DNA of 64,000 nt. Origin: Dehalococcoidia bacterium (lineage in GTDB: Bacteria; Chloroflexota; Dehalococcoidia; SpSt-223). The stretch is taken from positions 327,008 to 391,007 of the forward strand of contig JANWZD010000001.1 in assembly GCA_025054935.1 (NCBI GenBank). The letters are read 5' to 3'. The translations under genes and the position numbers were made by a program. The notes under the pieces were generated by a model. That model ran no database searches. It was not told the DNA's origin and saw nothing but the letters and a program-made list of their open reading frames with translations. Shown in pieces: positions 1 to 64,000 of this stretch; the first letter of the stretch is position 1, and the number at the start of each line of letters is the position of its first letter.

Positions 1-793
1 CCCCGACACGGCGCAGTGTCCGCGGCTCAAGAACGTTTCTGTCTGCCGGCCGGATGACGAACGACTGCGCCCGCACCAGTTCGATGGAGCCGTAGTCGAA
101 CGGGTCGGCAAAGCGATACTCCCAGAAGCTCGAGAGCTGCTTCTCCGGCTGGTAGGTGAAGAAGATCGGGACGACCGTTTTCTCGGGAACGAGCGTGCTC
201 CAGAAGCGGAAGGGGTAGTAGAGCTGGCGGATGTGAAACGTGTCCCGCGCGCCGATTTTGCCTTCGAGGACGACGATGTGCCGTTCTCCCTCGAACCCGG
301 CGTCAATCTCGACCTGGACGTTGCCGGCGCGGAGGGTGAGGCCCCCAAGGCGAAATTCGAATTCCGGAGCGCGTTTCCGCCCCCGGATTGTCAGGTAGAG
401 GCTGCCGAGGCCGGCAAAGCGCTCGATCAGCCCCGAGTTGAACGCGAAGTCAATGTGCTGCGTCTCGCTCGCGCCCGCGCCGGCGCTGGCGAGCGGAAAC
501 GGCAGCCGCGAGACAAACAGCGCCGGCGGCTCAGGGATCGGCTCGAGATCGTGATAGCCCTCGCCGCGGACGATCGCATATTCGCCGTTGGCGATCGGGA
601 GGAGAAAGACGCCGGCTTCCGCGAACACTGCCGGCAGATCCTCCCGCCGGTCGATCTTCGCCATCAACCGCGGCTCCTCACCGGTGATCGCCTTGATATC
701 GCTAGCGGTGACGATGTTCAGCGGGCGTCGGAGATCGAGCCCTTTGCGCTCGACGATCTCACGCCAGCGCTCGAGGCGGACACTGCTCTTCAT
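1..793 (-). CDS. Type II restriction endonuclease-like protein (PD-(D/E)XK), 3' end outside window
   Basis: The frame starts with ATG at 793 and stays open to the window edge, giving about 264 residues and lacking the C-terminus. Its ATG overlaps the TGA of the upstream methylase gene (ATGA), so the two are translationally coupled. A PD-(D/E)XK-like signature is visible: VEIDAGFEG at about 161-169 (Asp164), then VVLEGK at about 174-179 (Glu177, Lys179), followed by a conserved-looking FHIRQLYYPFRFW stretch. That pattern, directly downstream of a Dam-type adenine methylase, suggests the cognate endonuclease that cuts unmodified DNA. The family name is inferred from motif and neighbourhood; the recognition site cannot be read from sequence. 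Confidence 0.72.
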   Translation of the reverse strand, partial: MKSSVRLERWREIVERKGLDLRRPLNIVTASDIKAITGEEPRLMAKIDRREDLPAVFAEAGVFLLPIANGEYAIVRGEGYHDLEPIPEPPALFVSRLPFPLASAGAGASETQHIDFAFNSGLIERFAGLGSLYLTIRGRKRAPEFEFRLGGLTLRAGNVQVEIDAGFEGERHIVVLEGKIGARDTFHIRQLYYPFRFWSTLVPEKTVVPIFFTYQPEKQLSSFWEYRFADPFDYGSIELVRAQSFVIRPADRNVLEPRTLRRVG

Positions 794-1641
794 GCGTAGT
801 TCCGGATGACCAGTTCGGTGATGCCCGTTCGGCGCCGCGAGTCCGAGTTGATGAGGCGGTTCGCTTCGACCTCGACAATATGGAACCCGCGGTACAGCTC
901 GCGGACGAGCGGCGTATTGGAGTTGCTCAGCATCACATAGGCGCCAAGTGCACTCAGCCGGCGGAACTCACGGGCAAGCCGCTGCTGATCGCCCGGGGCG
1001 AACCCGTAGCGCGTGTAGCGGGTGAAGTTCGCGCTCGGAGAGAGCGGCTGATAGGGCGGGTCAAGGTAGACAAAATCGCCTGCCTGCGCGGCGGCGAGGG
1101 TCTTTTCATACGGACCGTGCACAAGCTGGGCCCCCGCTAGCAGCGCCGCTGCCGCCCGCAGGTTCGCCGGGTCGTAGAGACGGGGCGGCGTGCGGTAGCG
1201 GCCAAACGGCACGTTAAATTCCCCGCGCCGATTCACGCGGTAGAGGCCGTTGTAGCCGGTCTTATTCAAGTAGATGAAGCGCGCCGCCCGCTCGGCTGGC
1301 GGCAGGTCCCAGGGATGGAGGCGGCGCACGGCATAGTAGTGCTCGCGGTCGTAGCGGTGGCGGTCGAGAGCAGCCATCACCCCTTCGACGTCGTCGCGGA
1401 TGGCGCGGTAGGTGTCGATCAGCTCGTCGTTCAGGTCGCCCAGCAGAGCGCGCTCGGGCGCGAGGGCAAAATAGAGCGCGCCGCCGCCGAGAAACGGCTC
1501 GACATAGCGCTCGAAGCGGGGAGGGCGCAGCGCCAGCAGGTGCGGGAGCAGCTGCCGCTTTCCGCCTGCCCACTTCACGAACGGGACGATCGGCTCTCCG
1601 CTGCCGATCACGCCGAGTGTCGGCTCGCCGACCGCTCGCAT
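790..1641 (-). CDS. Dam-type DNA adenine methyltransferase
   Basis: A 283-residue N6-adenine methyltransferase of the D12/Dam class. It has FVKWAGGKRQLLP near residue 21, the AdoMet-binding EPFLGGGAL motif, the FIYLNKTGYNGLYR block and the catalytic DPPY near residue 198. I chose the ATG at 1641 because GGAGGA lies 3 nt upstream and the family core begins soon after; the frame is open further upstream to 1725. It overlaps the endonuclease gene by four bases. Dam-class enzymes of this type often methylate GATC, but the specificity here is not proven. The pair probably forms a restriction-modification system. Confidence 0.93.
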   Translation of the reverse strand: MRAVGEPTLGVIGSGEPIVPFVKWAGGKRQLLPHLLALRPPRFERYVEPFLGGGALYFALAPERALLGDLNDELIDTYRAIRDDVEGVMAALDRHRYDREHYYAVRRLHPWDLPPAERAARFIYLNKTGYNGLYRVNRRGEFNVPFGRYRTPPRLYDPANLRAAAALLAGAQLVHGPYEKTLAAAQAGDFVYLDPPYQPLSPSANFTRYTRYGFAPGDQQRLAREFRRLSALGAYVMLSNSNTPLVRELYRGFHIVEVEANRLINSDSRRRTGITELVIRNYA

Positions 1642-1814
1642 CAGTCCTCCGTCTGCTTCCTTGCTTCCAGCATACCAGAGACGAACGGGTGTTCGCGAGC
1701 GGTTGCGGTCTTGGCGGTCGAGCAAACGGCAGAGAACGGGTCCGCGCTCGGCTGTCTGCGGCCGAGGTGGTAGTCTTCTTTGGACGGCGCTCAGACAGGC
1801 GAGAGGAGCGATTT

Positions 1815-2423
1815 ATGGACAGCGAATGGAAGACCGAGAGCCCCCTCCTCCGACGCTTCATCGAGGAGGTGAGCGCGATCTTCGCGGCGGCGCGCCCGAT
1901 CGAAGAGCGGCTCGAGGCGGCGCGGCCGCTTTTTCAGCGTCTCCTCCGAGCGGAGGGATGGCTAGAAGAGCGGTTCCAGCGCGGCGACCCGTCGAGCGGG
2001 ATGGGGGGCGGCATCGGAACGTGGCTGCTGTTCCGCTCCTTCAACGATGACCTGACGCTGTTCTCCTTGGTGGTTGGGCCGGGGAGTGCAACGCCGGTTC
2101 ACGATCACCTACGCTGGGGGCTAGTCGGGCTGTATCGCGGCCGCCAGCGAGAGCGTTTCTACCGCAAAGCGGATGACCGCGGAGGCGTGACGCTGCTCGC
2201 CGAGCGCGAATGCGGGCCCGGCGATATCTACGTGCTGATACCGCCGGAGGGCGATATCCACAGCGTGACGACCATTTCTGATGAGCCCTCCATCTCAATC
2301 CATCTCCTTGGGGGCGATATTGGCTGCATCTGGCGGCACCGGTATGACCTGGAGACAGGACGGGCAGTTCCCTTCCGTTCGGGCTATTCCAATGCGCCCT
2401 GCCCCGAGGCCGAGCGTGGCTAG
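1815..2423 (+). CDS. Thiol dioxygenase-like cupin protein (cysteine dioxygenase superfamily)
   Basis: A 202-residue single-domain cupin. The metal-binding pattern of the cysteine dioxygenase superfamily is present: His96 and His98 in PVHDHLRWGLVG, and His149 in GDIHSV after a GPGDIY turn. These enzymes use Fe(II) and O2 to oxidise a thiol to a sulfinate; the substrate (cysteine, 3-mercaptopropionate or another thiol) cannot be told. The start at 1815 follows GAGAGGAG. The gene is divergent from the methylase, with about 170 bp between. Its 3' end overlaps the following acyl-CoA dehydrogenase-like gene, suggesting joint expression. Confidence 0.75.
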   Translation: MDSEWKTESPLLRRFIEEVSAIFAAARPIEERLEAARPLFQRLLRAEGWLEERFQRGDPSSGMGGGIGTWLLFRSFNDDLTLFSLVVGPGSATPVHDHLRWGLVGLYRGRQRERFYRKADDRGGVTLLAERECGPGDIYVLIPPEGDIHSVTTISDEPSISIHLLGGDIGCIWRHRYDLETGRAVPFRSGYSNAPCPEAERG

Positions 2424-3576
2424 CGCGGCAGCCGAACGCGCGCAGTACGCCGACGTGCTGCGCAGGACCCGTCTCGCCGCGGCCGTCTTCGCCGAGCAAG
2501 CGGCAGAGACCGACCGCGCGGAGCGGGTGCCGCGGGCGCATTTTGAGTTGCTGCGCGACCACGGCCTACTGGGGCTCGTCATTCCTGAGCGCTACGGCGG
2601 CCTCGGCGCGGGAGCGACCGTGGTGCGCGATTTCCTGGAAATTCTGGCGGCGGCATGCGGAACGACCGCCTTTACCGTGATGCAGCATGTCCTTGGGGTG
2701 AATCAGATCGTCGGGGGGGAGAACGAAGCCCTCCGCGAGGAGTGGCTGCCGCGCTATGCGCGCGGCGAGCGGTTCTGCGGCGTCGCCTATTCGCACGTCC
2801 GCCGGCCCGGCCCGCCGACGCTTCGAGTCGAAAGGCAGCGCGACGCCCTTGTCTTCCGCGGCGAGGCTCCGTGGTTCACAGGGTGGGGCATCATGGACGA
2901 CGTTGTCCTCGCGGGCACCCTCCCCGATGGACGGTACCTTTTCGCGCTTGTACCGCTGCACGCACCGGGCCTGTCGGCCTCAGCGCCGCTGCGCCTTGCG
3001 GCTGCGTCGGCATCATCGACCGTTTTTCTGTTTTGCGACGATCTCCGCGTCTCGCTCGACCGTCATGTCCGCACCCTGACGCCCGCAGAACTCGCCGAGC
3101 GCGACCAGCGCGCGCTGCTGCGCTACACCGCCCTTCCGCTCGGCGTCGCGGCAGCAGCGAGCGCCCTCCTGCGGCAGCTGAACGCGACGCGAGACGACCC
3201 GGCGATCGCGGAGCTGGCGAACGCAATCGAGAGCGAGTGCGCGGCGATCCGGGAGGCCGCCGACTACTGGGAGCCTCGTTTCGGAGAACCGGCCTATCTG
3301 GAGAACGCTTACCGTCTCCGCGTCTGGGCGATTGAAGCCGGAATGCGTGCCGCGCATGGCGCGGCGATGGCAACAGGCGGCACCGCGAACCTGCTCACCA
3401 ACCCGGCGCAGCGGCTGGTCCGCGAAGCGCTGCTTTTCTCGCTCAACGCCCAGACCGCCGACCTCCGCCGTGCCGAGCTGCGCTGGTACGCTGCCGCCGC
3501 CCGCGCCCGGACTGCTGAGCACGGCGCAGCCGGCGGCACCGCGCCGTCCCCGCCGCTCGGCGCTGCCAGCATCTGA
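2392..3576 (+). CDS. Acyl-CoA dehydrogenase family flavoprotein
   Basis: About 394 residues with the acyl-CoA dehydrogenase layout: an N-terminal helical domain (FELLRDHGLLGLVIPERYGG near residues 50-70), a middle beta domain and a C-terminal helical bundle with the AAHGAAMATGG region. The middle domain is less canonical than in fatty-acid enzymes, so DszC/SfnC-like flavin monooxygenases of the same fold are an alternative. The ATG at 2392 overlaps the upstream cupin by 32 nt; a GTG at 2416, overlapping the cupin stop by 8 nt, is an equally plausible start. Pairing with a thiol dioxygenase-like gene hints at organosulfur metabolism, which is inference only. Confidence 0.75.
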   Translation: MRPAPRPSVASAAAERAQYADVLRRTRLAAAVFAEQAAETDRAERVPRAHFELLRDHGLLGLVIPERYGGLGAGATVVRDFLEILAAACGTTAFTVMQHVLGVNQIVGGENEALREEWLPRYARGERFCGVAYSHVRRPGPPTLRVERQRDALVFRGEAPWFTGWGIMDDVVLAGTLPDGRYLFALVPLHAPGLSASAPLRLAAASASSTVFLFCDDLRVSLDRHVRTLTPAELAERDQRALLRYTALPLGVAAAASALLRQLNATRDDPAIAELANAIESECAAIREAADYWEPRFGEPAYLENAYRLRVWAIEAGMRAAHGAAMATGGTANLLTNPAQRLVREALLFSLNAQTADLRRAELRWYAAAARARTAEHGAAGGTAPSPPLGAASI

Positions 3577-3594
3577 CATTCGGCCATGACATCC

Positions 3595-4107
3595 TCACGG
3601 AGCAGGCGTGGCGCGGGTCAGCTCGAGGAGGGCGCGTTGATAAGCGGTCGCCGCCTCTCGAAAAACAGCAGGAGAGTCGCTGTCGAGCGCGTCGTTCAGC
3701 GAGCGGGTCGCCTGACGGATCGCAACGGCGGCGGCTGCGAGCTGAGCGCGGGGGCGCTCGCCCTCCGGGCACGGCGCGGGACGCTCGTAGATGACGGCAG
3801 TGCGCAGCAGGTCGTCGCGCCGATCGCTAAGACGAACGGCGGTGGGCTGGTCGGGCGGGCGGCCGCTTGCGGCAACGGCCATCAGGTCTTGGATTTGCGC
3901 GGTCAAAGTCTGCTGGAGGTCGCGGTACGCTCGCTGTGTGTCGCGAACATAATCGGCACAGAGGTCTACGGGGGCCAAAGTGGGGGCCGGCGTTGGCGTC
4001 CGCGCAAAGCCGGCGGGCGGAATGCAGGCGAGAAGAGCGCCGACAACAGCGATCCAGGGCAGAAGGCGCTGCATAGCCCAAAGTGTACGCCGCCGCCGCG
4101 GCGTCAT
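3595..4107 (-). CDS. Small putative lipoprotein of unknown function
   Basis: About 170 residues. The N-terminus has an arginine-rich n-region, a hydrophobic stretch and a lipobox-like GALLAC, followed by a Pro/Thr/Ala-rich linker and then a helical region. This suggests export and lipid anchoring. No enzyme motif was recognised. The ATG at 4107 has AGAGAAG upstream; an internal ATG at 4074 would still keep the lipobox. It is convergent with the acyl-CoA dehydrogenase-like gene. Confidence 0.55.
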   Translation of the reverse strand: MTPRRRRTLWAMQRLLPWIAVVGALLACIPPAGFARTPTPAPTLAPVDLCADYVRDTQRAYRDLQQTLTAQIQDLMAVAASGRPPDQPTAVRLSDRRDDLLRTAVIYERPAPCPEGERPRAQLAAAAVAIRQATRSLNDALDSDSPAVFREAATAYQRALLELTRATPAP

Positions 4108-4289
4108 GCCGCGCGCTTCTCTGTCCCAACTGCGGTTTCCGGCGAGCGGCCGGCTCGCCGGCGGGAGCTGACACGCCCCGCAACGACCCCCTGCTCGTCT
4201 CGGCCCCGTGCGGAGAGGAGGGCGCCCCTCTTGGCGCGTTCCGGCGGCTGGCAGCCGTCGCGGCGTGCTCAGGACGGAGGAACGGCCAG

Positions 4290-5828
4290 ATGCGGTCACC
4301 CCGCCTGGGGGGCGACATAACCACGCCCCCCACGCCGCAGGGTCCGGCGGAGCGATTTGGGGCCCGGGTTGTTCGCGGCAGCCTTGGGATCGCGGGGGCA
4401 TCGTATTTCACGGTTGTCGTCGGCTTTCTCGCCAACCTGCTGATGACGCGGCTGCTCGCGCCGGAGGCGTTTGGGGTCGTCGCGCTTGCCACTTTCTTCT
4501 TCAGCCTGCTTCATGTCCGAACGAAAGTCGACGTTCTTCGCGGCTATGTCCAGTGGCCCGGGAGCGACGGGGCCGGGCTCGGGACCGCAGCAGCGCTCGA
4601 GCTTGCGGGCGCGCTGCTCACGGTCCTGCTGACCCTCCTCTTGGCGCTGCTCCTTCCTCTGCTGGGCTATCCCTCCGACGTCGCTGTGGTCGCAGTCGCC
4701 CTCGCGGGCATAGGGGTTGTTGAGAGCGCAGGCGGGATCCCAGGAGCGCTGCTCGACAAGCGCCTGCAGTTCGGGCGCGGGAGCTTGATGACCGCGATCG
4801 CTTTGCCGCTCTCGTATCTTCCTGCCTTCGCCGCGGCGCTGCTCGGCGCGGGATATTGGAGCCTCGTCATCCAACTGGGAACCCAGGCGGGGATCTACTG
4901 CCTTGGCATGTGGTGGCTCGCCCGCGGGCCTGTCGGTGACGCTTGGCGCGACGGCTGGCGGCTCTCGGCGCCGCTGGCGCGTCGGCTGCTCAGCTTCGGC
5001 GCGACGTGGGGGCTCGGGAGCCTCGCCGCGACGCTGATCGGCCAGCTCGACAATTTCCTGATCGGCACCGCGGTCAGCCTCGAGGAACTTGGCTACTACG
5101 ACCGCGCCTACCGGATTGCGCTCTGGCCCAGCGTCTTGGTGAGCGGGATCATCAGCCGGACCGCCTATGTCGCTTATGCGCGCCTGCACGCTGATCCTGC
5201 CCGCTTGGCGCGCGCCGCGAACCTTACCCTCTGGTTCATGCTCCGCGCCATCTTCCTGATCGGGACGGTGCTGCTTGCTGCCGCCCCAAGCGTGGTCGAG
5301 CTGCTCTACGGCCCGCGGTGGGCGCCGGCCGCGCTCTTTCTGCGCGTGCTGATCGCGATGTCGCTGCTCCGGCCGATGACGGAGGAGCTGGCAACCCTCC
5401 TTGGCGCAGTGGGCCGGCCACGCCGGGCGGCGCTCGCCGCTTGGACCGGGGCGCTGACCCTGCTTGGCGCCGGTCTCCCCCTGACTCTCCTCGGCGGCGC
5501 GGTCGGAACGGCGGTCGCGGTTGGAGTCGCCTACCTCGTTGCGGCGACCCTTGCCTCTCGCCTCGTCCTGCCGCTCGTTCCGATCGCGTTCGGCGAAGTT
5601 GCGGTGCCGGCGGCCGCAGCGTTCCTCGCGGGAGGCGCCGCCGGCTTGGCGGTGTCGGCGACAGTGGCGAGCGCGGCCGGCGAGGTCTTCCTTCCCCTGC
5701 GTTTCGCGCTCGAGGCGGGCCTTGCTGCCGCAGCGTTCATCGGGGTTCTGCTGCTGCTGGAACGACGCCGACTTGTTGCGCGGGCGCGGGATGCTGTCCG
5801 ACTGGCGCGGTCGGGAACAGCTTCCTGA
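4290..5828 (+). CDS. Polysaccharide flippase (MOP superfamily, Wzx-like)
   Basis: About 512 residues with some twelve to fourteen hydrophobic segments. Family-like features include RVVRGSLGIAGASYF at the start, the TRLLAPEAFGVVALA loop after the first helices, and YYDRAYRIALWPS in the middle. Members flip lipid-linked saccharides across the inner membrane for capsule, exopolysaccharide or teichuronic-like polymers. The start at 4290 follows GGAGG at 9-nt spacing. No dedicated glycosyltransferase lies beside it, although two glycosyltransferase genes occur elsewhere in the window. Confidence 0.85.
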   Translation: MRSPRLGGDITTPPTPQGPAERFGARVVRGSLGIAGASYFTVVVGFLANLLMTRLLAPEAFGVVALATFFFSLLHVRTKVDVLRGYVQWPGSDGAGLGTAAALELAGALLTVLLTLLLALLLPLLGYPSDVAVVAVALAGIGVVESAGGIPGALLDKRLQFGRGSLMTAIALPLSYLPAFAAALLGAGYWSLVIQLGTQAGIYCLGMWWLARGPVGDAWRDGWRLSAPLARRLLSFGATWGLGSLAATLIGQLDNFLIGTAVSLEELGYYDRAYRIALWPSVLVSGIISRTAYVAYARLHADPARLARAANLTLWFMLRAIFLIGTVLLAAAPSVVELLYGPRWAPAALFLRVLIAMSLLRPMTEELATLLGAVGRPRRAALAAWTGALTLLGAGLPLTLLGGAVGTAVAVGVAYLVAATLASRLVLPLVPIAFGEVAVPAAAAFLAGGAAGLAVSATVASAAGEVFLPLRFALEAGLAAAAFIGVLLLLERRRLVARARDAVRLARSGTAS

Positions 5829-5867
5829 CGCGGCGAACGCGGCCGCTCCGCCCGGCGGGACGAAGCG

Positions 5868-6953
5868 CTAGAGGGGAGGTGCGGCTTGGGCTTGGGCGAC
5901 AACCGCAGGGTCGGCTGCCGAGCCTACGCTGGGGTCGAGCGTCGGCGGTCCGCCTTTGGGATCTCGGATCACGGCGTGGCAGGCAGCGAAGTGGCCGGGC
6001 AGCTTCTCCTCGAGCGGGGGATAGTCGCGGCCGCAGATTTCCATCGCCCACGGGCAGCGCGCGCGGTAGTGGCAGCCTTTCGGCGGATTGACAGCACTGG
6101 GGATCTCCCCGAGCGGCGCGCTCTTCTCACGACGTTGCCGCGGGTCGGGGCGCGGGATGGAAGCAAGCAACGCCTTGGTGTAGGGATGCAGGGGCGCGCG
6201 CTCGATTTCGACCTTCGGCCCGAGCTCGACGATCTTGCCGAGATACATCACGGCGATCCGGTCCGAAAGGTAGGAGACGATGCTCAAGTCGTGGCTGATA
6301 AACAGCAGCGTCAGCCCCAACTGCTGCTGCAGGTCCGACAAGAGATTGATCACCTGCGCGCGCACTGACACATCGAGGCTCGCGGTCGGCTCATCGGCGA
6401 CGATAAACTCGGGTTCGAGCGCGAGTGCTCGCGCAATCCCCACCCGTTGCAGTTGGCCGCCGCTCACTTCATGGGGATAGCGGCTGGCAAACGCCTCCGA
6501 AAGACCGACAAGGTGAAGCAGCTCGAGCCCGCGCTGCTGCCGGCTCTGTTTCGTGCCGATCCCATGCACAAGCAGCGGCTCGGTGATGATATCGAGCACG
6601 GTCTTGCGGCGGTTGACAGCGCTATACGGATTTTGGAACACCATCTGCATCCGGCGGCGGAGCCGCCGCAGGCTTTCGCCGCGGAGATGGGTGACATCCT
6701 CGCCGTCAAAGACGATGCGCCCCGCCGTCGGCTCGTAAAGGCGGAGCATCGTTCGCCCGACTGTGGTCTTCCCTGACCCGCTCTCCCCGATCAGGCCAAC
6801 TGTTTCGCCGCGATAGATCGTCAAGTCGATGCCGTCGACGGCGTAGACATACTGCTGGCCTTTGAGGAGGCGGTCGAAGAGGTTTTTGTGCAGAGGGAAG
6901 TGCTGCTTCAGCCCTTCGACTTGGATAAGGGGATCGGCGCCGTTGCTGCTCAT
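5868..6953 (-). CDS. Oligopeptide/dipeptide ABC transporter ATP-binding protein (OppF/DppF type)
   Basis: 361 residues; the second ATPase of a peptide importer. Walker A is GESGSGKTT, the signature is SGGQLQRVGIARAL and Walker B is IVADEPTASLD. The C-terminal oligopeptide-type extension with a Cys cluster (GCHYRARCPWAMEICG) is present. It is the last gene of a five-gene minus-strand operon (binding protein, two permeases, two ATPases) and its ATG overlaps the stop of the other ATPase gene. It powers uptake of peptides or related solutes. Confidence 0.93.
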   Translation of the reverse strand: MSSNGADPLIQVEGLKQHFPLHKNLFDRLLKGQQYVYAVDGIDLTIYRGETVGLIGESGSGKTTVGRTMLRLYEPTAGRIVFDGEDVTHLRGESLRRLRRRMQMVFQNPYSAVNRRKTVLDIITEPLLVHGIGTKQSRQQRGLELLHLVGLSEAFASRYPHEVSGGQLQRVGIARALALEPEFIVADEPTASLDVSVRAQVINLLSDLQQQLGLTLLFISHDLSIVSYLSDRIAVMYLGKIVELGPKVEIERAPLHPYTKALLASIPRPDPRQRREKSAPLGEIPSAVNPPKGCHYRARCPWAMEICGRDYPPLEEKLPGHFAACHAVIRDPKGGPPTLDPSVGSAADPAVVAQAQAAPPL

Positions 6954-7996
6954 GCGACAGCTCCGATAGAACCGGCGCGCGACCGGCTCGCCTCTGCCGC
7001 TTCGCGTCCGACCACGGCGTCGTCATACCAGTGGCAGAGGGCACGCTGGTTCGCCCCGCTCGGCAGGAACTTCGGCAGCTGCTCATCGCAGACCGCGCCG
7101 ATGTAGCGCTCGCAGCGCGGAGCAAAGGGGCACCCTTTGGGCGGGGCGGCAAGGTCGGGCACAGCGCCGCGCATCGTGTAGAGGCGCTCTGCGACGTGAG
7201 GAAAGCGGGGGATCGCTTGGAGCAGCTGCGCGGTATAGGGATGACTGGGGCGTTCGAAGAGGTCGTAGATCCCGGCTTCTTCCACGATCCGCCCGGCGTA
7301 CATCACGAGCACGCGGTCGCACAGTTCGGCGACGATCGCGAGATTGTGGGTGACGAGAATGAGCGCCAAGTTCAGTTCACGCCGCAGGTCGCGCAGCAGC
7401 TGCAGAACCTGCGCTTCGATCGTCACGTCGAGGCTGGTAGTCGGTTCGTCGGCGAGCAGGAGCGCCGGCTCGCCGGCAAGACAGGCGGCCGCGATCATGA
7501 TCCGCTGCAGCTGGCCTTGGCTGAAGTTGAAGGGATAGCTGTCGAGCTTGCCCCGGGCATCGATGCCGACGCGCAGCAGCATGCGCAGGATCTCCGCGTC
7601 ATAGCCGTCAGGAGGGGGAGTTTTCCGATGGAGCTTCAGCACCCGGCGCAGCTGGTCACCGATGGTGAAGGAAGGGTTGAAAGCGTTGACCGGGTCTTGG
7701 AAGATCATGCTGATCTCCCCGCCCCGAATTTCGCGCATCTCTCGCTCGGAGAGCGTTCGGAGGTCAACCCCTTTGAAGATCACCTCGCCGCTCGCAATCT
7801 TGCCCGGCTCCTTAATCAATCCAAGAAGCGCGCGCAAGACGGTGCTCTTGCCGCAGCCGCTCTCCCCGACTAACCCGACGGCCTCGCCCGGACGGATTTG
7901 AAACGAGACATCTTCGACTGCCCGCACAAGACCGCGCGGCGTGGGGTAGACCACGCGCAAGTGGCGGACGTCGAGCAAGACATCGGTGGAATTCAT
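6950..7996 (-). CDS. Oligopeptide/dipeptide ABC transporter ATP-binding protein (OppD/DppD type)
   Basis: 348 residues. Walker A GESGCGKST, signature FSQGQLQRIMIAAA, Walker B LLADEPTTSLD and the C-terminal extension with GCPFAPRCERY. I chose the ATG at 7996 because it overlaps the stop of the upstream permease gene (ATGA) and begins the conserved LLDVRHLRVVY segment. It works as a heterodimer with the OppF-type ATPase that follows. Confidence 0.93.
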   Translation of the reverse strand: MNSTDVLLDVRHLRVVYPTPRGLVRAVEDVSFQIRPGEAVGLVGESGCGKSTVLRALLGLIKEPGKIASGEVIFKGVDLRTLSEREMREIRGGEISMIFQDPVNAFNPSFTIGDQLRRVLKLHRKTPPPDGYDAEILRMLLRVGIDARGKLDSYPFNFSQGQLQRIMIAAACLAGEPALLLADEPTTSLDVTIEAQVLQLLRDLRRELNLALILVTHNLAIVAELCDRVLVMYAGRIVEEAGIYDLFERPSHPYTAQLLQAIPRFPHVAERLYTMRGAVPDLAAPPKGCPFAPRCERYIGAVCDEQLPKFLPSGANQRALCHWYDDAVVGREAAEASRSRAGSIGAVA

Positions 7997-8952
7997 AGCT
8001 TGCGCTCCGTCTCTTGGGCGGTGACGGCGTCTCCAGAGGAGCGCCCGCGGGGGTCGAGCGCATCGCGCAGCGCATCGCCTACCAAGTTGAATGACAGCAC
8101 CGAAAGAGCAATTGCAAGAGAAGGAAAGAGCACGAGCCACCACGCGCCAAGAAGGAGATACCGCCGCGCGTCAGAGAGCATCGTTCCCCAGCTCGACTCC
8201 GGCGGCTGGACGCCAAGACCAAGGAAAGAGACCGCCGCCTCCACCGCGATTGCGACGGCGAGGGCAAACGCCGCTTGGACGATGAGCGGCGCTTGGATGT
8301 TGGGCAAGAGGTTGCCGAACAAGAGGTCGCGCGTGCGCGCGCCGAACGACCGAGCAGCAAGGATGTAATCCTCGCGGACCTCGGCGAGAACGCTCGCCCG
8401 CGCGACGCGCGCAAAAATCGGCATCAGGACCACGCCGATGGCGAACGCCACGATGACAATATTGTTGACTGTGATAGGACCGATTTCGAGCGTTCGCGTG
8501 CCGAGCACCCCCGAGAGCACGGAGACAAGCACGATCAGAGGAAACGCGAGGATCACGTCCATGGCGCGCATGATGATCGTGTCGAGAAGCGAGCCGCTAT
8601 TGAGGCCGGCGATCATGCCGAGCAGAGCGCCGACCACCAACGCCATCGCGACTGAGCCGATGCCGACGAAGACCGAGATCCGCGAGCCGTACAGAAACCG
8701 GCTGAAGACATCTCGGCCGAAGTTTTCGGTTCCCATCAGATGTGCCGGGCTCGGAGGACGGAGGCGAGCGGGCGACAGTTCCGTCGGGTCATACGGAGCG
8801 AGGAACGGCCCGAAGATCGCCAAGAAGAGAATGAGCGTCACGCCGGCCATGCCGAAGAGCGACAGCCTGTTGCGGGCCATCCGCTGAAGGACATTCGGCC
8901 GATGGGTCGCGCGCGCAAGCGCCGGAGAAGGAGCGACGGTAGTGGTAGCCAC
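7993..8952 (-). CDS. Peptide ABC transporter permease (DppC type)
   Basis: 319 residues. N-terminal RMARNRLSLFGMAGV helix, a periplasmic loop with MGTENFGRDVFSRFLYGSR typical of DppC/OppC, then the transporter inner-membrane domain with the EAA loop (EDYILAARSFGARTRDLLF) that contacts the ATPases. Part of the peptide importer operon and overlapped by the next gene by four bases. Confidence 0.93.
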   Translation of the reverse strand: MATTTVAPSPALARATHRPNVLQRMARNRLSLFGMAGVTLILFLAIFGPFLAPYDPTELSPARLRPPSPAHLMGTENFGRDVFSRFLYGSRISVFVGIGSVAMALVVGALLGMIAGLNSGSLLDTIIMRAMDVILAFPLIVLVSVLSGVLGTRTLEIGPITVNNIVIVAFAIGVVLMPIFARVARASVLAEVREDYILAARSFGARTRDLLFGNLLPNIQAPLIVQAAFALAVAIAVEAAVSFLGLGVQPPESSWGTMLSDARRYLLLGAWWLVLFPSLAIALSVLSFNLVGDALRDALDPRGRSSGDAVTAQETERKL

Positions 8953-8963
8953 GGCTTCCTCGC

Positions 8964-9929
8964 TTAGCCCTGCCCAGATTCGTACCCGGCGCGGATCCGC
9001 GGATTGACGATGCCATAGAGCAGGTCGACGATGAGATTGATGAGAACGAAGACCGAGGCGATGAACATCATCACACCGATCGTCACCGGATAGTCACGCA
9101 GGGTAAACGACTCGACAAGTAGCCGGCCGAGACCGGCTATTCCGAAGACCGTTTCGATCACAACCGAGCCGCCAAGCAGGAACCCGGTGATGACGCCGAG
9201 CACTGTCAGCACAGGCAGCAGCGCGTTCCGCAGCGCGTCTCGCCAGATGATCTCGGTCTCCGGTACGCCAAAGGCGCGCGCCGCCGTGATGTACTCCTGA
9301 TTGATCACCTCAAGCATACTCGAACGGGTCAAACGCGCGATTATCCCCACTTGCGACGAGGCGAGCGCAAGCGCAGGGAGCAAACTGTGCTGCAAGCTCG
9401 CAATCGGATTTTCAAGAAACGGCACAAATCCCTCGTAGGGCAGGATATTCGGGAAATACCAGCCGAAGATGAGAATCGCGATGATGCCGACGACAAAATT
9501 CGGCACTGAGATGCCAAACAATGAGGCGACGCGGATGATCTGATCAGGAAGCTTGTCTTTTTCCAACGCAGACCAGATCCCGAGAGGAATGCCGATGATG
9601 ACAATGAAGAGGAGCGCAAGAGCGCCGATCTGAGCGGTGACCGGCAATCGCTCCGTGATGAGCGTGGTGACCGGGACGCGGGCGGTGTAGGAGACGCCGA
9701 GATCGCCGCGCAGCACTTTGCCAATCCAAATGGCGTACTGGGCAGGCCACGGCTGATCGAGGCCGAGATCGCGGCGGATCACCTCAACCGCCTCAGGAGG
9801 AGCATCGAACCCCGCCTGCAGCCGCGCAGGGTCGCCCGGGGCGAGGCGGAGCAGGACGAAAGAGATCACCGACACGAAAAAGAGGACCGGCACGGCAAAC
9901 GCCAGCCGGGTTACCAGCAACCGAACCAT
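8964..9929 (-). CDS. Peptide ABC transporter permease (DppB type)
   Basis: 321 residues. The start MVRLLVTRLAFAVPVLFFVS is the usual DppB beginning, followed by LRLAPGDPA, the GDLGVSYTARVPV loop and the EAA-type loop EYITAARAFGVPETEI. The ATG at 9929 follows GGAGAGG at about 8-nt spacing, 38 nt after the binding-protein gene. It forms the membrane pore with the DppC-type partner. Confidence 0.93.
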   Translation of the reverse strand: MVRLLVTRLAFAVPVLFFVSVISFVLLRLAPGDPARLQAGFDAPPEAVEVIRRDLGLDQPWPAQYAIWIGKVLRGDLGVSYTARVPVTTLITERLPVTAQIGALALLFIVIIGIPLGIWSALEKDKLPDQIIRVASLFGISVPNFVVGIIAILIFGWYFPNILPYEGFVPFLENPIASLQHSLLPALALASSQVGIIARLTRSSMLEVINQEYITAARAFGVPETEIIWRDALRNALLPVLTVLGVITGFLLGGSVVIETVFGIAGLGRLLVESFTLRDYPVTIGVMMFIASVFVLINLIVDLLYGIVNPRIRAGYESGQG

Positions 9930-9967
9930 CGCCCGGGCCTCTCCGCGAACCGTGGTCGAGCGCCAGT

Positions 9968-11593
9968 TTAGCCGATCCAGGCCTCCACGAGGCCCTGCTG
10001 ATACGCAAGCGCAGACGGCTTGTAGTTCTGGAGCGCTTTCCCGTACGCCTCGACGTAGCGCGCGGTCACGACTTGGAGCTGCCCGGGATTTTGGAGGTCG
10101 CGCTCTTGGACCGCCCGCCACGCTGCCGCTGCCTGATCGGGCGGAGCGGTGACCGCGCGGCGGAGCAGGTCATCCATTTGGGGGTCGCTATATTGGTTGA
10201 AGTTCGAGACGCCGCCGCTCAGATAGCCCAAATAGACATAGTGCGGCGAATATCCCGACGACACCTGCGCCGACGCGCTCAGCAGCAGCAAGTCATAGTC
10301 CCCCGATTGGAGCACCGACAGCACTGCTGCAAGCTCGACCGGCGACAGCCGCGTGTTCAGGCCCAGGGCCCGGAAGTTCGCTTGCAGGATCGTCGCGACA
10401 TCGGCGAGGTCAGGCTGGTTGATGTAGACAAGCAGTAGTTCGCGCCCGGCGGGATAGTTTGACCGTTGGAGGTAGTCCCGCGCCTTTGTCAGGTCGGGGC
10501 GGCTGCCGAAGGTCATGCCCAGCCGCTCATCGAAGTACTGCGTCCCCGAGGAGAGATAGGTCGAGGCCGGAACGGCCGCGCCCGCATACACCTGCTCGAC
10601 AACCGCTTGGCGGTCGATCGCCCAGAGCAGGGCGAGCCGGAAGTTCGGGTCGTTCGTCGGCCGGCCCGGGGCAAAGGAGGGGTACATGAACACCCGCACC
10701 GTGCTCTCTGGGAGGATGGCGACATTGACCCCGCGTCCGCGCAGGAGGTCGAGCTGGTTGAGCGGCGGGAACGGCACGATTTGGCTTGTGCCATTGGCGA
10801 TATTCGTCACCCGCGCCGCGTTATCCGGGACCGTTCGGAAGATAACGCGGTTGATATAGGGGCGTCCCTGGAGGAAGTATTCTGGGTTGCGCTCCAGCAC
10901 GACCTGCGTGCCCCGCTGCCACTCGACAAACTTGAAGGGGCCAGTACCGATCAAGGAGGTCGCGTAGGTCTGATTCTGCTGGTACGGCTGGATCTTTGAG
11001 CTGATGATCGGCGTCAGCGCGAAGAGGTGCGGCATCGGCGTAAAGGGCGACCGCAGCCGCACGACCACCGTGGTTGGGTCAGGCGCCTCCACCGAGTCCA
11101 CAAATAGCCAGCCGGAGCGCCAGACTGAGGCATTCTGCGGATTGAGCACTGCCTCGTAGCTGAACTTGACGTCCGCGGAGTCGAACGGCTGGCCGTCGTG
11201 CCACTTCACTCCCGTCTTCAGCCTGAGCGTGTAGGTCAGGCCATCGGCGGAAACGGTCGGAAGCGAGGCGGCAAGGTCGAGGTCGAACGACTTATCGTCC
11301 TTGTACGTCAGAAGCTGGCTCGTGATCAGGCGATAGATCCGCTGGTTGTCGGTCGCGTTGAAGCGCAGCGGGTCGAGGCTGCTGGGGTCACCGGTGACAT
11401 CAATGCGCACCTCGCCGCCAACGCGAGGTGCCGCTGGCGTTTGCGCTTGGGGCTGTGTTCCTGCGCCGGTTTGCGGCCCGCCGGGCGCGCATGCGCTGAG
11501 GAGTGCCGACGCCGCCGGCGCCATCCCCACCAGTCCAAGGACGTACAGCAGCTCTCGCCGGCTGAACTGCGGATTAATAGGGCGATCAACCAC
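9968..11593 (-). CDS. Peptide/solute-binding lipoprotein of the ABC transporter (SBP family 5)
   Basis: 541 residues from a GTG start at 11593, preceded by AGGAGAG at 5-nt spacing; no suitable ATG exists. The N-terminus reads SRRELLYVLGLVGM followed by the lipobox LLSAC, so it may be a lipoprotein with a twin-arginine-like signal. Family 5 features are clear: GGEVRIDVTGDPSSLDPL, VKWHDGQPFDSADVKFSYE, GTGPFKFVEWQRG and the NPEYF block. It delivers peptides or similar solutes to the permease and is the first gene of the operon. Family 5 proteins also bind nickel, heme and other ligands, so the substrate is open. Confidence 0.92.
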   Translation of the reverse strand: MVDRPINPQFSRRELLYVLGLVGMAPAASALLSACAPGGPQTGAGTQPQAQTPAAPRVGGEVRIDVTGDPSSLDPLRFNATDNQRIYRLITSQLLTYKDDKSFDLDLAASLPTVSADGLTYTLRLKTGVKWHDGQPFDSADVKFSYEAVLNPQNASVWRSGWLFVDSVEAPDPTTVVVRLRSPFTPMPHLFALTPIISSKIQPYQQNQTYATSLIGTGPFKFVEWQRGTQVVLERNPEYFLQGRPYINRVIFRTVPDNAARVTNIANGTSQIVPFPPLNQLDLLRGRGVNVAILPESTVRVFMYPSFAPGRPTNDPNFRLALLWAIDRQAVVEQVYAGAAVPASTYLSSGTQYFDERLGMTFGSRPDLTKARDYLQRSNYPAGRELLLVYINQPDLADVATILQANFRALGLNTRLSPVELAAVLSVLQSGDYDLLLLSASAQVSSGYSPHYVYLGYLSGGVSNFNQYSDPQMDDLLRRAVTAPPDQAAAAWRAVQERDLQNPGQLQVVTARYVEAYGKALQNYKPSALAYQQGLVEAWIG

Positions 11594-11653
11594 AGCAACT
11601 CTCCTTGTGAGGAATCCCACGGCGCGTCGGGCTGTCGTCAGACGGCAGATCAG

Positions 11654-11682
11654 AACGTACCAGACAGCCGCTACTATGTCAA
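11654..11682 (-). promoter_or_regulatory. Candidate sigma70-type promoter of the peptide transporter operon
   Basis: On the minus strand TTGACA (11682-11677) is separated by 17 nt from TACGTT (11659-11654). The -35 is perfect and the -10 weak. It sits about 60 nt upstream of the GTG start of the binding-protein gene, in the 109-bp gap after the VOC gene. Confidence 0.42.
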
Positions 11683-11702
11683 ATATATTCCTTCCGCATG
11701 CG

Positions 11703-12695
11703 CTAGACGATTCGGCCGACAATCGTCCAGCTGATGCCATCCGGCGCCACGAACGAAAATGTCGGCTCGCCAAACTCATTGAGGAGCCGGTCGGTCACCT
11801 CCGTCGCGCCGGCCGCGATCACCTTGTCGCGCAAGCCGCCAGCGTGATCGACTTGATAGCTGTACTGCGAGAGCCCAAGTGATCCGACGCGCGAGAGGGA
11901 ACGATAGTCCGGGGCATTCCAGTGGGGCGCATACACCTGGAGGAAGCCGCTGCTCCGATTGGGCGACCCGAGCCGTTCGACCGTGAATGTCTGTCCCTCT
12001 TCGAGCATCAGGACAGCGGCGGTCGACTCGCGCTGCCAGCCCGATTGCGTCGCCCCGCCCAGTGACTGCAGGCCGAACACCTCTCGGTAGAACTCGGTCG
12101 AATGCTCTTTCTGGACGATGTTGCCGTGCGTGCCTTCGGTGACGGGCAGCGGCGTTCCCTCGGAAAAATACCCAAAGCCCGGGCGGTCGAAGTTGTTCCG
12201 CTGGATGAACGCGTGCCGCGTTTCCGGGCCGATGACAAACAGCTCCCGCAGGCCGACCCACCGATTGAAGAACCCTGCTGGCGGCGCGGCGGGGTCGAGC
12301 GGAGCGCGAACGATGGGCGAGAGCTGAAAAGCCCATCCCTCATTCTCGATGGCATCGGCATACGCGTCGCGGACCATCAGGATATTGCTCGTGTACAAGC
12401 CCATCCAGCGGCTCCCGATGTCGAGCGGGCGAGCCATCCCCAGCCCGTCGCTGCGCGGCTCATCCCATACCATCAGCCGAACGTAGCCGCAGCCCGAGCG
12501 GGCGCAGCCGGGATGGGCAAGGCGGTAGGATGTCAGCCCCGAACGGTGCCCGTAGCGCGCTTCAGCAGCTGCAGCGTCCAGCCGCCCCCACGAGACCGGC
12601 CGGAAGCCGAGTTCCGCCCAATAGCGGAGCGCCGCCTCCCGGCCGTCACGTGAGGCGCCCACCATGTATTCAAACAGGCCGCTGATCCCTTCCAT
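11703..12695 (-). CDS. VOC (glyoxalase/dioxygenase superfamily) protein, two-domain
   Basis: 330 residues with two half-domains of the vicinal-oxygen-chelate fold. The second carries KEHSTEFYREVFGLQSL, LMLEEGQTFTVERLG and FSFVAPDGISWTIVG, the usual closing beta strand. The ATG at 12695 has GGAGGGAG upstream. The upstream frame stays open but has no domain signal. Function is not predictable beyond metal-dependent chemistry on a small molecule. Confidence 0.68.
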   Translation of the reverse strand: MEGISGLFEYMVGASRDGREAALRYWAELGFRPVSWGRLDAAAAEARYGHRSGLTSYRLAHPGCARSGCGYVRLMVWDEPRSDGLGMARPLDIGSRWMGLYTSNILMVRDAYADAIENEGWAFQLSPIVRAPLDPAAPPAGFFNRWVGLRELFVIGPETRHAFIQRNNFDRPGFGYFSEGTPLPVTEGTHGNIVQKEHSTEFYREVFGLQSLGGATQSGWQRESTAAVLMLEEGQTFTVERLGSPNRSSGFLQVYAPHWNAPDYRSLSRVGSLGLSQYSYQVDHAGGLRDKVIAAGATEVTDRLLNEFGEPTFSFVAPDGISWTIVGRIV

Positions 12696-12842
12696 CGTGC
12701 GTCTCCCTCCAAGAGCGGGATTGTGACACAAGCGTAGCCCGGCCGCATCGAAAGGGCTCTGGGCGGCAGCAGGAGGCGTTCCGGCCGCCGCGACCAGACG
12801 GCGGCACGCGGCGAGCCCGGCGAGATAACCTATCATTGTTGT

Positions 12843-13478
12843 ATGAGTTTTGCGCCCACGCTCAACATCACCGTTCTCGGCTTCGGCGAACGGGCAGCGG
12901 GCTACATCGCTGCAATCCAGGCGCTGCACGCCGAAGCATCGGTCGTCCTGCCCATCGGGCTGCGCGTGATCATCGATGCCGGCCTCTGGAACCCTGACCG
13001 CGATGATGTCCTCGCGCTTGCGCGGCGCTTCAAGCTCGGCCTGTTCGGCGTCGACCCCAAGCTGATGATCGAAGCAGGAGATATTCATGCCGTCGTTGCC
13101 TGCTTCGAGGATCCGGAGCTTCAGGCTGAGGCGCTCGACCGCGCTATCGCCGCGAGAAAGTTTCTCCTCGCCGTTCCTCCGCTCGCGCCGACCGAGCGTG
13201 AAAGTCGCAGCCTTGCCCGCCGCGCCGCGGAGCGCGGCCTCTTCACGGCGATCGGCGAAGGAGAGCCCGCAGCGACCATCCGCGCATTCGTCACCAGCCT
13301 TGTTGAGCGGCGCATCATCTTGCCTTCGTGGCAGGAATGGCTCGACCGCACCGCGCCGCGGTCGCTCTCGGCGCGGGAAGAGATCGAACGCGCGCTCGCG
13401 CTCCTGCCGGCGGATGCTACTGAGGCGCGCGAGCGGCTTCGCCGCGCTCTTTCCCAGCTGTCCGACGAGGCGTCGTGA
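12843..13478 (+). CDS. Rossmann-fold protein resembling the N-terminal half of Gfo/Idh/MocA oxidoreductases
   Basis: 211 residues. It begins with ITVLGFGERAAGYIAA, a Rossmann nucleotide-binding start, and continues with a region recalling the Gfo/Idh/MocA NAD domain (DIHAVVACFEDPELQAEAL, then a stretch at the 'PxAxTxxE' position: VPPLAPTERES). The C-terminal catalytic domain of that family is missing; instead a short helical tail follows. It overlaps the next gene by four bases, so the two are probably co-expressed. No Shine-Dalgarno is obvious before the ATG. Function unknown. Confidence 0.55.
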   Translation: MSFAPTLNITVLGFGERAAGYIAAIQALHAEASVVLPIGLRVIIDAGLWNPDRDDVLALARRFKLGLFGVDPKLMIEAGDIHAVVACFEDPELQAEALDRAIAARKFLLAVPPLAPTERESRSLARRAAERGLFTAIGEGEPAATIRAFVTSLVERRIILPSWQEWLDRTAPRSLSAREEIERALALLPADATEARERLRRALSQLSDEAS

Positions 13479-14446
13479 AAGCCGTGCGCTATCACGAGCA
13501 CGGACCGCCGAGCGTGCTCGTCTGGGAAGATGCGCCAGACCCGCCACTCGGGCCGGGCCAGATCTTGATCCGGACAAAGGCGGTCGGCGTCAACTTCGGC
13601 GAAACGCGCAACCGTGCCGGGCTTTCCCCTCGCTTTCCTCTCCCCCAGATCCCCGGATTGGAAGTCGCCGGGGTGGTCGAGGCAGTCGGCGCGGGCGTAT
13701 CGCGGTTCAAGCCGGGCGACCGCGTCTTCGGCCGCGCCCTCCAGACATACGCCGAGTTGGTCGCAGGCGATGCCGAGGACTTCTTCCTGCTGCCGGATTC
13801 GCTTCCGTTCGAGGTCGGCGCAGCCGCGCCGGTGAATTTCCAAACCGCCTGGCACGGGCTTGTCACAGTCGGCGGCATCCAGCCGGGGTGGACGGTGTAC
13901 GTTGTCCCGGCAGGCGGCGGCGTCGCCTTTGCGGGGGTGCAAATCGCAAAAGCGCGAGGCTGTCGCGTTGTTGCTGCGGCGGGCGGGCCCGCAAAGACGG
14001 CGCTCGTGCGTGCGCTGCTCGCCCCCGATCTCACGCTCGACTATCTGCAGGACGATGTTGCCGCGCGCGTCGCCGAGGTGACCGGCGGACAGGGATGCCA
14101 GCTCGCGCTCGACGGCAATGGCGCGCCGACCATCAGGCAGACGCTCCGTGTCCTTGGGGTCGGAGGCAAAGTGATGGTGTACGGCGCGCCGGCAGGCGGC
14201 ACGCTCGATGTGCCTGTCCGCGACCTCGCCTACAAGCGCCTCGCCATTCAGGGCTTCGCCGTCACCGACGACCTCTATCCCGTAACACGGGCCGCTTTCG
14301 AGCGAGAAGTCATTCCGCGGCTGGCCGACGGACGCTTTATCGTGCACATTGCGAAGCGCTTTCCGCTCTCTCAGGCCGCCGCAGCGCATCAAGCGCTTGC
14401 CGACCGCACTGTCGTTGGGAAAGTCGTTCTCGTCGCCGAAGATTAG
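13475..14446 (+). CDS. NAD(P)H:quinone oxidoreductase-like (zinc-free MDR family)
   Basis: 323 residues from a GTG that overlaps the previous stop (GTGA). Medium-chain dehydrogenase layout: an N-terminal GroES-like domain (GPGQILIRTKAVGVNFGE, IPGLEVAGVVEAVGAG, KPGDRVFG) and a Rossmann domain with VPAGGGVAFAGVQIAKARG. The zinc ligands of alcohol dehydrogenases are absent, as expected for the quinone reductase branch. It should transfer hydride from NADPH to a quinone, enone or similar acceptor. Confidence 0.83.
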   Translation: MKAVRYHEHGPPSVLVWEDAPDPPLGPGQILIRTKAVGVNFGETRNRAGLSPRFPLPQIPGLEVAGVVEAVGAGVSRFKPGDRVFGRALQTYAELVAGDAEDFFLLPDSLPFEVGAAAPVNFQTAWHGLVTVGGIQPGWTVYVVPAGGGVAFAGVQIAKARGCRVVAAAGGPAKTALVRALLAPDLTLDYLQDDVAARVAEVTGGQGCQLALDGNGAPTIRQTLRVLGVGGKVMVYGAPAGGTLDVPVRDLAYKRLAIQGFAVTDDLYPVTRAAFEREVIPRLADGRFIVHIAKRFPLSQAAAAHQALADRTVVGKVVLVAED

Positions 14447-15254
14447 CGCTCGAGATGGGCCGCGACGGCGATCTCGCGGCGAAGGCGCGCTGCCTCCGCG
14501 CGCGCGGCGCGCTCCCAGTCCGGTCCCGTTGCTGCATAGAGAATCTGGCGGGAGACGGCGAGAAGCAGCATTTCAGGGGAGGCGCCGCGCCCAGCTGCAA
14601 TCGCCCGCTCGACCGTCCCGCCCTGCACTCCAATCCCCGGCACGAGGATCGGCTGGTCGGGGCAGATGGCTCGAACCGCGCTCAGCTCCTCGGGGAAGGT
14701 CGCGCCGACGACCAGCCCCACATTCCCCCCCCTGTTCCACTCGCGGCACCGTTCTGCAACCACGCGGTAGAGCGGAAGAAGACGCCCGTCGGGAAGGCGG
14801 ACAGGGAGGTCCTGGAAGTCGCGCGCGCCCGGGTTCGACGTTCGGCAGAGGACGAAAACGGCTCGACCCGGATAGGCGAGCCACGGCTCGAGACTGTCGC
14901 CGCCGAGATACGGCGAGACGGTGCAGGCGTCATACCCGAGCACCTCGAAGGCCGCTCGGGCGTAGGCAGCGGCGGTATGGCCGACATCACCCCGCTTCGC
15001 ATCGAGCAGAGCGGGAATGTCATCCGGAATGAGGCGCCGAATTTTCTCAAGAAGCCGAAAGGCGTCGGCCCCATACTGCTCGAAGAAGGCGGCATTCGGC
15101 TTATAGCAGCAGACGAGGTCGCGCGTGGCGTCGATCAGGCGGCGACAGAACTCGATGGGGTCGGCGAGCGGAAGCCGAGCGGGGTCAGGGTCGAGCCCCA
15201 GACAGAGGAGCGTGCGGTTGCGTCGAACCGCCGCGGCCAGTTTTTCGGCGAAGG

Positions 15255-15258
<4 letters not shown>
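14443..15258 (-). CDS. pyrF: Orotidine 5'-phosphate decarboxylase
   Basis: 271 residues; converts OMP to UMP, the last step of de novo pyrimidine synthesis. The catalytic signature LLDAKRGDVGHTAAAYA is that of the longer, type 2 PyrF family. CLGLDPDPARLP near the N-terminus and VPGIGVQGG near the C-terminus bind phosphate. The ATG at 15258 overlaps the murI stop by four bases. It is convergent with the quinone reductase gene, and their stop codons overlap. Confidence 0.95.
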
Positions 15259-16043
<785 letters not shown>

Positions 16044-16103
16044 CGAGGCCCTCGATCTGCGTCGGTTCGCACGACGGCACTATAGCGCGACCGCCTGCCC
16101 GCT

Positions 16104-17147
16104 TCAAGGCAGTCCGGACGGCGGAAGCTGAAACACCGCCCGGACCAGACAATGGTCGCTCCCGGACTGGCGGCAGTCGGTTGCAACAGCGGTCACGGTG
16201 AAGTCGGCGCTGAAGAACAGATAGTCAATCCGGAGGATCGCCCAGCCCGTTCGCATGAGGAACCACGACTTCCAGGTATTCTGCGCCCCGAACCCCGCTG
16301 CCCGCTTGGCGTCGCCGAACTGCGCGGTGATTCGGCGGTAGGCGGGCTCGCGCTCAGTGACATTGAAATCGCCGACGAGCAGAACCGGCTCATCGGGACG
16401 GCGGAGAGTTTGGGTAAGGCTGAGGATCGCCGCGATCTGCTCATCTCGCGTGGTGCCGTCGAAGCCGACAGGCAGTGCTTGGGTGCCGAAACGGAGCCAC
16501 GCGATCTGGCCGGGCAGAGGGTGCGCGTTGACGATAAGAAGGCGGCGGCCGCCGGCATCGAGCCGCGCCCACATCACGGGCGGCGCCTCGCGATAGCCTT
16601 CTTCAAGGATGGGGAAAACCGAGAGCAGCCCCATCCCGCGGTACCGGTCGTTCGGGAAAAGAGCGCGAGATCGGTAGCGGTCGGCGAGCACAGGGTCAGC
16701 GAGAAGAAGGTCCCGCTGACGGAAGGAGAGTTCTTGGAGCGCAACGACACTCGCATCGGCCTCGGCCACCGTCCGACGTAGTGCCGCCGCATCGGTGTTC
16801 TCCTCCAAAAGATTCCAAGTCGCGACGCTGAAGCGAAGCGCCCCCGGTGTCGGAGACGCGGGCAGCGCGAGCAGACCGGGCAGGAAGAGGAACGCCCAGA
16901 GCAGCCCTCCCACCGCGGCAGCCGCCTTGGCGACGCGCCCGCCGAGCGCAAGGGCGAGGGGGACGAGCACAAGGAGCGGGATGAAGAGGTGGGGCAAAAA
17001 GATGAGCGCGACGGCGAGCGGTCCCGCCGGAGATGGCTGGACGCTGGCAAAAGCAGTGACCCCAACAAGAGAGGCCACCGTCGCGACAGTCACGCGGTCG
17101 ACGAGACGACGTACCGCAGGCAGCCTCGTTGCTGCGGCGACTGTCAC
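16104..17147 (-). CDS. Membrane-anchored endonuclease/exonuclease/phosphatase family protein
   Basis: About 347 residues. The first ~110 residues contain three hydrophobic segments; the rest is an EEP domain with ATWNLLEENTD, ALQELSFRQRD, LLVGDFNVTE and a C-terminal SDHCLVRAVF carrying the catalytic Asp-His. The topology resembles small three-helix EEP proteins of unknown substrate. The GTG at 17147 overlaps the upstream stop (GTGA); an ATG at 17165 is the alternative. Confidence 0.75.
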   Translation of the reverse strand: MTVAAATRLPAVRRLVDRVTVATVASLVGVTAFASVQPSPAGPLAVALIFLPHLFIPLLVLVPLALALGGRVAKAAAAVGGLLWAFLFLPGLLALPASPTPGALRFSVATWNLLEENTDAAALRRTVAEADASVVALQELSFRQRDLLLADPVLADRYRSRALFPNDRYRGMGLLSVFPILEEGYREAPPVMWARLDAGGRRLLIVNAHPLPGQIAWLRFGTQALPVGFDGTTRDEQIAAILSLTQTLRRPDEPVLLVGDFNVTEREPAYRRITAQFGDAKRAAGFGAQNTWKSWFLMRTGWAILRIDYLFFSADFTVTAVATDCRQSGSDHCLVRAVFQLPPSGLP

Positions 17148-17680
17148 GCCGAGCGGTAATCCCATCGGAGAAGCAAGGCGAAGAGGAGCAGCCCGGCGCC
17201 GATCAGCGCCCCATCCCGCAGCGCGAGCGGGGTTCTCCGCCACCTTCTGAGACGGAGCAGCGCGAGCGCGAGATAGGAGAGCTGCCCGGTCATGAAGAGG
17301 GCGTGATACCAGCCCAGCAGGTTCCAGCGCCACGGCCGCGGCATCGACCAGTTGACCAGCCCTCGCGCGCCCTGGTAGCCGTGCAGCGCCGCCGTGATCC
17401 CTCCGCCGACCGCAAGCGCCGCTGCCAGCTCAGCGCGGTTCGGGGGGCCGCCCGTGCGCTGGAGGAGCCGCGCAGCGATGACGTTCAGTGCCGGCAGGAG
17501 CACCCCGTCGCCCACCCACGCCGAGAGAAACTGCAACGTTCCGCGGTACTCCTGAACGAGGCGCGAGCGCCGCAGCAGCAGGATGAGGTGCGCCACGGCG
17601 TTGACGCCAAATGCGAGCACAATCGTCCCCAGCACGATCGCGACGGTCGGCGCACTGATTGGGAGGCGACGGCCTGCCAT
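17144..17680 (-). CDS. Integral membrane protein of unknown function
   Basis: 178 residues with about four to five hydrophobic segments (VAIVLGTIVLAFGVNAVAHLI, a central GGGITAALHGYQGARG segment, MTGQLSYLALALL and a C-terminal helix). The ATG at 17680 follows GGAAGGAG. It sits between a sugar nucleotidyltransferase and the EEP protein in a minus-strand gene string, so an envelope role is plausible but unproven. Confidence 0.6.
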   Translation of the reverse strand: MAGRRLPISAPTVAIVLGTIVLAFGVNAVAHLILLLRRSRLVQEYRGTLQFLSAWVGDGVLLPALNVIAARLLQRTGGPPNRAELAAALAVGGGITAALHGYQGARGLVNWSMPRPWRWNLLGWYHALFMTGQLSYLALALLRLRRWRRTPLALRDGALIGAGLLLFALLLRWDYRSA

Positions 17681-17693
17681 CGCTCCTTCCTCC

Positions 17694-18422
17694 TCAGTAC
17701 AGCCGGACACGGCCGGCACGGACATCCTCTTCCGCTTGGCGGTAGAGTTCGAGCGTGCCGAAGTCGAGCACGTAGGCGTCAGCTTCCCAGCCATAGAGAG
17801 GAGCGCCGGCAGCAAGGAGCGCAGGGAAGAGGTCGTGCCCAAAGTCGCTCGGACGATCGTCCGGAACCGAACGGAGAACGCCGGCGTCGAGCGCGAAGAT
17901 CCCCGCATTCACCAGAGCTGAGGGAGGACACTGGTCCCGGGGTGGCTTCTCCCGGAAAGCGATCACGCGGCCGTCGGGCGCAAGATCGACGACGCCGCGG
18001 GTCCACGGGTCGGGAACGCGGTACAGCGCCAACGTTGCTGCTGCGCGCCGCTCGAGATGCCGGCGCAGGAGACTGCTCAGATCGAGGTCCGACAGCACAT
18101 CGCCGTAGCAGACGAGAACCGTGCCCGCGAGGCGATCCCGAAACTGGGCGGCCCCACCCGCCGTGCCGAGAAGCTGGCGCTCTTCGCTGTAGACGATGCG
18201 CAGCCCCAGCGCCGCGCCATCGCCGAAATACCCACGGATCGCGCTCGGGTGCGCGTAGAGATTGATGTACACCTCCTGAACGCCATGCCACCGCAGCCAG
18301 CGAAGCAGCCATTCGAGAGCGGGACGTCCGGCGAGCGGCACCATCGGCTTCGGCCGGTCGAGGGTGAAGGGACGGAGCCGAGTGCCCTCCCCTGCAGCGA
18401 GAACAATGGCAGGAACGGTCAT
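17694..18422 (-). CDS. Sugar-phosphate nucleotidyltransferase
   Basis: 242 residues of the NTP-transferase family. The signature IVLAAGEGTRLRPFTLDRPKPMVPL covers the nucleotide-binding loop and the catalytic Lys. LVCYGDVLSDLDL supplies the metal-binding Asp and FREKPP and LVNAGIFALD line the sugar pocket. It makes an NDP-sugar (glucose- or mannose-type) for the adjacent glycosyltransferase; the sugar cannot be fixed. The ATG overlaps the glycosyltransferase stop by four bases. Confidence 0.88.
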   Translation of the reverse strand: MTVPAIVLAAGEGTRLRPFTLDRPKPMVPLAGRPALEWLLRWLRWHGVQEVYINLYAHPSAIRGYFGDGAALGLRIVYSEERQLLGTAGGAAQFRDRLAGTVLVCYGDVLSDLDLSSLLRRHLERRAAATLALYRVPDPWTRGVVDLAPDGRVIAFREKPPRDQCPPSALVNAGIFALDAGVLRSVPDDRPSDFGHDLFPALLAAGAPLYGWEADAYVLDFGTLELYRQAEEDVRAGRVRLY

Positions 18423-19636
18423 CGCGCAGCGGTTGTCCGATACACCTTGAGGATGAGATGCACTGTGGTGTCCCACGACTGACGAGCGACGACGTGGGAG
18501 CGCAGGGCACGGCCGAGCTGCTCGCGCCGGACGGGGTCGGCGATCAGTTCGCCGAGCCGGTCCGCCAACGAGTGGGGATCGCCCTGCCGGGCATACACCC
18601 CGAGGTCGCCGAGGATCTCGCGGGCAACCGGCGTATCAAAGGCGACGGTCGGCAAGCCGGCCGCTTGGTAATTGAGAAGCTTGCCGTTCCCCTCCGTCTC
18701 GGAAAGCTTGGGCGAGACGGCAATGTCGCCAATGAGAAGGTAGTCCGGCGCTTCGCGGTACGGGATCCGTCCCGTAAACGTAACCCGGCTTGCGATGCCG
18801 AGTTCGGCGGCGATGCGGCTGTAGGTGTCTTCGCCGGGGAAACCCATCACGAGGTAGTGGGCATCGACCCCGCGCCGAGTGAGCAGCGTGGCCGCTTCGA
18901 GCAGCTTGCTCGTGCCCTGATACTCGGAGAGCAAGCCGAGGTAGACGACCACCGGCCGGCCTTCCGGGATGCCGAGCCGAGCGCGCAGGGCGGCGATCCG
19001 CTGCAGGTCGGGGTGCTCCCAGCGCGGGATGAATCGATGCGGGTCCACCGAGTCGGGAACGGTCGCAATGCGCGAGGGAGGAACATCGAACTGCTCTGCC
19101 AAGATCGTCGCCGCGTTCTGGGAACTGGTGATGATCGCGTCGGGCAGGCGCGTGATCAGCCGCTCCAGCCGCAGCAGGGGGCGATACCACGGGCTCCCGC
19201 GCGAGAGCCAGCCATGGTCGATCATCTCGCTGGTGAGGCTTCCCTGAAAGTCGAAGATCAGGGGGATCCGGAGCGGGCGGGCGACCAACGCCCCGATTAG
19301 CGCGCCCTCATGAAGGTGGGCATGGATCACTGTGGGCCGCAGCCGAAGCGCGACGTGAAGGGTCCGCACCGCAAGGAGCAGGTCGAACAGGGGCTTCCGT
19401 TTCGACGGCCCGGCCTTGATCGACTGGAGGATCGGCAGCGGGAATGCTCGACGCACATCGAGCGCGGGCGGGTCGTCGCCGGACGGGTAGGTGACGATGG
19501 TGACGCGGTGGCCGAGCCGGCGAAGCGCCTCGCTCTCTTCCAGGATCCGAACGTGACAGCCGTAATCAGCGAAGAAGGAGGTGGGCGCGATCTTGAGAAC
19601 GGTCCAGCGCTCGAGCGCTTCCCGCTGCCCGCTCAC
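18419..19636 (-). CDS. Glycosyltransferase family 4
   Basis: 405 residues with the GT-B two-domain layout. N-terminal DYGCHVRILEESEALRRLGH and HAHLHEGALIGAL; C-terminal PVVVYLGLLSEYQGT, FTGRIPYREAPDYL and the donor-binding SETEGNGKLLNYQAAGLP with its Glu. It transfers a sugar from an NDP-sugar, likely the product of the next gene, in surface glycan synthesis. Confidence 0.9.
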   Translation of the reverse strand: MSGQREALERWTVLKIAPTSFFADYGCHVRILEESEALRRLGHRVTIVTYPSGDDPPALDVRRAFPLPILQSIKAGPSKRKPLFDLLLAVRTLHVALRLRPTVIHAHLHEGALIGALVARPLRIPLIFDFQGSLTSEMIDHGWLSRGSPWYRPLLRLERLITRLPDAIITSSQNAATILAEQFDVPPSRIATVPDSVDPHRFIPRWEHPDLQRIAALRARLGIPEGRPVVVYLGLLSEYQGTSKLLEAATLLTRRGVDAHYLVMGFPGEDTYSRIAAELGIASRVTFTGRIPYREAPDYLLIGDIAVSPKLSETEGNGKLLNYQAAGLPTVAFDTPVAREILGDLGVYARQGDPHSLADRLGELIADPVRREQLGRALRSHVVARQSWDTTVHLILKVYRTTAAR

Positions 19637-19651
19637 TCGCGCCCCCCGCAG

Positions 19652-19864
19652 CTAGCGGCTGCGCGGGGAAAACGCGGCGCCCGAGTTGATCGGCTCGTTG
19701 ATGAACACATCGCCGTTACGGATCTTGATGTTGAAGCCGCAAGCCGGGTTTGTGCACACCCATGCTTTGTAGTGGATCGGAGCTCCTTGACTGCCAAAAT
19801 CGGAAAGAGGTAGGAGATCCCCGGTCTTGCACTGTTGACAACGTGGCCAGTGGAGTGGCTCCAT
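19652..19864 (-). CDS. Small zinc-ribbon protein
   Basis: 70 residues. Two cysteine pairs, CQQC near residue 9 and CTNPAC near residue 36, form a probable zinc ribbon. The ATG at 19864 follows GGAGAAG. It is the first gene upstream of the glycosyltransferase string. Small zinc ribbons of this sort are often of unknown role. A second, unrelated-looking one occurs at 31242. Confidence 0.6.
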   Translation of the reverse strand: MEPLHWPRCQQCKTGDLLPLSDFGSQGAPIHYKAWVCTNPACGFNIKIRNGDVFINEPINSGAAFSPRSR

Positions 19865-20358
19865 GATCTTCTCCGTCCTCGACGCGCGACGTCGCTGGAA
19901 CCGCCCACGGCTCGCCTCGATTATTCCTTGGCGGCGGCGAGTATACTCGAGGCGCCGGTGCCGGGCAACCGTGCCCGTGCTTGCTGCTCCTCATTGAGGA
20001 GGGGGAACGGGGCGGGTCGCTCGCTGAATGATACGGCACAACTTCTGGAACTGGCGCCCCCAGCCAGCAGCGCGCGCAAGGCCCACCCCGCAAAGCGCTG
20101 CCGGCGGGCAAGGGTGCGGCGTCTGCCGACAGTTCCTCTTCGCAGCTTCTGCGCCGCGGCCCTCTCCTCCGCCGGTGCGGGGCGCCCCCGCTGGACAAGG
20201 CAGCGCCCTCCCGGGGGCCAGCCCGTTCCCGCGGACGAACGGGCAGCGCGCCGGGCACCAGGTTCAGAGCGCGACGACTGCGCTGGACATTCGTTTCGTC
20301 GCCGCATCATCGCCTCGTTCTCCAGCCTTGAAGGCGCTCCGCGCATGGATTTGGGGTC
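19865..20358. other. Intergenic region with no recognised gene
   Basis: About 490 bp between the divergent zinc-ribbon gene and the RNA unit. Open frames here are short, arginine-rich and show no domain; no repeat or tRNA was seen. Confidence 0.5.
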
Positions 20359-20387
20359 TTGACACGCCCAAAAGGGCGCGATATAGT
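20359..20387 (+). promoter_or_regulatory. Strong sigma70-type promoter for a noncoding RNA
   Basis: TTGACA (20359-20364), a 17-nt spacer and TATAGT (20382-20387). Both hexamers and the spacing are near consensus. The predicted transcription start is about 20394. It is followed by no good ORF before the terminator at 20514-20549. Confidence 0.8.
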
Positions 20388-20393
20388 GTGGTC

Positions 20394-20553
20394 GCGACGA
20401 AGGGTAGGCGCGAGGCTGGGCGTCGGGAGACGCCGGATGGGATCCCGCGACGAGCGGAGCGGTGAGGTAAACTCGAGTGCGAGTGTGTAGCGCCTACACC
20501 AGACGGCGTCGGCAAAGGAGAGGCGGGGTCAATCCCCCGCCTCTCCTTTAGTA
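20394..20553 (+). ncRNA. Candidate structured noncoding RNA or leader RNA (unassigned class)
   Basis: A transcript of about 155-160 nt is bounded by a near-consensus promoter and an intrinsic terminator. Visible structure: a closing helix between GGTAGGCGC near 20403-20411 and GCGCCTACACC near 20490-20500; a 6-bp hairpin GGCGTC/GACGCC (20419-20434, GGGA loop); a CTCG/CGAG hairpin near 20472-20483. The segment GACGCCG (20429-20435) can pair instead with CGGCGTC (20504-20510) just before the terminator, so two exclusive folds are possible. It lies 80 nt upstream of the dehydrogenase/cupin fusion and could be an attenuating leader or an independent sRNA. I tried 6S, SRP, tmRNA, RNase P and common riboswitch motifs and recognised none. 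Confidence 0.6.
20514..20549 (+). terminator. Intrinsic terminator of the noncoding RNA
   Basis: A perfect 15-bp stem, AAAGGAGAGGCGGGG (20514-20528) with CCCCGCCTCTCCTTT (20535-20549), and a 6-nt loop. The downstream T run is short, but the stem ends in its own AAA/TTT. Confidence 0.8.
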
Positions 20554-20632
20554 TTTGGCAGAGTGCTCCTCGGGCGCAGCATATCTCTGCATGGACGCAT
20601 GCTCCTCTGCTTGCGCTTCTGGGAGTTCGCGC

Positions 20633-21982
20633 ATGAGCCATGAGGTCACGCTGATCCCCGGCGATGGGATTGGGCCGGAAGTGACCGCCGCAGCCCGGCG
20701 CGTCATCGACGCAAGCGGCGTGTCGATCCGCTGGCAGGAGAAGCTGGCAGGACAGGCAGCGGTGGACGCCGGCGGCGACCCGCTGCCTCCCGATACGCTC
20801 GAGTCGATCCGGCAGACGAAAGTCGCGCTGAAAGGGCCGACTGCCACCCCGATCGGCGCGGGCTTCCGAAGCATCAATGTGGCCCTCCGTCAAGCGCTTG
20901 AGCTCTACGCAAATGTCCGTCCCGTGCGGTCGTACCGCGGGATCCGCTCCCCGTTCGAGGATGTCGATCTCGTCATCATCCGCGAAAACACCGAGGACCT
21001 CTACGTCGGGATCGAGCATCAGGTCGATGACCTCGGCGCAGTCGGGTTCAAGATCACCACCCGCAAAGGCTCAGAACGGATCGCGCGCTTTGCATTCGAG
21101 TACGCAAAACGCTTTGGCCGCCGAACCGTCACCGCCGTGCACAAGGCGAACATTTTCCATGCCAGCGACGGCCTCTTTCTCGCCTCCTGCCGCCGCATTG
21201 CCGGGAGCTATCCCGAAATCGAGTATCAGGAACGGCTGGTTGATAACCTCGCCGTGCAGATGATCCGGCGTCCCCGCGATTTCGATGTCCTGCTCCTACC
21301 GAACCTGTATGGCGACATCTATTCAGACCTCTGCGCCGGGCTCGTCGGCGGCCTCGGGGTCGCGCCCGGCGCCAACATCGGAGAGCACGGCGCAATCTTC
21401 GAGGCGGTTCACGGCACCGCCCCCGATATCGCGGGCAAGAACCTCGCCAACCCGACCGCGATGATCCTTTCGGCGGTGATGATGCTCGAACATCTGGGCG
21501 AATTCGATGCCGCCGCCCGGATCACCGCCGCCGTAGAGGCAGTTCTCGCGGAAGGATGGGCCGTTACACGGGATCTCGGCGGCGAGGCGACGACTACGGC
21601 GATGACCGACGCCATCATCAAACGCCTCGAGACGACCCGCGGCGCTACGCGAGCGCCTCTCGACGAGAATAGCCGGGTTGCCGATGTCCTCCGCGCCGCC
21701 GCAACGGCCGGCCACGACGGCCCCGTCTGGAATGCGACCACCCCTGATTTTCACCTGACGGTGGTCTCCTACCGCGACAACCGCGGCTCCAGCTCGCATG
21801 TCAACCCTGAGTTTGATCAGCTGGTCGTGGTCCTCGAGGGCGAGGGGGTGCTTGAGATCGCCGGCGAGCGCTATCCCCTCCATGCCGGTGAAGTCGCTTA
21901 TCTCCCGAAAGGAACGCGCCGCCAGATCCGCGCCGACGGCGACCGTCTGGTCTATCTCGTGGTCAATCGCCGTCCTTCCTAG
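20633..21982 (+). CDS. Isocitrate/isopropylmalate dehydrogenase family enzyme fused to a C-terminal cupin domain
   Basis: 449 residues. Residues 1 to about 335 are a beta-decarboxylating dehydrogenase: LIPGDGIGPEV, the RENTEDLYVGIEHQ block, the catalytic VHKANIF Lys, YGDIYSDLCAGLVGGLG and the NAD-binding HGTAPDIAGKNLANP. RENTEDLYVGIE favours an NAD-dependent isocitrate dehydrogenase. From about 374 to the end is a cupin: SSHVNPEFDQLVVVLEGEG and GEVAYLPKGTRRQI. Such a fusion is unusual and may give small-ligand regulation. The ATG at 20633 has GGGAG upstream. It lies 80 nt after the RNA terminator, so read-through control is conceivable. Confidence 0.88.
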   Translation: MSHEVTLIPGDGIGPEVTAAARRVIDASGVSIRWQEKLAGQAAVDAGGDPLPPDTLESIRQTKVALKGPTATPIGAGFRSINVALRQALELYANVRPVRSYRGIRSPFEDVDLVIIRENTEDLYVGIEHQVDDLGAVGFKITTRKGSERIARFAFEYAKRFGRRTVTAVHKANIFHASDGLFLASCRRIAGSYPEIEYQERLVDNLAVQMIRRPRDFDVLLLPNLYGDIYSDLCAGLVGGLGVAPGANIGEHGAIFEAVHGTAPDIAGKNLANPTAMILSAVMMLEHLGEFDAAARITAAVEAVLAEGWAVTRDLGGEATTTAMTDAIIKRLETTRGATRAPLDENSRVADVLRAAATAGHDGPVWNATTPDFHLTVVSYRDNRGSSSHVNPEFDQLVVVLEGEGVLEIAGERYPLHAGEVAYLPKGTRRQIRADGDRLVYLVVNRRPS

Positions 21983-22128
21983 GCGCGGGCGATCGCTGCC
22001 GCCGCTCTGCCCATTTTCTTCGGCGCGCTGCCCCAGCCGGATCCGCTACTGTTCCGGCATCAGGCGCACCACCGTTTGCCCGCACGATGTGCGCTTCCGC
22101 CGCCATCCACGCGGGAGGCGAGGGACCG

Positions 22129-22770
22129 ATGCTGCTGCTTGACTCGGCCAACCCGGAAGAGGCGCGTCGCGCCGCAACGCTGGGCTATGTTCACGGCGCC
22201 ACAACCAACCCGCTCCTCATCGCGCGCAGCGGCATGTCCGGCCGGGCGGTGATCGAAGCGCTGCTCGCTGCGCTGCCCGGCCCCGTGTTCTACCAGCCAG
22301 TTGCCGACCGCGTCGACGCGATGGTGGCGGAGGGTCGCCACATCCTCGCTCTCGCTCCCGACCGCGTCGTCCTCAAGCTCCCCTGCACCCCGGCAGGCCT
22401 TGCTGCGGGGGCAGCGCTGCGCAACCACGCGATCTTCAGCGTCACGGCAGTGTTCACGCCAGCGCAGGCGATCGTCGCGGCCGCGGTCGGCGCGCGCTAC
22501 ATCATTCCGTATCTGAGCCGTCTGAACCGAGCGGCGGGGAACGGCGCCGCCGTAATCGAGCAGATGGCAGCGGTAGCAGGAGAAGCAGACCTGCTTGTCG
22601 CTAGCCTCAAGTCGGTGGATGAGGCGGTTCGCGCCCGGCGCGCCGGCGCCCGCCACCTGACCTTGCCGCTGTCGCTGCTGGAAGAAATGGCCGTCAGCCC
22701 GCTGACGGAACTCGTCGTGGAGGAATTTCGCCGTGCCGGCGCGCGCGTCGATGAGGCAGCTGCACGCTGA
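22129..22770 (+). CDS. Transaldolase / fructose-6-phosphate aldolase-like protein
   Basis: 213 residues, the size of the short TalC/MipB branch. GATTNPLLIARSG is the N-terminal signature. VVLKLPCTPAG carries Lys83, the Schiff-base lysine position, and FSVTAVFTPAQA and RYIIPYLSRLNR follow the barrel order. The start at 22129 begins the conserved MLLLDSANPEEA segment. It acts on phosphorylated sugars by aldol cleavage or transfer; transaldolase and fructose-6-phosphate aldolase activities cannot be told apart from this sequence. Confidence 0.83.
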   Translation: MLLLDSANPEEARRAATLGYVHGATTNPLLIARSGMSGRAVIEALLAALPGPVFYQPVADRVDAMVAEGRHILALAPDRVVLKLPCTPAGLAAGAALRNHAIFSVTAVFTPAQAIVAAAVGARYIIPYLSRLNRAAGNGAAVIEQMAAVAGEADLLVASLKSVDEAVRARRAGARHLTLPLSLLEEMAVSPLTELVVEEFRRAGARVDEAAAR

Positions 22771-22850
22771 CCGTTTCAGTCGGATCGCGCCGTAGAGTAC
22801 AATGGGATGCCGCCGGGAAAAGCGGCAAGCGTTCGGTAGAGGAAGAGACC

Positions 22851-24320
22851 ATGGCGAAGTACGATCTCGCGATCTTGAACGGTACCCTCGTCATCCCCTT
22901 TGTCGGGCCGGTTCGAGCCGATGTCGCAGCGCGCGACGGGAAGATCGTCGCTATCCATGACGCCATCGCTCCTTCCGAAGCGGACCAAGTCGTCGATGCG
23001 AAAGGGAAGCTCGTCTTCCCAGGCGCCGTCGACTCGCACTTCCATATCGGGATCTACCGGCCGATCTCGGTCGATGCGGAGAGCGAGACGATGTCCGCGC
23101 TGGTCGGTGGGGTGACTTCAATCCTCAGCTACTTCCGCACGGGTCACCACTACCTCGACAAGACCGGGCCCTATCGCGAGATCTATCCTGAGGTGCTCGA
23201 GGCGACCGCGGGACACGCCTACACCGATTACGGGTATCACATCGGTATCATGACGAGCGCCCAGATCGAGGAGATCGACTGGCTCGTGGGCGAGATGGGG
23301 GTCGCCTCGTTCAAGTACTTCATGTTCTACAAGGGGCTTAACCTCTCTGCCTCATCGACAGCTGGGCTGTCGTACACCATGAGCGATGTCTATGACCTCG
23401 GTCATCTCTACCGCTACATGCAGGCGGTCGTTCGCGCCAAGCTGAAATACAAGCAGCGGATCAGCCTCTCTCTCCACGCCGAGCATGCTGAGATCATCCG
23501 GACGATGATCGATGAGGTGAAGGAACTCGGCCTTCAAGGGCTCGAAGCGTATCACCGGGCGCGGCCGCCGTTCCAAGAGCGGCTGGCGATCGCCGAGGCG
23601 GCGCTGCTTGCCGATGTGACCCAGTGTCCGATCAACCTGCTCCACCTCTCGAGCGCCGAGGCACTGCAGGGCGGGATGAAGGCGCGGCTGGACTATCCCT
23701 CGCTCGACATTCAACTTGAGACCACCCTCCATCATCTCTGCTTGACCTTTGAAACGGCGCACGGCGGGATCGAGAGCGCCAAGGTGAATCCGCCCATCCG
23801 AACAAAGGAAGACAACGAGGCGCTCTGGGCCGGCGTTCTGCGCGGGGATATCGACCAAGTGGTGTCGGACCATGCCTGCTGCATGTTTGAGATGAAGCAA
23901 GGAGGGGTCTGGGAGGCCCAGCCGGGCTTCGGCGGCACGAGCTTGATCTACCCGGTGATGGTCTCCGAAGGCTACCACAAGCGCGGACTGCCGCTCGCGC
24001 GCGTCGCGGAACTGGTGAGCGCTCAGCCGGCACGGAACTACGGCCTCTACCCGCGCAAAGGCACGATCGCAATCGGCTCGGATGCAGACTTCGCGGTCGT
24101 CGACCCCGAGTTGGAGCAGACCGTGCACACCGAACTGCTCCTTTCGGCGCAAGACCACACCCCGTTCGAGGGCTATCACCTCAAGGGGTGGCCCGTTCAG
24201 ACAATCCGCGCCGGCAAGGTGATGTTCGACCGCGGCAAAGTAGTTGGGAAGCCGGACGGTCAGTATCTGCGGCGGCCGGACGCCCTCTTCAGCGCCAAGC
24301 GCGAGCCCGTTCCGGCGTAG
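22851..24320 (+). CDS. Cyclic amidohydrolase (dihydropyrimidinase/hydantoinase/dihydroorotase-like)
   Basis: 489 residues. An amidohydrolase barrel with a flanking beta-sandwich: VFPGAVDSHFHIG holds His63 and His65, ASFKYFMFYKG supplies the lysine usually carboxylated to bridge two metals, SLHAEHAE and NLLHLSS give the other histidines, and QVVSDHACC the catalytic Asp. Members hydrolyse cyclic amides such as dihydropyrimidines, hydantoins or allantoin. The motif set fits the D-hydantoinase/dihydropyrimidinase group, but substrate choice is not readable. RBS GAGGAAGAG precedes 22851, and a TACAAT -10-like box lies at 22798-22803. It shares a likely substrate class with the HyuA/HyuB microcompartment enzymes 32 kb away. 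Confidence 0.87.
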   Translation: MAKYDLAILNGTLVIPFVGPVRADVAARDGKIVAIHDAIAPSEADQVVDAKGKLVFPGAVDSHFHIGIYRPISVDAESETMSALVGGVTSILSYFRTGHHYLDKTGPYREIYPEVLEATAGHAYTDYGYHIGIMTSAQIEEIDWLVGEMGVASFKYFMFYKGLNLSASSTAGLSYTMSDVYDLGHLYRYMQAVVRAKLKYKQRISLSLHAEHAEIIRTMIDEVKELGLQGLEAYHRARPPFQERLAIAEAALLADVTQCPINLLHLSSAEALQGGMKARLDYPSLDIQLETTLHHLCLTFETAHGGIESAKVNPPIRTKEDNEALWAGVLRGDIDQVVSDHACCMFEMKQGGVWEAQPGFGGTSLIYPVMVSEGYHKRGLPLARVAELVSAQPARNYGLYPRKGTIAIGSDADFAVVDPELEQTVHTELLLSAQDHTPFEGYHLKGWPVQTIRAGKVMFDRGKVVGKPDGQYLRRPDALFSAKREPVPA

Positions 24321-24442
24321 GGCGACGCCGGCACCGCGCGCCCGTGCGGGCGACTGGAGGGCGGGCGCGCGTTCTCCAGCTGGGCGCTCCCCGCCGCGCG
24401 GGCGCACTCTTCGGCCGCTCCGCCCCGTGGCGAAACCCCCAG

Positions 24443-25288
24443 TCAGTTGCCCGTGATGAGATAACTCAGGACGCGGTCGGCGGTGTGGGGTGCCCACGCG
24501 TCGAACCCGCGCCACCGTCCGTACTTCGGGCGGAGCGCGTCGGCCGCGCCCATGCAGACCGACCTCCAGATGCGTTCGGTCATCGCGACGCCGTCCTCGC
24601 CTGGGAGCGGGGTCTGACCATCGACCGCGGCGTAGAGCCGCGCCGTTGCTGCGAGCAGGTCGGCATAGAAGCTGCGGTTCCAGCCAATCCACTCGGCGCG
24701 GTCTGGACCCGCGTGACCGCCGAGAACGAGGTCGGCGTTCAGGGCGATGCAGCAGTCAAGCGTATGGAGGAGCCCGGCGAAATCGGTGTCCGGCAGATTT
24801 CGGTAAGGGGCGAGACCAGGCTCAACGAGGTCGCTGAACAGCAGCAGCCGCCCGCCGTCTGTCTCGAGGATCAGCCCGATATTCGAGGCCGAGTGATTGG
24901 GGCCGAAGTACCGGACGCCAATCCGATGGGTGCCGAAGCGCAGCTCTTCCTCATCCTGAACGAGTCGCGTTGGCGCAACGATATCCCGGTCGCCGCGAGA
25001 GGCGATCCGCTTCGCGGCGTTCGGGTGTGCGATGATCGCTGCGCCGGGCGCGAGCGCCGATGCGCCGCCGATATGATCGCGATGGTCATGACTGTAGATG
25101 ACGGCGATGATGGGCGCAGTCGTCACGCTGCGGATCGCGGCGCGGAACGCCTGAGCAGCCGTCGGATTGATCGGGTCGACAGCGACCACTCCTTCGCTGG
25201 TGACGAGAAAGAGGCTGGCATAAAACCCAATCGGCCAGCGGAAGAGGTGCACTCCCCTTCCCAGGTCTTCGACCGTCGCGCGCTGCAT
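24443..25288 (-). CDS. MBL-fold metallo-hydrolase
   Basis: 281 residues. The metal motif SHDHRDHIGG (His67, His69, Asp71, His72) is intact, with FGPNHSASNIG and LFSDLVEP giving the further His and Asp ligands and LVLGGHAGP the last His. It belongs to the metallo-beta-lactamase fold; the GPNHSASN segment resembles lactonase/alkyl-sulfatase-like branches more than true lactamases. It is divergent from the CoA transferase genes with only 67 bp between. Confidence 0.83.
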   Translation of the reverse strand: MQRATVEDLGRGVHLFRWPIGFYASLFLVTSEGVVAVDPINPTAAQAFRAAIRSVTTAPIIAVIYSHDHRDHIGGASALAPGAAIIAHPNAAKRIASRGDRDIVAPTRLVQDEEELRFGTHRIGVRYFGPNHSASNIGLILETDGGRLLLFSDLVEPGLAPYRNLPDTDFAGLLHTLDCCIALNADLVLGGHAGPDRAEWIGWNRSFYADLLAATARLYAAVDGQTPLPGEDGVAMTERIWRSVCMGAADALRPKYGRWRGFDAWAPHTADRVLSYLITGN

Positions 25289-25355
25289 CGTCTCCCTCCC
25301 GCCATGATGCTGAATATCCGTTCACCGTTGCCGACGATCCGCTAGGCTTCCGCCA

Positions 25356-26567
25356 ATGAGCGGGTCACTCGCTGCGCTCCGCATTGTGGAGTATGGCCAA
25401 GGGATCGCCGCGCCCTTTGCCGGCAAGCTGCTCGCCGACCTCGGCGCCGACGTGCTGAAGGTCGAGCCTCCCGGCGGCGACCGGCTGCGGCGCCAGCCGC
25501 CCTTCGCCGGCGACCGGCCGGGGACAGAGCGAAGCGGCCCGTTCATCTACCTCAACACGGGCAAGCGGAGCGTCGTTCTCAACCTTGAGACAGAAACCGG
25601 CTGCCTCCTCTTCGAGCGGCTCGTCGCCGAGGCCGACATCCTGATTGAGGACACCGCGGAGGGATGGCTTGCAGCGCGGGGCCTCAGTTCGGCCGAGCTG
25701 CGGCGCCGCTTCCCTCGCTTGATCATCGTCTCGGTGACACCCTTCGGCCGCACGGGGCCGAACCGCGCCTATCGAGGGGACGACCTGATCGGCGCGGCAG
25801 CGTCGGGGCTGGCATATATCGCGCGGCCGCGCGCCTTCGCCGATGTCCACCGCACTCTTCCGCCTCTTCGTCCCCCCGGCAACCAAGCTGCCTTCCTCAC
25901 TGGCCTCGTCGCTGCGCTCGGCGCTCTGCTCGCCGTCTTTCATCGCGCCAGAAGCGGCGCAGGCGATACCGTGGATGTCTCGATGCAGGAAGCCGTGCTC
26001 GCGGCGCTCGGCCCCAGCTTCGCTCATTGGACGTATCAAGGTCACGTTGTGGGACAGCCGGCGCTGCCGGACAGTGCCCCGATCTGCCTTATGCGCTGCC
26101 GCGACGGCTGGGTGTGGCTGCAATGCTCGGAGGAGCATCACTGGCAAGCGTTTGTCGAGATGATGGGCTCGCCGGACTGGGCGCAGTTCGACCTCTTTCG
26201 CGACCGCTTCACGCGCGGGGCAAACTGGGATGCGCTCGAGCCGCTCCTGCTGGAATGGACCCTCCAGCACGATAAGGAAACGATCTTTCGCGAGGCCCAA
26301 GCGCGCCGTATTCCCCACGCCCCGGCCTACACCTTCGAAGAGGTGCTGCGCAACACCCACCTCCTCGCTCGCGCGGCGTTTCCGCGGGTGGCGCACCCGG
26401 TGGCGGGGGAGGTCCGCCTTCCGCGGTCGCCGATCCAGATGGCGGCGACGCCGCCCGTCCTGCGGCGGCCGCCGCTTCTCGGCGAGCACACCGGCGAGGT
26501 GCTTGCGGCGCTCGGCTACCAGCCGGCCGAGATTGCGGCGCTCGCCGCGGGAGGCGTCGTCGTATGA
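25356..26567 (+). CDS. Type III CoA-transferase (CaiB/BaiF family), first of a tandem pair
   Basis: 403 residues. Family features: LRIVEYGQGIAAPFAGKLLADLGADVLKVEPPGGD, YLNTGKRSVVLNLET and the C-terminal FEEVLRNTHLLARAAF. Enzymes of this family move CoA between carboxylic acids through a covalent aspartyl intermediate. The next gene is another copy of equal length and overlaps by four bases, so the pair may form a heteromeric enzyme, as seen for succinyl-CoA transferases of this family. Confidence 0.9.
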   Translation: MSGSLAALRIVEYGQGIAAPFAGKLLADLGADVLKVEPPGGDRLRRQPPFAGDRPGTERSGPFIYLNTGKRSVVLNLETETGCLLFERLVAEADILIEDTAEGWLAARGLSSAELRRRFPRLIIVSVTPFGRTGPNRAYRGDDLIGAAASGLAYIARPRAFADVHRTLPPLRPPGNQAAFLTGLVAALGALLAVFHRARSGAGDTVDVSMQEAVLAALGPSFAHWTYQGHVVGQPALPDSAPICLMRCRDGWVWLQCSEEHHWQAFVEMMGSPDWAQFDLFRDRFTRGANWDALEPLLLEWTLQHDKETIFREAQARRIPHAPAYTFEEVLRNTHLLARAAFPRVAHPVAGEVRLPRSPIQMAATPPVLRRPPLLGEHTGEVLAALGYQPAEIAALAAGGVVV

Positions 26568-27775
26568 GCGCGCTGCCGCTCGAAGGCGTGCGCATCGCGG
26601 ATTTCTCGTGGGTGCATGCTGGACCTTTCGCAACGATGATCTTGGCCGAGATGGGTGCGGAGGTGATCAAGATCGAGACGAGCAAACGGCTCGACATCGT
26701 TCGCCAGCTGCCCCCGATGGCAGACCGGGTCGGCGGGATCAACCGTTCCGGCTATTTCAATGCCGTCAACCGGGGCAAGCGGTCCTGCACGCTCGACCTG
26801 CAGACGGCTGCCGGACGCGCGCTCGCCTGCGACCTGATCCGGGTCAGCGACGTCGTTGTCGAAAACTTCAGCCCCGGCGTCCTCGACCGGCTCGGTCTCG
26901 GCTACGCCTCTCTCCGCGAGGTCCGGCCAGACATCATCCTCGTCTCAATTTCCGGCTACGGAGCGACTGGTCCGGACCGTCACTACGTCGCCTATGGAAC
27001 GCCGCTCACCGCCTTCAGCGGCCTCGTCATGCTGCACGGCTACCCGGGCGGCGAACCGCAGTCGATGAACCTCGCCTGGCCAGACCCGGTCGCGGGGTAT
27101 ACCGCTGCACTTGCCATCCTCGCTGCGCTCCTGCATCGCGCTGAAACTGGAGAAGGGCAGTTCATCGACCTTGCCCAAGCGGAGGCGGCGATCGCGTTCC
27201 TCGGGGATCAGATCGCCGAGACGACGATGAACGGCCGCCAGCCGCCTCGCCGCGGCAACGAGGAGGTCGGCGCAGCGCCGCACGGGATCTACCCCTGCGC
27301 CGGGCAAGACCGCTGGATTGCGATCGCCGTGACCGATGAGACCGCGTGGCACGGTCTTCGCGCCGCGCTGCGCGACCCTGATCTGGAGGACGACGCGTTT
27401 GCCGACCCCTTCCAGCGCTGGGAACGGCGCGCTGACCTCGACCGCATCGTCGAGCGGTGGACACGGCAGCGCTCGCCTGAGGAGGCCTTCCACTGGCTGC
27501 AGACCCACGGCGTTCCTGCCGCGCCGGCGGCGACCTGTGCCGACCTCGCAAGCGACCCCCACCTTCATGCCCGCGCCTTCTTCGGGATCGATCACCATCC
27601 TGAAACCGGTCCCCGCCAGATGGCCGGCCTGCCTTGGGTGTTCGGCTCGCTGCCGCGCCGCATCGGCGCGCCCGCTCCCCGCTTAGGAGCAGATACGGAG
27701 TGGGTGCTCGGAGCGCTGCTCGGCCTCGACCGGGCGCGCATCGCTCAGCTGATCGCTGAACGAGTGATTGCATGA
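26564..27775 (+). CDS. Type III CoA-transferase (CaiB/BaiF family), second of a tandem pair
   Basis: 403 residues. VRIADFSWVHAGPFATMILAEMGAEVIKIET, AVNRGKRSCTLDLQ and VVVENFSPGVLDRLGLGY are diagnostic. It is about the same length as the preceding paralog but clearly diverged, which suits a heterodimer rather than a recent duplication. Translation is coupled to the first gene (ATGA at 26564). Confidence 0.9.
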   Translation: MSALPLEGVRIADFSWVHAGPFATMILAEMGAEVIKIETSKRLDIVRQLPPMADRVGGINRSGYFNAVNRGKRSCTLDLQTAAGRALACDLIRVSDVVVENFSPGVLDRLGLGYASLREVRPDIILVSISGYGATGPDRHYVAYGTPLTAFSGLVMLHGYPGGEPQSMNLAWPDPVAGYTAALAILAALLHRAETGEGQFIDLAQAEAAIAFLGDQIAETTMNGRQPPRRGNEEVGAAPHGIYPCAGQDRWIAIAVTDETAWHGLRAALRDPDLEDDAFADPFQRWERRADLDRIVERWTRQRSPEEAFHWLQTHGVPAAPAATCADLASDPHLHARAFFGIDHHPETGPRQMAGLPWVFGSLPRRIGAPAPRLGADTEWVLGALLGLDRARIAQLIAERVIA

Positions 27776-28226
27776 CCTCATCGCGACGGGGAGGCGCGAT
27801 CCGAGCGCCGGCGCCTCGCCGCAACGCACGGCGGTCTGCCGGCGCGAAGACGGCCTTCACGCACCAGGGGCAGCACCGGCGAACGCGCGCCTGACGACGG
27901 GAAAGCGCGCACGCCGCCCGGCCTTCTCGGGAGGACACCCAGGCTGCGCAGCGTGTGGGCCGGGCTGAATTTCTGCGCCCCTGCGGGAGCTTTCGCGCCC
28001 GTCACGGGGTGCGCCGGAAGAGCGAAACGCTTCAGTCCCAGCGGACGTCCGTCGCCGCGGCTGAAGCGGCTGGACAGTCCAGGATCACGACGCGCGTCGA
28101 AGACGGTCAAGGTAGCCCAAGGCGCTAGGAGGAGAGGCTTCGTGCGCGGCAATTTTGAGGCATCTAAAGCGGGAAGCGAGAAGGCATGAATCTATCGATA
28201 GAAGCGAGCAACTTTTCCCACAAGGC
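27776..28226. other. Intergenic region with an inverted repeat and no recognised gene
   Basis: About 450 bp without a supportable gene. It holds a perfect 8-bp inverted repeat, CGCTTCAG (28028-28035) and CTGAAGCG (28061-28068), and a CCCGT/ACGGG hairpin just upstream. It may be a 3' structure of the CoA-transferase mRNA or a leader; not assignable. Confidence 0.4.
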
Positions 28227-28255
28227 TTGACGAAATTTCTCAATAGCGAGATGAT
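28227..28255 (+). promoter_or_regulatory. Candidate promoter for the chelatase-like gene
   Basis: TTGACG (28227-28232), 17 nt, GATGAT (28250-28255). Transcription would start near 28262, which supports the downstream ATG at 28317 as the true start. Confidence 0.4.
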
Positions 28256-28316
28256 GGGGTTGCAGCATGAGCGAGAAGTGACACGTCTCGCGGCGGAAGG
28301 AAACGAGAGCGGAGAG

Positions 28317-29186
28317 ATGGTGGATCGCCTTGGTATCTTGACAATGACGCACGGCACAGGAGAAGAGGACTCGCCGAGCAATTTGGACGTTCAGCGCTAT
28401 ATCGAGGAGATGCAGTTTCCTGTCCCGACCCGCCATGGCTTCATCCAGGCTGGCCGACATCTCCAGCCTGCCGTTGAATGGCTCAACCAGCAGAAGGTGA
28501 CGGTCATTGTCGCGGTCATCCTCTATCCCCTCTCGAACAACAAGGAAGTCGGCAAAGCGTATGTCGAGATGGGGCTGAAGCCGGGGCGGCTGAAGTACGA
28601 GTTCTACCCCGTGACAACCGAGGCGACGATCTACCCTTCGAAGCTGATGGAGGCGCACCCGCTGCTCGCCGATGTCACGCAGTCGCGGCTGCTCGAGATC
28701 AGCCAAGACCCCGCGAACGAAATCGGGATCTACGTCACCCACGGTGAGTTCACCCCCAGCGGGCGCCGTCTCCATGACGGCTCGGCCGACGAGATGCTGA
28801 GTATCATCCGCAAGCGGGGCATCTTCTTCGACGTTCGGCGCGCTTCAATCAACCCGAAGGATGAGACGCTGCCGCTCGCCCGCGAACTGCTCCAAACGGG
28901 CAAGACCCTGCTCTTCACCCATGGGTTCACCGAGCGGAGCGAGTTCACCGAGTCGTACATTCCCAGCCAGCTCGCGCAGCTGCCTGAAGGCAGCTACCGA
29001 TGGAACTCAACTCCGCTGCTCCCTCATCCGGCAATGCGCGAGTACATTCTCTTCCGCGTTGCCGAAACGCTCTTCGCGAACGGCCGCGCTGATCTCGTGT
29101 TCGATGAGGCGCGCGCCGTGTGGGAGCGCTACCGCGACTTCGAAGCGCAGGTCTCCCTTCCGATGCTCATCCCGGCGCAGGCGTAG
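28317..29186 (+). CDS. CbiX/sirohydrochlorin chelatase-like protein of unknown function
   Basis: About 289 residues from the ATG at 28317 (GGAGAG close upstream). The beginning, LGILTMTHGTGEED, and the following HLQPAVEWLNQQKVTVIVAVILYPLS recall the chelatase fold, in which one such half binds metal through a His after the first strand. The second half (IGIYVTHGEF, TLLFTHGFTER) repeats a strand-HG pattern, so it may be a two-lobed member. No tetrapyrrole gene is nearby, so the role is uncertain. A few bases separate it from the CDF transporter, suggesting co-transcription and a metal connection. Confidence 0.55.
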   Translation: MVDRLGILTMTHGTGEEDSPSNLDVQRYIEEMQFPVPTRHGFIQAGRHLQPAVEWLNQQKVTVIVAVILYPLSNNKEVGKAYVEMGLKPGRLKYEFYPVTTEATIYPSKLMEAHPLLADVTQSRLLEISQDPANEIGIYVTHGEFTPSGRRLHDGSADEMLSIIRKRGIFFDVRRASINPKDETLPLARELLQTGKTLLFTHGFTERSEFTESYIPSQLAQLPEGSYRWNSTPLLPHPAMREYILFRVAETLFANGRADLVFDEARAVWERYRDFEAQVSLPMLIPAQA

Positions 29187-29192
29187 CGCATC

Positions 29193-30110
29193 ATGGGCCA
29201 GTCGGTCGCGCGTTTCGCGATCCTGTCGATCGTGGTCGCCGTGGCCACGATCGCCTTGAAAGCCGCGGCATATCTTGTCACAGGCTCAGTCGGCCTCCTC
29301 TCCGACGCGCTCGAGTCTGTTGTCAACCTTGTCGCCGCGGTCGTGGCGCTTATCGCGCTCACAATTGCGGCGCGGCCGCCCGACGAGGATCACGAACATG
29401 GTCACGACAAAGCGGAATATTTCGCGAGCGGGTTCGAAGGCCTCCTTATCGTCGTCGCCGCGTGCTCGATCATCGTGGCCGCCGTCGAGCGGATCGTTAA
29501 CCCCGTTCCTCTTGACGACCTCGGGATTGGCCTCGCCATCTCAGCCCTTGCCGCCGTCATCAACTTGGGAACAGCGGTCATTCTGCTTCGGGCTGCCAAG
29601 CGCTACAGTTCGATCGCCCTCGAGGCCGACGGAAAACATCTGCTGACGGATGTCATCACTTCGGTCGGCGTCATCCTTGCTGTCGGCGCTGTCGCGGTCA
29701 CGGGCTGGCTCCTGATCGACCCGCTCATCGCGCTCGTTGTCGCCGCAAACATTCTTTGGACAGGCGCCCGGCTCATTTGGCAGTCGGTGTGCGGCCTGAT
29801 GGACACCGTCCTCCCCTCCCATGACCGGGTGAAGATCGCCGCCGTGCTCGACCGGTTCCGCTCCGAGAACGTCCAATGGCACGCGCTGCGGACGCGGCAA
29901 TCCGGTTCTCGGCGGTTCGTCCAAGTCCACCTCCTCGTCCCCGGGAGCTGGACTGTGCAGCAAGGCCACGACTTGGCGGAGCGAGTCGAAGCCGATATCC
30001 GCAATGTCATTCCCCGCTGCAACGTTTTGACCCACGTCGAGCCGGTTGAAGATCCCCTCTCGTGGGCCGACGTGCCGCTCGACCGCCCGGAGTCCGCCCG
30101 CTCCAAGTAG
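29193..30110 (+). CDS. Cation diffusion facilitator family metal transporter
   Basis: 305 residues with six predicted transmembrane segments in the first ~210. Family motifs include GLLSDALESVVNLVAA (helix II metal site), DEDHEHGHDKAEYFASGFEG after the second helix, and ADGKHLLTDVITSVG (helix V). A C-terminal cytoplasmic domain follows. CDF proteins export Zn, Mn, Co or Fe in exchange for protons. The metal cannot be read reliably. It starts 7 nt after the chelatase-like gene. Confidence 0.9.
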   Translation: MGQSVARFAILSIVVAVATIALKAAAYLVTGSVGLLSDALESVVNLVAAVVALIALTIAARPPDEDHEHGHDKAEYFASGFEGLLIVVAACSIIVAAVERIVNPVPLDDLGIGLAISALAAVINLGTAVILLRAAKRYSSIALEADGKHLLTDVITSVGVILAVGAVAVTGWLLIDPLIALVVAANILWTGARLIWQSVCGLMDTVLPSHDRVKIAAVLDRFRSENVQWHALRTRQSGSRRFVQVHLLVPGSWTVQQGHDLAERVEADIRNVIPRCNVLTHVEPVEDPLSWADVPLDRPESARSK

Positions 30111-30306
30111 CCGCCGCTGCCGCGGCCGGCACGGCCGCCGCTCCGCTTGGCCCGTCTTCCCGCGGAGCGGCTCGCGCTTCTCCTTGCAGCACGACGGTAC
30201 GGCAGAGCGTGCTTCCAGCCGCTTCACCGCCCCGAGGCGCGACATGCAACTAGAGCGGGTGAGCGGGCGGTCGCGCGCGATCATGCGACAATGACATGGA
30301 AAAGCG

Positions 30307-31095
30307 ATGGCGGCGTTGGTCGAGAAGGGCTACATCAGAATCCGCTGGGGGCAGCTGCACTACTGGCGCGCTGGCGAAGAGGGACCGGCGCTCGTTCTCT
30401 TGCACCAGACCGCCAATTCCAGTCGGATGTGGTTGCCGCTCGCGCCGTTGCTCGCTCCGCGGCTGCGCCTCTATGCGCTCGACACGCCCGGCTTCGGGAT
30501 GTCTGACCCGCCGCCTGCTCCCCCGCGCTTCGAAGAGTACTGCGATGCTTTCCTCGAGGCGCTTGACGCGCTTCACCTGCCTCGCGCTGCGCTTCTCGGA
30601 TTTCATACCGGAGCCGGCTTCGCCGCGGGAATAGCAGCCCGCGCGCCGCACCGGGTGAGCCGCCTTGTGCTGATGGGCGCGCCGATTTTCGACCCTGAGG
30701 ACGAAAACACCCGGCGGGCGCGCGCAGCACGCCGAGGCTGGGAGCCGGACCTCGCCGGAGAGTATCTCCGGCGCCTTTGGCGGATCTCTACCTACCCCGA
30801 CCCGTGGGTCCGCCATCGGGAACTGACCGACCGGCTGCTCGCGGGCCCCCGCGCGTGGTGGGCCTCAGCCGCGGTGAGCGACACCGATATCCGCCGCTTC
30901 TTGCCGGCAATCCGCTGCCCGACGCTCTTCCTCTGCGGCGCAAATGACTTCATGGCCGACAAGCAGCCGGCAGCGGCAGCGCTTCTGCCGACGGCGACGC
31001 TCGTGCTCCTTCCCGGCGAAACCCTTATCGTCGACCAGAAGCCAGCGGAGGTCGCAACCTACCTCCTCAACTTCCTTCTCCCCGCCGTCTCCTAA
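30307..31095 (+). CDS. Alpha/beta hydrolase-fold protein lacking the usual serine nucleophile
   Basis: 262 residues with the alpha/beta hydrolase core: LVLLHQTANSS (oxyanion region), YALDTPGFGMSD and the nucleophile-elbow position LLGFHTGAGFAAG. There the canonical GxSxG serine is His100, and the usual C-terminal catalytic His is not evident (GETLIVDQKPAEV). It may therefore use other chemistry or bind a ligand rather than hydrolyse an ester. Confidence 0.78.
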   Translation: MAALVEKGYIRIRWGQLHYWRAGEEGPALVLLHQTANSSRMWLPLAPLLAPRLRLYALDTPGFGMSDPPPAPPRFEEYCDAFLEALDALHLPRAALLGFHTGAGFAAGIAARAPHRVSRLVLMGAPIFDPEDENTRRARAARRGWEPDLAGEYLRRLWRISTYPDPWVRHRELTDRLLAGPRAWWASAAVSDTDIRRFLPAIRCPTLFLCGANDFMADKQPAAAALLPTATLVLLPGETLIVDQKPAEVATYLLNFLLPAVS

Positions 31096-31241
31096 CCCTG
31101 CCGCCGTCGAGCGCTCGCGGGCAGACCGCTGCCGCCGCATTCCACGCGCCTCCTTAGGATGAGGGGGAACCGCACCGTCGACTGAGACGTTGCTCTAGAT
31201 GAAATGAGTGGGAGAGTGGTGAGAGATACGCGAGGTGTGTG

Positions 31242-31538
31242 ATGAAAGTTCGAGCTGATATCAAATGCCATGTCTGCGGATTCGTTTCCGGCGAAGTGAT
31301 CGGGTTTGCGCCGAATGGGCTGACCAGCCCGCGCCACGCGCGGATCATTGACGAACGGATCCTCCCGAGCGCGCTCGCGCCGGCAGGGTGGCCGACGCCC
31401 GGACAGCCGCTCCGATGCGCGCGCTGCAACGGCGCGGTCTATCTCGATGAAGTCGAAGTGCTGCGCGAGCGGCCAGCAGCGGAGCCGGTTGCCGCCTTCC
31501 GCCCCCGCCCCGACCGAGCGGTCCGGCGCGCAGCCTAA
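31242..31538 (+). CDS. Small zinc-ribbon protein
   Basis: 98 residues. CHVCGF near residue 9 and CARCNGAVYLDEVEVL near residue 65 give four cysteines for a split zinc ribbon. The ATG at 31242 follows GCGAGG; a GTG one codon before is the alternative. Function unknown. It ends shortly before a clear intrinsic terminator. Confidence 0.6.
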   Translation: MKVRADIKCHVCGFVSGEVIGFAPNGLTSPRHARIIDERILPSALAPAGWPTPGQPLRCARCNGAVYLDEVEVLRERPAAEPVAAFRPRPDRAVRRAA

Positions 31539-31560
31539 TCCTAGGCCGCACTGCTGCAGT

Positions 31561-31595
31561 GAGGAGCGGCCCCAAGCGGGTCGCTCCTCTTTTTT
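31561..31595 (+). terminator. Intrinsic terminator
   Basis: GAGGAGCG (31561-31568) pairs with CGCTCCTC (31582-31589), followed by six T (31590-31595). It ends the zinc-ribbon transcript just before the convergent peptidase gene. Confidence 0.85.
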
Positions 31596-31604
31596 AGAAC
31601 GCGG

Positions 31605-33545
31605 CTATTCCGGGCTGCCGAGGTGACGGCGAAACCAGTCGAGGATGCGCTGGTAGAGGTCGGCCCGGTAGGCGGGCGGCCCGGTGCGCAGAAAGACGTG
31701 AGAGCAGTTGGGGTAGCGGACAAACTCGACCTCGCAGCCCGCCTTCTTCAGCGCAACAAACATCTGCTCCCCCTGGCCGATAGGACAGCGCTCGTCTGCT
31801 TCGCCATGAATGATGAGCGTCGGGGTCGTGGCGCGGTGGATGAACGTGGAGGGCGACCGGGCAGCATACCACGCCTCATGGTCGCTCGGCGGGCCGCCCC
31901 AGTGGAGGTCGCCGAACGCGTGGCCGATGTCGCTCGTGCCGTACATCGAGCGGAGATCGAAGCAGGGAGCGCCGCACACTGCCGCCTTGAAGCGGTCAGA
32001 CTGGCCGATCGCCCACGCCGTCATATAGCCACCGTAGCTGTATCCCCAGATGCCCACTCGCTGCGAGTCGGCGTATGGCCGAGCGAGAACGTGATCGAGC
32101 ACCGCCATCAGATCGAGATAATCCTCGCCTCCCCAATCGCGGAGTACCCGCATCGTGAAATCGCGGCCATAGCTTGCCGAGCCGCGGGGATTGACGATGA
32201 CGACAAGGAAACCGTTTGTCGCCAATAGCTGCTGGATAGGGTTGAACGAAGGGCCGTAGTAGCCGTTGGGTCCGCCGTGCACATCGAGCACAACAGGATA
32301 GCGCCGGGCGGGGTCGAACGACGGAGGCAGGAGGAGCCAGCCTTCGATCGGTACGCCGCCCCGCTCGACCAGCAGTCGCTCATGGCGAGCGGGCGGCGCC
32401 TCGGCGAAGACCGGACCGGAATAGTCGGTGAGCACTCTCCCCTGCCCGCTCTCTCGGTCGTAGAGGGCGATCTCGCCGACCCGCTCGAAGCTGCTGTAGC
32501 CGAACGCCAGCCGCCGACGAGCGGCATCTGCAGACAGGCCGACCGTCGCCGCTCCCCACTGGTAAAGGCACTGCACGGTTCCGCTTGAGAGATCGAGCGT
32601 ATAGAGCCCGCTCGCTCCGCCTGCGATCGCGCTGAACAGGACCGTGCGCTCATCGAGCCAGATGGGCTGCGCTGGCGGCACGATCGTCCGAAATCCGCCA
32701 TCCGGCAGCACCCGCAGGTCATGCGTGAGACGGCGAAGAGCGCCACTGCTCACGTCGTAGAGGAAGAAATCGGACTGCCACGTCTGGGTTTCGTCGCCGG
32801 TGAACAGAAGCGACCGCCCATCCAATGACCAGGCGAACGTTGAAACGAAGCCGACCGTTGCGCCAACGAGCGTCACCGATCCGTCGAGCGCGACGAGAGC
32901 AAGCTGCGAGGACATCTCGTTCCGGCTGGGCTGCAGCACCGCGATAGTCTGTCCGTCCGGCGACCACGCCGGCCAGAAGTGGTCAAACGGGTCGCGCGTA
33001 AGCTGACGGCGTTCGCCGGTTGCGGCGTCAACGAGGAACAGCTGGTAGCGAACGTCGTTGATCACCCCCCGATCATCCTGCTTGTAGTCAATCCGACGGA
33101 CAACCCGAACCGGGGGCAGGTCGGCCGCGGACGGCTCCTCCTTTGGATTGGCGGGGTCCACAGGCGCCACATACGCGAGGCGCGTGCCGTCGGGCGACCA
33201 GGTAAGCCCGGCGATGGGAACGCGATGGCGGGTCAGTTCTCGCGGCTCGCCCGGATGGTCAGCGTCCATCAGGAAGATCGCGCTGCCGTCGCCGCGGCTC
33301 GAGACGAACGCGATGCAGCGGCCATCGGGGGACCAGCGGGGAAGCACGCTCGACTTCTCAGCCCGGGTGAGCTGGCGCGGGGAAGCGCCGTCGACCGTCG
33401 CCATCCAGATCTGGGTCAGCGGCGGCGCCCCCGGCACGGTGGTTGTCACGGTGTAGAGGAGGCGCGCGCCGTCAGGGGCGAGCTGCGGGTCGGCGGCGGG
33501 GGTCAGCCCATAGACGAGGGTCTGGGGCGAAAGGGGGATCGTCAT
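31605..33545 (-). CDS. S9-family serine peptidase (prolyl oligopeptidase / acylaminoacyl-peptidase-like)
   Basis: 646 residues. The first ~390 form a beta-propeller with repeated SPDG-type blades (WSPDGTRLAYVAP, WSPDGQTIAVLQP). The C-terminal alpha/beta hydrolase domain has the nucleophile GIWGYSYGGYMTAW, the Asp region IIHGEADERCP and a terminal His in NCSHVF. It cleaves short peptides, probably cytoplasmic as no signal is seen. Together with the peptide importer it suggests peptide catabolism. Confidence 0.9.
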   Translation of the reverse strand: MTIPLSPQTLVYGLTPAADPQLAPDGARLLYTVTTTVPGAPPLTQIWMATVDGASPRQLTRAEKSSVLPRWSPDGRCIAFVSSRGDGSAIFLMDADHPGEPRELTRHRVPIAGLTWSPDGTRLAYVAPVDPANPKEEPSAADLPPVRVVRRIDYKQDDRGVINDVRYQLFLVDAATGERRQLTRDPFDHFWPAWSPDGQTIAVLQPSRNEMSSQLALVALDGSVTLVGATVGFVSTFAWSLDGRSLLFTGDETQTWQSDFFLYDVSSGALRRLTHDLRVLPDGGFRTIVPPAQPIWLDERTVLFSAIAGGASGLYTLDLSSGTVQCLYQWGAATVGLSADAARRRLAFGYSSFERVGEIALYDRESGQGRVLTDYSGPVFAEAPPARHERLLVERGGVPIEGWLLLPPSFDPARRYPVVLDVHGGPNGYYGPSFNPIQQLLATNGFLVVIVNPRGSASYGRDFTMRVLRDWGGEDYLDLMAVLDHVLARPYADSQRVGIWGYSYGGYMTAWAIGQSDRFKAAVCGAPCFDLRSMYGTSDIGHAFGDLHWGGPPSDHEAWYAARSPSTFIHRATTPTLIIHGEADERCPIGQGEQMFVALKKAGCEVEFVRYPNCSHVFLRTGPPAYRADLYQRILDWFRRHLGSPE

Positions 33546-33661
33546 CAGGTCTCCTTCGCTCAGCGCCGCAGCGGGTCGCGCTCACGCGGAGGGCGCGGCC
33601 TGCCGGCGGAGAGGCGTCATTCCACACGGTTGCGGTGGCAGTGAGCAGCGGGCGACCCCGG

Positions 33662-34174
33662 TCACTCGATGACGATCGGCACTTCCTCAACCGCGCCATT
33701 GTCGATGACAAACGCCCGAATCGTCGGCGGCACCAGCCTGCGGGCCGCCACGCTCAGGATCATCCGGTCATCGAGCGATACCGTGACGAGCCGCTGCTCC
33801 GCATTCTCTTCCTTGAGCGAGAGGATAAGGTAGAGAATGCCGGGGCTGAGGGCAGTGATCGCGTTGGCGATATCCGTCGGCGACGGATACGCCTCGGAGA
33901 AGGTGTGGGAGTGGTAGATACCGAGCCACTCCCATCCCTGCTCCTCCAGCGCCTTGTCAAAGGCGATGATGTCCTGCGGCGCAATCTGATAGCGAACGAC
34001 GGGGTTCGGGTCGATGTTGCGCCCGCGAAAGACCCGCACCGGTCGGCCGTCTTTCCCCGCGACGAGCCCGCACGCCTCTTTCGGACTTTCTTCCCGAGCG
34101 TGGCGCGCCATCTCCCAGAAGATGTCGCTCGGCAAGCGGAGCCGCCGTTCAGCAGGCGCGGGAGGGACCCTCAT
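33662..34174 (-). CDS. JAMM/MPN+ metalloprotease (Mec-like)
   Basis: 170 residues. The JAMM zinc motif is complete: Glu33 in PKEACGLVAG, His88 and His90 in GIYHSH, Ser98 and Asp101 in PSPTD (HxH-x7-S-x2-D). In mycobacteria the Mec protein of this fold releases cysteine from the sulfur carrier CysO, and the neighbours here (carrier-E1 fusion, cysteine synthase) match that route. The ATG at 34174 overlaps the upstream stop by four bases. Confidence 0.87.
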   Translation of the reverse strand: MRVPPAPAERRLRLPSDIFWEMARHAREESPKEACGLVAGKDGRPVRVFRGRNIDPNPVVRYQIAPQDIIAFDKALEEQGWEWLGIYHSHTFSEAYPSPTDIANAITALSPGILYLILSLKEENAEQRLVTVSLDDRMILSVAARRLVPPTIRAFVIDNGAVEEVPIVIE

Positions 34175-35307
34175 GCGCTGGCAGGTGCCGGCGCCGACGG
34201 AATAGCAACGCCGCAGAAATCTTCGTAATCAATTAGCTGGTGGATCGTCGGATTGTCGCCGCAGAGCGGGCAGTTCGGATTGCGGCGCAGTTTCACTTGG
34301 CGGAAGCTCATCTCCAACGCGTCGAAGAGGAGAAGGCGATTCACGAGCGGCTCGCCGATGCCGACGATCAGCTTGATGGTTTCGATCGCTTGAATGACGC
34401 CAATGATCCCCGGCAGCACGCCGAGGACACCGGCTTCGGCGCAGCTGGGCACGGCGCCCGCCGGCGGCGGAGCAGGGAAGACGCAGCGGTAGCAGCCGCG
34501 CCCGGGAAGATAGACGGTCGCCTGGCCTTCAAAGCGGAAGATGCTGCCATCAACGAGCGGCTTGTTGAGGAGGTAACACGCGTCGTTGACTAGATAGCGG
34601 GTGGGGAAATTGTCGCAGCCGTTGACGACGATATCGTACTGCGGGATCACCTCCATCGCGTTCTCGGAATTGATCGGGACGCGATGCGTGATGACATTGA
34701 CATCGGGGTTCAGGTCATTGATGGCGCGCTTGCCGGATTCGACCTTGGGAATGCCGACCGTGCTTGTTCGGTGCAGGATCTGGCGCTGGAGGTTCGACAT
34801 ATCGACGTCGTCGAAGTCGATGAGGCCGATCGTGCCGACGCCTGCTGCGGCGAGATAGAGCGCGATCGGCGAGCCGAGACCGCCCGCGCCGACCAGCAGC
34901 ACCCTCGAGCGGAGCAGTTTCTTCTGGCCGACCCCCCCAATTTCAGGCAAGATGAGATGGCGGCTGTAGCGCTGCACCTGCTCCGGCCCCCAGGTCAAGG
35001 GGCGCTGGCTGAAGTCGATGCCGAGGTCGACCGCGCCGCCGGCGATCGCGGGAATGACAGCGACATGGTCACCGTCGCGCACAGGCGTCTCAATTCCCTG
35101 CAGCTGCCCGATCTCGGCGTCGTTGACAAAGATGGAGACATGGCGGTGCAGCCGCCCCTGCTCGTCGTAGAGCCGCTCGCGGATGGCGGGGAAGCGGGTG
35201 GTCAGCCCCGCGAGCACGTCGGCAACGCGGCCGGCCGGCGCATCGATCGTCGAGCAGTTGCCCGTCAGCGGCCGCAAACTCGTGGGAATATAGACATGGA
35301 CGGTCAT
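34171..35307 (-). CDS. Sulfur-carrier (MoaD/ThiS/CysO-like) domain fused to an E1-like adenylyltransferase (MoeB/ThiF family)
   Basis: 378 residues. Residues 1-92 are a ubiquitin-like sulfur carrier (VADVLAGLTTRFPAIRERL, ending in a Gly-Gly at 90-91), and the rest is an E1-like domain. Its ATP loop is GAGGLGSPIAL (140-150), with the acidic DFDDVDMSNLQRQ, the SCAEAGVLGVLPG catalytic-Cys region and two CxxC zinc pairs (GCYRCVF, NCPLCG). The rhodanese tail of MoeZ-type enzymes is absent. Because the Gly-Gly is internal, the carrier must be freed by processing, perhaps by the adjacent JAMM protease, or act in cis. It overlaps both neighbours by four bases. Confidence 0.9.
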   Translation of the reverse strand: MTVHVYIPTSLRPLTGNCSTIDAPAGRVADVLAGLTTRFPAIRERLYDEQGRLHRHVSIFVNDAEIGQLQGIETPVRDGDHVAVIPAIAGGAVDLGIDFSQRPLTWGPEQVQRYSRHLILPEIGGVGQKKLLRSRVLLVGAGGLGSPIALYLAAAGVGTIGLIDFDDVDMSNLQRQILHRTSTVGIPKVESGKRAINDLNPDVNVITHRVPINSENAMEVIPQYDIVVNGCDNFPTRYLVNDACYLLNKPLVDGSIFRFEGQATVYLPGRGCYRCVFPAPPPAGAVPSCAEAGVLGVLPGIIGVIQAIETIKLIVGIGEPLVNRLLLFDALEMSFRQVKLRRNPNCPLCGDNPTIHQLIDYEDFCGVAIPSAPAPASA

Positions 35308-36299
35308 TTCACCTTCTCCTGGCCGCTCGCGTCGGCGGCCGTCTTGCTCTGGTCAGGGCGGATCCGTTCCTCGTCGGTGAAGGGGACGGTGAGGTACCGT
35401 TCGCCGGTATCGCAGAGGATGGTCACCACGCAGGCGCCGGCAGGCAGACGACGCGCTACCTGCCGCGCGGCCCAGACATTCGCTCCGGAGGAAATCCCGA
35501 CGAGCAGCCCCTCGTAACGAGTCAACTGGCTCGTCATCTCGATTGCGTCCTCGTCGCGAACGCCGATGATCTCGTCGATGAGCGTTCGGTCGAGGACCCC
35601 AGGAACGAAGCTTGCGCCGATGCCTTGAATGGCGTGGGGACGGAAACGTCCGCCTTGCAGCACCGGCGAGCGGGCCGGCTCGACAGCGATAATCCGCGCC
35701 TTGATCCCCTGCTCTCGGAAATAGCGCGCCACGCCCGTGATCGTGCCTCCTGTCCCGACGCCGGCAACGAAGGCATCGATCCGGTCGAGGGCAGCGGCCA
35801 GCTCCGGGCCAGTGGTCCGGTAGTGGATCTCGGGATTGGCGGCATTGACAAACTGCTGCGGCATGAAATAGCCCGAGCCGCGGCGGCAAATCTCCTCGGC
35901 CGCGTACACTGCACCCGTCATGCCCTCGATCGCCGGGGTAAGGACAAGTTCGGCGCCGAAGCGCGCCAGTAAGCGCCGGCGCTCAAGGCTCATATCCTCG
36001 GGCATCGTCAGGATGAGACGATAGCCCTTCACCGCAGCGACCATTGCCAGCCCGATGCCGGTATTGCCGCTCGTTGGCTCAACAATAGTGTCGCCCGGCT
36101 TCAGCGCTCCGCACGCTTCGGCTGCCTCGATCATCGCCAGCGCAATCCGGTCCTTGACGCTCCCTGCCGGGTTTGCCGACTCCAGCTTGCCGTAGATCGT
36201 CGCGCCGTCCGAAGGCGACAGCCGGCCGAGCCGGACGAGGGGCGTTCGGCCGATAAGGTCGAGAACGGAGTGAGCAACGGAAGGGCGGTTCATACCCAT
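35304..36299 (-). CDS. cysM: Cysteine synthase / O-phosphoserine sulfhydrylase-like (PLP)
   Basis: 331 residues of the PLP fold type II. NPAGSVKDRIALAMIE holds the PLP lysine; TSGNTGIGLAMVAAVKGY is the substrate loop and GTGGTITGVARYFRE binds phosphate. It makes cysteine from an activated serine and a sulfur donor. Its operon with a sulfur carrier, E1-like enzyme and JAMM protease favours the CysM-type, carrier-dependent route over free sulfide. The start overlaps the Rrf2 stop (TGATG); the ATG two codons later (36293) is an alternative. Confidence 0.9.
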   Translation of the reverse strand: MGMNRPSVAHSVLDLIGRTPLVRLGRLSPSDGATIYGKLESANPAGSVKDRIALAMIEAAEACGALKPGDTIVEPTSGNTGIGLAMVAAVKGYRLILTMPEDMSLERRRLLARFGAELVLTPAIEGMTGAVYAAEEICRRGSGYFMPQQFVNAANPEIHYRTTGPELAAALDRIDAFVAGVGTGGTITGVARYFREQGIKARIIAVEPARSPVLQGGRFRPHAIQGIGASFVPGVLDRTLIDEIIGVRDEDAIEMTSQLTRYEGLLVGISSGANVWAARQVARRLPAGACVVTILCDTGERYLTVPFTDEERIRPDQSKTAADASGQEKVK

Positions 36300-36739
36300 C
36301 AGATGTAGTACATCGCACGCGATTCGAGCCGAGCTTGGCGCGCGACCAGGTCGGCCAGCGTGACACTCTTGAGATAGTCCCACAGCAAGCGGTCGACCTC
36401 GACCCAGACCTCCCGCTGAGCACAGCTTGGCCCGAGCTGACACTGCCCGCGCTCATCGAAGCAGGCGGAAGGAGGAGTGCGCCCCTCGAGCGCGGCGACG
36501 ACGTCGGCCACGCTCACTTCGCGCGGGTCGCGCGCAAGGACGTGTCCGCCGAGCGGGCCGCGCGTGCTGCGCACGAGCCCCGCCTTGCGGAGCGCCACGA
36601 GCAGCTGATCGAGGTACGGCTCAGGGATCTCCTGACGTGACGCCACCTCGGCGCTCGAGATCGGCGGCTGCCCAAAGCGGGCAGCTAACTCGATCGCAGC
36701 ACGCATGCCATAATCCGTCCGCATCGAGACGCGCAGCAT
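36299..36739 (-). CDS. Rrf2-family transcriptional regulator with three cysteines
   Basis: 146 residues: an N-terminal winged helix (MRTDYGMRAAIELAARFG, EIPEPYLDQLLVALRKAGLV) and a wing (GPLGGHVLARDPREVSVADVV). Three cysteines (Cys93, Cys100, Cys106) lie where IscR-type proteins bind an iron-sulfur cluster. Being first in the operon with cysM suggests it controls the cysteine pathway in response to sulfur or redox state. Confidence 0.88.
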   Translation of the reverse strand: MLRVSMRTDYGMRAAIELAARFGQPPISSAEVASRQEIPEPYLDQLLVALRKAGLVRSTRGPLGGHVLARDPREVSVADVVAALEGRTPPSACFDERGQCQLGPSCAQREVWVEVDRLLWDYLKSVTLADLVARQARLESRAMYYI

Positions 36740-37156
36740 CGCTCTCCGCTCGTGGCGCGTAGTTGATTGAGATGGTCAACATTGTACGCGACGATTGCGC
36801 GGCCGTTCAACTGCGACATTTGGCGCCCCGGGCAAATCGCAGGCCTTTTCGAGAGGGGATGCCCTGCCGCTTCTCCGCAACGCCGGCGAGCGGCCATCGC
36901 AATGACACGACCACACTATGAAGGAAATACCCGTTGTTGGTATGTCGGCGCGGGGACGACCTCGTTTGGACGAGTGTCTTCATCGCGTACTGCGGGGACT
37001 GATTTGCAGCACCCAGACGATAGATCTACAATGCAGGTGTCGTCATGAAGGCTAGCGCTCGGCCCCGCGGGCGCCAGCAACGGCGAAACGTTCGGCTCCG
37101 CCATTCGAACACGGGAGCGGACCACACGCGCGCCCGTGGATGTCCGGAAGGTGCAG
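36740..37156. other. Divergent intergenic region between the rrf2 and cytochrome oxidase operons
   Basis: About 415 bp. No gene supportable. It contains a GTTGA/TCAAC inverted repeat at 36762-36780 that could be an operator near rrf2, a CTCGT/ACGAG hairpin at 36961-36974, and a TACAAT -10-like box at 37027-37032 with a weak TTGCAG 17 nt upstream (37004-37009) that may drive the oxidase operon. Confidence 0.4.
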
Positions 37157-38170
37157 ATGACATCGTTTCGCAATGGGGCCGTGCGGGTAGGCCTGATCCT
37201 GATCCCCGCCGCCCTTCTCCTCTCGGCGTGCTCCACCGATCCCCAGAACGTTTTTGACGCACGGTCCGACTTCACTCAGATGATCGCCGACCTGTTCTGG
37301 CAGATCATCTGGGCTGCGATCGTGGTCTTTGTGCTTGTCCAAGGCGCGCTCATTTACGCCATCATTCGCTACCGTCGCCGGGCGAACCAAGGGCTTCCGC
37401 CGCAGGTGCACGGGAATACCCCGCTTGAGATCGCTTGGACGATCGCGCCGGCGCTCGTTCTGGCGTGGATTGCAGTGCCGACAGTCCAGACAATCTTCCG
37501 CACCTACGAAGTGCCGACCGGCCCGGATGTCCTGACCATCGAAGTGATCGGCCGTCAGTTCTGGTGGGAATACCGCTACCCGGGCAACAACGTCGTCACG
37601 GCGACCGACCTGCACGTGCCGGTCGGACGGCGCGTCGTTCTCCGGATCACGAGCGACAACGTGATCCACAGCTATTGGGTGCCGAAGCTGGCCGCGAAAC
37701 GAGACGCCATCCCCGGCCACGTCAACACGCTCTGGTTCACGGCGAAGGAGACGGGGGTGTACGAAGGGCAGTGCGCCGAGTTTTGCGGGCTTCAGCACGC
37801 GAACATGCGGCTGCGCGTGTTCGTCCAAGAGCCGGCAGAGTTCGAACAGTGGCTCCGGCGCAATGCCCAGCCTGCGCCCGAGCCGACGACCCCAGAAGCC
37901 CAGCGCGGCGCGCAGCTCGTTCTTCAAGGGACGTGCGCCGGCTGCCATGCCATCAACGGCACGAACGCCCGCGGCCGCGTCGGCCCCGACCTCACTCATT
38001 TCGCCAGCCGGAGCACGATCGGCGGCGGGATCTTGCCGAACACGCCGGAGAACCTCGATCGATGGCTGGAGAATCCCCAAGCGATCAAGCCGGGGAACCT
38101 GATGAATGTGGTCGTTACCAATCCGCAAGAGCGCCAGGCGATCATCGCCTATCTGCAGACTTTGCGCTGA
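37157..38170 (+). CDS. ctaC: Cytochrome c oxidase subunit II with C-terminal cytochrome c domain (caa3 type)
   Basis: 337 residues. A lipoprotein-like signal (lipobox LLSAC, Cys25), two transmembrane helices, and a CuA cupredoxin domain with HSYWVPKL and CAEFCGLQHANM, where the two Cys, His, Glu carbonyl and Met coordinate copper. The last ~95 residues are a cytochrome c domain with CAGCH and an axial Met in PGNLMNV. It passes electrons from cytochrome c to subunit I. The ATG at 37157 has GGAAGG upstream. Confidence 0.95.
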   Translation: MTSFRNGAVRVGLILIPAALLLSACSTDPQNVFDARSDFTQMIADLFWQIIWAAIVVFVLVQGALIYAIIRYRRRANQGLPPQVHGNTPLEIAWTIAPALVLAWIAVPTVQTIFRTYEVPTGPDVLTIEVIGRQFWWEYRYPGNNVVTATDLHVPVGRRVVLRITSDNVIHSYWVPKLAAKRDAIPGHVNTLWFTAKETGVYEGQCAEFCGLQHANMRLRVFVQEPAEFEQWLRRNAQPAPEPTTPEAQRGAQLVLQGTCAGCHAINGTNARGRVGPDLTHFASRSTIGGGILPNTPENLDRWLENPQAIKPGNLMNVVVTNPQERQAIIAYLQTLR

Positions 38171-38224
38171 GGCACCGCTGTTGCCTCCGCGAGACGTTCG
38201 GGTCCTGCGAAGTAGGGGGAGAGC

Positions 38225-40045
38225 ATGACGGTCAACGTTGGACAGCTTGGACAGGCAGTCGCCGTCAGGCCGACAGGGATCTGGAGTTGGGTCACCACTG
38301 TCGACCATAAGCGCATCGGCATTCTTTACGGGGTGACGGCGTTCATCTTCTTTCTCATCGGCGGGATTGAAGCGCTGCTGATCCGGCTCCAACTGTTTGT
38401 GCCGGGCGCAACGTTGCTCACTCCCGACCAGTACAACCAGCTGTTCACGATGCACGGCACGACCATGATTTTCTTGGCGGTCATGCCGCTCAACGCCGCC
38501 TTCCTCAACTACTTCGTCCCGCTCATGATTGGCGCCCGCGACGTCGCCTTTCCCCGCCTGAATGCATTCAGCTACTGGTGTTTCCTCTTCGGCGGCATCC
38601 TGATGAATCTCTCCTTCTTCATCGGAGGGGCGCCGGACTTCGGGTGGTTCGGTTATGCCCCGCTGACAGATCGTCAGTTCTCCCCCGAACTGCGCGCTGA
38701 TTTCTGGGCAATGGGCCTCCAGGTGCTTGGCGTCGCTTCACTGGCGGCGGCATTCAATTTCATCGTCACGATCATCAACATGCGGGCGCCCGGCATGACC
38801 TTGATGCGGATGCCGCCGTTCGTCTGGATGCAATTTGTCACGCAGTGGCTTCTTGCGCTCGCGCTGCCCCCGATCGCAGTGGCGCTGATCCTCCTGACGT
38901 TCGATCGTCACTTCAGCACAAACTTCTACCTCGCCCAGTGGGGCGGCGACCCGATCCTTTGGCAGCATCTTTTCTGGATCTTCGGCCATCCTGAGGTCTA
39001 TATCCTGATTCTGCCCGCGTTCGGCATGATCTCGGACATTCTGCCTACCTTTGCCCGGAAGCCGCTGTTCGGCTACACCTTTGTCGTCTACTCCGGCATC
39101 GCAATCGGCTTTCTCGGCTTCATTGTCTGGGCGCATCACATGTTTGCCACCGGAATGGGGCCTGTCGCCGACTCGGCGTTTGCAATTGCGACGATGCTGA
39201 TCGCAATTCCCACCGGCGTGAAGATCTTCAACTGGATCGGCACGCTGTGGATGGGGCAGACCGTCTACAAGACGCCGGCGCTGTTCGCTGTTGCTTTCAT
39301 CGCCATGTTCATCATCGGCGGGCTGTCCGGGGTGATGCACGCCTCGCCGCCGGCCGACCTTCAGCAGACCGACTCGTACTTCATCGTCGCGCACTTCCAC
39401 TACGTGCTGTTCGGCGGCGCCATCTTCGGGATCATGGCGGGGGCCTACTACTGGCTGCCGAAGGTAACGGGCCGGCTGCTCGACGAGCGGCTGGGGAAGA
39501 TCCACTTCTGGCTGATGCTGATCGGGTTCAACCTGTCGTTCTTCCCGATGCACTTTGTCGGGCTGAACGGCATGCCGCGCCGCACCTATACCTACCCCGC
39601 CGGCTTCGGGTGGGAGCTGATGAACCAGCTTGAGACGATCGGCGCCTTTATCATCGCCATCTCCTTCCTCTTCTTCATCTACAACGTGATCAAGTCGGTG
39701 CGGTCGGGCGAGCCGGCCGGCGCGAACCCGTGGGGGGCAGGCACGCTCGAATGGTCGCTTCCCTCGCCCCCGCCGGTGTACAACTTCGCCACCGTTCCGG
39801 TGGTTCGCAGCCTCTACCCGCTGTGGGGAGGGCCGAATGACAGCCGCCTCTCGTCCACGCAACCGGCGGCTGCTCCGGCAGACGTCCATGTCCACCTGCC
39901 GAAGCCGTCCTACTGGCCGATCGTGACAGCGTTCGGTCTCACGCTGGCGGCTGCGGGGATCATCTTCGGGTACGTCCTCACCGGTATCGGCGTTCTCGTT
40001 CTGCTCGCGAGTATCTACAGCTGGGCGCTCGAGCCGGCGTCCTGA
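38225..40045 (+). CDS. ctaD: Cytochrome c oxidase subunit I
   Basis: 606 residues with about twelve transmembrane helices plus a C-terminal hydrophobic pair. Key residues include the heme-a His in FTMHGTTM, the crosslinked FGHPEVYILILPAFG His-Tyr site, the MFATGMG K-channel region and the HFHYVLFGGA heme a/a3 histidines. It reduces O2 to water and pumps protons. RBS GGGGAGAG precedes the start, 54 nt after subunit II. Confidence 0.96.
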   Translation: MTVNVGQLGQAVAVRPTGIWSWVTTVDHKRIGILYGVTAFIFFLIGGIEALLIRLQLFVPGATLLTPDQYNQLFTMHGTTMIFLAVMPLNAAFLNYFVPLMIGARDVAFPRLNAFSYWCFLFGGILMNLSFFIGGAPDFGWFGYAPLTDRQFSPELRADFWAMGLQVLGVASLAAAFNFIVTIINMRAPGMTLMRMPPFVWMQFVTQWLLALALPPIAVALILLTFDRHFSTNFYLAQWGGDPILWQHLFWIFGHPEVYILILPAFGMISDILPTFARKPLFGYTFVVYSGIAIGFLGFIVWAHHMFATGMGPVADSAFAIATMLIAIPTGVKIFNWIGTLWMGQTVYKTPALFAVAFIAMFIIGGLSGVMHASPPADLQQTDSYFIVAHFHYVLFGGAIFGIMAGAYYWLPKVTGRLLDERLGKIHFWLMLIGFNLSFFPMHFVGLNGMPRRTYTYPAGFGWELMNQLETIGAFIIAISFLFFIYNVIKSVRSGEPAGANPWGAGTLEWSLPSPPPVYNFATVPVVRSLYPLWGGPNDSRLSSTQPAAAPADVHVHLPKPSYWPIVTAFGLTLAAAGIIFGYVLTGIGVLVLLASIYSWALEPAS

Positions 40046-40058
40046 GCGTGAGGAAGGG

Positions 40059-40694
40059 ATGACTACGACGGCGCATCCAACTCACCACGCGACCGTCTTC
40101 GACGACCATCACCGGATGGGGCTGATCAACCGCAAGACGGTGATGTGGGTCTTTCTCGGCTCGGAGTGCATGTTCTTCGGGTCGCTGATCGCCACCTACA
40201 TGTCGCTCCGCGGGCGAAGCCTCAATCCTCCCTACCCTGGCAACCAGTTCAGTTTCGACATTCCGTTTACGACGGTGAGCGCCACGGTGCTCCTGATCAG
40301 CAGCCTCGCGATGGTGCTGGCGGTGTCGGCAATTCAGCGGGGGGATATCCGCAGCACCCGCATTTGGCTCCTCGCCACCGCGGGGCTGGGGATGCTCTTT
40401 CTCGGCGGCCAGTTCTACGAATTCACGACCTTCTTCGTGGAGAAGGGGCTCGGCATCGACACGAACATCTTCGGCTCGTCGTTCTATGTCCTGACGGGCT
40501 TTCACGGCGCTCACGTCACCGTCGGCGTCCTCTGGCTTCTCTCGCTCGTGCTCCTGTCATTCCGCGGCAAGCTTCACCAGCGCGCAAGCCTCGATGTCGA
40601 GATCGCTGGACTCTACTGGCACTTTGTCGATATCGTTTGGATCGTCATCTTCGTTCTCGTATATCTCCTTGCGCCGCACGGAGGTGGCTATTGA
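40059..40694 (+). CDS. ctaE: Cytochrome c oxidase subunit III
   Basis: 211 residues with about five transmembrane segments. LGSECMFFGSLIATYMSLRGR near the start, GFHGAHVTVGVLWLL and the C-terminal GLYWHFVDIVWIVIF are diagnostic. RBS GAGGAAGGG precedes the ATG, 13 nt after subunit I. It stabilises the proton entry path of subunit I. Confidence 0.95.
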   Translation: MTTTAHPTHHATVFDDHHRMGLINRKTVMWVFLGSECMFFGSLIATYMSLRGRSLNPPYPGNQFSFDIPFTTVSATVLLISSLAMVLAVSAIQRGDIRSTRIWLLATAGLGMLFLGGQFYEFTTFFVEKGLGIDTNIFGSSFYVLTGFHGAHVTVGVLWLLSLVLLSFRGKLHQRASLDVEIAGLYWHFVDIVWIVIFVLVYLLAPHGGGY

Positions 40695-41089
40695 GCGACA
40701 CCCACGCGACAGAGACCCCGCCTGTTGACGTCGAACGATGGGCGCCCGGCGCCTTCGCTGAACCGGTACTCGCCGAAGAGCAGCATGTCCATCCGACGGT
40801 CGGCACGTACATCAAGGTCGCGCTCGTGCTCGCAGCGCTGACCGCTCTCGAGGTGTCGCTCTACTACCTTGAGCCGACGCTCGGCCCGCTTATCGTGTCG
40901 CCCCTTCTGCTGCTCCTTTCAGCCGGCAAGTTCTTTCTCGTTGTCGCGTTCTACATGCATCTCCGCTACGACGGCAGGCTGATGACCGCGCTCTTTACTG
41001 GGCCGCTCCTCATCGCGACCGTCATCATCCTGACCTTGATGGCGCTCTTCTTCCAATTCGTGCCTCGGGTGGCAACCAGCATCTCCTAG
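40691..41089 (+). CDS. Cytochrome c oxidase subunit IV family protein (TTG start)
   Basis: 132 residues from a TTG at 40691 that overlaps the subunit III stop (TTGA) and follows GGAGGTGG; no ATG lies in frame in this stretch before the hydrophobic part. An acidic N-terminus is followed by three hydrophobic segments (TYIKVALVLAALTALEVSLYYL, PLLLLLSAGKFFLVVAFYMHL, LLIATVIILTLMALFF). It resembles the prokaryotic subunit IV of caa3 oxidases. Confidence 0.85.
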   Translation: MSDTHATETPPVDVERWAPGAFAEPVLAEEQHVHPTVGTYIKVALVLAALTALEVSLYYLEPTLGPLIVSPLLLLLSAGKFFLVVAFYMHLRYDGRLMTALFTGPLLIATVIILTLMALFFQFVPRVATSIS

Positions 41090-41136
41090 CGAGAAGCCTC
41101 GTCTCGGAAGCGCCATATCGCAAGGAATGCCGGCCC

Positions 41137-41166
41137 GGCGCCCGCCTTCGAGACGGGCGCCTTTTT
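41137..41166 (+). terminator. Intrinsic terminator of the cytochrome oxidase operon
   Basis: GGCGCCCG (41137-41144) pairs with CGGGCGCC (41154-41161), followed by five T (41162-41166). Confidence 0.85.
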
Positions 41167-41194
41167 GTCTGGTTGAGAGCGGGACGCGCCGGGC

Positions 41195-42457
41195 CTAGCG
41201 CTGATCCCGCGCCGAGGCAGCGAACGGCGGCGGGGACTGCCGCAGCCGCCGCGCGAGCCAAGCGCCGAGCAGGAGCGTGCCGGCGACGCAGAGGATGCCG
41301 CCGCTCACCGCCGAGGCGACCGGGCCGACCACGCTGGCAACTGCTCCGGCACGGAACTGCCCGAGGTTCGGCCCGCCGCGAACAAAGATCAGCATCACCG
41401 ACGAGACCCGGCCACGCAGCTCATCCGGCACCGACAGCTGTAAGAGGCCGTTGCGGAGGGTTTCGCTGACCACGTCGGCGATGCCCATCAGCACCAAGGC
41501 GACAATGGCGACGCCGAAGCTTGGCGCCAGCCCGAGAAGAATGACCCCCATCCCATAGATCACCGTCGCAATGACAATGGCGCGCAGCGTCGGAAGGAGC
41601 CGGGAGGAGAGCAGCCCCAGCGCAGCGCCGCCCACGATCGCGCCGAGGGGAAATCCGCTCGCGAGCACCCCGATCTGAGCAGGCTCCAGATTGAGAACAT
41701 CGCGCCCAATGATGATGACAAAGGCGCTCGGCTGCGCGAATGTCGTCGCCACAAAATCCATCAGAAGCAGCCCGAGGACGACCGGCGTCGACCAGGCATA
41801 CCGCAGCCCCTCGGCAATTGCGCCAGCGAGGGAGCGGCGCTGGCGTGACTCCGGAAGGCTCCGCCAGCGAATGACGCGGAGCAGCATGATAAAGACGAGA
41901 TACATCGCGGCCGCCAGCCCGAACACCGCGCTGTAGCCTGCCTGTCCGATGACCACCCCTGCCACCGCCGGCGCGACGATGCTGCTCACCTGCCGAGCGA
42001 GGACGAGGACCCCGAGCGCTTGGACAAGGTCGGCGCGGCCGACGATGGTCGGCACCGAGGCCTGCACGGCAGGCACATCAAAGGCGCCAAGCGCCCCGAT
42101 CCCGAAGGTGACGAGGTAGAGCAGCGCGACGAGGGCTCCCTCCGGCGCGCCGAAGAGAAAAGCGAGCGCGAGCACGGCGAGCATCACCGCAGCAGCGGGC
42201 TGGGTCAGCAGCAACAGCCGGCGGCGGTCGACGCGGTCGGCCAGTCCCCCGCCAACGAGCGAGAACCCGATGAGCGGCGCCGCCCGCACCAAGGCGACGA
42301 GACCGAGCTGCAAGTCCGATTCGGTGATCGTCTTGATGGCGAAGGAGACCGCGAACAGGCTGATCCACATCCCCGTATTCGAGCAGGTCTGGCCGACCGC
42401 GAGGAGGGCAAACGTTCGGTTGGCGAAGACATGACGCCGCACGCTTACTGTCCTCAT
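41195..42457 (-). CDS. MFS transporter (drug/siderophore exporter-like)
   Basis: 420 residues with about eleven to twelve hydrophobic helices. The MFS motif A (GGGLADRVDRRRLLLLTQ) lies between helices 2 and 3, and VPDELRGRVSSVMLIFVRGG is its second-half counterpart. The type is the EntS-like exporter group. The ATG at 42457 has only a weak ribosome site. The substrate is unknown. Confidence 0.85.
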   Translation of the reverse strand: MRTVSVRRHVFANRTFALLAVGQTCSNTGMWISLFAVSFAIKTITESDLQLGLVALVRAAPLIGFSLVGGGLADRVDRRRLLLLTQPAAAVMLAVLALAFLFGAPEGALVALLYLVTFGIGALGAFDVPAVQASVPTIVGRADLVQALGVLVLARQVSSIVAPAVAGVVIGQAGYSAVFGLAAAMYLVFIMLLRVIRWRSLPESRQRRSLAGAIAEGLRYAWSTPVVLGLLLMDFVATTFAQPSAFVIIIGRDVLNLEPAQIGVLASGFPLGAIVGGAALGLLSSRLLPTLRAIVIATVIYGMGVILLGLAPSFGVAIVALVLMGIADVVSETLRNGLLQLSVPDELRGRVSSVMLIFVRGGPNLGQFRAGAVASVVGPVASAVSGGILCVAGTLLLGAWLARRLRQSPPPFAASARDQR

Positions 42458-43076
42458 TGGCGCGCAGCGCCTTTCCTGCCGCCCTGCCATCGCCGACAGC
42501 CGGCACAAGCCCCCTCACCTTGGCATGCCAGCATTGCGTGCTCCTCCTGCGGCTCTGGTAGCTGCCCTGAGAGCGGAGAGGAAGGGTGGTGGCGTTGCGG
42601 CGCTGCTGCGTTCCGCTGTCGCCGCGCATCGCGCTTCGTTCGTCCTCGTGCCGGCCGAGCGCGCGCATCGCCGCAGGGAATTCCCTGCCGTCGGCGCGCT
42701 GCCTCGCGATACAAGAGCGGGAGGGGCGCTTGGTCGATGCGAGACCGAGCGAGAGACAGCGCTGCCCAGGCTGAGCGCGCAAGAAAAGCGTCGGCGGCAC
42801 AGCTGTCGCCTGCTGCTGCATCGCCCCGCCGGCCGGGCTGCCAAGACGGCAGAGCGACGCGAAGAGAGGAACGGCGGCGAAGCGTCACCGTGCCGTCTGC
42901 ATCACTGCCGCCCGGAGCGCGTTCGAGATCGCGAGCCAGCTTCACCGCTCTACTCCAAGATTGTTAGGACGCCGACCGCGCACCGAGCGGGCGTCTGCGC
43001 TGACGGCGCAACCGAAGCCGACGCGATCGACGCAACGCGCGGATGATACGTCCCGCAGGGAAAGGAGCGCAGGTCT
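42458..43076. other. Intergenic region without a recognised gene
   Basis: About 620 bp upstream of the MFS gene and the cupredoxin promoter. Open frames here are short, arginine/alanine-rich and low-complexity, with no domain or good ribosome site. Confidence 0.5.
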
Positions 43077-43106
43077 TTGACGGTCGTGCCGGAAACAGAA
43101 TACAAT
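43077..43106 (+). promoter_or_regulatory. Candidate promoter for the cupredoxin gene
   Basis: TTGACG (43077-43082), 18 nt, TACAAT (43101-43106). It would give a leader of about 190 nt before the ATG at 43303. Confidence 0.55.
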
Positions 43107-43268
43107 TTTGTCGTCTCGTGAAATCCAGCACAAGTGCGCCCGCGCCGTGTCGCGACAGCGAAATGCGCGCACGAGGAGCTGATGAGGGCTCCGGCGGAGC
43201 ATCATGATGTCTCGGGCGGATACCCGGCGCGGCCCGAGGCCGTGGGACGATCGCGCCGCATCTGAGAA

Positions 43269-43292
43269 CGGCCGTCCCGCGCAGGACGGCCG
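43269..43292 (+). promoter_or_regulatory. Perfect hairpin abutting the cupredoxin ribosome site
   Basis: CGGCCGTCC (43269-43277) and GGACGGCCG (43284-43292) form a 9-bp stem with a 6-nt loop. The Shine-Dalgarno AGGAGG starts at the next base (43293). No T run follows, so it is not a terminator; it may affect mRNA stability or ribosome access. Confidence 0.55.
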
Positions 43293-43302
43293 AGGAGGAA
43301 CG

Positions 43303-43689
43303 ATGCGAGTGGTTTCCCGCAATGTCAGGCGAGGGATGATCGGCGTAGTTGCCGGCGCCGCGCTGCTTCTTGCGGCCTGCACTGGAGGCGGCGGTGGCGG
43401 GGGAGGAACGACGATTTCGGCCAAACGGGGCGGCTTCGCCTTCGAGCCGAGCACGATCACCGTCCCCGTCAACCAGCCTGTGACGATCACGTTCAGGAAC
43501 CCCGACAGTCAAGCGCACGACTGGCGCGTGCGCGGAACCGGGCTGCCGGAAGAGCCCGTGCTCTACGCCGACCCTGGGAAGCAGGAGACGAAAACGTTCG
43601 TCTTCCCCACCGCCGGCGAGTTCCAGACCTACTGCTCGCTCCCGGGCCATGAAGCTGCGGGCATGGTCGGGAAATTGATCGTGCGCTAG
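43303..43689 (+). CDS. Cupredoxin lipoprotein (blue copper protein)
   Basis: 128 residues. Signal with lipobox LLAAC (Cys26), a Gly-rich linker, then a cupredoxin domain. Copper ligands are in order: His72 in QAHDW, Cys111, His116 and Met121 in YCSLPGHEAAGM. Such proteins shuttle electrons at the outer face of the membrane; the cytochrome oxidase operon 2 kb upstream is a possible partner. RBS GGAGGAA precedes 43303. Confidence 0.88.
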   Translation: MRVVSRNVRRGMIGVVAGAALLLAACTGGGGGGGGTTISAKRGGFAFEPSTITVPVNQPVTITFRNPDSQAHDWRVRGTGLPEEPVLYADPGKQETKTFVFPTAGEFQTYCSLPGHEAAGMVGKLIVR

Positions 43690-43709
43690 CGAGAAGCACC
43701 CTAATGCGA

Positions 43710-43736
43710 ACGGGCGTCCTCTGGGCGCCCGTTTTT
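43710..43736 (+). terminator. Intrinsic terminator of the cupredoxin gene
   Basis: ACGGGCG (43710-43716) pairs with CGCCCGT (43726-43732), followed by a T run. Confidence 0.82.
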
Positions 43737-43854
43737 GTTTGCCCGCTGCGCGTCGGGGCTTGGCAGCGTCGTCAGATTCTTCTACACTGCAGTTGCAAAT
43801 GCGCAGCCATCGGCTCCCCCCATCTCGCTCTTGTCGGCTCGGTATGTCACCGCG

Positions 43855-45504
43855 ATGCCTCCGATCTCCACGCTCGCCCTAACTGCTCCCAGCGCGGACA
43901 GCGACGCCTTGAGCCTTGCGTTGCGCCGCTTCCACCCGCAGCTCGTCCTTCGGCAAGCGTCGCTCGCCGACGGCCTGCCGTCCTTGACCGGCACCGGAGT
44001 TGTCGTCGCGCTGCTCACCGGAACGCCCCTTGCGCCGGCAGAGCGCGCCGCGCTGCTTGATTTTGTCGCCAGCGGTGGCGGGCTTGTGGTCCTCGGCGAC
44101 CGAGGCGCGCTGCTCGGCATCAGCGAGGCCCCCGTGACCCCGCAGTGCGAGCTGATCGTAAGCGTCGAGGGAACGCACCCGATCAGCGACCGCCTCGATC
44201 AGCGGCTCACGATCGTGGACGCGAGCGCGCTGCTGCCCGACCACGTCGACGGCGAGGTGATTCTCCGCTTCAGTTGGCACTACCGTCGCCTGCCGCTCGC
44301 CATCGTCACTCGCCTCGGGCGCGGTCGCCTCGTGACGTTTGCGCTCGAAGGCCGTCCGCCCGCCTTGACCGACCGCATCGTCCAACGGCTGCTCTACCGC
44401 GCTGTCCGCTTCGCGGCAGGCGAGGCAGCGTCGCGCACGATCGGAGCCGCCCTTATCGGATGGGGAGCAATCGGCAGCATCCATGCCCAGGCCCTGCAGG
44501 AAACCCCCGGTCTTCGTCTCATCGCGGTCTGCGATACCAATCCCCAACGTCTTGAGGAAGCACGCCGCGACGTTCCCTCCGCGCGCACCTACGCGCAGTT
44601 GGAGGCAGTCCTGGGCGACAGCGAGGTGGAGCTCGCCGTCGTCTCCACCCCGCCGAACAGCCACGCCCCCATCGCCGCCCGCTTCCTCGAGGCCGGCAAA
44701 CACGTCGTCGTCGAGAAACCGTTCTGTCTCACCACCGCGGAGGCCGACCGCCTGATTGACCTTGCTGACCGCCGCCAGCGGACGCTCACCGTGTATCAGA
44801 ATCGGCGGTGGGATGCCGATTTCCTCGCGATCCACCAAGCGATCACGAGCGGCACGATCGGGGAGCTGTTTCACATTGAGACTTTCATCGGCGGGTTCCG
44901 CCATCCCTGCGACTTCTGGCACTCCCATGAACCAATCTCAGGGGGGCTGTTCTACGACTGGGGGGCGCACTATCTCGACTGGATCTTGACGCTGGTCCCT
45001 GCCCCAGTGCGGAGTGTCTCCGCCAGCAGTCAGAAGCGCGTCTGGCATGACGTCACCAATGCGGATATGGCGCGCATTCTCCTGCGGTTCGATGGCGGCG
45101 TCGAAGCGGAATTCATTCATGCCGATATCGCGGCGGCGCCGAAACCGAAGTGGTACATCCTCGGCACCAAAGGAGCGGTTGTCGCCAGCTGGCGAAACGA
45201 GCGGGTTGTCTCTCGCGCTCCTACTGGCGAGCTGATCGAACAGTTCTTCCAGCCGGCTGACGCGCCGGCAACGGTGGTGGTCTCCCGGCGCGATCGCGGC
45301 GGCGCGATCCATCACGAACATCTTGAGCTCCCCTCGCCGCCGCGCTGGCCGTTCCATCGCAACCTCGCCGACCATCTGCTGGATAGCGAGCCGCTTGCAG
45401 TGCTGCCGCAGCAGGCACGGCGCACCATCGCCGTGATGGAGGCAGCAATGTGGTCCGCTGCCCACGATGCGACGCCGGTCGCGATCGATGACCGCGCCAT
45501 CTAG
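43855..45504 (+). CDS. Gfo/Idh/MocA-family oxidoreductase with an N-terminal ThuA/GATase-like domain
   Basis: 549 residues. About the first 190 look like a flavodoxin/ThuA- or glutaminase-like alpha/beta domain (AALLDFVASGGGLVVLGD, GTHPISDRLDQ, RGRLVTFALEGRPP). From about 200 an NAD-binding GALIGWGAIGSIHAQAL and the family EKPFCLTTAEA catalytic Lys follow, then DWGAHYLDWIL in the C-terminal domain. It is a probable NAD(P)-dependent sugar or polyol oxidoreductase. The fusion order is unusual. Its 3' end overlaps the next family member. Confidence 0.75.
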   Translation: MPPISTLALTAPSADSDALSLALRRFHPQLVLRQASLADGLPSLTGTGVVVALLTGTPLAPAERAALLDFVASGGGLVVLGDRGALLGISEAPVTPQCELIVSVEGTHPISDRLDQRLTIVDASALLPDHVDGEVILRFSWHYRRLPLAIVTRLGRGRLVTFALEGRPPALTDRIVQRLLYRAVRFAAGEAASRTIGAALIGWGAIGSIHAQALQETPGLRLIAVCDTNPQRLEEARRDVPSARTYAQLEAVLGDSEVELAVVSTPPNSHAPIAARFLEAGKHVVVEKPFCLTTAEADRLIDLADRRQRTLTVYQNRRWDADFLAIHQAITSGTIGELFHIETFIGGFRHPCDFWHSHEPISGGLFYDWGAHYLDWILTLVPAPVRSVSASSQKRVWHDVTNADMARILLRFDGGVEAEFIHADIAAAPKPKWYILGTKGAVVASWRNERVVSRAPTGELIEQFFQPADAPATVVVSRRDRGGAIHHEHLELPSPPRWPFHRNLADHLLDSEPLAVLPQQARRTIAVMEAAMWSAAHDATPVAIDDRAI

Positions 45505-46483
45505 GGGTCGATTCCGGTGGGCAGTGCTGGGTCCCGGCTTCGTGGCAACGCGCGCGGTCATGCCAGCCATTGCCCGCTCACGCAACGGGACGCTCTACGC
45601 TGTCGCCAGCCGCGACCAAGCGCGGGCGGCGGCCGCCGCCCGCCCGTTTGACGCCGCCCGTGCCTACGGCTCATACGAGGCTGCGCTGGCGGACCCAGAG
45701 GTCGACGGCGTGTATATTGCGCTTCCCAACGACCTCCACGCGCATTGGGCAATCCGGGCAGCGGAAGCAGGAAAGCACGTGCTGTGCGAGAAGCCGCTCG
45801 CCCCATCAGCGCACGACGCCTCAGCTATCGCCGCAGCCTGCGCTCAGGCCGGCGTCCTCCTGATGGAGGCGGTGATGTATCGCTTCCACCCGCGCAGCCG
45901 CCACATCGACGCGATTATCGGAGCGGGCACGCTCGGCGAGCCGCGTGCTATCGAAGCCGCATTCACGTTCCCGCTGCGGGCTTCAGCAGGCTACCGGCTT
46001 GAACCCGACCGCGGAGGCGGCGCGCTCCTCGATGTCGGCTGCTACGGCGTTAACGCTGCCCGCTGGATCGCCGGAGGCGAGCCGGATCGCGTCGTCGCCC
46101 TCTCCAAAGGTTCGCCGGTCGATTGGCGCACCGACGCGATCCTCGGCTTTCCCGGCGGAATAACGGCGCACGTTCTTGCAGCATTTGACGCCTACGAGTA
46201 TCAGCGGCTCACGATCGTCGGAACCGACGGCACGCTCTCGGCCTCCCTCGCGTTCACCGCTTGGCGCCACGACCCCACGACCCTGCAGCTGCGCACGCAG
46301 CGCGGCGAGACGGTCGTCTCCTTTCCGCCTGCCGACCCCTATCAACTGATGGTTGAGCAGTTTGCCGCCGCAGCGTGGGGGGAGGAGCCGCCCCTGCTTG
46401 CGCCCGATGACGGCGTAAAGAGCGCCCGCGTGCTCGACGCTATCCGCCACGCTCTTGCCAGCGGACGCCTCATCCTTCCCTAG
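45488..46483 (+). CDS. Gfo/Idh/MocA-family oxidoreductase
   Basis: 331 residues. RWAVLGPGFVATRAVMPAI is the NAD-binding start, KHVLCEKPLAPSAHDA carries the catalytic-loop Lys, and LLDVGCYGVNAARWIAGGEP the C-terminal block with the conserved GCY-N motif. It is a second, shorter member overlapping the fused one by 17 nt. The pair probably act on the same sugar or inositol-like pathway, which cannot be specified. Confidence 0.88.
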   Translation: MTAPSRGRFRWAVLGPGFVATRAVMPAIARSRNGTLYAVASRDQARAAAAARPFDAARAYGSYEAALADPEVDGVYIALPNDLHAHWAIRAAEAGKHVLCEKPLAPSAHDASAIAAACAQAGVLLMEAVMYRFHPRSRHIDAIIGAGTLGEPRAIEAAFTFPLRASAGYRLEPDRGGGALLDVGCYGVNAARWIAGGEPDRVVALSKGSPVDWRTDAILGFPGGITAHVLAAFDAYEYQRLTIVGTDGTLSASLAFTAWRHDPTTLQLRTQRGETVVSFPPADPYQLMVEQFAAAAWGEEPPLLAPDDGVKSARVLDAIRHALASGRLILP

Positions 46484-46489
46484 CGCCGC

Positions 46490-48085
46490 TCACGCCGAAA
46501 CATTCTCGGGATGGGATGGCTCTGACTCATAGAGCCGGTGCTGTTCGCGGAGAACATTCTTCAGCACCTTGCCCATTGCATTGCGCGGCAAGGTCTCGAC
46601 AAATTCGATAATCTCCGGCACTTTGAAGGAGGCGAGCCGCGTCTTTGCATAAGCGATGATCTCTTCGTGGGTGCAGTGGGCGCCCTCCCGCAGCACGACC
46701 ACCGCCTTGACCCGTTCGCCCCACTCTTCGTCCGGCACGCCGATCACGGCCACTTCCTCGATCGCAGGATGCCCATGCAAAATCCGCTCCACCTCTTCCG
46801 GAGCAATATTCTCGCCCCCACGGATGATCATGTCGCTCTTGCGCCCGGCAAGGAAGACGTACCCGTCCTCGTCGATATAGCCCTGGTCGCGGGTGCGGAT
46901 CCAGCCGCCGACCTTGGTCTTGGCCGTCGCTTCCTCCTGCTTCCAATAGCCAGCCATCTCTCGAGGGGTCCGGATGGCGATCTCGCCAACCACGCCAACA
47001 GGCAGCGGATTGCCCTCTTCGTCGAGGATAGCGAGCTCCACGTCGTCGACCGGCCGGCCGATCGAGTGCAGCCGCCCGATCTTCCGTTCAATCTCTTCCG
47101 GCGTTCCTTCAAGACGATGATCCTCAGGCCCGAGAATAGTTACAGTCGAAGTGGTTTCTGTCTGCCCGAAAGCGTTCATGAACCCGACATGCTTCGGGAA
47201 TTTCGCGATCGCTTTCAGAATTACCGGAACCGGCATCGGCGCAGCACCATAGGAGATGAATTGAAGGCTTGACAGATCATACTTGTCGAAATCCGGGTCG
47301 TCGATAATGCGCTTCATCATCGTCGGAACGAGGAAGACGTTGGTAATGCGCTCGCGCTCGACAAGCCGAAGCCACTCTTTAGGATCGAACTGCCGCATCA
47401 GGACCAGTTTGCGCCCGCCATAGAGCGCGGTCATGATTGCGCTTGCGCCAGCGACGTGATAGATCGGCACCGCAAGCAGCGTCGCTCCGGTTGACTCCTC
47501 GCTTGCCGGTTCTGTTGTCGTCAAGATGTACTCGCTGAACCCGCCGTAGGTGAGAATAACCCCCTTCGGCAACGCGGTTGTGCCCGAGGTGTACATCAAG
47601 ATCGTGCAATCGGAGTCATCGACCTCAATCTCCGGGGCATCGTCGGGAGAAGCACTGGCAAGAAGGTCGCCGAAGAACTCCATTCCCTCTTGGGGGCTCT
47701 CAACCGCGATGTAGCGCGTGACATTTGGGAATTGCGATGCCAGCGACCGAACTTGCTCAACATAGCGGTCGCCGACGAAGAGGGTCGAGGACTCGGAGTC
47801 GTTTACGAGATGAACCAGCTCATCAGCGCGGGCACGATAGTTGAGCGGGACGAAAATCGCGCCCAGCATCGCCACGGCGTAATACGCCTCGACATATTCG
47901 TTGCTGTTGGTGTGGAGGATCGCGACCTTGTCCCCGCGCCGAATTCCGCGCGCGTGCAGCGCCGCCGCAAGCCGCAGAATGCGGTCCAGCAATTGGCGAT
48001 AGGTAAAGCGGCGATCTTCAAAGACAAGACACTCCTTGTCCGGCACCGTCATCGCTGGGATGCGCACCAGCTCGATCGTGTTCAT
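46490..48085 (-). CDS. Acyl-CoA synthetase (AMP-forming)
   Basis: 531 residues of the ANL superfamily. Core A3 is MYTSGTTALPKGV, A5 is NAFGQTETTS, A8 is AGRKSDMIIRGGENI and A10 has the catalytic Lys in NAMGKVLKNVL. It activates a carboxylic acid with ATP and CoA. The start at 48085 follows GGGGAAG. It fits with the acyl-CoA dehydrogenases and CoA transferases in the window, though the acid is not known. Confidence 0.9.
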   Translation of the reverse strand: MNTIELVRIPAMTVPDKECLVFEDRRFTYRQLLDRILRLAAALHARGIRRGDKVAILHTNSNEYVEAYYAVAMLGAIFVPLNYRARADELVHLVNDSESSTLFVGDRYVEQVRSLASQFPNVTRYIAVESPQEGMEFFGDLLASASPDDAPEIEVDDSDCTILMYTSGTTALPKGVILTYGGFSEYILTTTEPASEESTGATLLAVPIYHVAGASAIMTALYGGRKLVLMRQFDPKEWLRLVERERITNVFLVPTMMKRIIDDPDFDKYDLSSLQFISYGAAPMPVPVILKAIAKFPKHVGFMNAFGQTETTSTVTILGPEDHRLEGTPEEIERKIGRLHSIGRPVDDVELAILDEEGNPLPVGVVGEIAIRTPREMAGYWKQEEATAKTKVGGWIRTRDQGYIDEDGYVFLAGRKSDMIIRGGENIAPEEVERILHGHPAIEEVAVIGVPDEEWGERVKAVVVLREGAHCTHEEIIAYAKTRLASFKVPEIIEFVETLPRNAMGKVLKNVLREQHRLYESEPSHPENVSA

Positions 48086-48383
48086 GCTTCCCCCGAGGGT
48101 GATGAATGCTGCTGAGGTGGCGGGCGGATTGTAGCGACCACCGAACTCTGCCATCAGTATACAGGCGACAAAACGAATGGCCCAGTTGCCTCCCCTTCAG
48201 CGGTGGGGACATCGGCGCAGGGTGTCGACTGCGCCGTCCTGCGGTGAAGCCGTCCATTGTTCCGAAGCGCACGCGAGGGAGCACAAGGAGCCCCCTGGCA
48301 GAGCGCGTCCTCCTGCGCTGCAGGTGCGTTGACGCTGAGCGGCGCCGATGCTATCGTTGCCTCCGGCCGCTTCAGGAGCGCGT

Positions 48384-49427
48384 TTGACCTCCCCTCTCGT
48401 GAGCGTGATTATCCCGGTTCACAACGGCGCGGCGACCCTCCGCCGCTGCCTGACGGCGCTTCGAGCGTCGACCTACCCCCGCATCGAGCTTCTCCTCGTC
48501 GATGACTCCTCGACCGAGCCGATCGCGCCGCTGGCAGACGAATTCGGCGCGCGCTTGGTGCGCCTCGAGGGCGGCCCGTATGGACCAGCAGCTGCGCGGA
48601 ATAGGGGCGCGCGTGCAGCGCAGGGCGAGATCCTCTTCTTCACCGACGCCGACTGCGAGGTCCATCCTGACGCCGTTCAGCGCGTGGTGGCAACGCTCGC
48701 AGACCCGACCGTCGACGCCGTCATCGGTTCCTACGACGACGCCCCTGCCGACCCGCGCTTTCTCTCTCAGTACAAAAATCTGTTCCATCATTGGGTTCAC
48801 CAACAGGCGAAGCGTGAAGCCGCCACCTTCTGGACTGGCTGCGGCGGGGTCCGCCGCGCGGTCTTCCTCGCCCTTGGGGGGTTCGACGCCGCGCGCTATC
48901 GCCGTCCCTCGGTTGAAGACATCGAGTTTGGCGTCCGGCTCTGTGCCCAGGGCGGCCGGATTCGGCTCGATCCCGCTCTGCGCGTCCGTCACCTGAAGCG
49001 GTGGACCTTCTTCGGCCTGCTGCGAACGGAGATCTTCGACCGCGGGGCGCCGTGGACGGCGCTCATCCTCCGCACGCGCCGTCTCCCGGCAGACCTCAAT
49101 CTTCGGCCCGCCGAGCGGATAAACGCCCTCTGCGCCACTGCAGGCACTGCCGGCCTGGTGCTGGGACCGCTTTGGTGGCCCGCCGCCATCATCGGGATTG
49201 CCTTGCTCGCTGCGACCGTCTTCCGCAGCCGCAGGCTCTACCAGTTCTTCGCTGCGCGGCGGGGCGTCATCTTCGCCCTGCGCGCTGTCCCCCTTCACCT
49301 CCTGTACTACCTGTACTCGGCGGCGAGTATCGGGATTGGGCTCGGCTGGCATGTGCGCGAGCGGCTGACGTCGCGTGCGCTGCGCCGACGCGAGCATGCC
49401 GAGCGGTGGCCGAGCGAAGCAGCGTAG
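48384..49427 (+). CDS. Glycosyltransferase family 2 with C-terminal membrane segments
   Basis: 347 residues from a TTG at 48384 with AGGAG 4 nt upstream; the frame extends to an ATG at 48348. GT-A motifs: VSVIIPVHNGA, LLLVDDSSTE, GPAAARNRGARAAQGE, FFTDADCE (DxD-like) and GGFDAARYRRPSVEDIEFG. Two or more hydrophobic helices near the C-terminus anchor it to the membrane. It likely adds a sugar to a lipid carrier or polymer. Confidence 0.87.
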   Translation: MTSPLVSVIIPVHNGAATLRRCLTALRASTYPRIELLLVDDSSTEPIAPLADEFGARLVRLEGGPYGPAAARNRGARAAQGEILFFTDADCEVHPDAVQRVVATLADPTVDAVIGSYDDAPADPRFLSQYKNLFHHWVHQQAKREAATFWTGCGGVRRAVFLALGGFDAARYRRPSVEDIEFGVRLCAQGGRIRLDPALRVRHLKRWTFFGLLRTEIFDRGAPWTALILRTRRLPADLNLRPAERINALCATAGTAGLVLGPLWWPAAIIGIALLAATVFRSRRLYQFFAARRGVIFALRAVPLHLLYYLYSAASIGIGLGWHVRERLTSRALRRREHAERWPSEAA

Positions 49428-49868
49428 GGAGAGAGGCCGCTCGCAGCGGGATGCCCTCTGGTCGCGCCGTCCCCACCATCGCAGCGGCAGACTTTTGCTG
49501 GCGTGCTGGCCCCCCCGCGGCGCCAGCGGCCGCAGCGTCCTCTCAGCAGCGTGACGCCGTCCGGACGAGCGCGCCGCTAGCCGTCCCTCCCCTGGCAGCG
49601 GCGCTCTCGCCGGCGGTCTTGGGCCGCCCGGGCGGCACCGCTTCGCTTTGCACCCCAGCGCCAAGCTGCCCGGCGCTGTCCTCTTGCTTGGAGCTCCTCG
49701 GCCAACCCCTTCCTGATGGCGGTCGGGTTCCTGCTTGAGGAAATGCCGAGCGTGTGGCAGCATTCGCTCGGCAGCGCGACGCCTGCCGCCCACTAAAGCG
49801 GCAGAGCAATGATGACCGCGCGGCGCCGCTCGTGCGCGAAATCCCCCGGAACCTGCTCTCGGTCAGGG
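49428..49868. other. Intergenic region with no recognised gene
   Basis: About 440 bp between the glycosyltransferase and the methylase genes. No RNA fold, repeat or open frame with domain evidence was found. Confidence 0.5.
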
Positions 49869-50711
49869 ATGAACACCATCGTCTTTGGCGACAATTTGCC
49901 GGTCCTTCGCGAGTTCGCTGCGGGCTCGGTCGACCTCGTTGTGACCGACCCGCCGTTCAACACCGGCAGCCGGCGCCGTCACACCCGTCTCCGCGTTCAC
50001 CACTCCCCCGACGGGGAACGGGTCGGGTTCGCCGGCCGGCGCTATGCCGCAGTTCGCATTGGAAGCGCCAGTTTCGCTGACTGCTTCGACGACTACCTTG
50101 CCTTTCTCGAGCCGCGCCTCCGCGAGATCCACCGGGTTCTCGCTCCGCACGGAACGCTCTACCTCCATCTCGACCCGCGCGAGGCGCACTACTGCAAGGT
50201 GCTGCTTGACACCATCTTTGGACGAAACTGTTTTCTGAATGAAATCATCTGGGCGTACGACTACGGAGGCCGCTCGCGGCGCCGCTGGCCAGCGAAGCAC
50301 GATACGATCCTCGTCTACGTGCGCGACCCGGAACGCTACTTCTTCGACGCCGATGCGGTCGACCGGATCCCCTACCTTGCGCCCAGCCTGGTCGGACCGG
50401 AGAAAGCGGCGCTCGGGAAGCGCCTGACAGATACCTGGTGGCACACCATCGTGCCGACAAGCGGGAAAGAGCGCACGGGCTACCCCACGCAGAAGCCGCT
50501 CGCGATCGTTCGGCGCATGATCGCTGCCTCCTCGGCGCCGGGGGCGCTTGTTCTTGACCCATTTGCAGGCAGCGGCACCGTTGGCGCAGCGTGTCTCGCC
50601 CTTGGCCGGCGCTTTTTCCTGATCGATAACAATCCTGACGCTCTGCGCGTGATGGAGCGCCGGTTTGCGCACTGCGCCGATATCGAATGGCGGGGCTGGC
50701 CTCTCACCTGA
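49869..50711 (+). CDS. Site-specific DNA methyltransferase (beta-class amino-methyltransferase)
   Basis: 280 residues. The motif order is beta class: catalytic VVTDPPFNTG first, and AdoMet-binding VLDPFAGSGTVGAAC near the C-terminus, with TGYPTQKPLAIVRRMI between. It methylates adenine N6 or cytosine N4 in a specific site. The ATG at 49869 begins the conserved NTIVFGDNLPVLREF block. No endonuclease gene is next to it, so it looks like an orphan, possibly an epigenetic regulator. Confidence 0.87.
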   Translation: MNTIVFGDNLPVLREFAAGSVDLVVTDPPFNTGSRRRHTRLRVHHSPDGERVGFAGRRYAAVRIGSASFADCFDDYLAFLEPRLREIHRVLAPHGTLYLHLDPREAHYCKVLLDTIFGRNCFLNEIIWAYDYGGRSRRRWPAKHDTILVYVRDPERYFFDADAVDRIPYLAPSLVGPEKAALGKRLTDTWWHTIVPTSGKERTGYPTQKPLAIVRRMIAASSAPGALVLDPFAGSGTVGAACLALGRRFFLIDNNPDALRVMERRFAHCADIEWRGWPLT

Positions 50712-50995
50712 TCGCCTCGACCTGCCCTCGGCCGGTTCTCGAAGCAGGGAGGAGAGCACCTCTCCCCCCTGATCGCGTTGCTGCCCGGCGGGAGCTCCGC
50801 TTCCCCCAGCACGCAGGGAAGCCTTCAGAGCGCTCGGCCCGCTGTTCGTCATAAGCGCCGAGGTCACGCGATGCTGTTCCCCGATTGCAGGTCGAACGGC
50901 AGCGTGAACGCGCACTCTCTCAAGGAACGATCGGGTCTCCCTCTCCTTCTAACAGTCGATTGGTCAAGCTGGACGATTCATGCTAGGCTAAAACT

Positions 50996-52033
50996 GTGTT
51001 GATACTCGGAATCGAGACTTCATGCGATGAAACGGCGGCCGCTATTGTTGAAGACGGCCGTCGTGTTATTGCCGAGATTGTGGCAAGTCAAGCAGCCGTA
51101 CATGCGCAGTTTGGCGGCGTTGTCCCCGAAGTTGCATCACGACAGCACATTCAGCTGCTGATCCCTGTGATCGAGGAAGTGATGCGGCAGGCTGCTGTGG
51201 ACTGGAGCGATCTCAGTGCGATCGCGGTAACCGCCGGACCGGGGCTAGCGGGCTCGCTGCTGGTTGGAGTCAATGTCGCCAAAGCGCTAGCGCTGGCGCA
51301 GAAGCTGCCGCTTATCCCTGTCAATCATTTGGCGGGCCATATCTATGCCGGCTGGTTGTACGACGAGGTGCCGACGCCTGAACCGCGCTTCCCGCTTCTC
51401 TGTCTGATCGTTTCGGGCGCGCACTCGGACCTCGTTCTTATGAGCGGCCACTGGCAGTTTCAGCGCATCGGCCGGACGCGCGACGATGCTGCGGGCGAAG
51501 CGTTCGACAAGGTAGCGCGATTGCTCGGCTTGGGCTATCCTGGCGGGCCGGCGATCCAGCGGGCAGCAGCGGCTGGGAGTCCTGACGCGATCCCCTTTCC
51601 CCGCTCGTCAGTCCCCGGCAGGTATGATGTCAGCTTCAGCGGGCTGAAGACCGCGATGCGGCGGCTGATTGCGCGCTACCCGGCGGGCGAAGCGCCCGTC
51701 GCTGACCTCGCGGCGAGCTTTCAGGCGGCAGTAGCCGAGGTGCTGACAACCAACGCGCTCCGCGCCGCAGCCGAGCATGACGTTGCAGAGCTGCTCGTCT
51801 GTGGCGGCGTGGCGGCCAACCTCGAGTTGCGGCGTCAGCTTGGAGCGCGGTCGCCGGTGCCGGTGCGCTGGCCGCCGGTACGCTGGTGCACCGACAACGG
51901 GGCGATGATCGCCGCGGCCGGCTACTTCGCTTCGCGCGCGGGGGTGCGGGCGGACTTTTCGCTCGACGCCGACCCTGCGCTCACCCTTGGAACAGAACGA
52001 CCGGAGGAGCGCGATGCTCTTGGAACTCACTGA
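50996..52033 (+). CDS. tsaD: tRNA N6-adenosine threonylcarbamoyltransferase
   Basis: 345 residues from a GTG start. LGIETSCDETAAAIV binds ATP, HLAGHIYA and GGVVPEVASRQH hold the metal-binding histidines, and the VSFSGLKTAMRRL block is conserved. It transfers threonylcarbamoyl to A37 of ANN-decoding tRNAs. The C-terminus (CGGVAANLELRRQL, CTDNGAMIAAAG) is full length. Confidence 0.95.
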   Translation: MLILGIETSCDETAAAIVEDGRRVIAEIVASQAAVHAQFGGVVPEVASRQHIQLLIPVIEEVMRQAAVDWSDLSAIAVTAGPGLAGSLLVGVNVAKALALAQKLPLIPVNHLAGHIYAGWLYDEVPTPEPRFPLLCLIVSGAHSDLVLMSGHWQFQRIGRTRDDAAGEAFDKVARLLGLGYPGGPAIQRAAAAGSPDAIPFPRSSVPGRYDVSFSGLKTAMRRLIARYPAGEAPVADLAASFQAAVAEVLTTNALRAAAEHDVAELLVCGGVAANLELRRQLGARSPVPVRWPPVRWCTDNGAMIAAAGYFASRAGVRADFSLDADPALTLGTERPEERDALGTH

Positions 52034-53174
52034 CGCCCAGCGCCATATCGTCGCCGTCATTCGCGAGTTCGTTGAAAACGAGGTCAAGCCCGTTGCGAAC
52101 AAGCTGGATAACGCCGATATCTACCCGCATGAACTCGTCGAGCGAATGCGCGAGATGGGGCTGTTCGGCGTGCTTGTGCCCGAGGAGTACGGCGGTCTCG
52201 GCCTCGACTACACGACCTTCGCGCTCATCATGGAAGAGCTGTGCCGCGGCTGGATGAGCTTGAGCGGGGTTATCGGCACCCATCACATCCTTGTCCACAT
52301 GATCGTCCACGGCGGGACCGAAGAGCAGAAGCGCGAATACCTGCCGAAACTCGCTGCCGGCGAACTGCGGGGCGGGCTCGCCTTGACCGAGCCCGGAGGC
52401 GGCTCGGATGTCCAAGGGGCGATGCGAACCGTCGCTCGGCGCGAGGGAGACCGCTACATCGTCAACGGCAGCAAAATGTGGATCACTAACGCCTACTACG
52501 GGTCCGCCTTCGCCCTCATCGCCAAGACGGACCCCACCGCCCAGCCACCGTATAAGGGCATGAGCGCCTTCATCGCGCTCAAGGATCATCCCGGCTTCAA
52601 GGTGGTCCAGAAGCTGGACAAACTCGGCTACCGCTCAATCGACACGTGCGAGCTGCTCTTTGAGGACTACGAGATCCCGGCGGACCGGTTGATCGGGGGG
52701 GTCGAGGGCCGGGGCTTTCACCAAGTGATGAGCGCCCTCGAGGGAGGACGGATCAACGTCGCGGCGCGCGCGGTCGGCGTCGCGCAGGCCGCGTTCGAAG
52801 CCGCAATCAAGTATGCCCAGCGCCGGGAGAGCTTCGGGAAGCCGATCGCGGAGCATCAAGCGATCCAGTTGAAACTGGCCGACATGGCGACCAAGATCGA
52901 GGCGGCGCGGCTCTTGACGTATCAGGCCGCGGCGCTGAAGGACCGTGGGCAGCGTGTCGACCTCGAGGCAGGGATGGCAAAGCTGTTTGCCAGCGAGATC
53001 TGCCTGCAGGTCGCCATGGACTCGATGCGCATTCACGGCGGCACGGGCTACGCGAAAGACCTCGATATCGAGCGCTATTTTCGCGACGCGCCGCTGATGA
53101 TCATTGGCGAAGGGACCAACGAAATTCAAAGCCTCGTGATCGCCCGCAACTTGCTGAAGCGGTACGCGATCTGA
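52014..53174 (+). CDS. Acyl-CoA dehydrogenase
   Basis: 386 residues with the full family layout: FGVLVPEEYGGLGLDY, LTEPGGGSDVQGAMRTVA, NGSKMWITNAYYG, EGGRINVAARAVGVAQAA, RIHGGTGYAKDLDIERYFRDA and the catalytic Glu region IGEGTNEIQSLVIAR. This is much closer to canonical beta-oxidation dehydrogenases than the protein at 2392. The ATG at 52014 overlaps tsaD by 20 nt and has GGAGGAG upstream. Confidence 0.94.
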   Translation: MLLELTDAQRHIVAVIREFVENEVKPVANKLDNADIYPHELVERMREMGLFGVLVPEEYGGLGLDYTTFALIMEELCRGWMSLSGVIGTHHILVHMIVHGGTEEQKREYLPKLAAGELRGGLALTEPGGGSDVQGAMRTVARREGDRYIVNGSKMWITNAYYGSAFALIAKTDPTAQPPYKGMSAFIALKDHPGFKVVQKLDKLGYRSIDTCELLFEDYEIPADRLIGGVEGRGFHQVMSALEGGRINVAARAVGVAQAAFEAAIKYAQRRESFGKPIAEHQAIQLKLADMATKIEAARLLTYQAAALKDRGQRVDLEAGMAKLFASEICLQVAMDSMRIHGGTGYAKDLDIERYFRDAPLMIIGEGTNEIQSLVIARNLLKRYAI

Positions 53175-53191
53175 GGGAGGAGAGGCACGCC

Positions 53192-53875
53192 ATGGCAGGC
53201 GAAGCGCAGCAAAACGACATCCTTGGCCGGGTCGCCGCGATCGATCGCTCGACGCTCGCCGAGGAGATCTATCGCCGGCTGCGGCGCGCTGTGCTCTCCG
53301 GCGACCTTGCCGCAGGCGAGCGCATCCAACCCGACCGCCTCGCCAGCGTCATCGGCGTCAGTCGGACACCGGTACGGGAAGCGCTCCAGCGACTGCTCGC
53401 AGAAGGGTATCTCCAGCAGGAGGCGCGCCACGCCTTCCGCGTCGCGCCGGTCGACTATCAATCGGGCCGCGAACTGTTCGCGATCCGGGCCGTTCTCGAA
53501 GGCTTAGCCGCCCGAGAGGCCGCCCACCATTTCACCGAGGAGACCGCCCAAGCGCTGCAACGCACAATCGACGCGATCGATCTTTCTCCCGGCGCAGAGT
53601 GGCCTGAGCGTGCCGTCGGCGATTTCCATCGGATCGTCTATCGCGCCTCAGGCAACCGGCATCTCATTACCTTGCTCGACCGGGTGTTCGACCAGACCCT
53701 GCGCTATCGATTTTTGACCCGCTCCGACACCCCTCAGCGGCAGCGGGAGACCCTCGAGGACCACATCGCGATCCTGAAGGCGCTGCGCGAAGGCCGCGGC
53801 GAAGACGCCGAACAGCTAATGCGTAATCACGTGATGGTGCTGTCGCGGCGCTTCGATGAGGCAGAGAACACCTAA
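53192..53875 (+). CDS. GntR-family transcriptional regulator (FadR/FCD type)
   Basis: 227 residues. The winged-helix part has LAEEIYRRLRRAVLSGDLAAGERI and VIGVSRTPVREALQRLLAEGYL; the FCD effector domain follows (FAIRAVLEGLAAREAAHHFTEE, RHLITLLDRVFDQTLRYRF). It starts 17 nt after the acyl-CoA dehydrogenase and may control it in response to an organic acid or acyl-CoA. Confidence 0.9.
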   Translation: MAGEAQQNDILGRVAAIDRSTLAEEIYRRLRRAVLSGDLAAGERIQPDRLASVIGVSRTPVREALQRLLAEGYLQQEARHAFRVAPVDYQSGRELFAIRAVLEGLAAREAAHHFTEETAQALQRTIDAIDLSPGAEWPERAVGDFHRIVYRASGNRHLITLLDRVFDQTLRYRFLTRSDTPQRQRETLEDHIAILKALREGRGEDAEQLMRNHVMVLSRRFDEAENT

Positions 53876-53949
53876 CTCTCGCTTAGGGCCGCAGCGCATG
53901 CGGTGGGCTGGCTTGCACCGCCTTGAGGAAGCTGGGCGCCTCCCCGGCT

Positions 53950-55398
53950 TTAGGCTGGCGCGCCGGCAACCGCCGCGAGAGCGTTGCGCGCCGCCACTCG
54001 CCCGAAGGAGAAGGCCGGCCCCGCGGCCAAACCGCTGCAGATACCGTCTCCCATGATCTGCCCTTTGCCGAGGATTTCGCCGGCAGCGTACAGACCGCTG
54101 ATGGGAGAGCCGTCGGCGCGGACGACTTGCAGCTGTCCGTTCACCTTCACCCCGCCCATCGTCCCGAGAATAACCCCGTAGGTGACGACCGCATGGAACG
54201 GCGGGGTGTCGATCTTCTTCGGCATCGCCTCTCGCCCGAAGTCCTCGTCGACGCCGCGCTCGACAAAGCCGTTATACCGCTCGACCGTGGCACGGAGCGT
54301 GGGAGGGTCGATTCCTAGCTTCTCTGCCAAGGCCTCGATGGTCGGCGCCGAGATGATGACGTTGGGATTGCCGCGTCCTCCCTCGAGTTCGCGCCGCGTA
54401 TATTCCGCGACGCGCGGGGTCAGCCCTTGCCGCATCGGCTCGTCGAAGACGGCGATCATGGCAGTCTCGGGCTGCTGCATCATCGCCCGTTCGCGCGCAT
54501 CCGGGTGCTTTTCATCCTCACGGATGTAGCGCTTCCCCAGTTTATTGACGTAAATATCGCCAGCTTCTGCCGGCGGGCGCTGGTTCGGCAGCATCACCCA
54601 ATAGAGACAGTCGCCCGGACTGTTCGGGTTGGGCACTCCGCCCGGCAGAGGAATAAGGGCGTCCATGAACGCGGTCGCGCCGCCCACTTCCTGCGCAAGG
54701 CGCAGGCCCGAACCGTCCGCTTCGTGCGGACAGAGCGTGATCACATGATCAAACTGGGGATGAAGCTTGCGGACGAGTTCGATGTTCCCACCGTAGCCGC
54801 CGGTCGCGAGGATAACCGCGTCGCCCCGGATCACCGTCTCGCCTTCAGGTCCCGCGGCCCGAACTCCGACGACAGCGCCCCCGTCATCTTGGATCAGGCC
54901 GACAGCTGCGGTACGCAGGAGGAGGGTTACCTTTCCCGCCTCGATCCGGCGCTGCAGTTCGCGCTCGAGGGGAGGGATCGCGCCGCGCCCTGCTGCCGGC
55001 GTGCCTGGGATCGGCTGCAGATAGTGGCTCCGCGGCCGCGTGTAAAGTTCGTGCTCGGGAGCGAAGCGAGGAGAGTCGGCGGTGAAAGGAACGCCGATCG
55101 CCTCCAGCCAGTCGATCGTTTCGGCAGCGACCTCCGTGGCGAGCCGGAGGAGAACCGGGTCGTTCTGGCCGCGGCCGATGGCAAAACAGTCGTCAAAATG
55201 CTGCTGCGGACTGTCTTCGTAGCCCTTCGCCTTCTGCATGCGCGTCCCGGCGCCGCTCATGATCGCGCTTGACCACCAGAGCGTGCCGCCCACGCGGTCG
55301 CTCTTCTCAAGCAGGGTCACCGTCGCGCCGCGGTCGGCCGCCTCGATTGCGGCGGGCAAACCGGCTGTTCCTGCGCCAACGACAATCAGGTGGGGCAT
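53950..55398 (-). CDS. FAD-dependent oxidoreductase (fumarate reductase/ketosteroid dehydrogenase flavoprotein-like)
   Basis: 482 residues. LIVVGAGTAGLPAAIEAADRG is the FAD-binding GxGxxG start, DAVILATGGYGGNIELV and the C-terminal PISGLYAAGEILGKGQIMGDGICSG are family blocks of the FAD_binding_2 group. Its substrate (unsaturated acid, steroid or aromatic) is unknown. It is convergent with the GntR gene and has its own strong promoter. Confidence 0.87.
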   Translation of the reverse strand: MPHLIVVGAGTAGLPAAIEAADRGATVTLLEKSDRVGGTLWWSSAIMSGAGTRMQKAKGYEDSPQQHFDDCFAIGRGQNDPVLLRLATEVAAETIDWLEAIGVPFTADSPRFAPEHELYTRPRSHYLQPIPGTPAAGRGAIPPLERELQRRIEAGKVTLLLRTAAVGLIQDDGGAVVGVRAAGPEGETVIRGDAVILATGGYGGNIELVRKLHPQFDHVITLCPHEADGSGLRLAQEVGGATAFMDALIPLPGGVPNPNSPGDCLYWVMLPNQRPPAEAGDIYVNKLGKRYIREDEKHPDARERAMMQQPETAMIAVFDEPMRQGLTPRVAEYTRRELEGGRGNPNVIISAPTIEALAEKLGIDPPTLRATVERYNGFVERGVDEDFGREAMPKKIDTPPFHAVVTYGVILGTMGGVKVNGQLQVVRADGSPISGLYAAGEILGKGQIMGDGICSGLAAGPAFSFGRVAARNALAAVAGAPA

Positions 55399-55500
55399 CT
55401 CTTCCTCCTCAGTAGCAACTCCCGCCGATCCCTAGGGAGGGAGCGCGCAGCGAGCGAGAACCGATCAGCCAGTCTCAGCAGGGCCGAACGGACGGAAATC

Positions 55501-55529
55501 GTTGTAGCAGCGCCTGCGCGAGGTGTCAA
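55501..55529 (-). promoter_or_regulatory. Sigma70-type promoter of the FAD oxidoreductase gene
   Basis: On the minus strand TTGACA (55529-55524), a 17-nt spacer and TACAAC (55506-55501). It overlaps the stop codon of the trehalose-phosphatase-like gene and would give a leader of about 95 nt. Confidence 0.68.
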
Positions 55530-56326
55530 CGACCGCGAGAGACCCGGGCTATCTTGCCGCAGAGCCACTCTAAGATGCGGACGACCCCCTCGACATCCTC
55601 CACGAGAAAATCAGCGGCATCGGCAACCGCCGTCGGCGCTTCGTCGCTCGCCACTCCGACAGCGATGCCGAACCCTCCGGCAGCGCAGAGGCGCTGCACG
55701 GCACGAAAGGCGGGCACATCGCTGGCATCATCCCCGATGTAGAGGCCGCCTTTGATCCCACGCTCGGTCAGGAGGGCCGCAACCGCATCTCCCTTATCGC
55801 GGCTTTCTGCCGGCCGGAGCTCAATCAGGCAGCGCCCTTCGATCAGCCGATACTGACGGCGCTGCGCACCGGCATGCAGCGCGGCCAAGAGGAGCTTCCG
55901 GGTCGCCCGTCGATTGCGCACGCCCCGAAAGTGAATGGCGACCGCCTGCCCTTTGGCTTCGAGAAACACCTCGGGGTCGGCAAGACGACGCGCCGCCTCT
56001 TCCGCCGCCCGCCAGAGACGAGAATCTGCCGGCGACGCCCCGCTCTCTTCTTCCCCAAGACCCTCGCTCCCATGATTGCCGACGTAGATAATCCCCGGCA
56101 CCCCCACCATCCGCCGCGCCTGCGCCACCGGGGATCCCGTGACGACGACGATGAGGTCCAGCTCCTTCACGAGCTGGTCCAGCACTCGCCGTGCTGGCTC
56201 AAGCACAACCGCCGCGTCGGGATGAGGAGCAATCGGCGCGATTGTCCCGTTCAGATTGAGGAAAAGGCCGAACGGACGGCGCAGTGCGGGGGCAAGCACC
56301 GAAGGGGCGCGAAGGGGCAGGGCCAC
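55526..56326 (-). CDS. otsB: Trehalose-6-phosphate phosphatase-like HAD protein with both catalytic aspartates replaced
   Basis: About 266 residues of the HAD/OtsB family. Motif II-like VVVTGSPV, the Lys in DKGDAVAALL and the metal-binding GDDASDVPAF are present. Motif I, normally DxDGT, reads LNLNGTIAPI: Asn24 and Asn26 replace the nucleophile and acid/base Asp. It may therefore lack phosphatase activity. The GTG at 56326 has GGAGGA upstream; an earlier GTG at 56356 has weaker support. It is divergent from the microcompartment operon. Confidence 0.75.
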   Translation of the reverse strand: MALPLRAPSVLAPALRRPFGLFLNLNGTIAPIAPHPDAAVVLEPARRVLDQLVKELDLIVVVTGSPVAQARRMVGVPGIIYVGNHGSEGLGEEESGASPADSRLWRAAEEAARRLADPEVFLEAKGQAVAIHFRGVRNRRATRKLLLAALHAGAQRRQYRLIEGRCLIELRPAESRDKGDAVAALLTERGIKGGLYIGDDASDVPAFRAVQRLCAAGGFGIAVGVASDEAPTAVADAADFLVEDVEGVVRILEWLCGKIARVSRGR

Positions 56327-56710
56327 CGTTGGATCCTCCAGACACCACTCCACCACGTCGTGCGTGGGTCTTTGCGAGCAGGCACCGACCGCCGGGATGC
56401 GGCCGTCTTCTCGCGGCGCTTCCTTGCTGCGCGAGGCGGTCAGACCACGGCGGCGCCTGCCTGCAGAAAGCGTAGCAGAACGGCGGGAGCGTGCCGCCGA
56501 CCCTGCTCACCCAGCCGCTCCTGCAGCACAGCCGCTCCGCGGTCCCATCGGCGCCGACAGCACGCCCCAGGCGCAAGGAGGCCGCCGCGGCGGGCTGGTG
56601 AGGGCGAAAGAAGCAGCGAGGACAGCGAGCAGCTGATCGCGGCGGCGCGTCTGGCGCCCGCGAGTGACGAGCACGTTCTCGCGCCGCGCTTCTCACCCTC
56701 ATGACCAACA
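56327..56710. other. Divergent intergenic region before the microcompartment operon
   Basis: About 380 bp with no supportable gene. It separates the trehalose-phosphatase-like gene from the promoter at 56711 and could hold operator sites; no clear inverted repeat was found. Confidence 0.45.
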
Positions 56711-56740
56711 TTGACACACATTCCAAAAAGCTGATAGAAA
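56711..56740 (+). promoter_or_regulatory. Candidate sigma70-type promoter of the microcompartment operon
   Basis: TTGACA (56711-56716), 18 nt, TAGAAA (56735-56740). Predicted start about 56747, giving a 78-nt leader to the ATG at 56825 or a nearly leaderless mRNA for the ATG at 56753. Confidence 0.58.
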
Positions 56741-56824
56741 CTACCGCCGTCGATGAGTGTTGCGCGCGCGAGAGAGCGACGCAAGCTCGGTTCGAGCGAG
56801 GGAAGCAAGCTACTGGACGGGAAG

Positions 56825-58885
56825 ATGCCATATCGACTGGGTGTCGACGTAGGCGGCACGTTTACCGATCTCGTGCTGACAGACGACGCGAGCGGAAGGT
56901 TGTATCGGGCGAAGACCTCCTCCACTCCCGCCGACCAGTCGCTGGGCGTGCTGGAGGGGATCGAAAAAGTCTGTCGTATTGCCGGGATCAGCCCGAGCCA
57001 GATTGCGGAGATCCGCCACGGCACGACCGTCGGACTGAATACCGTTCTGACGGGGACGGGGGCGACGGTCGGCCTGATCACGACGAAAGGGTTCCGTCAT
57101 ATCCTGCGGATTGCCCGCTCCCGCACCCCCGGGCCGCTTGCGGGCTGGATCACCATGATCCCGCAAGATCCGCCCGCCTTGGTGGAAAACACCATCGAGG
57201 CTGATGAGCGGATGAGCGCCAAAGGCGAAGTGATCCGGCCGCTCAACGAAACGCAGCTATGGGAAGACCTCCAACGGCTGCTCAAGCGTTCAAAGATCGA
57301 AGCGATCACCGTCTCGCTCATCAACTCCTACGCCAATCCTGCGCACGAGCTTCGCATCCGCGACATCATTCGCGACCTTGCCCCTGACCTCCCGGTCACG
57401 CTGTCGTCTGAGATCCTGCCGGAGTTTCGCGAGTACGAGCGGACGCTGACGGCATCGCTCAACGCGTATGTCGCTCCCCAAGTCGGCCGCTACCTCGACT
57501 CGCTGCAGACGCGATTGCGGCAGCGGGGTGTGCCGGCCCGGGTCAGCCTGCTCCGCTCCGATGGCGGGCTGATGACCCTCGAGGCAGCGAAGGAGCGGCC
57601 AGTGAACGCGCTGGTCTCGGGACCGGTCGGCGGCGTCGCGGGCGCGCTGTTCGTTTGCCGGATGGCGGGCTACCACAACATCCTGACCATCGATGTCGGA
57701 GGAACGTCGACCGACGTAGCGCTGTGCATCAACGGCGAGCCCGACATTGGCCGTCAGACGGTGGTCGGGCAGTTCACCGTGCGGATCCCTGCCATGGAGG
57801 TGCGCACCGTCGGCGCAGGAGGGGGCTCGATCGCTCACGTTCCGGAGCTGACGCGCGCTCTGCGCGTCGGACCGCAGAGCGCCGGCGCCGACCCAGGGCC
57901 GGCTTGCTACCTCAAGGGTGGAACCGAGCCTACAGTGACCGACGCCAACCTCGTCCTCGGCTACCTGACGCCGAAACTGATCGGCGGCGAGATCATCCTC
58001 GACATCAACGCGGCGCGACGGGCGGTCCAGAAGATCGCGGACGCGCTGGGGCTGGACTTGTACCGCGCCGCCGAGGGGATCTTCAACGTCGTCAATGAGA
58101 ATATGCTTGGCGCGCTCCGGCTGGTCTCCGTCCAGCGCGGCTACGACCCGCGCGACTTCGCCCTCGTGGCGTTCGGCGGCGCCGGCCCTCTGCACGCGAA
58201 TGCCATCGCGAAAGTGCTTGGCTCCTGGCCGGTTATCATCCCCAAGGGACCTGGGCTCCTCTGCGCCCTCGGCGACTTGGTGACCGACTTCCGCAACGAA
58301 TTTGCCCGAACCTACATCCGGACCTTCGACCAGACGACAGCGGAAGAGGTGCTGCGCCAGCTTGTGGAACTGGGGAACAGCGCACGGGCGTGGCTGAGCG
58401 AGCAAGGGGTCCCGCCAGAGCAGCAGCAGATCCGTTATCAGATGGACATCCGCTATCACCGGCAAGGGTTTGAGTTGCCGATCGATGTCGACCTTGACGC
58501 GCTAGCGCGGGAGGGGCTCGAGGTGGTCGGCCGCCGTTTCGACGAGGCGCACGACCGGCTGTACAGCTTCCGGCTTGCGACGGTGAAAGAGATGGTCAAT
58601 CTTCGGGCGATCGGCCAGAGCCGCTCGCGCCCCCCTGAGGTGCCGCGGCTTGCAATGGGCGGTCCGGACCCGTCGGCAGCCCGAACAGGAGAGCAGCAGA
58701 TCTACTACCAAGGGCAGTTCCACACTGCCGTGGTGTACGATCGTGAGCGTCTCCTCGCCGGCAATCGGATCCCCGGGCCCGCTATCGTCACGGAGATGGA
58801 CTCCACCACGCTCATCTTGCCCGGCTATAGCGCTGAGGTCGATACGTTTGGTAACCTGCTCATTCGTCCAGCAGGTGGGACATGA
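56825..58885 (+). CDS. hyuA: HyuA: hydantoinase/oxoprolinase-family subunit A (ATP-binding)
   Basis: 686 residues from the ATG at 56825. YRLGVDVGGTFTDLVL binds phosphate, HGTTVGLNTVLTGTGA and ILTIDVGGTSTDVALC are the paired actin-like nucleotide loops, VRTVGAGGGSIAHV and GPQSAGADPGPACY follow, and FGGAGPLHANAIA closes the fold. Family enzymes use ATP to activate cyclic amides (hydantoin, 5-oxoproline) or to carboxylate ketones, always with a HyuB partner, here encoded 1.5 kb downstream. An ATG at 56753 would add 24 basic residues that could be a targeting segment. It overlaps the BMC-P gene by four bases, tying it to the shell. Confidence 0.93.
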   Translation: MPYRLGVDVGGTFTDLVLTDDASGRLYRAKTSSTPADQSLGVLEGIEKVCRIAGISPSQIAEIRHGTTVGLNTVLTGTGATVGLITTKGFRHILRIARSRTPGPLAGWITMIPQDPPALVENTIEADERMSAKGEVIRPLNETQLWEDLQRLLKRSKIEAITVSLINSYANPAHELRIRDIIRDLAPDLPVTLSSEILPEFREYERTLTASLNAYVAPQVGRYLDSLQTRLRQRGVPARVSLLRSDGGLMTLEAAKERPVNALVSGPVGGVAGALFVCRMAGYHNILTIDVGGTSTDVALCINGEPDIGRQTVVGQFTVRIPAMEVRTVGAGGGSIAHVPELTRALRVGPQSAGADPGPACYLKGGTEPTVTDANLVLGYLTPKLIGGEIILDINAARRAVQKIADALGLDLYRAAEGIFNVVNENMLGALRLVSVQRGYDPRDFALVAFGGAGPLHANAIAKVLGSWPVIIPKGPGLLCALGDLVTDFRNEFARTYIRTFDQTTAEEVLRQLVELGNSARAWLSEQGVPPEQQQIRYQMDIRYHRQGFELPIDVDLDALAREGLEVVGRRFDEAHDRLYSFRLATVKEMVNLRAIGQSRSRPPEVPRLAMGGPDPSAARTGEQQIYYQGQFHTAVVYDRERLLAGNRIPGPAIVTEMDSTTLILPGYSAEVDTFGNLLIRPAGGT

Positions 58886-59187
58886 TAGTCTGTGAGGTGT
58901 TGGGAACCGTTGTCGCGACGGCGAAGGATCCTGGCTTTCGCGGCGCAAAACTGCTCCTCGTCCAGCGGCGGGACACCGACGGGCGCCTGACCGGAGAGGT
59001 GTTCGTCGCCACCGACACCGTCGGCGCGGGGGCAGGCGAGGTGGTGCTCGTGGTGACCGGCGCATCGGCGCGCGCAACCGAGCAGACACGCGATGCGCCG
59101 ACCGATGCGTCAATCGTCGGGATCGTCGATAGTGTCGAGACCGATGAGGGACGCGGCGGGCGACGCCTCCTGATCGATAAACGCTAA
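58882..59187 (+). CDS. BMC-P pentameric shell vertex protein (EutN/CcmL family)
   Basis: 101 residues. VLGTVVATAKDPGFRGAKLLLVQ and the signature DTVGAGAGEVVLVVTGASAR are diagnostic of EutN/CcmL; DASIVGIVDSVE closes the beta barrel. Five copies cap each icosahedral vertex of a microcompartment. The ATG overlaps the hyuA stop (ATGA), so shell and enzyme are translated together. Confidence 0.96.
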   Translation: MIVCEVLGTVVATAKDPGFRGAKLLLVQRRDTDGRLTGEVFVATDTVGAGAGEVVLVVTGASARATEQTRDAPTDASIVGIVDSVETDEGRGGRRLLIDKR

Positions 59188-59382
59188 ACTGGGCGCTCAG
59201 CTCGTGGGGAGCGAGGCCAACGCGAGGGGGTGACATCATCGATCAAGAGGGAGAGCGCGCTCCGGGATGCCGGCAGCAGCCGTGAGGTGCGCTGGCAGCA
59301 ACGCGATACCATAGCGCCATCGAGTTCACGCAACTGATACATCCGTCCTCAGCACGGAGGAGAAAGAGAACAGGAGGAAGGC

Positions 59383-59673
59383 ATGGGCGGTTCCCTTGGA
59401 CTGATCGAGACACGCGGGCTAGTGGCGGCGATCGAGGCTGCTGACGCTATGGTCAAAGCAGCGAATGTCGAACTAGTCGGTCGTGCGCAGGTCGGCGCAG
59501 GCTTGATTACGGTCATCGTGCGCGGCGATGTCGGCGCCGTCAAGGCCGCCACCGACGCGGGCGCAATGGCGGCCGAGCGGGTCGGCGAAGTGGTCTCGGT
59601 TCACGTCATCCCGCGTCCCCATCCTGAGCTTGCCAGCCTGCTCACGTCGGTTGGCCGCGACGGCATCGACTAA
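59383..59673 (+). CDS. BMC-H hexameric shell protein 1
   Basis: 96 residues, one BMC domain: [29 protein letters not shown], the pore-lining segment near [25 protein letters not shown], and [14 protein letters not shown] at the end. Hexamers tile the facets of the shell. RBS GGAGGAAGG precedes it, after a 195-bp gap. It is closely similar to the BMC-H encoded at the 3' end. Confidence 0.96.
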
Positions 59674-59676
59674 CCG

Positions 59677-60312
59677 ATGCAAGAACGGTCCGGTTTCCAG
59701 CTTCGCACCTTCGCGTTCATCGACCGCATGCAGCCGCAGTATGCGGCGTTCATGGGGACGATGATGAACGGCGACATGCCAACGGCGGGGCAGGCCGAAC
59801 TGTACGTCGAAGTCGCCCCCGGCAACGCGATCTACCGGATCGCCGACATCGCCCTCAAATCAGCGGATGTGCGGCCGGGGATGCAGCTCGTGGAGCGGCA
59901 GTTCGGCATCCTCGAGCTGCACGCCCGCAGCCAAGAGGCAATCCGATCGGCGGCGGCGGCGATGCTTCAGGACCTCGGCCTGACCGAAGAAGACCGCTTG
60001 GCGGCGCAGATCGTCTCCTCCCAAGTGATCAGCAACGTCGACCCCTACCAAGCGCAGCTGGTCAACCAGATGCGGCGGGGCTCGATGATCGTGCCGGGCG
60101 AGGCGATGCTGGTCATGGAGATTGCGCCGGCAGGCTATGCCTGCATCGCGGCGAATGAGGCAGAGAAGGCCGCCGATATCAAGCTGGTCTCGATCAGCTC
60201 GATCGGGCCCGCCGGCCGTATCATCGTCTCCGGCACCGAGTCGCAGGTTCAAACTGCGCGCGATGCGGTGATACAATCGATTGGCGCAATCCGCGGGAGG
60301 CCGGGCGTCTAA
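59677..60312 (+). CDS. BMC-T tandem-domain shell protein
   Basis: 211 residues with two fused BMC domains. The first half has LRTFAFIDRMQPQYAAFMG and AGQAELYVEVAPGNAIYRIADIALKSADV; the second has MIVPGEAMLVMEIAPAGYACIAANEAEKAADI. The strand order suggests a circularly permuted, CsoS1D-like trimer, the type that can stack and gate a wide pore. It begins 3 nt after BMC-H 1. Confidence 0.93.
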   Translation: MQERSGFQLRTFAFIDRMQPQYAAFMGTMMNGDMPTAGQAELYVEVAPGNAIYRIADIALKSADVRPGMQLVERQFGILELHARSQEAIRSAAAAMLQDLGLTEEDRLAAQIVSSQVISNVDPYQAQLVNQMRRGSMIVPGEAMLVMEIAPAGYACIAANEAEKAADIKLVSISSIGPAGRIIVSGTESQVQTARDAVIQSIGAIRGRPGV

Positions 60313-60344
60313 GCCTGGCGACCCCTCACCAAAAGCAGCTCAGC

Positions 60345-60365
60345 GCCGTTCCCGTGCGGAACGGC
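60345..60365 (+). promoter_or_regulatory. Perfect hairpin between shell and HyuB genes
   Basis: GCCGTTCC (60345-60352) and GGAACGGC (60358-60365) form an 8-bp stem with a 5-nt loop in the 90-nt gap. No T run, so more likely an mRNA processing or stability element that sets shell/enzyme ratio. Confidence 0.5.
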
Positions 60366-60402
60366 GAGTATTCAAGCGTGCATCAGCATTCCGAGGGCGG
60401 AG

Positions 60403-62961
60403 ATGGCTACAAACGGCGGCAACGGGTCGGTCACGGCAGTTCAATATCAGGGCGAAGTGCTCGACACGAGCGCTGTGATCCGCGCGGCAGCATCGGGCTA
60501 CCGGCACATCTACGTCCGCGAGGGAACAACCGTCACCCTGCCCGCTCGCACCTACGCGCGTTCCCACGGCATCGTCATCGAGACGATGAAGGCGCCCCCC
60601 GAGCCGGCGCAGATGACCCCCCAGCGAACGGCGCCCGAGCCGATGACGCCTGCGCCGGCCCCCCAGCCGGCGGCGCGCGCGCCGCGCTCGACAGTACGCG
60701 TGCGTCAGATCCCGATTAAGTCCGCGCCGATCCCAGAGCGCAAGCCGGAGAACTATCCCTCCACCCTCTTCCGCACCCCACCTGACGCTCCTGTCGCTCA
60801 GCCGCAGATCTCCCCTGCCCACCAGGCCGGCTCCGCGGAAGATCGTTCGGGGATTTTCACGAACCGGCCAGCGCCTGCCGCCGCTCCCCAGCCCCAAGCG
60901 CCTTCTCCCAACGGCGGGGCTGCCGTCCCGACCGCCCCCGGCCGCATTGTGGAGCAGGAGCCGAACGGCTGGGCAACGGTTGTCCCCCAAGGACAGAACC
61001 TTGTTGAGGCGATGCTTGCGCCAACGGTGCCGCTGGCGCAGCCGAGCGCCCCTCCCCCGGAGTCGCCCGCCCCGGCGGCGGCAGCCGCCGAATCGCCTCC
61101 TCCTCTCGATCCAGTGACGATCGACTTGATCGAGAACGCCCTGCGGAACATCCGCTACGAGATGGACGCGGTGCTCTTCCGCACCGCGATGTCGCCCGGC
61201 ATCCGCGAGCAGCACGACGAGTTCCCGCTGATCGCTAACCCTGAGGGGAAGATGGTTGCCGGCCAGTTCGGCTCATTCATCGCCGGCTTCCTGCGCGAAT
61301 ACAAGGGCACGATCGAAGAGGGAGATATCTTTCTGCTGAACGACCCGTATTCGTGCGCGGGCGCGATCAGCCACCTGAACGACTGGCTGGTCCTGCTGCC
61401 GATCTACTACGAGGGACAGCTGGTCGGCTGGGCGAGCATGTTTGGCCACCTCACCGACGTCGGCGGTGCAGTGCCGAGCAGCATGCCGATCAACGCCCGG
61501 ACAATCCACTCCGAAGGAGTGATCATCAAGCCGTTCAAGCTGTACAAGCGCGGCGTGCTGGATGAAGAGCGGCTGCAGATGATCCTCGATCAAGTGCGCC
61601 TGCCGGAGTGGAACCGCTCCGACTTGATGGGCATCGTCGCAGCCTGCCGCATGGCCGAACGGCGCATCCGCGAACTGTGCGCGCGCTTCGGCCCCGATGT
61701 CTACCTCCGGGTTCTCGATGCCTTGCTGGAGCGCAACTACCGCGCCGTGCGCGAACTGATCCGCCGAACGATCCCGGAGACCCCGCAAAGCTTCGAGGAC
61801 TACGTCTGCGACGACGGGCAGGGGCATGGCCCCTACAAGATCAAGTGCACTGTCTGGCGCGAAGGCGACAAGGCGATCTTCGACTGGACGGGAACCGATC
61901 CCCAGTCGCCTGCCGCGATCAACTTCTACCTGAACGTCGAAATGTTGAAGATGTTTGTGGGCGTCTACCTGATCATGGTGCACGACCCGCAGATCCTCTT
62001 CAATGACGGCTACTACGACTTGATTGAAGTGCGCATTCCCGAAGGGTCGCTGCTGAAGCCGCGCTATCCCGCCGCACTCTCCGGCCGCACCCACGCGCTC
62101 GGGCGGGTCTTCGATGTCTTCGGCGGCGCGCTCGGCAAGAGCGCCCCCGAGTTTATGACTGCAGCCGGGTTCAGCACGAGCCCGCACCTGATGTACAGCG
62201 GGTATGACCAGAACGGCGAGTGGGTGCAGCTCTACCAGATCGGCTTCGGCGGCGTTCCCGGCCGCCCGATCGGCGACGGTCTCGACGGCCACAGCCTCTG
62301 GCCGGAGTTCACCAACGTTCCGAACGAATACCTCGAGACGTACTTCCCGGTCGTCATCGAGAAGTACGAACTGGTCCAAGACTCGGGCGGCGCGGGCAAG
62401 CATCGTGGCGGCAACGGGATCGACCAGGTGTACCGCTGGCTCGCCGCCGGCGAGATCTCGATCCACGACGACCGCTGGCTGACTTACCCATGGGGGGTCC
62501 TCGGCGGCAAGCCCGGCGCGCGCGGCCGCAAAATCCTCGTCAAGCCCGACGGCCGGCAGATCCCCTTGCCGGCAAAAGCCGACCACATCGCCGTCGAACC
62601 GGGTGATGAGCTGCATTTCATCACCTGGGGCGGCGGAGGCTGGGGCGACCCGCTCGAGCGCGACCCCGAAGCGGTTCGCCTCGATGTCATCCGCGGGCTC
62701 GTCTCGGAGCAGAAAGCGCAGGAGGAGTACGGCGTCGTTCTGTACGACGAAGGGTGGAAGATCGACTACGACGCGACAGAACTGCTCCGCGCCGAGATGC
62801 GGGCAACCCGCGGCCCGCTGCCGACCTTCGACTTCGGGCCGCCGCTCGAGGAGATCTTGGCGCGGTGCAAAGAAGAGACTGGGTTGGAGCCGCCATCTCC
62901 GCCGGTATTCCACGCCCATGTCGCGGGAGCAGAATCGGTTCCAGTTATCGGCGCTCGCTAG
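60403..62961 (+). CDS. hyuB: HyuB: hydantoinase/oxoprolinase-family subunit B with an N-terminal EutQ-like module and Pro/Ala-rich linker
   Basis: 852 residues, about 230 longer at the N-terminus than ordinary HyuB (usually 550-620). Residues about 12-60 resemble the EutQ N-terminus: LDTSAVIRAAASGYRHIYV then TLPARTYARSHGIVIE, matching the (T/L)PxAxxxAxxxGI pattern. Residues 62-235 are a Pro/Ala-rich linker. From about 236 comes HyuB proper: DPVTIDLIENALRNIRYEMD, GIREQHDEFPL, LLNDPYSCAGAISHLNDW, RHRGGNG-like KHRGGNGIDQV and GGGGWGDPLERDPEAV. With HyuA it performs the ATP-dependent reaction. RBS GAGGGCGGAG precedes the ATG. Confidence 0.92.
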   Translation: MATNGGNGSVTAVQYQGEVLDTSAVIRAAASGYRHIYVREGTTVTLPARTYARSHGIVIETMKAPPEPAQMTPQRTAPEPMTPAPAPQPAARAPRSTVRVRQIPIKSAPIPERKPENYPSTLFRTPPDAPVAQPQISPAHQAGSAEDRSGIFTNRPAPAAAPQPQAPSPNGGAAVPTAPGRIVEQEPNGWATVVPQGQNLVEAMLAPTVPLAQPSAPPPESPAPAAAAAESPPPLDPVTIDLIENALRNIRYEMDAVLFRTAMSPGIREQHDEFPLIANPEGKMVAGQFGSFIAGFLREYKGTIEEGDIFLLNDPYSCAGAISHLNDWLVLLPIYYEGQLVGWASMFGHLTDVGGAVPSSMPINARTIHSEGVIIKPFKLYKRGVLDEERLQMILDQVRLPEWNRSDLMGIVAACRMAERRIRELCARFGPDVYLRVLDALLERNYRAVRELIRRTIPETPQSFEDYVCDDGQGHGPYKIKCTVWREGDKAIFDWTGTDPQSPAAINFYLNVEMLKMFVGVYLIMVHDPQILFNDGYYDLIEVRIPEGSLLKPRYPAALSGRTHALGRVFDVFGGALGKSAPEFMTAAGFSTSPHLMYSGYDQNGEWVQLYQIGFGGVPGRPIGDGLDGHSLWPEFTNVPNEYLETYFPVVIEKYELVQDSGGAGKHRGGNGIDQVYRWLAAGEISIHDDRWLTYPWGVLGGKPGARGRKILVKPDGRQIPLPAKADHIAVEPGDELHFITWGGGGWGDPLERDPEAVRLDVIRGLVSEQKAQEEYGVVLYDEGWKIDYDATELLRAEMRATRGPLPTFDFGPPLEEILARCKEETGLEPPSPPVFHAHVAGAESVPVIGAR

Positions 62962-63048
62962 CCAGCGCGCAGCGAGCCGGCTCACGGTCGCCCGGCCCGC
63001 CGAAGCGCTGGAACGCCAGCCCGCAGGAGGAGAGGAAAGGAAGGCGAC

Positions 63049-63747
63049 GTGGCAGAGGAGGAGCGGACACCACGCCGGCGCCGGAAAGCGGAGGAAGGCA
63101 GCTCGCCCCACGGGGAGCGGGAAGCCGTCCGCGCCGCCCAGCGCGCCGAGGAACCAGATTCGCTGACGGTTCCCCTGTCGGACACTCCGGCGGCGCCGGG
63201 AGAAGAAGCGCCCGAGGCTGCCCCGGAGCGTATGCCGGGGCAACGAACGCGGCATGGGGTCGCGTTCGCCGCTGTCGGCATCGTGACGCTGGAGGAAGAA
63301 CGCCCACAACAACAGCAACGAGAGCGGGAGCCGGACCGTGTTGAAGTGGTCCGGCCCGCTGTGCGGAGGGAGGAAGGCTACACAATGACAACGTCGGCAA
63401 ACCGCGGTGGCGCTATCGGCATGATCGAAACGCGCGGGCTTGTCGCTGCGATTGAAGCAGCGGACGCCATGCTGAAAGCGGCAAACGTCGAGTTGATCGG
63501 CAAGCAACAGATTGGCAATGGATTAGTCACCGTCATCGTCGCCGGAGATGTGGGAGCGGTGAAGGCCGCGACTGATGCCGGCGCTGCCTCTGCAGCGCGC
63601 GTTGGCGAGGTCGTTTCCGTCCACGTCATCTCTCGCCCCGGCCGCGAGATCGGTCCAATCCTCACTGACGGCGGGATGTTCCCCTCCGGCGCGAGCGGCG
63701 AGCTCGGGAGCGGACGGTCGGCCGGTGAGTTGCAGGCCGGAAAATAA
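63049..63747 (+). CDS. BMC-H hexameric shell protein 2, with a possible 112-residue N-terminal extension
   Basis: The BMC domain ([29 protein letters not shown] through [15 protein letters not shown]) lies in the part starting at an internal ATG, 63385, which has GGAGGGAGGAAG upstream and alone would give 120 residues. The same frame is open back to a GTG at 63049 with AGGAAAGGAAGG upstream, adding 112 charged, low-complexity residues ([23 protein letters not shown]) with high GC3. Either start, or both, may be used; without the extension there would be a 423-bp gap in an otherwise tight operon. A Gly/Ser tail of about 25 residues follows the domain. Confidence 0.85.
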
Positions 63748-63771
63748 ACCGCGTCTGCGCGGAGAGGAACG

Positions 63772-64000
63772 ATGGCAAAGCTGATCAGCGCAAAAGACAT
63801 CGAGGCGGCAGCAGCAGCCGGGCAGCGAACCGTCACGTTCGGAAGCGGGCAGATCGTGACCCCTGCCGCGAAAGACCGGGCCCGCGAACTCGGCATCACG
63901 ATCGTCGGTGCGAACGGCGCAAGCGCGCCGGCGGCTCCTGCCCAGCCAAGCGGCCAGCCAACATCTGCGCCGGTCTCGCAGCCGGCAGCGTCGGCGGCGC
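63772..64000 (+). CDS. EutQ-N-like module followed by a Pro/Ala linker, 3' end outside window
   Basis: 76 residues visible. MAKLISAKDIEAAAAAGQ then QIVTPAAKDRARELGITIVG match the start of EutQ (LITANDIRAAHARGE ... ITPEAREVAELLGFTI) closely. From about residue 47 an Ala/Pro/Gln/Ser-rich linker begins, as in the HyuB encoded upstream. The rest is cut off; it may be another tagged enzyme or a EutQ/scaffold-type protein. RBS GGAGAGGAA precedes 63772, 24 nt after BMC-H 2. Confidence 0.75.
   Translation, partial: MAKLISAKDIEAAAAAGQRTVTFGSGQIVTPAAKDRARELGITIVGANGASAPAAPAQPSGQPTSAPVSQPAASAA

Follow-up and report, generated by a model that had tools for sequence, protein, structure and literature searches.

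In the window analysed here, a stretch of 64,000 nucleotides from a Dehalococcoidia bacterium (contig JANWZD010000001.1), a sigma-70 type promoter and a 15-bp terminator-like hairpin enclose a gene-free stretch that lies ahead of a gene for an isocitrate/isopropylmalate dehydrogenase with a C-terminal cupin (Table 1). The promoter, the gene-free segment, the hairpin and the position before an isocitrate-dehydrogenase/cupin gene had been described in an initial annotation of this DNA, and all of them are indeed present in the window. The dehydrogenase-cupin gene is itself followed by a transaldolase-like gene (22087–22770) and by an amidohydrolase-family gene (22851–24320).

Table 1. Features of the predicted RNA gene and its downstream neighbour, in window positions.
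Feature	Positions	Strand	Details
Sigma-70 type promoter, TTGACA-17-TATAGT	20359–20387	+	−35 at 20359–20364, −10 at 20382–20387
Structured RNA body, four helices	20394–20512	+	Covariance-model matches in 11 genomes; covariation
P1 closing stem, 5' arm	20395–20411	+	Pairs with 20490–20511; inner 8 bp, 20404–20411 with 20490–20497
GAGGC, 5' side of internal loop atop P1	20412–20416	+	Faces GUGUA; invariant in alignment
P2 hairpin, GGCGUC/GACGCC	20419–20434	+	Near-invariant stem; one pair doubly changed, one G-U
P3 hairpin, CCGC/GCGG	20445–20457	+	Double changes in 2 of 3 counted pairs
J3/4 junction, purine-rich, unpaired in consensus	20458–20470	+	Carries GAGGUAA, invariant in 11 of 11
P4 hairpin, 5 bp and tetraloop	20471–20484	+	Double changes in 4 of 5 pairs
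GUGUA, 3' side of internal loop atop P1	20485–20489	+	Conserved in alignment
P1 closing stem, 3' arm	20490–20511	+	Covariation and arm-swap test
Terminator-like hairpin, 15 bp, weak T tail	20514–20549	+	Arms 20514–20528 and 20535–20549, perfect pairing
Isocitrate/isopropylmalate dehydrogenase with C-terminal cupin	20634–21982	+	Downstream gene; neighbour in genus only, outside RNA gene

The window promoter matches 11 of the 12 consensus bases with a spacer of 17 nt, and it is the sole promoter-like site on the + strand within positions 19600–22900 (3.3 kb), a region for which shuffled sequences lead one to expect 0.4 sites on both strands together. Near-consensus promoters ending 3–6 nt upstream of the model start were found in nine of the 11 members of the family described below, a result that none of 300 shuffles equalled, and in the two weakest cases (G535 and G042) the site does not exceed chance expectation. 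Downstream of the RNA body, 9/11 members have a strong hairpin, and in G419 the 3' arm of the closing stem (P1) itself continues into a T tract. The tail after the window hairpin, AGTATTTGG, is poor in T, which explains why this hairpin is missing from the list returned by a strict terminator scan. With a promoter just 5' and a hairpin just 3' of the body, the transcript should begin in P1 and stop just past it. Transcription likely starts at about position 20394, and the predicted transcript would span about 155 nt, comprising a folded body of about 120 nt and the terminator hairpin. A window transcript of 160 nt has a predicted folding energy of −84.1 kcal/mol and a z-score of −5.4 that is owed mostly to the terminator hairpin; without this hairpin, the z-score is −1.3 for the window copy and ranges from −1.6 to −3.9 for its relatives.

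BLAST searches of 148 related genomes recovered homologs in two genus mates of the window's genome and, in two further families of the class, picked out a core of 80–90 nt. A first covariance model (R1), built from these five members, brought in the remaining ones, which a second model (R2), built from 11, confirmed; the search patterns that go with R2 are GCGAGGCTGGGCGTC and GAGGTAAAA..TGTGTAGC. The carriers in the window's class are the window's own genome (G000), G001, G002, G008, G022 and G042, which represent three genomes of one genus and three other families, and those in a second class of the same phylum are G419, G472, G500, G535 and G563. All 11 members score 85–130 bits against R2, and the next-best matches in the phylum reach at most 25 bits, with core motifs that are not in register. 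Weak covariance-model matches of 15–28 bits were taken as chance on the same grounds of register. The RNA is single copy in each carrier and its presence is rare and patchy, at 6 of about 390 genomes sampled in the window's class and 5 of 29 in the second. No match with three correctly spaced patterns was found among viral contigs, and the plasmids and phages searched yielded no matches.

A four-helix fold is common to all 11 members. P1 would arise from pairing between the first 10–18 nt of the predicted transcript and the 3' end of the body, closing the molecule on itself, and above P1 the model places a junction that carries P2, P3 and P4, along with two purine-rich linkers of high conservation. 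P3, with consensus CCG/CGG, is longer in some members and reaches up to 7 bp. The conserved letters of the core in the alignment are GCGAGGCUGGGCGUC...GACGCCG, GGGAU, CGGAG, GGYGAGGUAAA and GUGUAGC, and mean identity is 81% in the core versus 44% in the P1 arms. Judging by its letters, the GAG that faces GUA above P1 may form a G-bulged motif of the loop-E type.

Several lines of evidence support this fold. When the members are aligned by fit to the model, 97.7% of cells are paired and both partners have changed in 14 of 24 pairs, as against 0–5 when partners are slid; within P1, both sides are changed in seven of 10 pairs. Because a model-fitted alignment leans towards the structure, the count was redone on a structure-blind MAFFT alignment covering P2–P4 and the top of P1, in which 99.4% of cells are paired and 7/16 pairs are doubly changed, compared with 0–1 when slid. 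Lastly, an arm-swap test compared the P1 arms of each member with arms exchanged among nine lineages. Own arms average −24.2 kcal/mol and swapped arms −12.6 kcal/mol, and none of 20,000 permutations was as good; a P1 arm hence fits its partner from the same genome but not the partner from another. The covariation in homologs that the initial annotation had called for is thus found in both alignments and in the arm-swap test. No convincing extra covarying pairs or pseudoknot beyond the four helices were found in the alignment. A small peptide gene was considered and deemed unlikely, because lengths change by 1, 3 and 8 nt and the stems covary. The compensatory changes seen across homologs, and the promoter and terminator that most members have for themselves, are features expected of a stand-alone structured ncRNA.

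Comparison with known RNA classes assigns the family to none of them. An Rfam search, which the initial annotation had recommended, was run against Rfam 15 and gave nothing above gathering thresholds in the window, and none of the scanned members belongs to a family in that database. At permissive E-values, the window region returned a few chance-level matches, including microRNA models and PrrB/RsmZ (RF00166), the latter at 25 bits against a gathering threshold of 44; the microRNA-type matches, sub-threshold and built on the terminator hairpin, were rejected. The RF00166 match raises the idea of an sRNA that titrates CsrA in the manner of PrrB/RsmZ, and the window's genome does encode a clear CsrA (G000:C9:90736-90891, locus L067; 85.9 bits), as do several relatives. 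However, in our reading of the alignment this match draws mainly on the terminator hairpin, and it is seen in the window's copy only, being absent from the scanned homologs, among them every scanned member outside the genus. Furthermore, the GGA motifs, which number two to five per member, are not kept in conserved loops, and CsrA, found in six of the 11 carriers and also in non-carriers, was not found in the remaining five, all with assemblies at most 94% complete. With neither an above-gathering score nor repeated loop GGA together with a host CsrA in evidence, a CsrA sponge appears extremely improbable.

The strong promoter, the single copy and the pairing of the ends in a long stem would all suit a diverged version of a housekeeping RNA that is already known (6S, SRP, RNase P, tmRNA or Y RNA). 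In its strong promoter, its paired ends and its free-standing gene, the new RNA resembles 6S RNA (RF00013), but 6S RNA consists of a single long hairpin interrupted by a bubble at its centre, whereas the new RNA is a multi-hairpin junction that gives no RF00013 match and coexists in the carrier G008 with a separate 6S RNA scoring 70.7 bits, above the cut-off. In G042, a probable divergent 6S RNA (G042:C216:3943-4117, locus L060) scores 42.9 bits, just below the Rfam cut-off of 46.4. It follows that the new RNA is something other than 6S in G008, and probably in G042 too, and the proviso of the initial annotation that a 6S match would remove novelty does not apply. Y RNA and YrlA feature a long closing stem under a multi-branched module, an arrangement shared by the new RNA, which differs from them in its lack of any Rfam match, in a P4 tetraloop in place of a T-loop, and in that a TROVE (Ro60/Rsr) protein was found in one carrier but not in the other 10. 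The scanned members gave no Rfam match beyond chance even at permissive E-values, and a patchy presence is a poor fit to an essential housekeeping RNA, so that a divergent housekeeping RNA is very improbable. Orphan stand-alone structured RNAs from comparative genomics (e.g., PMC2864571) rest on the same kind of evidence, namely covariation and a conserved core with no assigned function, but those of their families that are in Rfam 15 do not match the new RNA. The core strings were absent from the paper texts of the literature searched, which held no report of such an RNA. The first description of the segment as an unassigned structured RNA or small RNA is therefore upheld by its homologs, its covariation, its own promoter and the absence of Rfam families.

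The initial annotation had also suggested a leader or riboswitch-like attenuator with two exclusive folds. As a cis-acting leader of the dehydrogenase-cupin gene, the RNA would toggle between P2 and a pairing of P2 with a 3' arm before the terminator. The complementarity on which this idea was based exists in the window, where GACGCCG (20429–20435) perfectly matches CGGCGTC (20504–20510), but none of the 10 homologs has pairing of this type, not even those of the genus; the best contiguous pairing among these 10 is 2–4 bp. In the predicted window fold, moreover, 20507–20511 pairs instead with 20395–20399 in P1. The two exclusive folds were rejected as a switch, the alternative pairing being private to the window's genome, and the family keeps no alternative pairing that involves the terminator region, as a leader would.

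The genomic context is constant within the genus, where the RNA lies upstream of the dehydrogenase-cupin gene, on the same strand, in all three genomes. This constancy, together with the lack of a second promoter-like site on the + strand before that gene in the window, makes some read-through regulation possible in the genus. Outside the genus, however, unrelated genes flank the RNA: G008 has an AMP-binding enzyme and a PrsW-like protein, G563 a HAD hydrolase, G472 an FmdB-type zinc ribbon and DUF5722, G419 and G500 zinc-ribbon and DUF5679 genes, and G042 Usp. Three carriers (G008, G022 and G563) lack any same-strand gene in the first 1 kb downstream, and in G008 and G563 the next downstream gene is convergent. 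A conserved position ahead of same-strand, functionally related genes, the hallmark of a riboswitch or attenuator leader, is not found, and the unrelated neighbours outside the genus indicate that a leader role is not the shared function. With a switch private to the window, a dehydrogenase neighbour restricted to the genus and at least three lineages devoid of a same-strand gene within 1 kb downstream, the cis-acting leader proposed at first is quite improbable. The lack of a fixed neighbour, combined with an own promoter and terminator, marks the predicted RNA gene as independent of its neighbours.

Two further regularities were observed in the surroundings of the RNA. A gene of the polyA-polymerase/CCA-adding type occurs near it in two families of the second class (L056, 4309–5742; L057, 8214–9722), directly upstream in G535 and two genes away in G563, which perhaps reflects local synteny only. 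In several lineages the RNA also has small genes for zinc-ribbon or cysteine-rich proteins close by (zf_Tbcl, DUF5679, Zn_ribbon_8 and a CxxC protein of 70 aa), at L053 7460–7786, L055 7226–7900, L054 7514–7762 and window positions 19652–19864; since they differ in family and position, their closeness to the RNA is possibly due to chance.

Gene architecture, fold, conservation and the lack of a fixed neighbour gene, all legible from the nucleotide sequence, are best accommodated by a free-standing, constitutively transcribed structured ncRNA serving as a trans-acting platform for a protein or small molecule, a reading that we consider probable. The patchy presence, and in the genus the constant downstream gene, count against it. 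For this predicted RNA, we infer transcription, abundance and the binding of a partner by the core. The working part would be the conserved core, and not the freely varying sequence of P1, and action in trans would proceed through recognition of the folded platform by a protein or small molecule; that the RNA acts in trans and that its core binds such a partner is likewise rather probable. The main rival is a trans-acting antisense sRNA, in which the unpaired linker GGYGAGGUAAAA would serve as a seed for pyrimidine-rich mRNA sites or for the 16S rRNA end that carries the anti-Shine-Dalgarno sequence. In its favour, the GAGGUAA of the linker is both invariant and unpaired in the consensus, in a gene with its own promoter and terminator. 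However, conservation extends over about 70 nt and includes the letters of the P2 stem, far beyond what a seed needs, and pairing to the 16S end would amount in our own reading to only about 5 bp. An antisense role is hence rather unlikely, and about 70 conserved nucleotides spread over junctions and stems conform to the pattern of an aptamer or RNP core rather than to that of a pairing sRNA, in which as a rule just a short seed is conserved. Within the favoured reading of a folded trans-acting platform, it is a tentative possibility that the core constitutes the RNA part of an undescribed RNP, or else that the RNA senses a ligand or acts as a catalyst by itself, with a mode of action unlike that of known bacterial RNA classes.

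The RNA described here adds a new family, with no Rfam entry, to the stand-alone structured RNAs already recognised as a kind. Its strong covariation supports an RNA family in bacterial lineages with little known RNA biology. About 70 nucleotides are nearly fixed while the closing stem drifts freely, which implies a specific partner. The models, promoter and boundaries that are now defined make the RNA directly testable.
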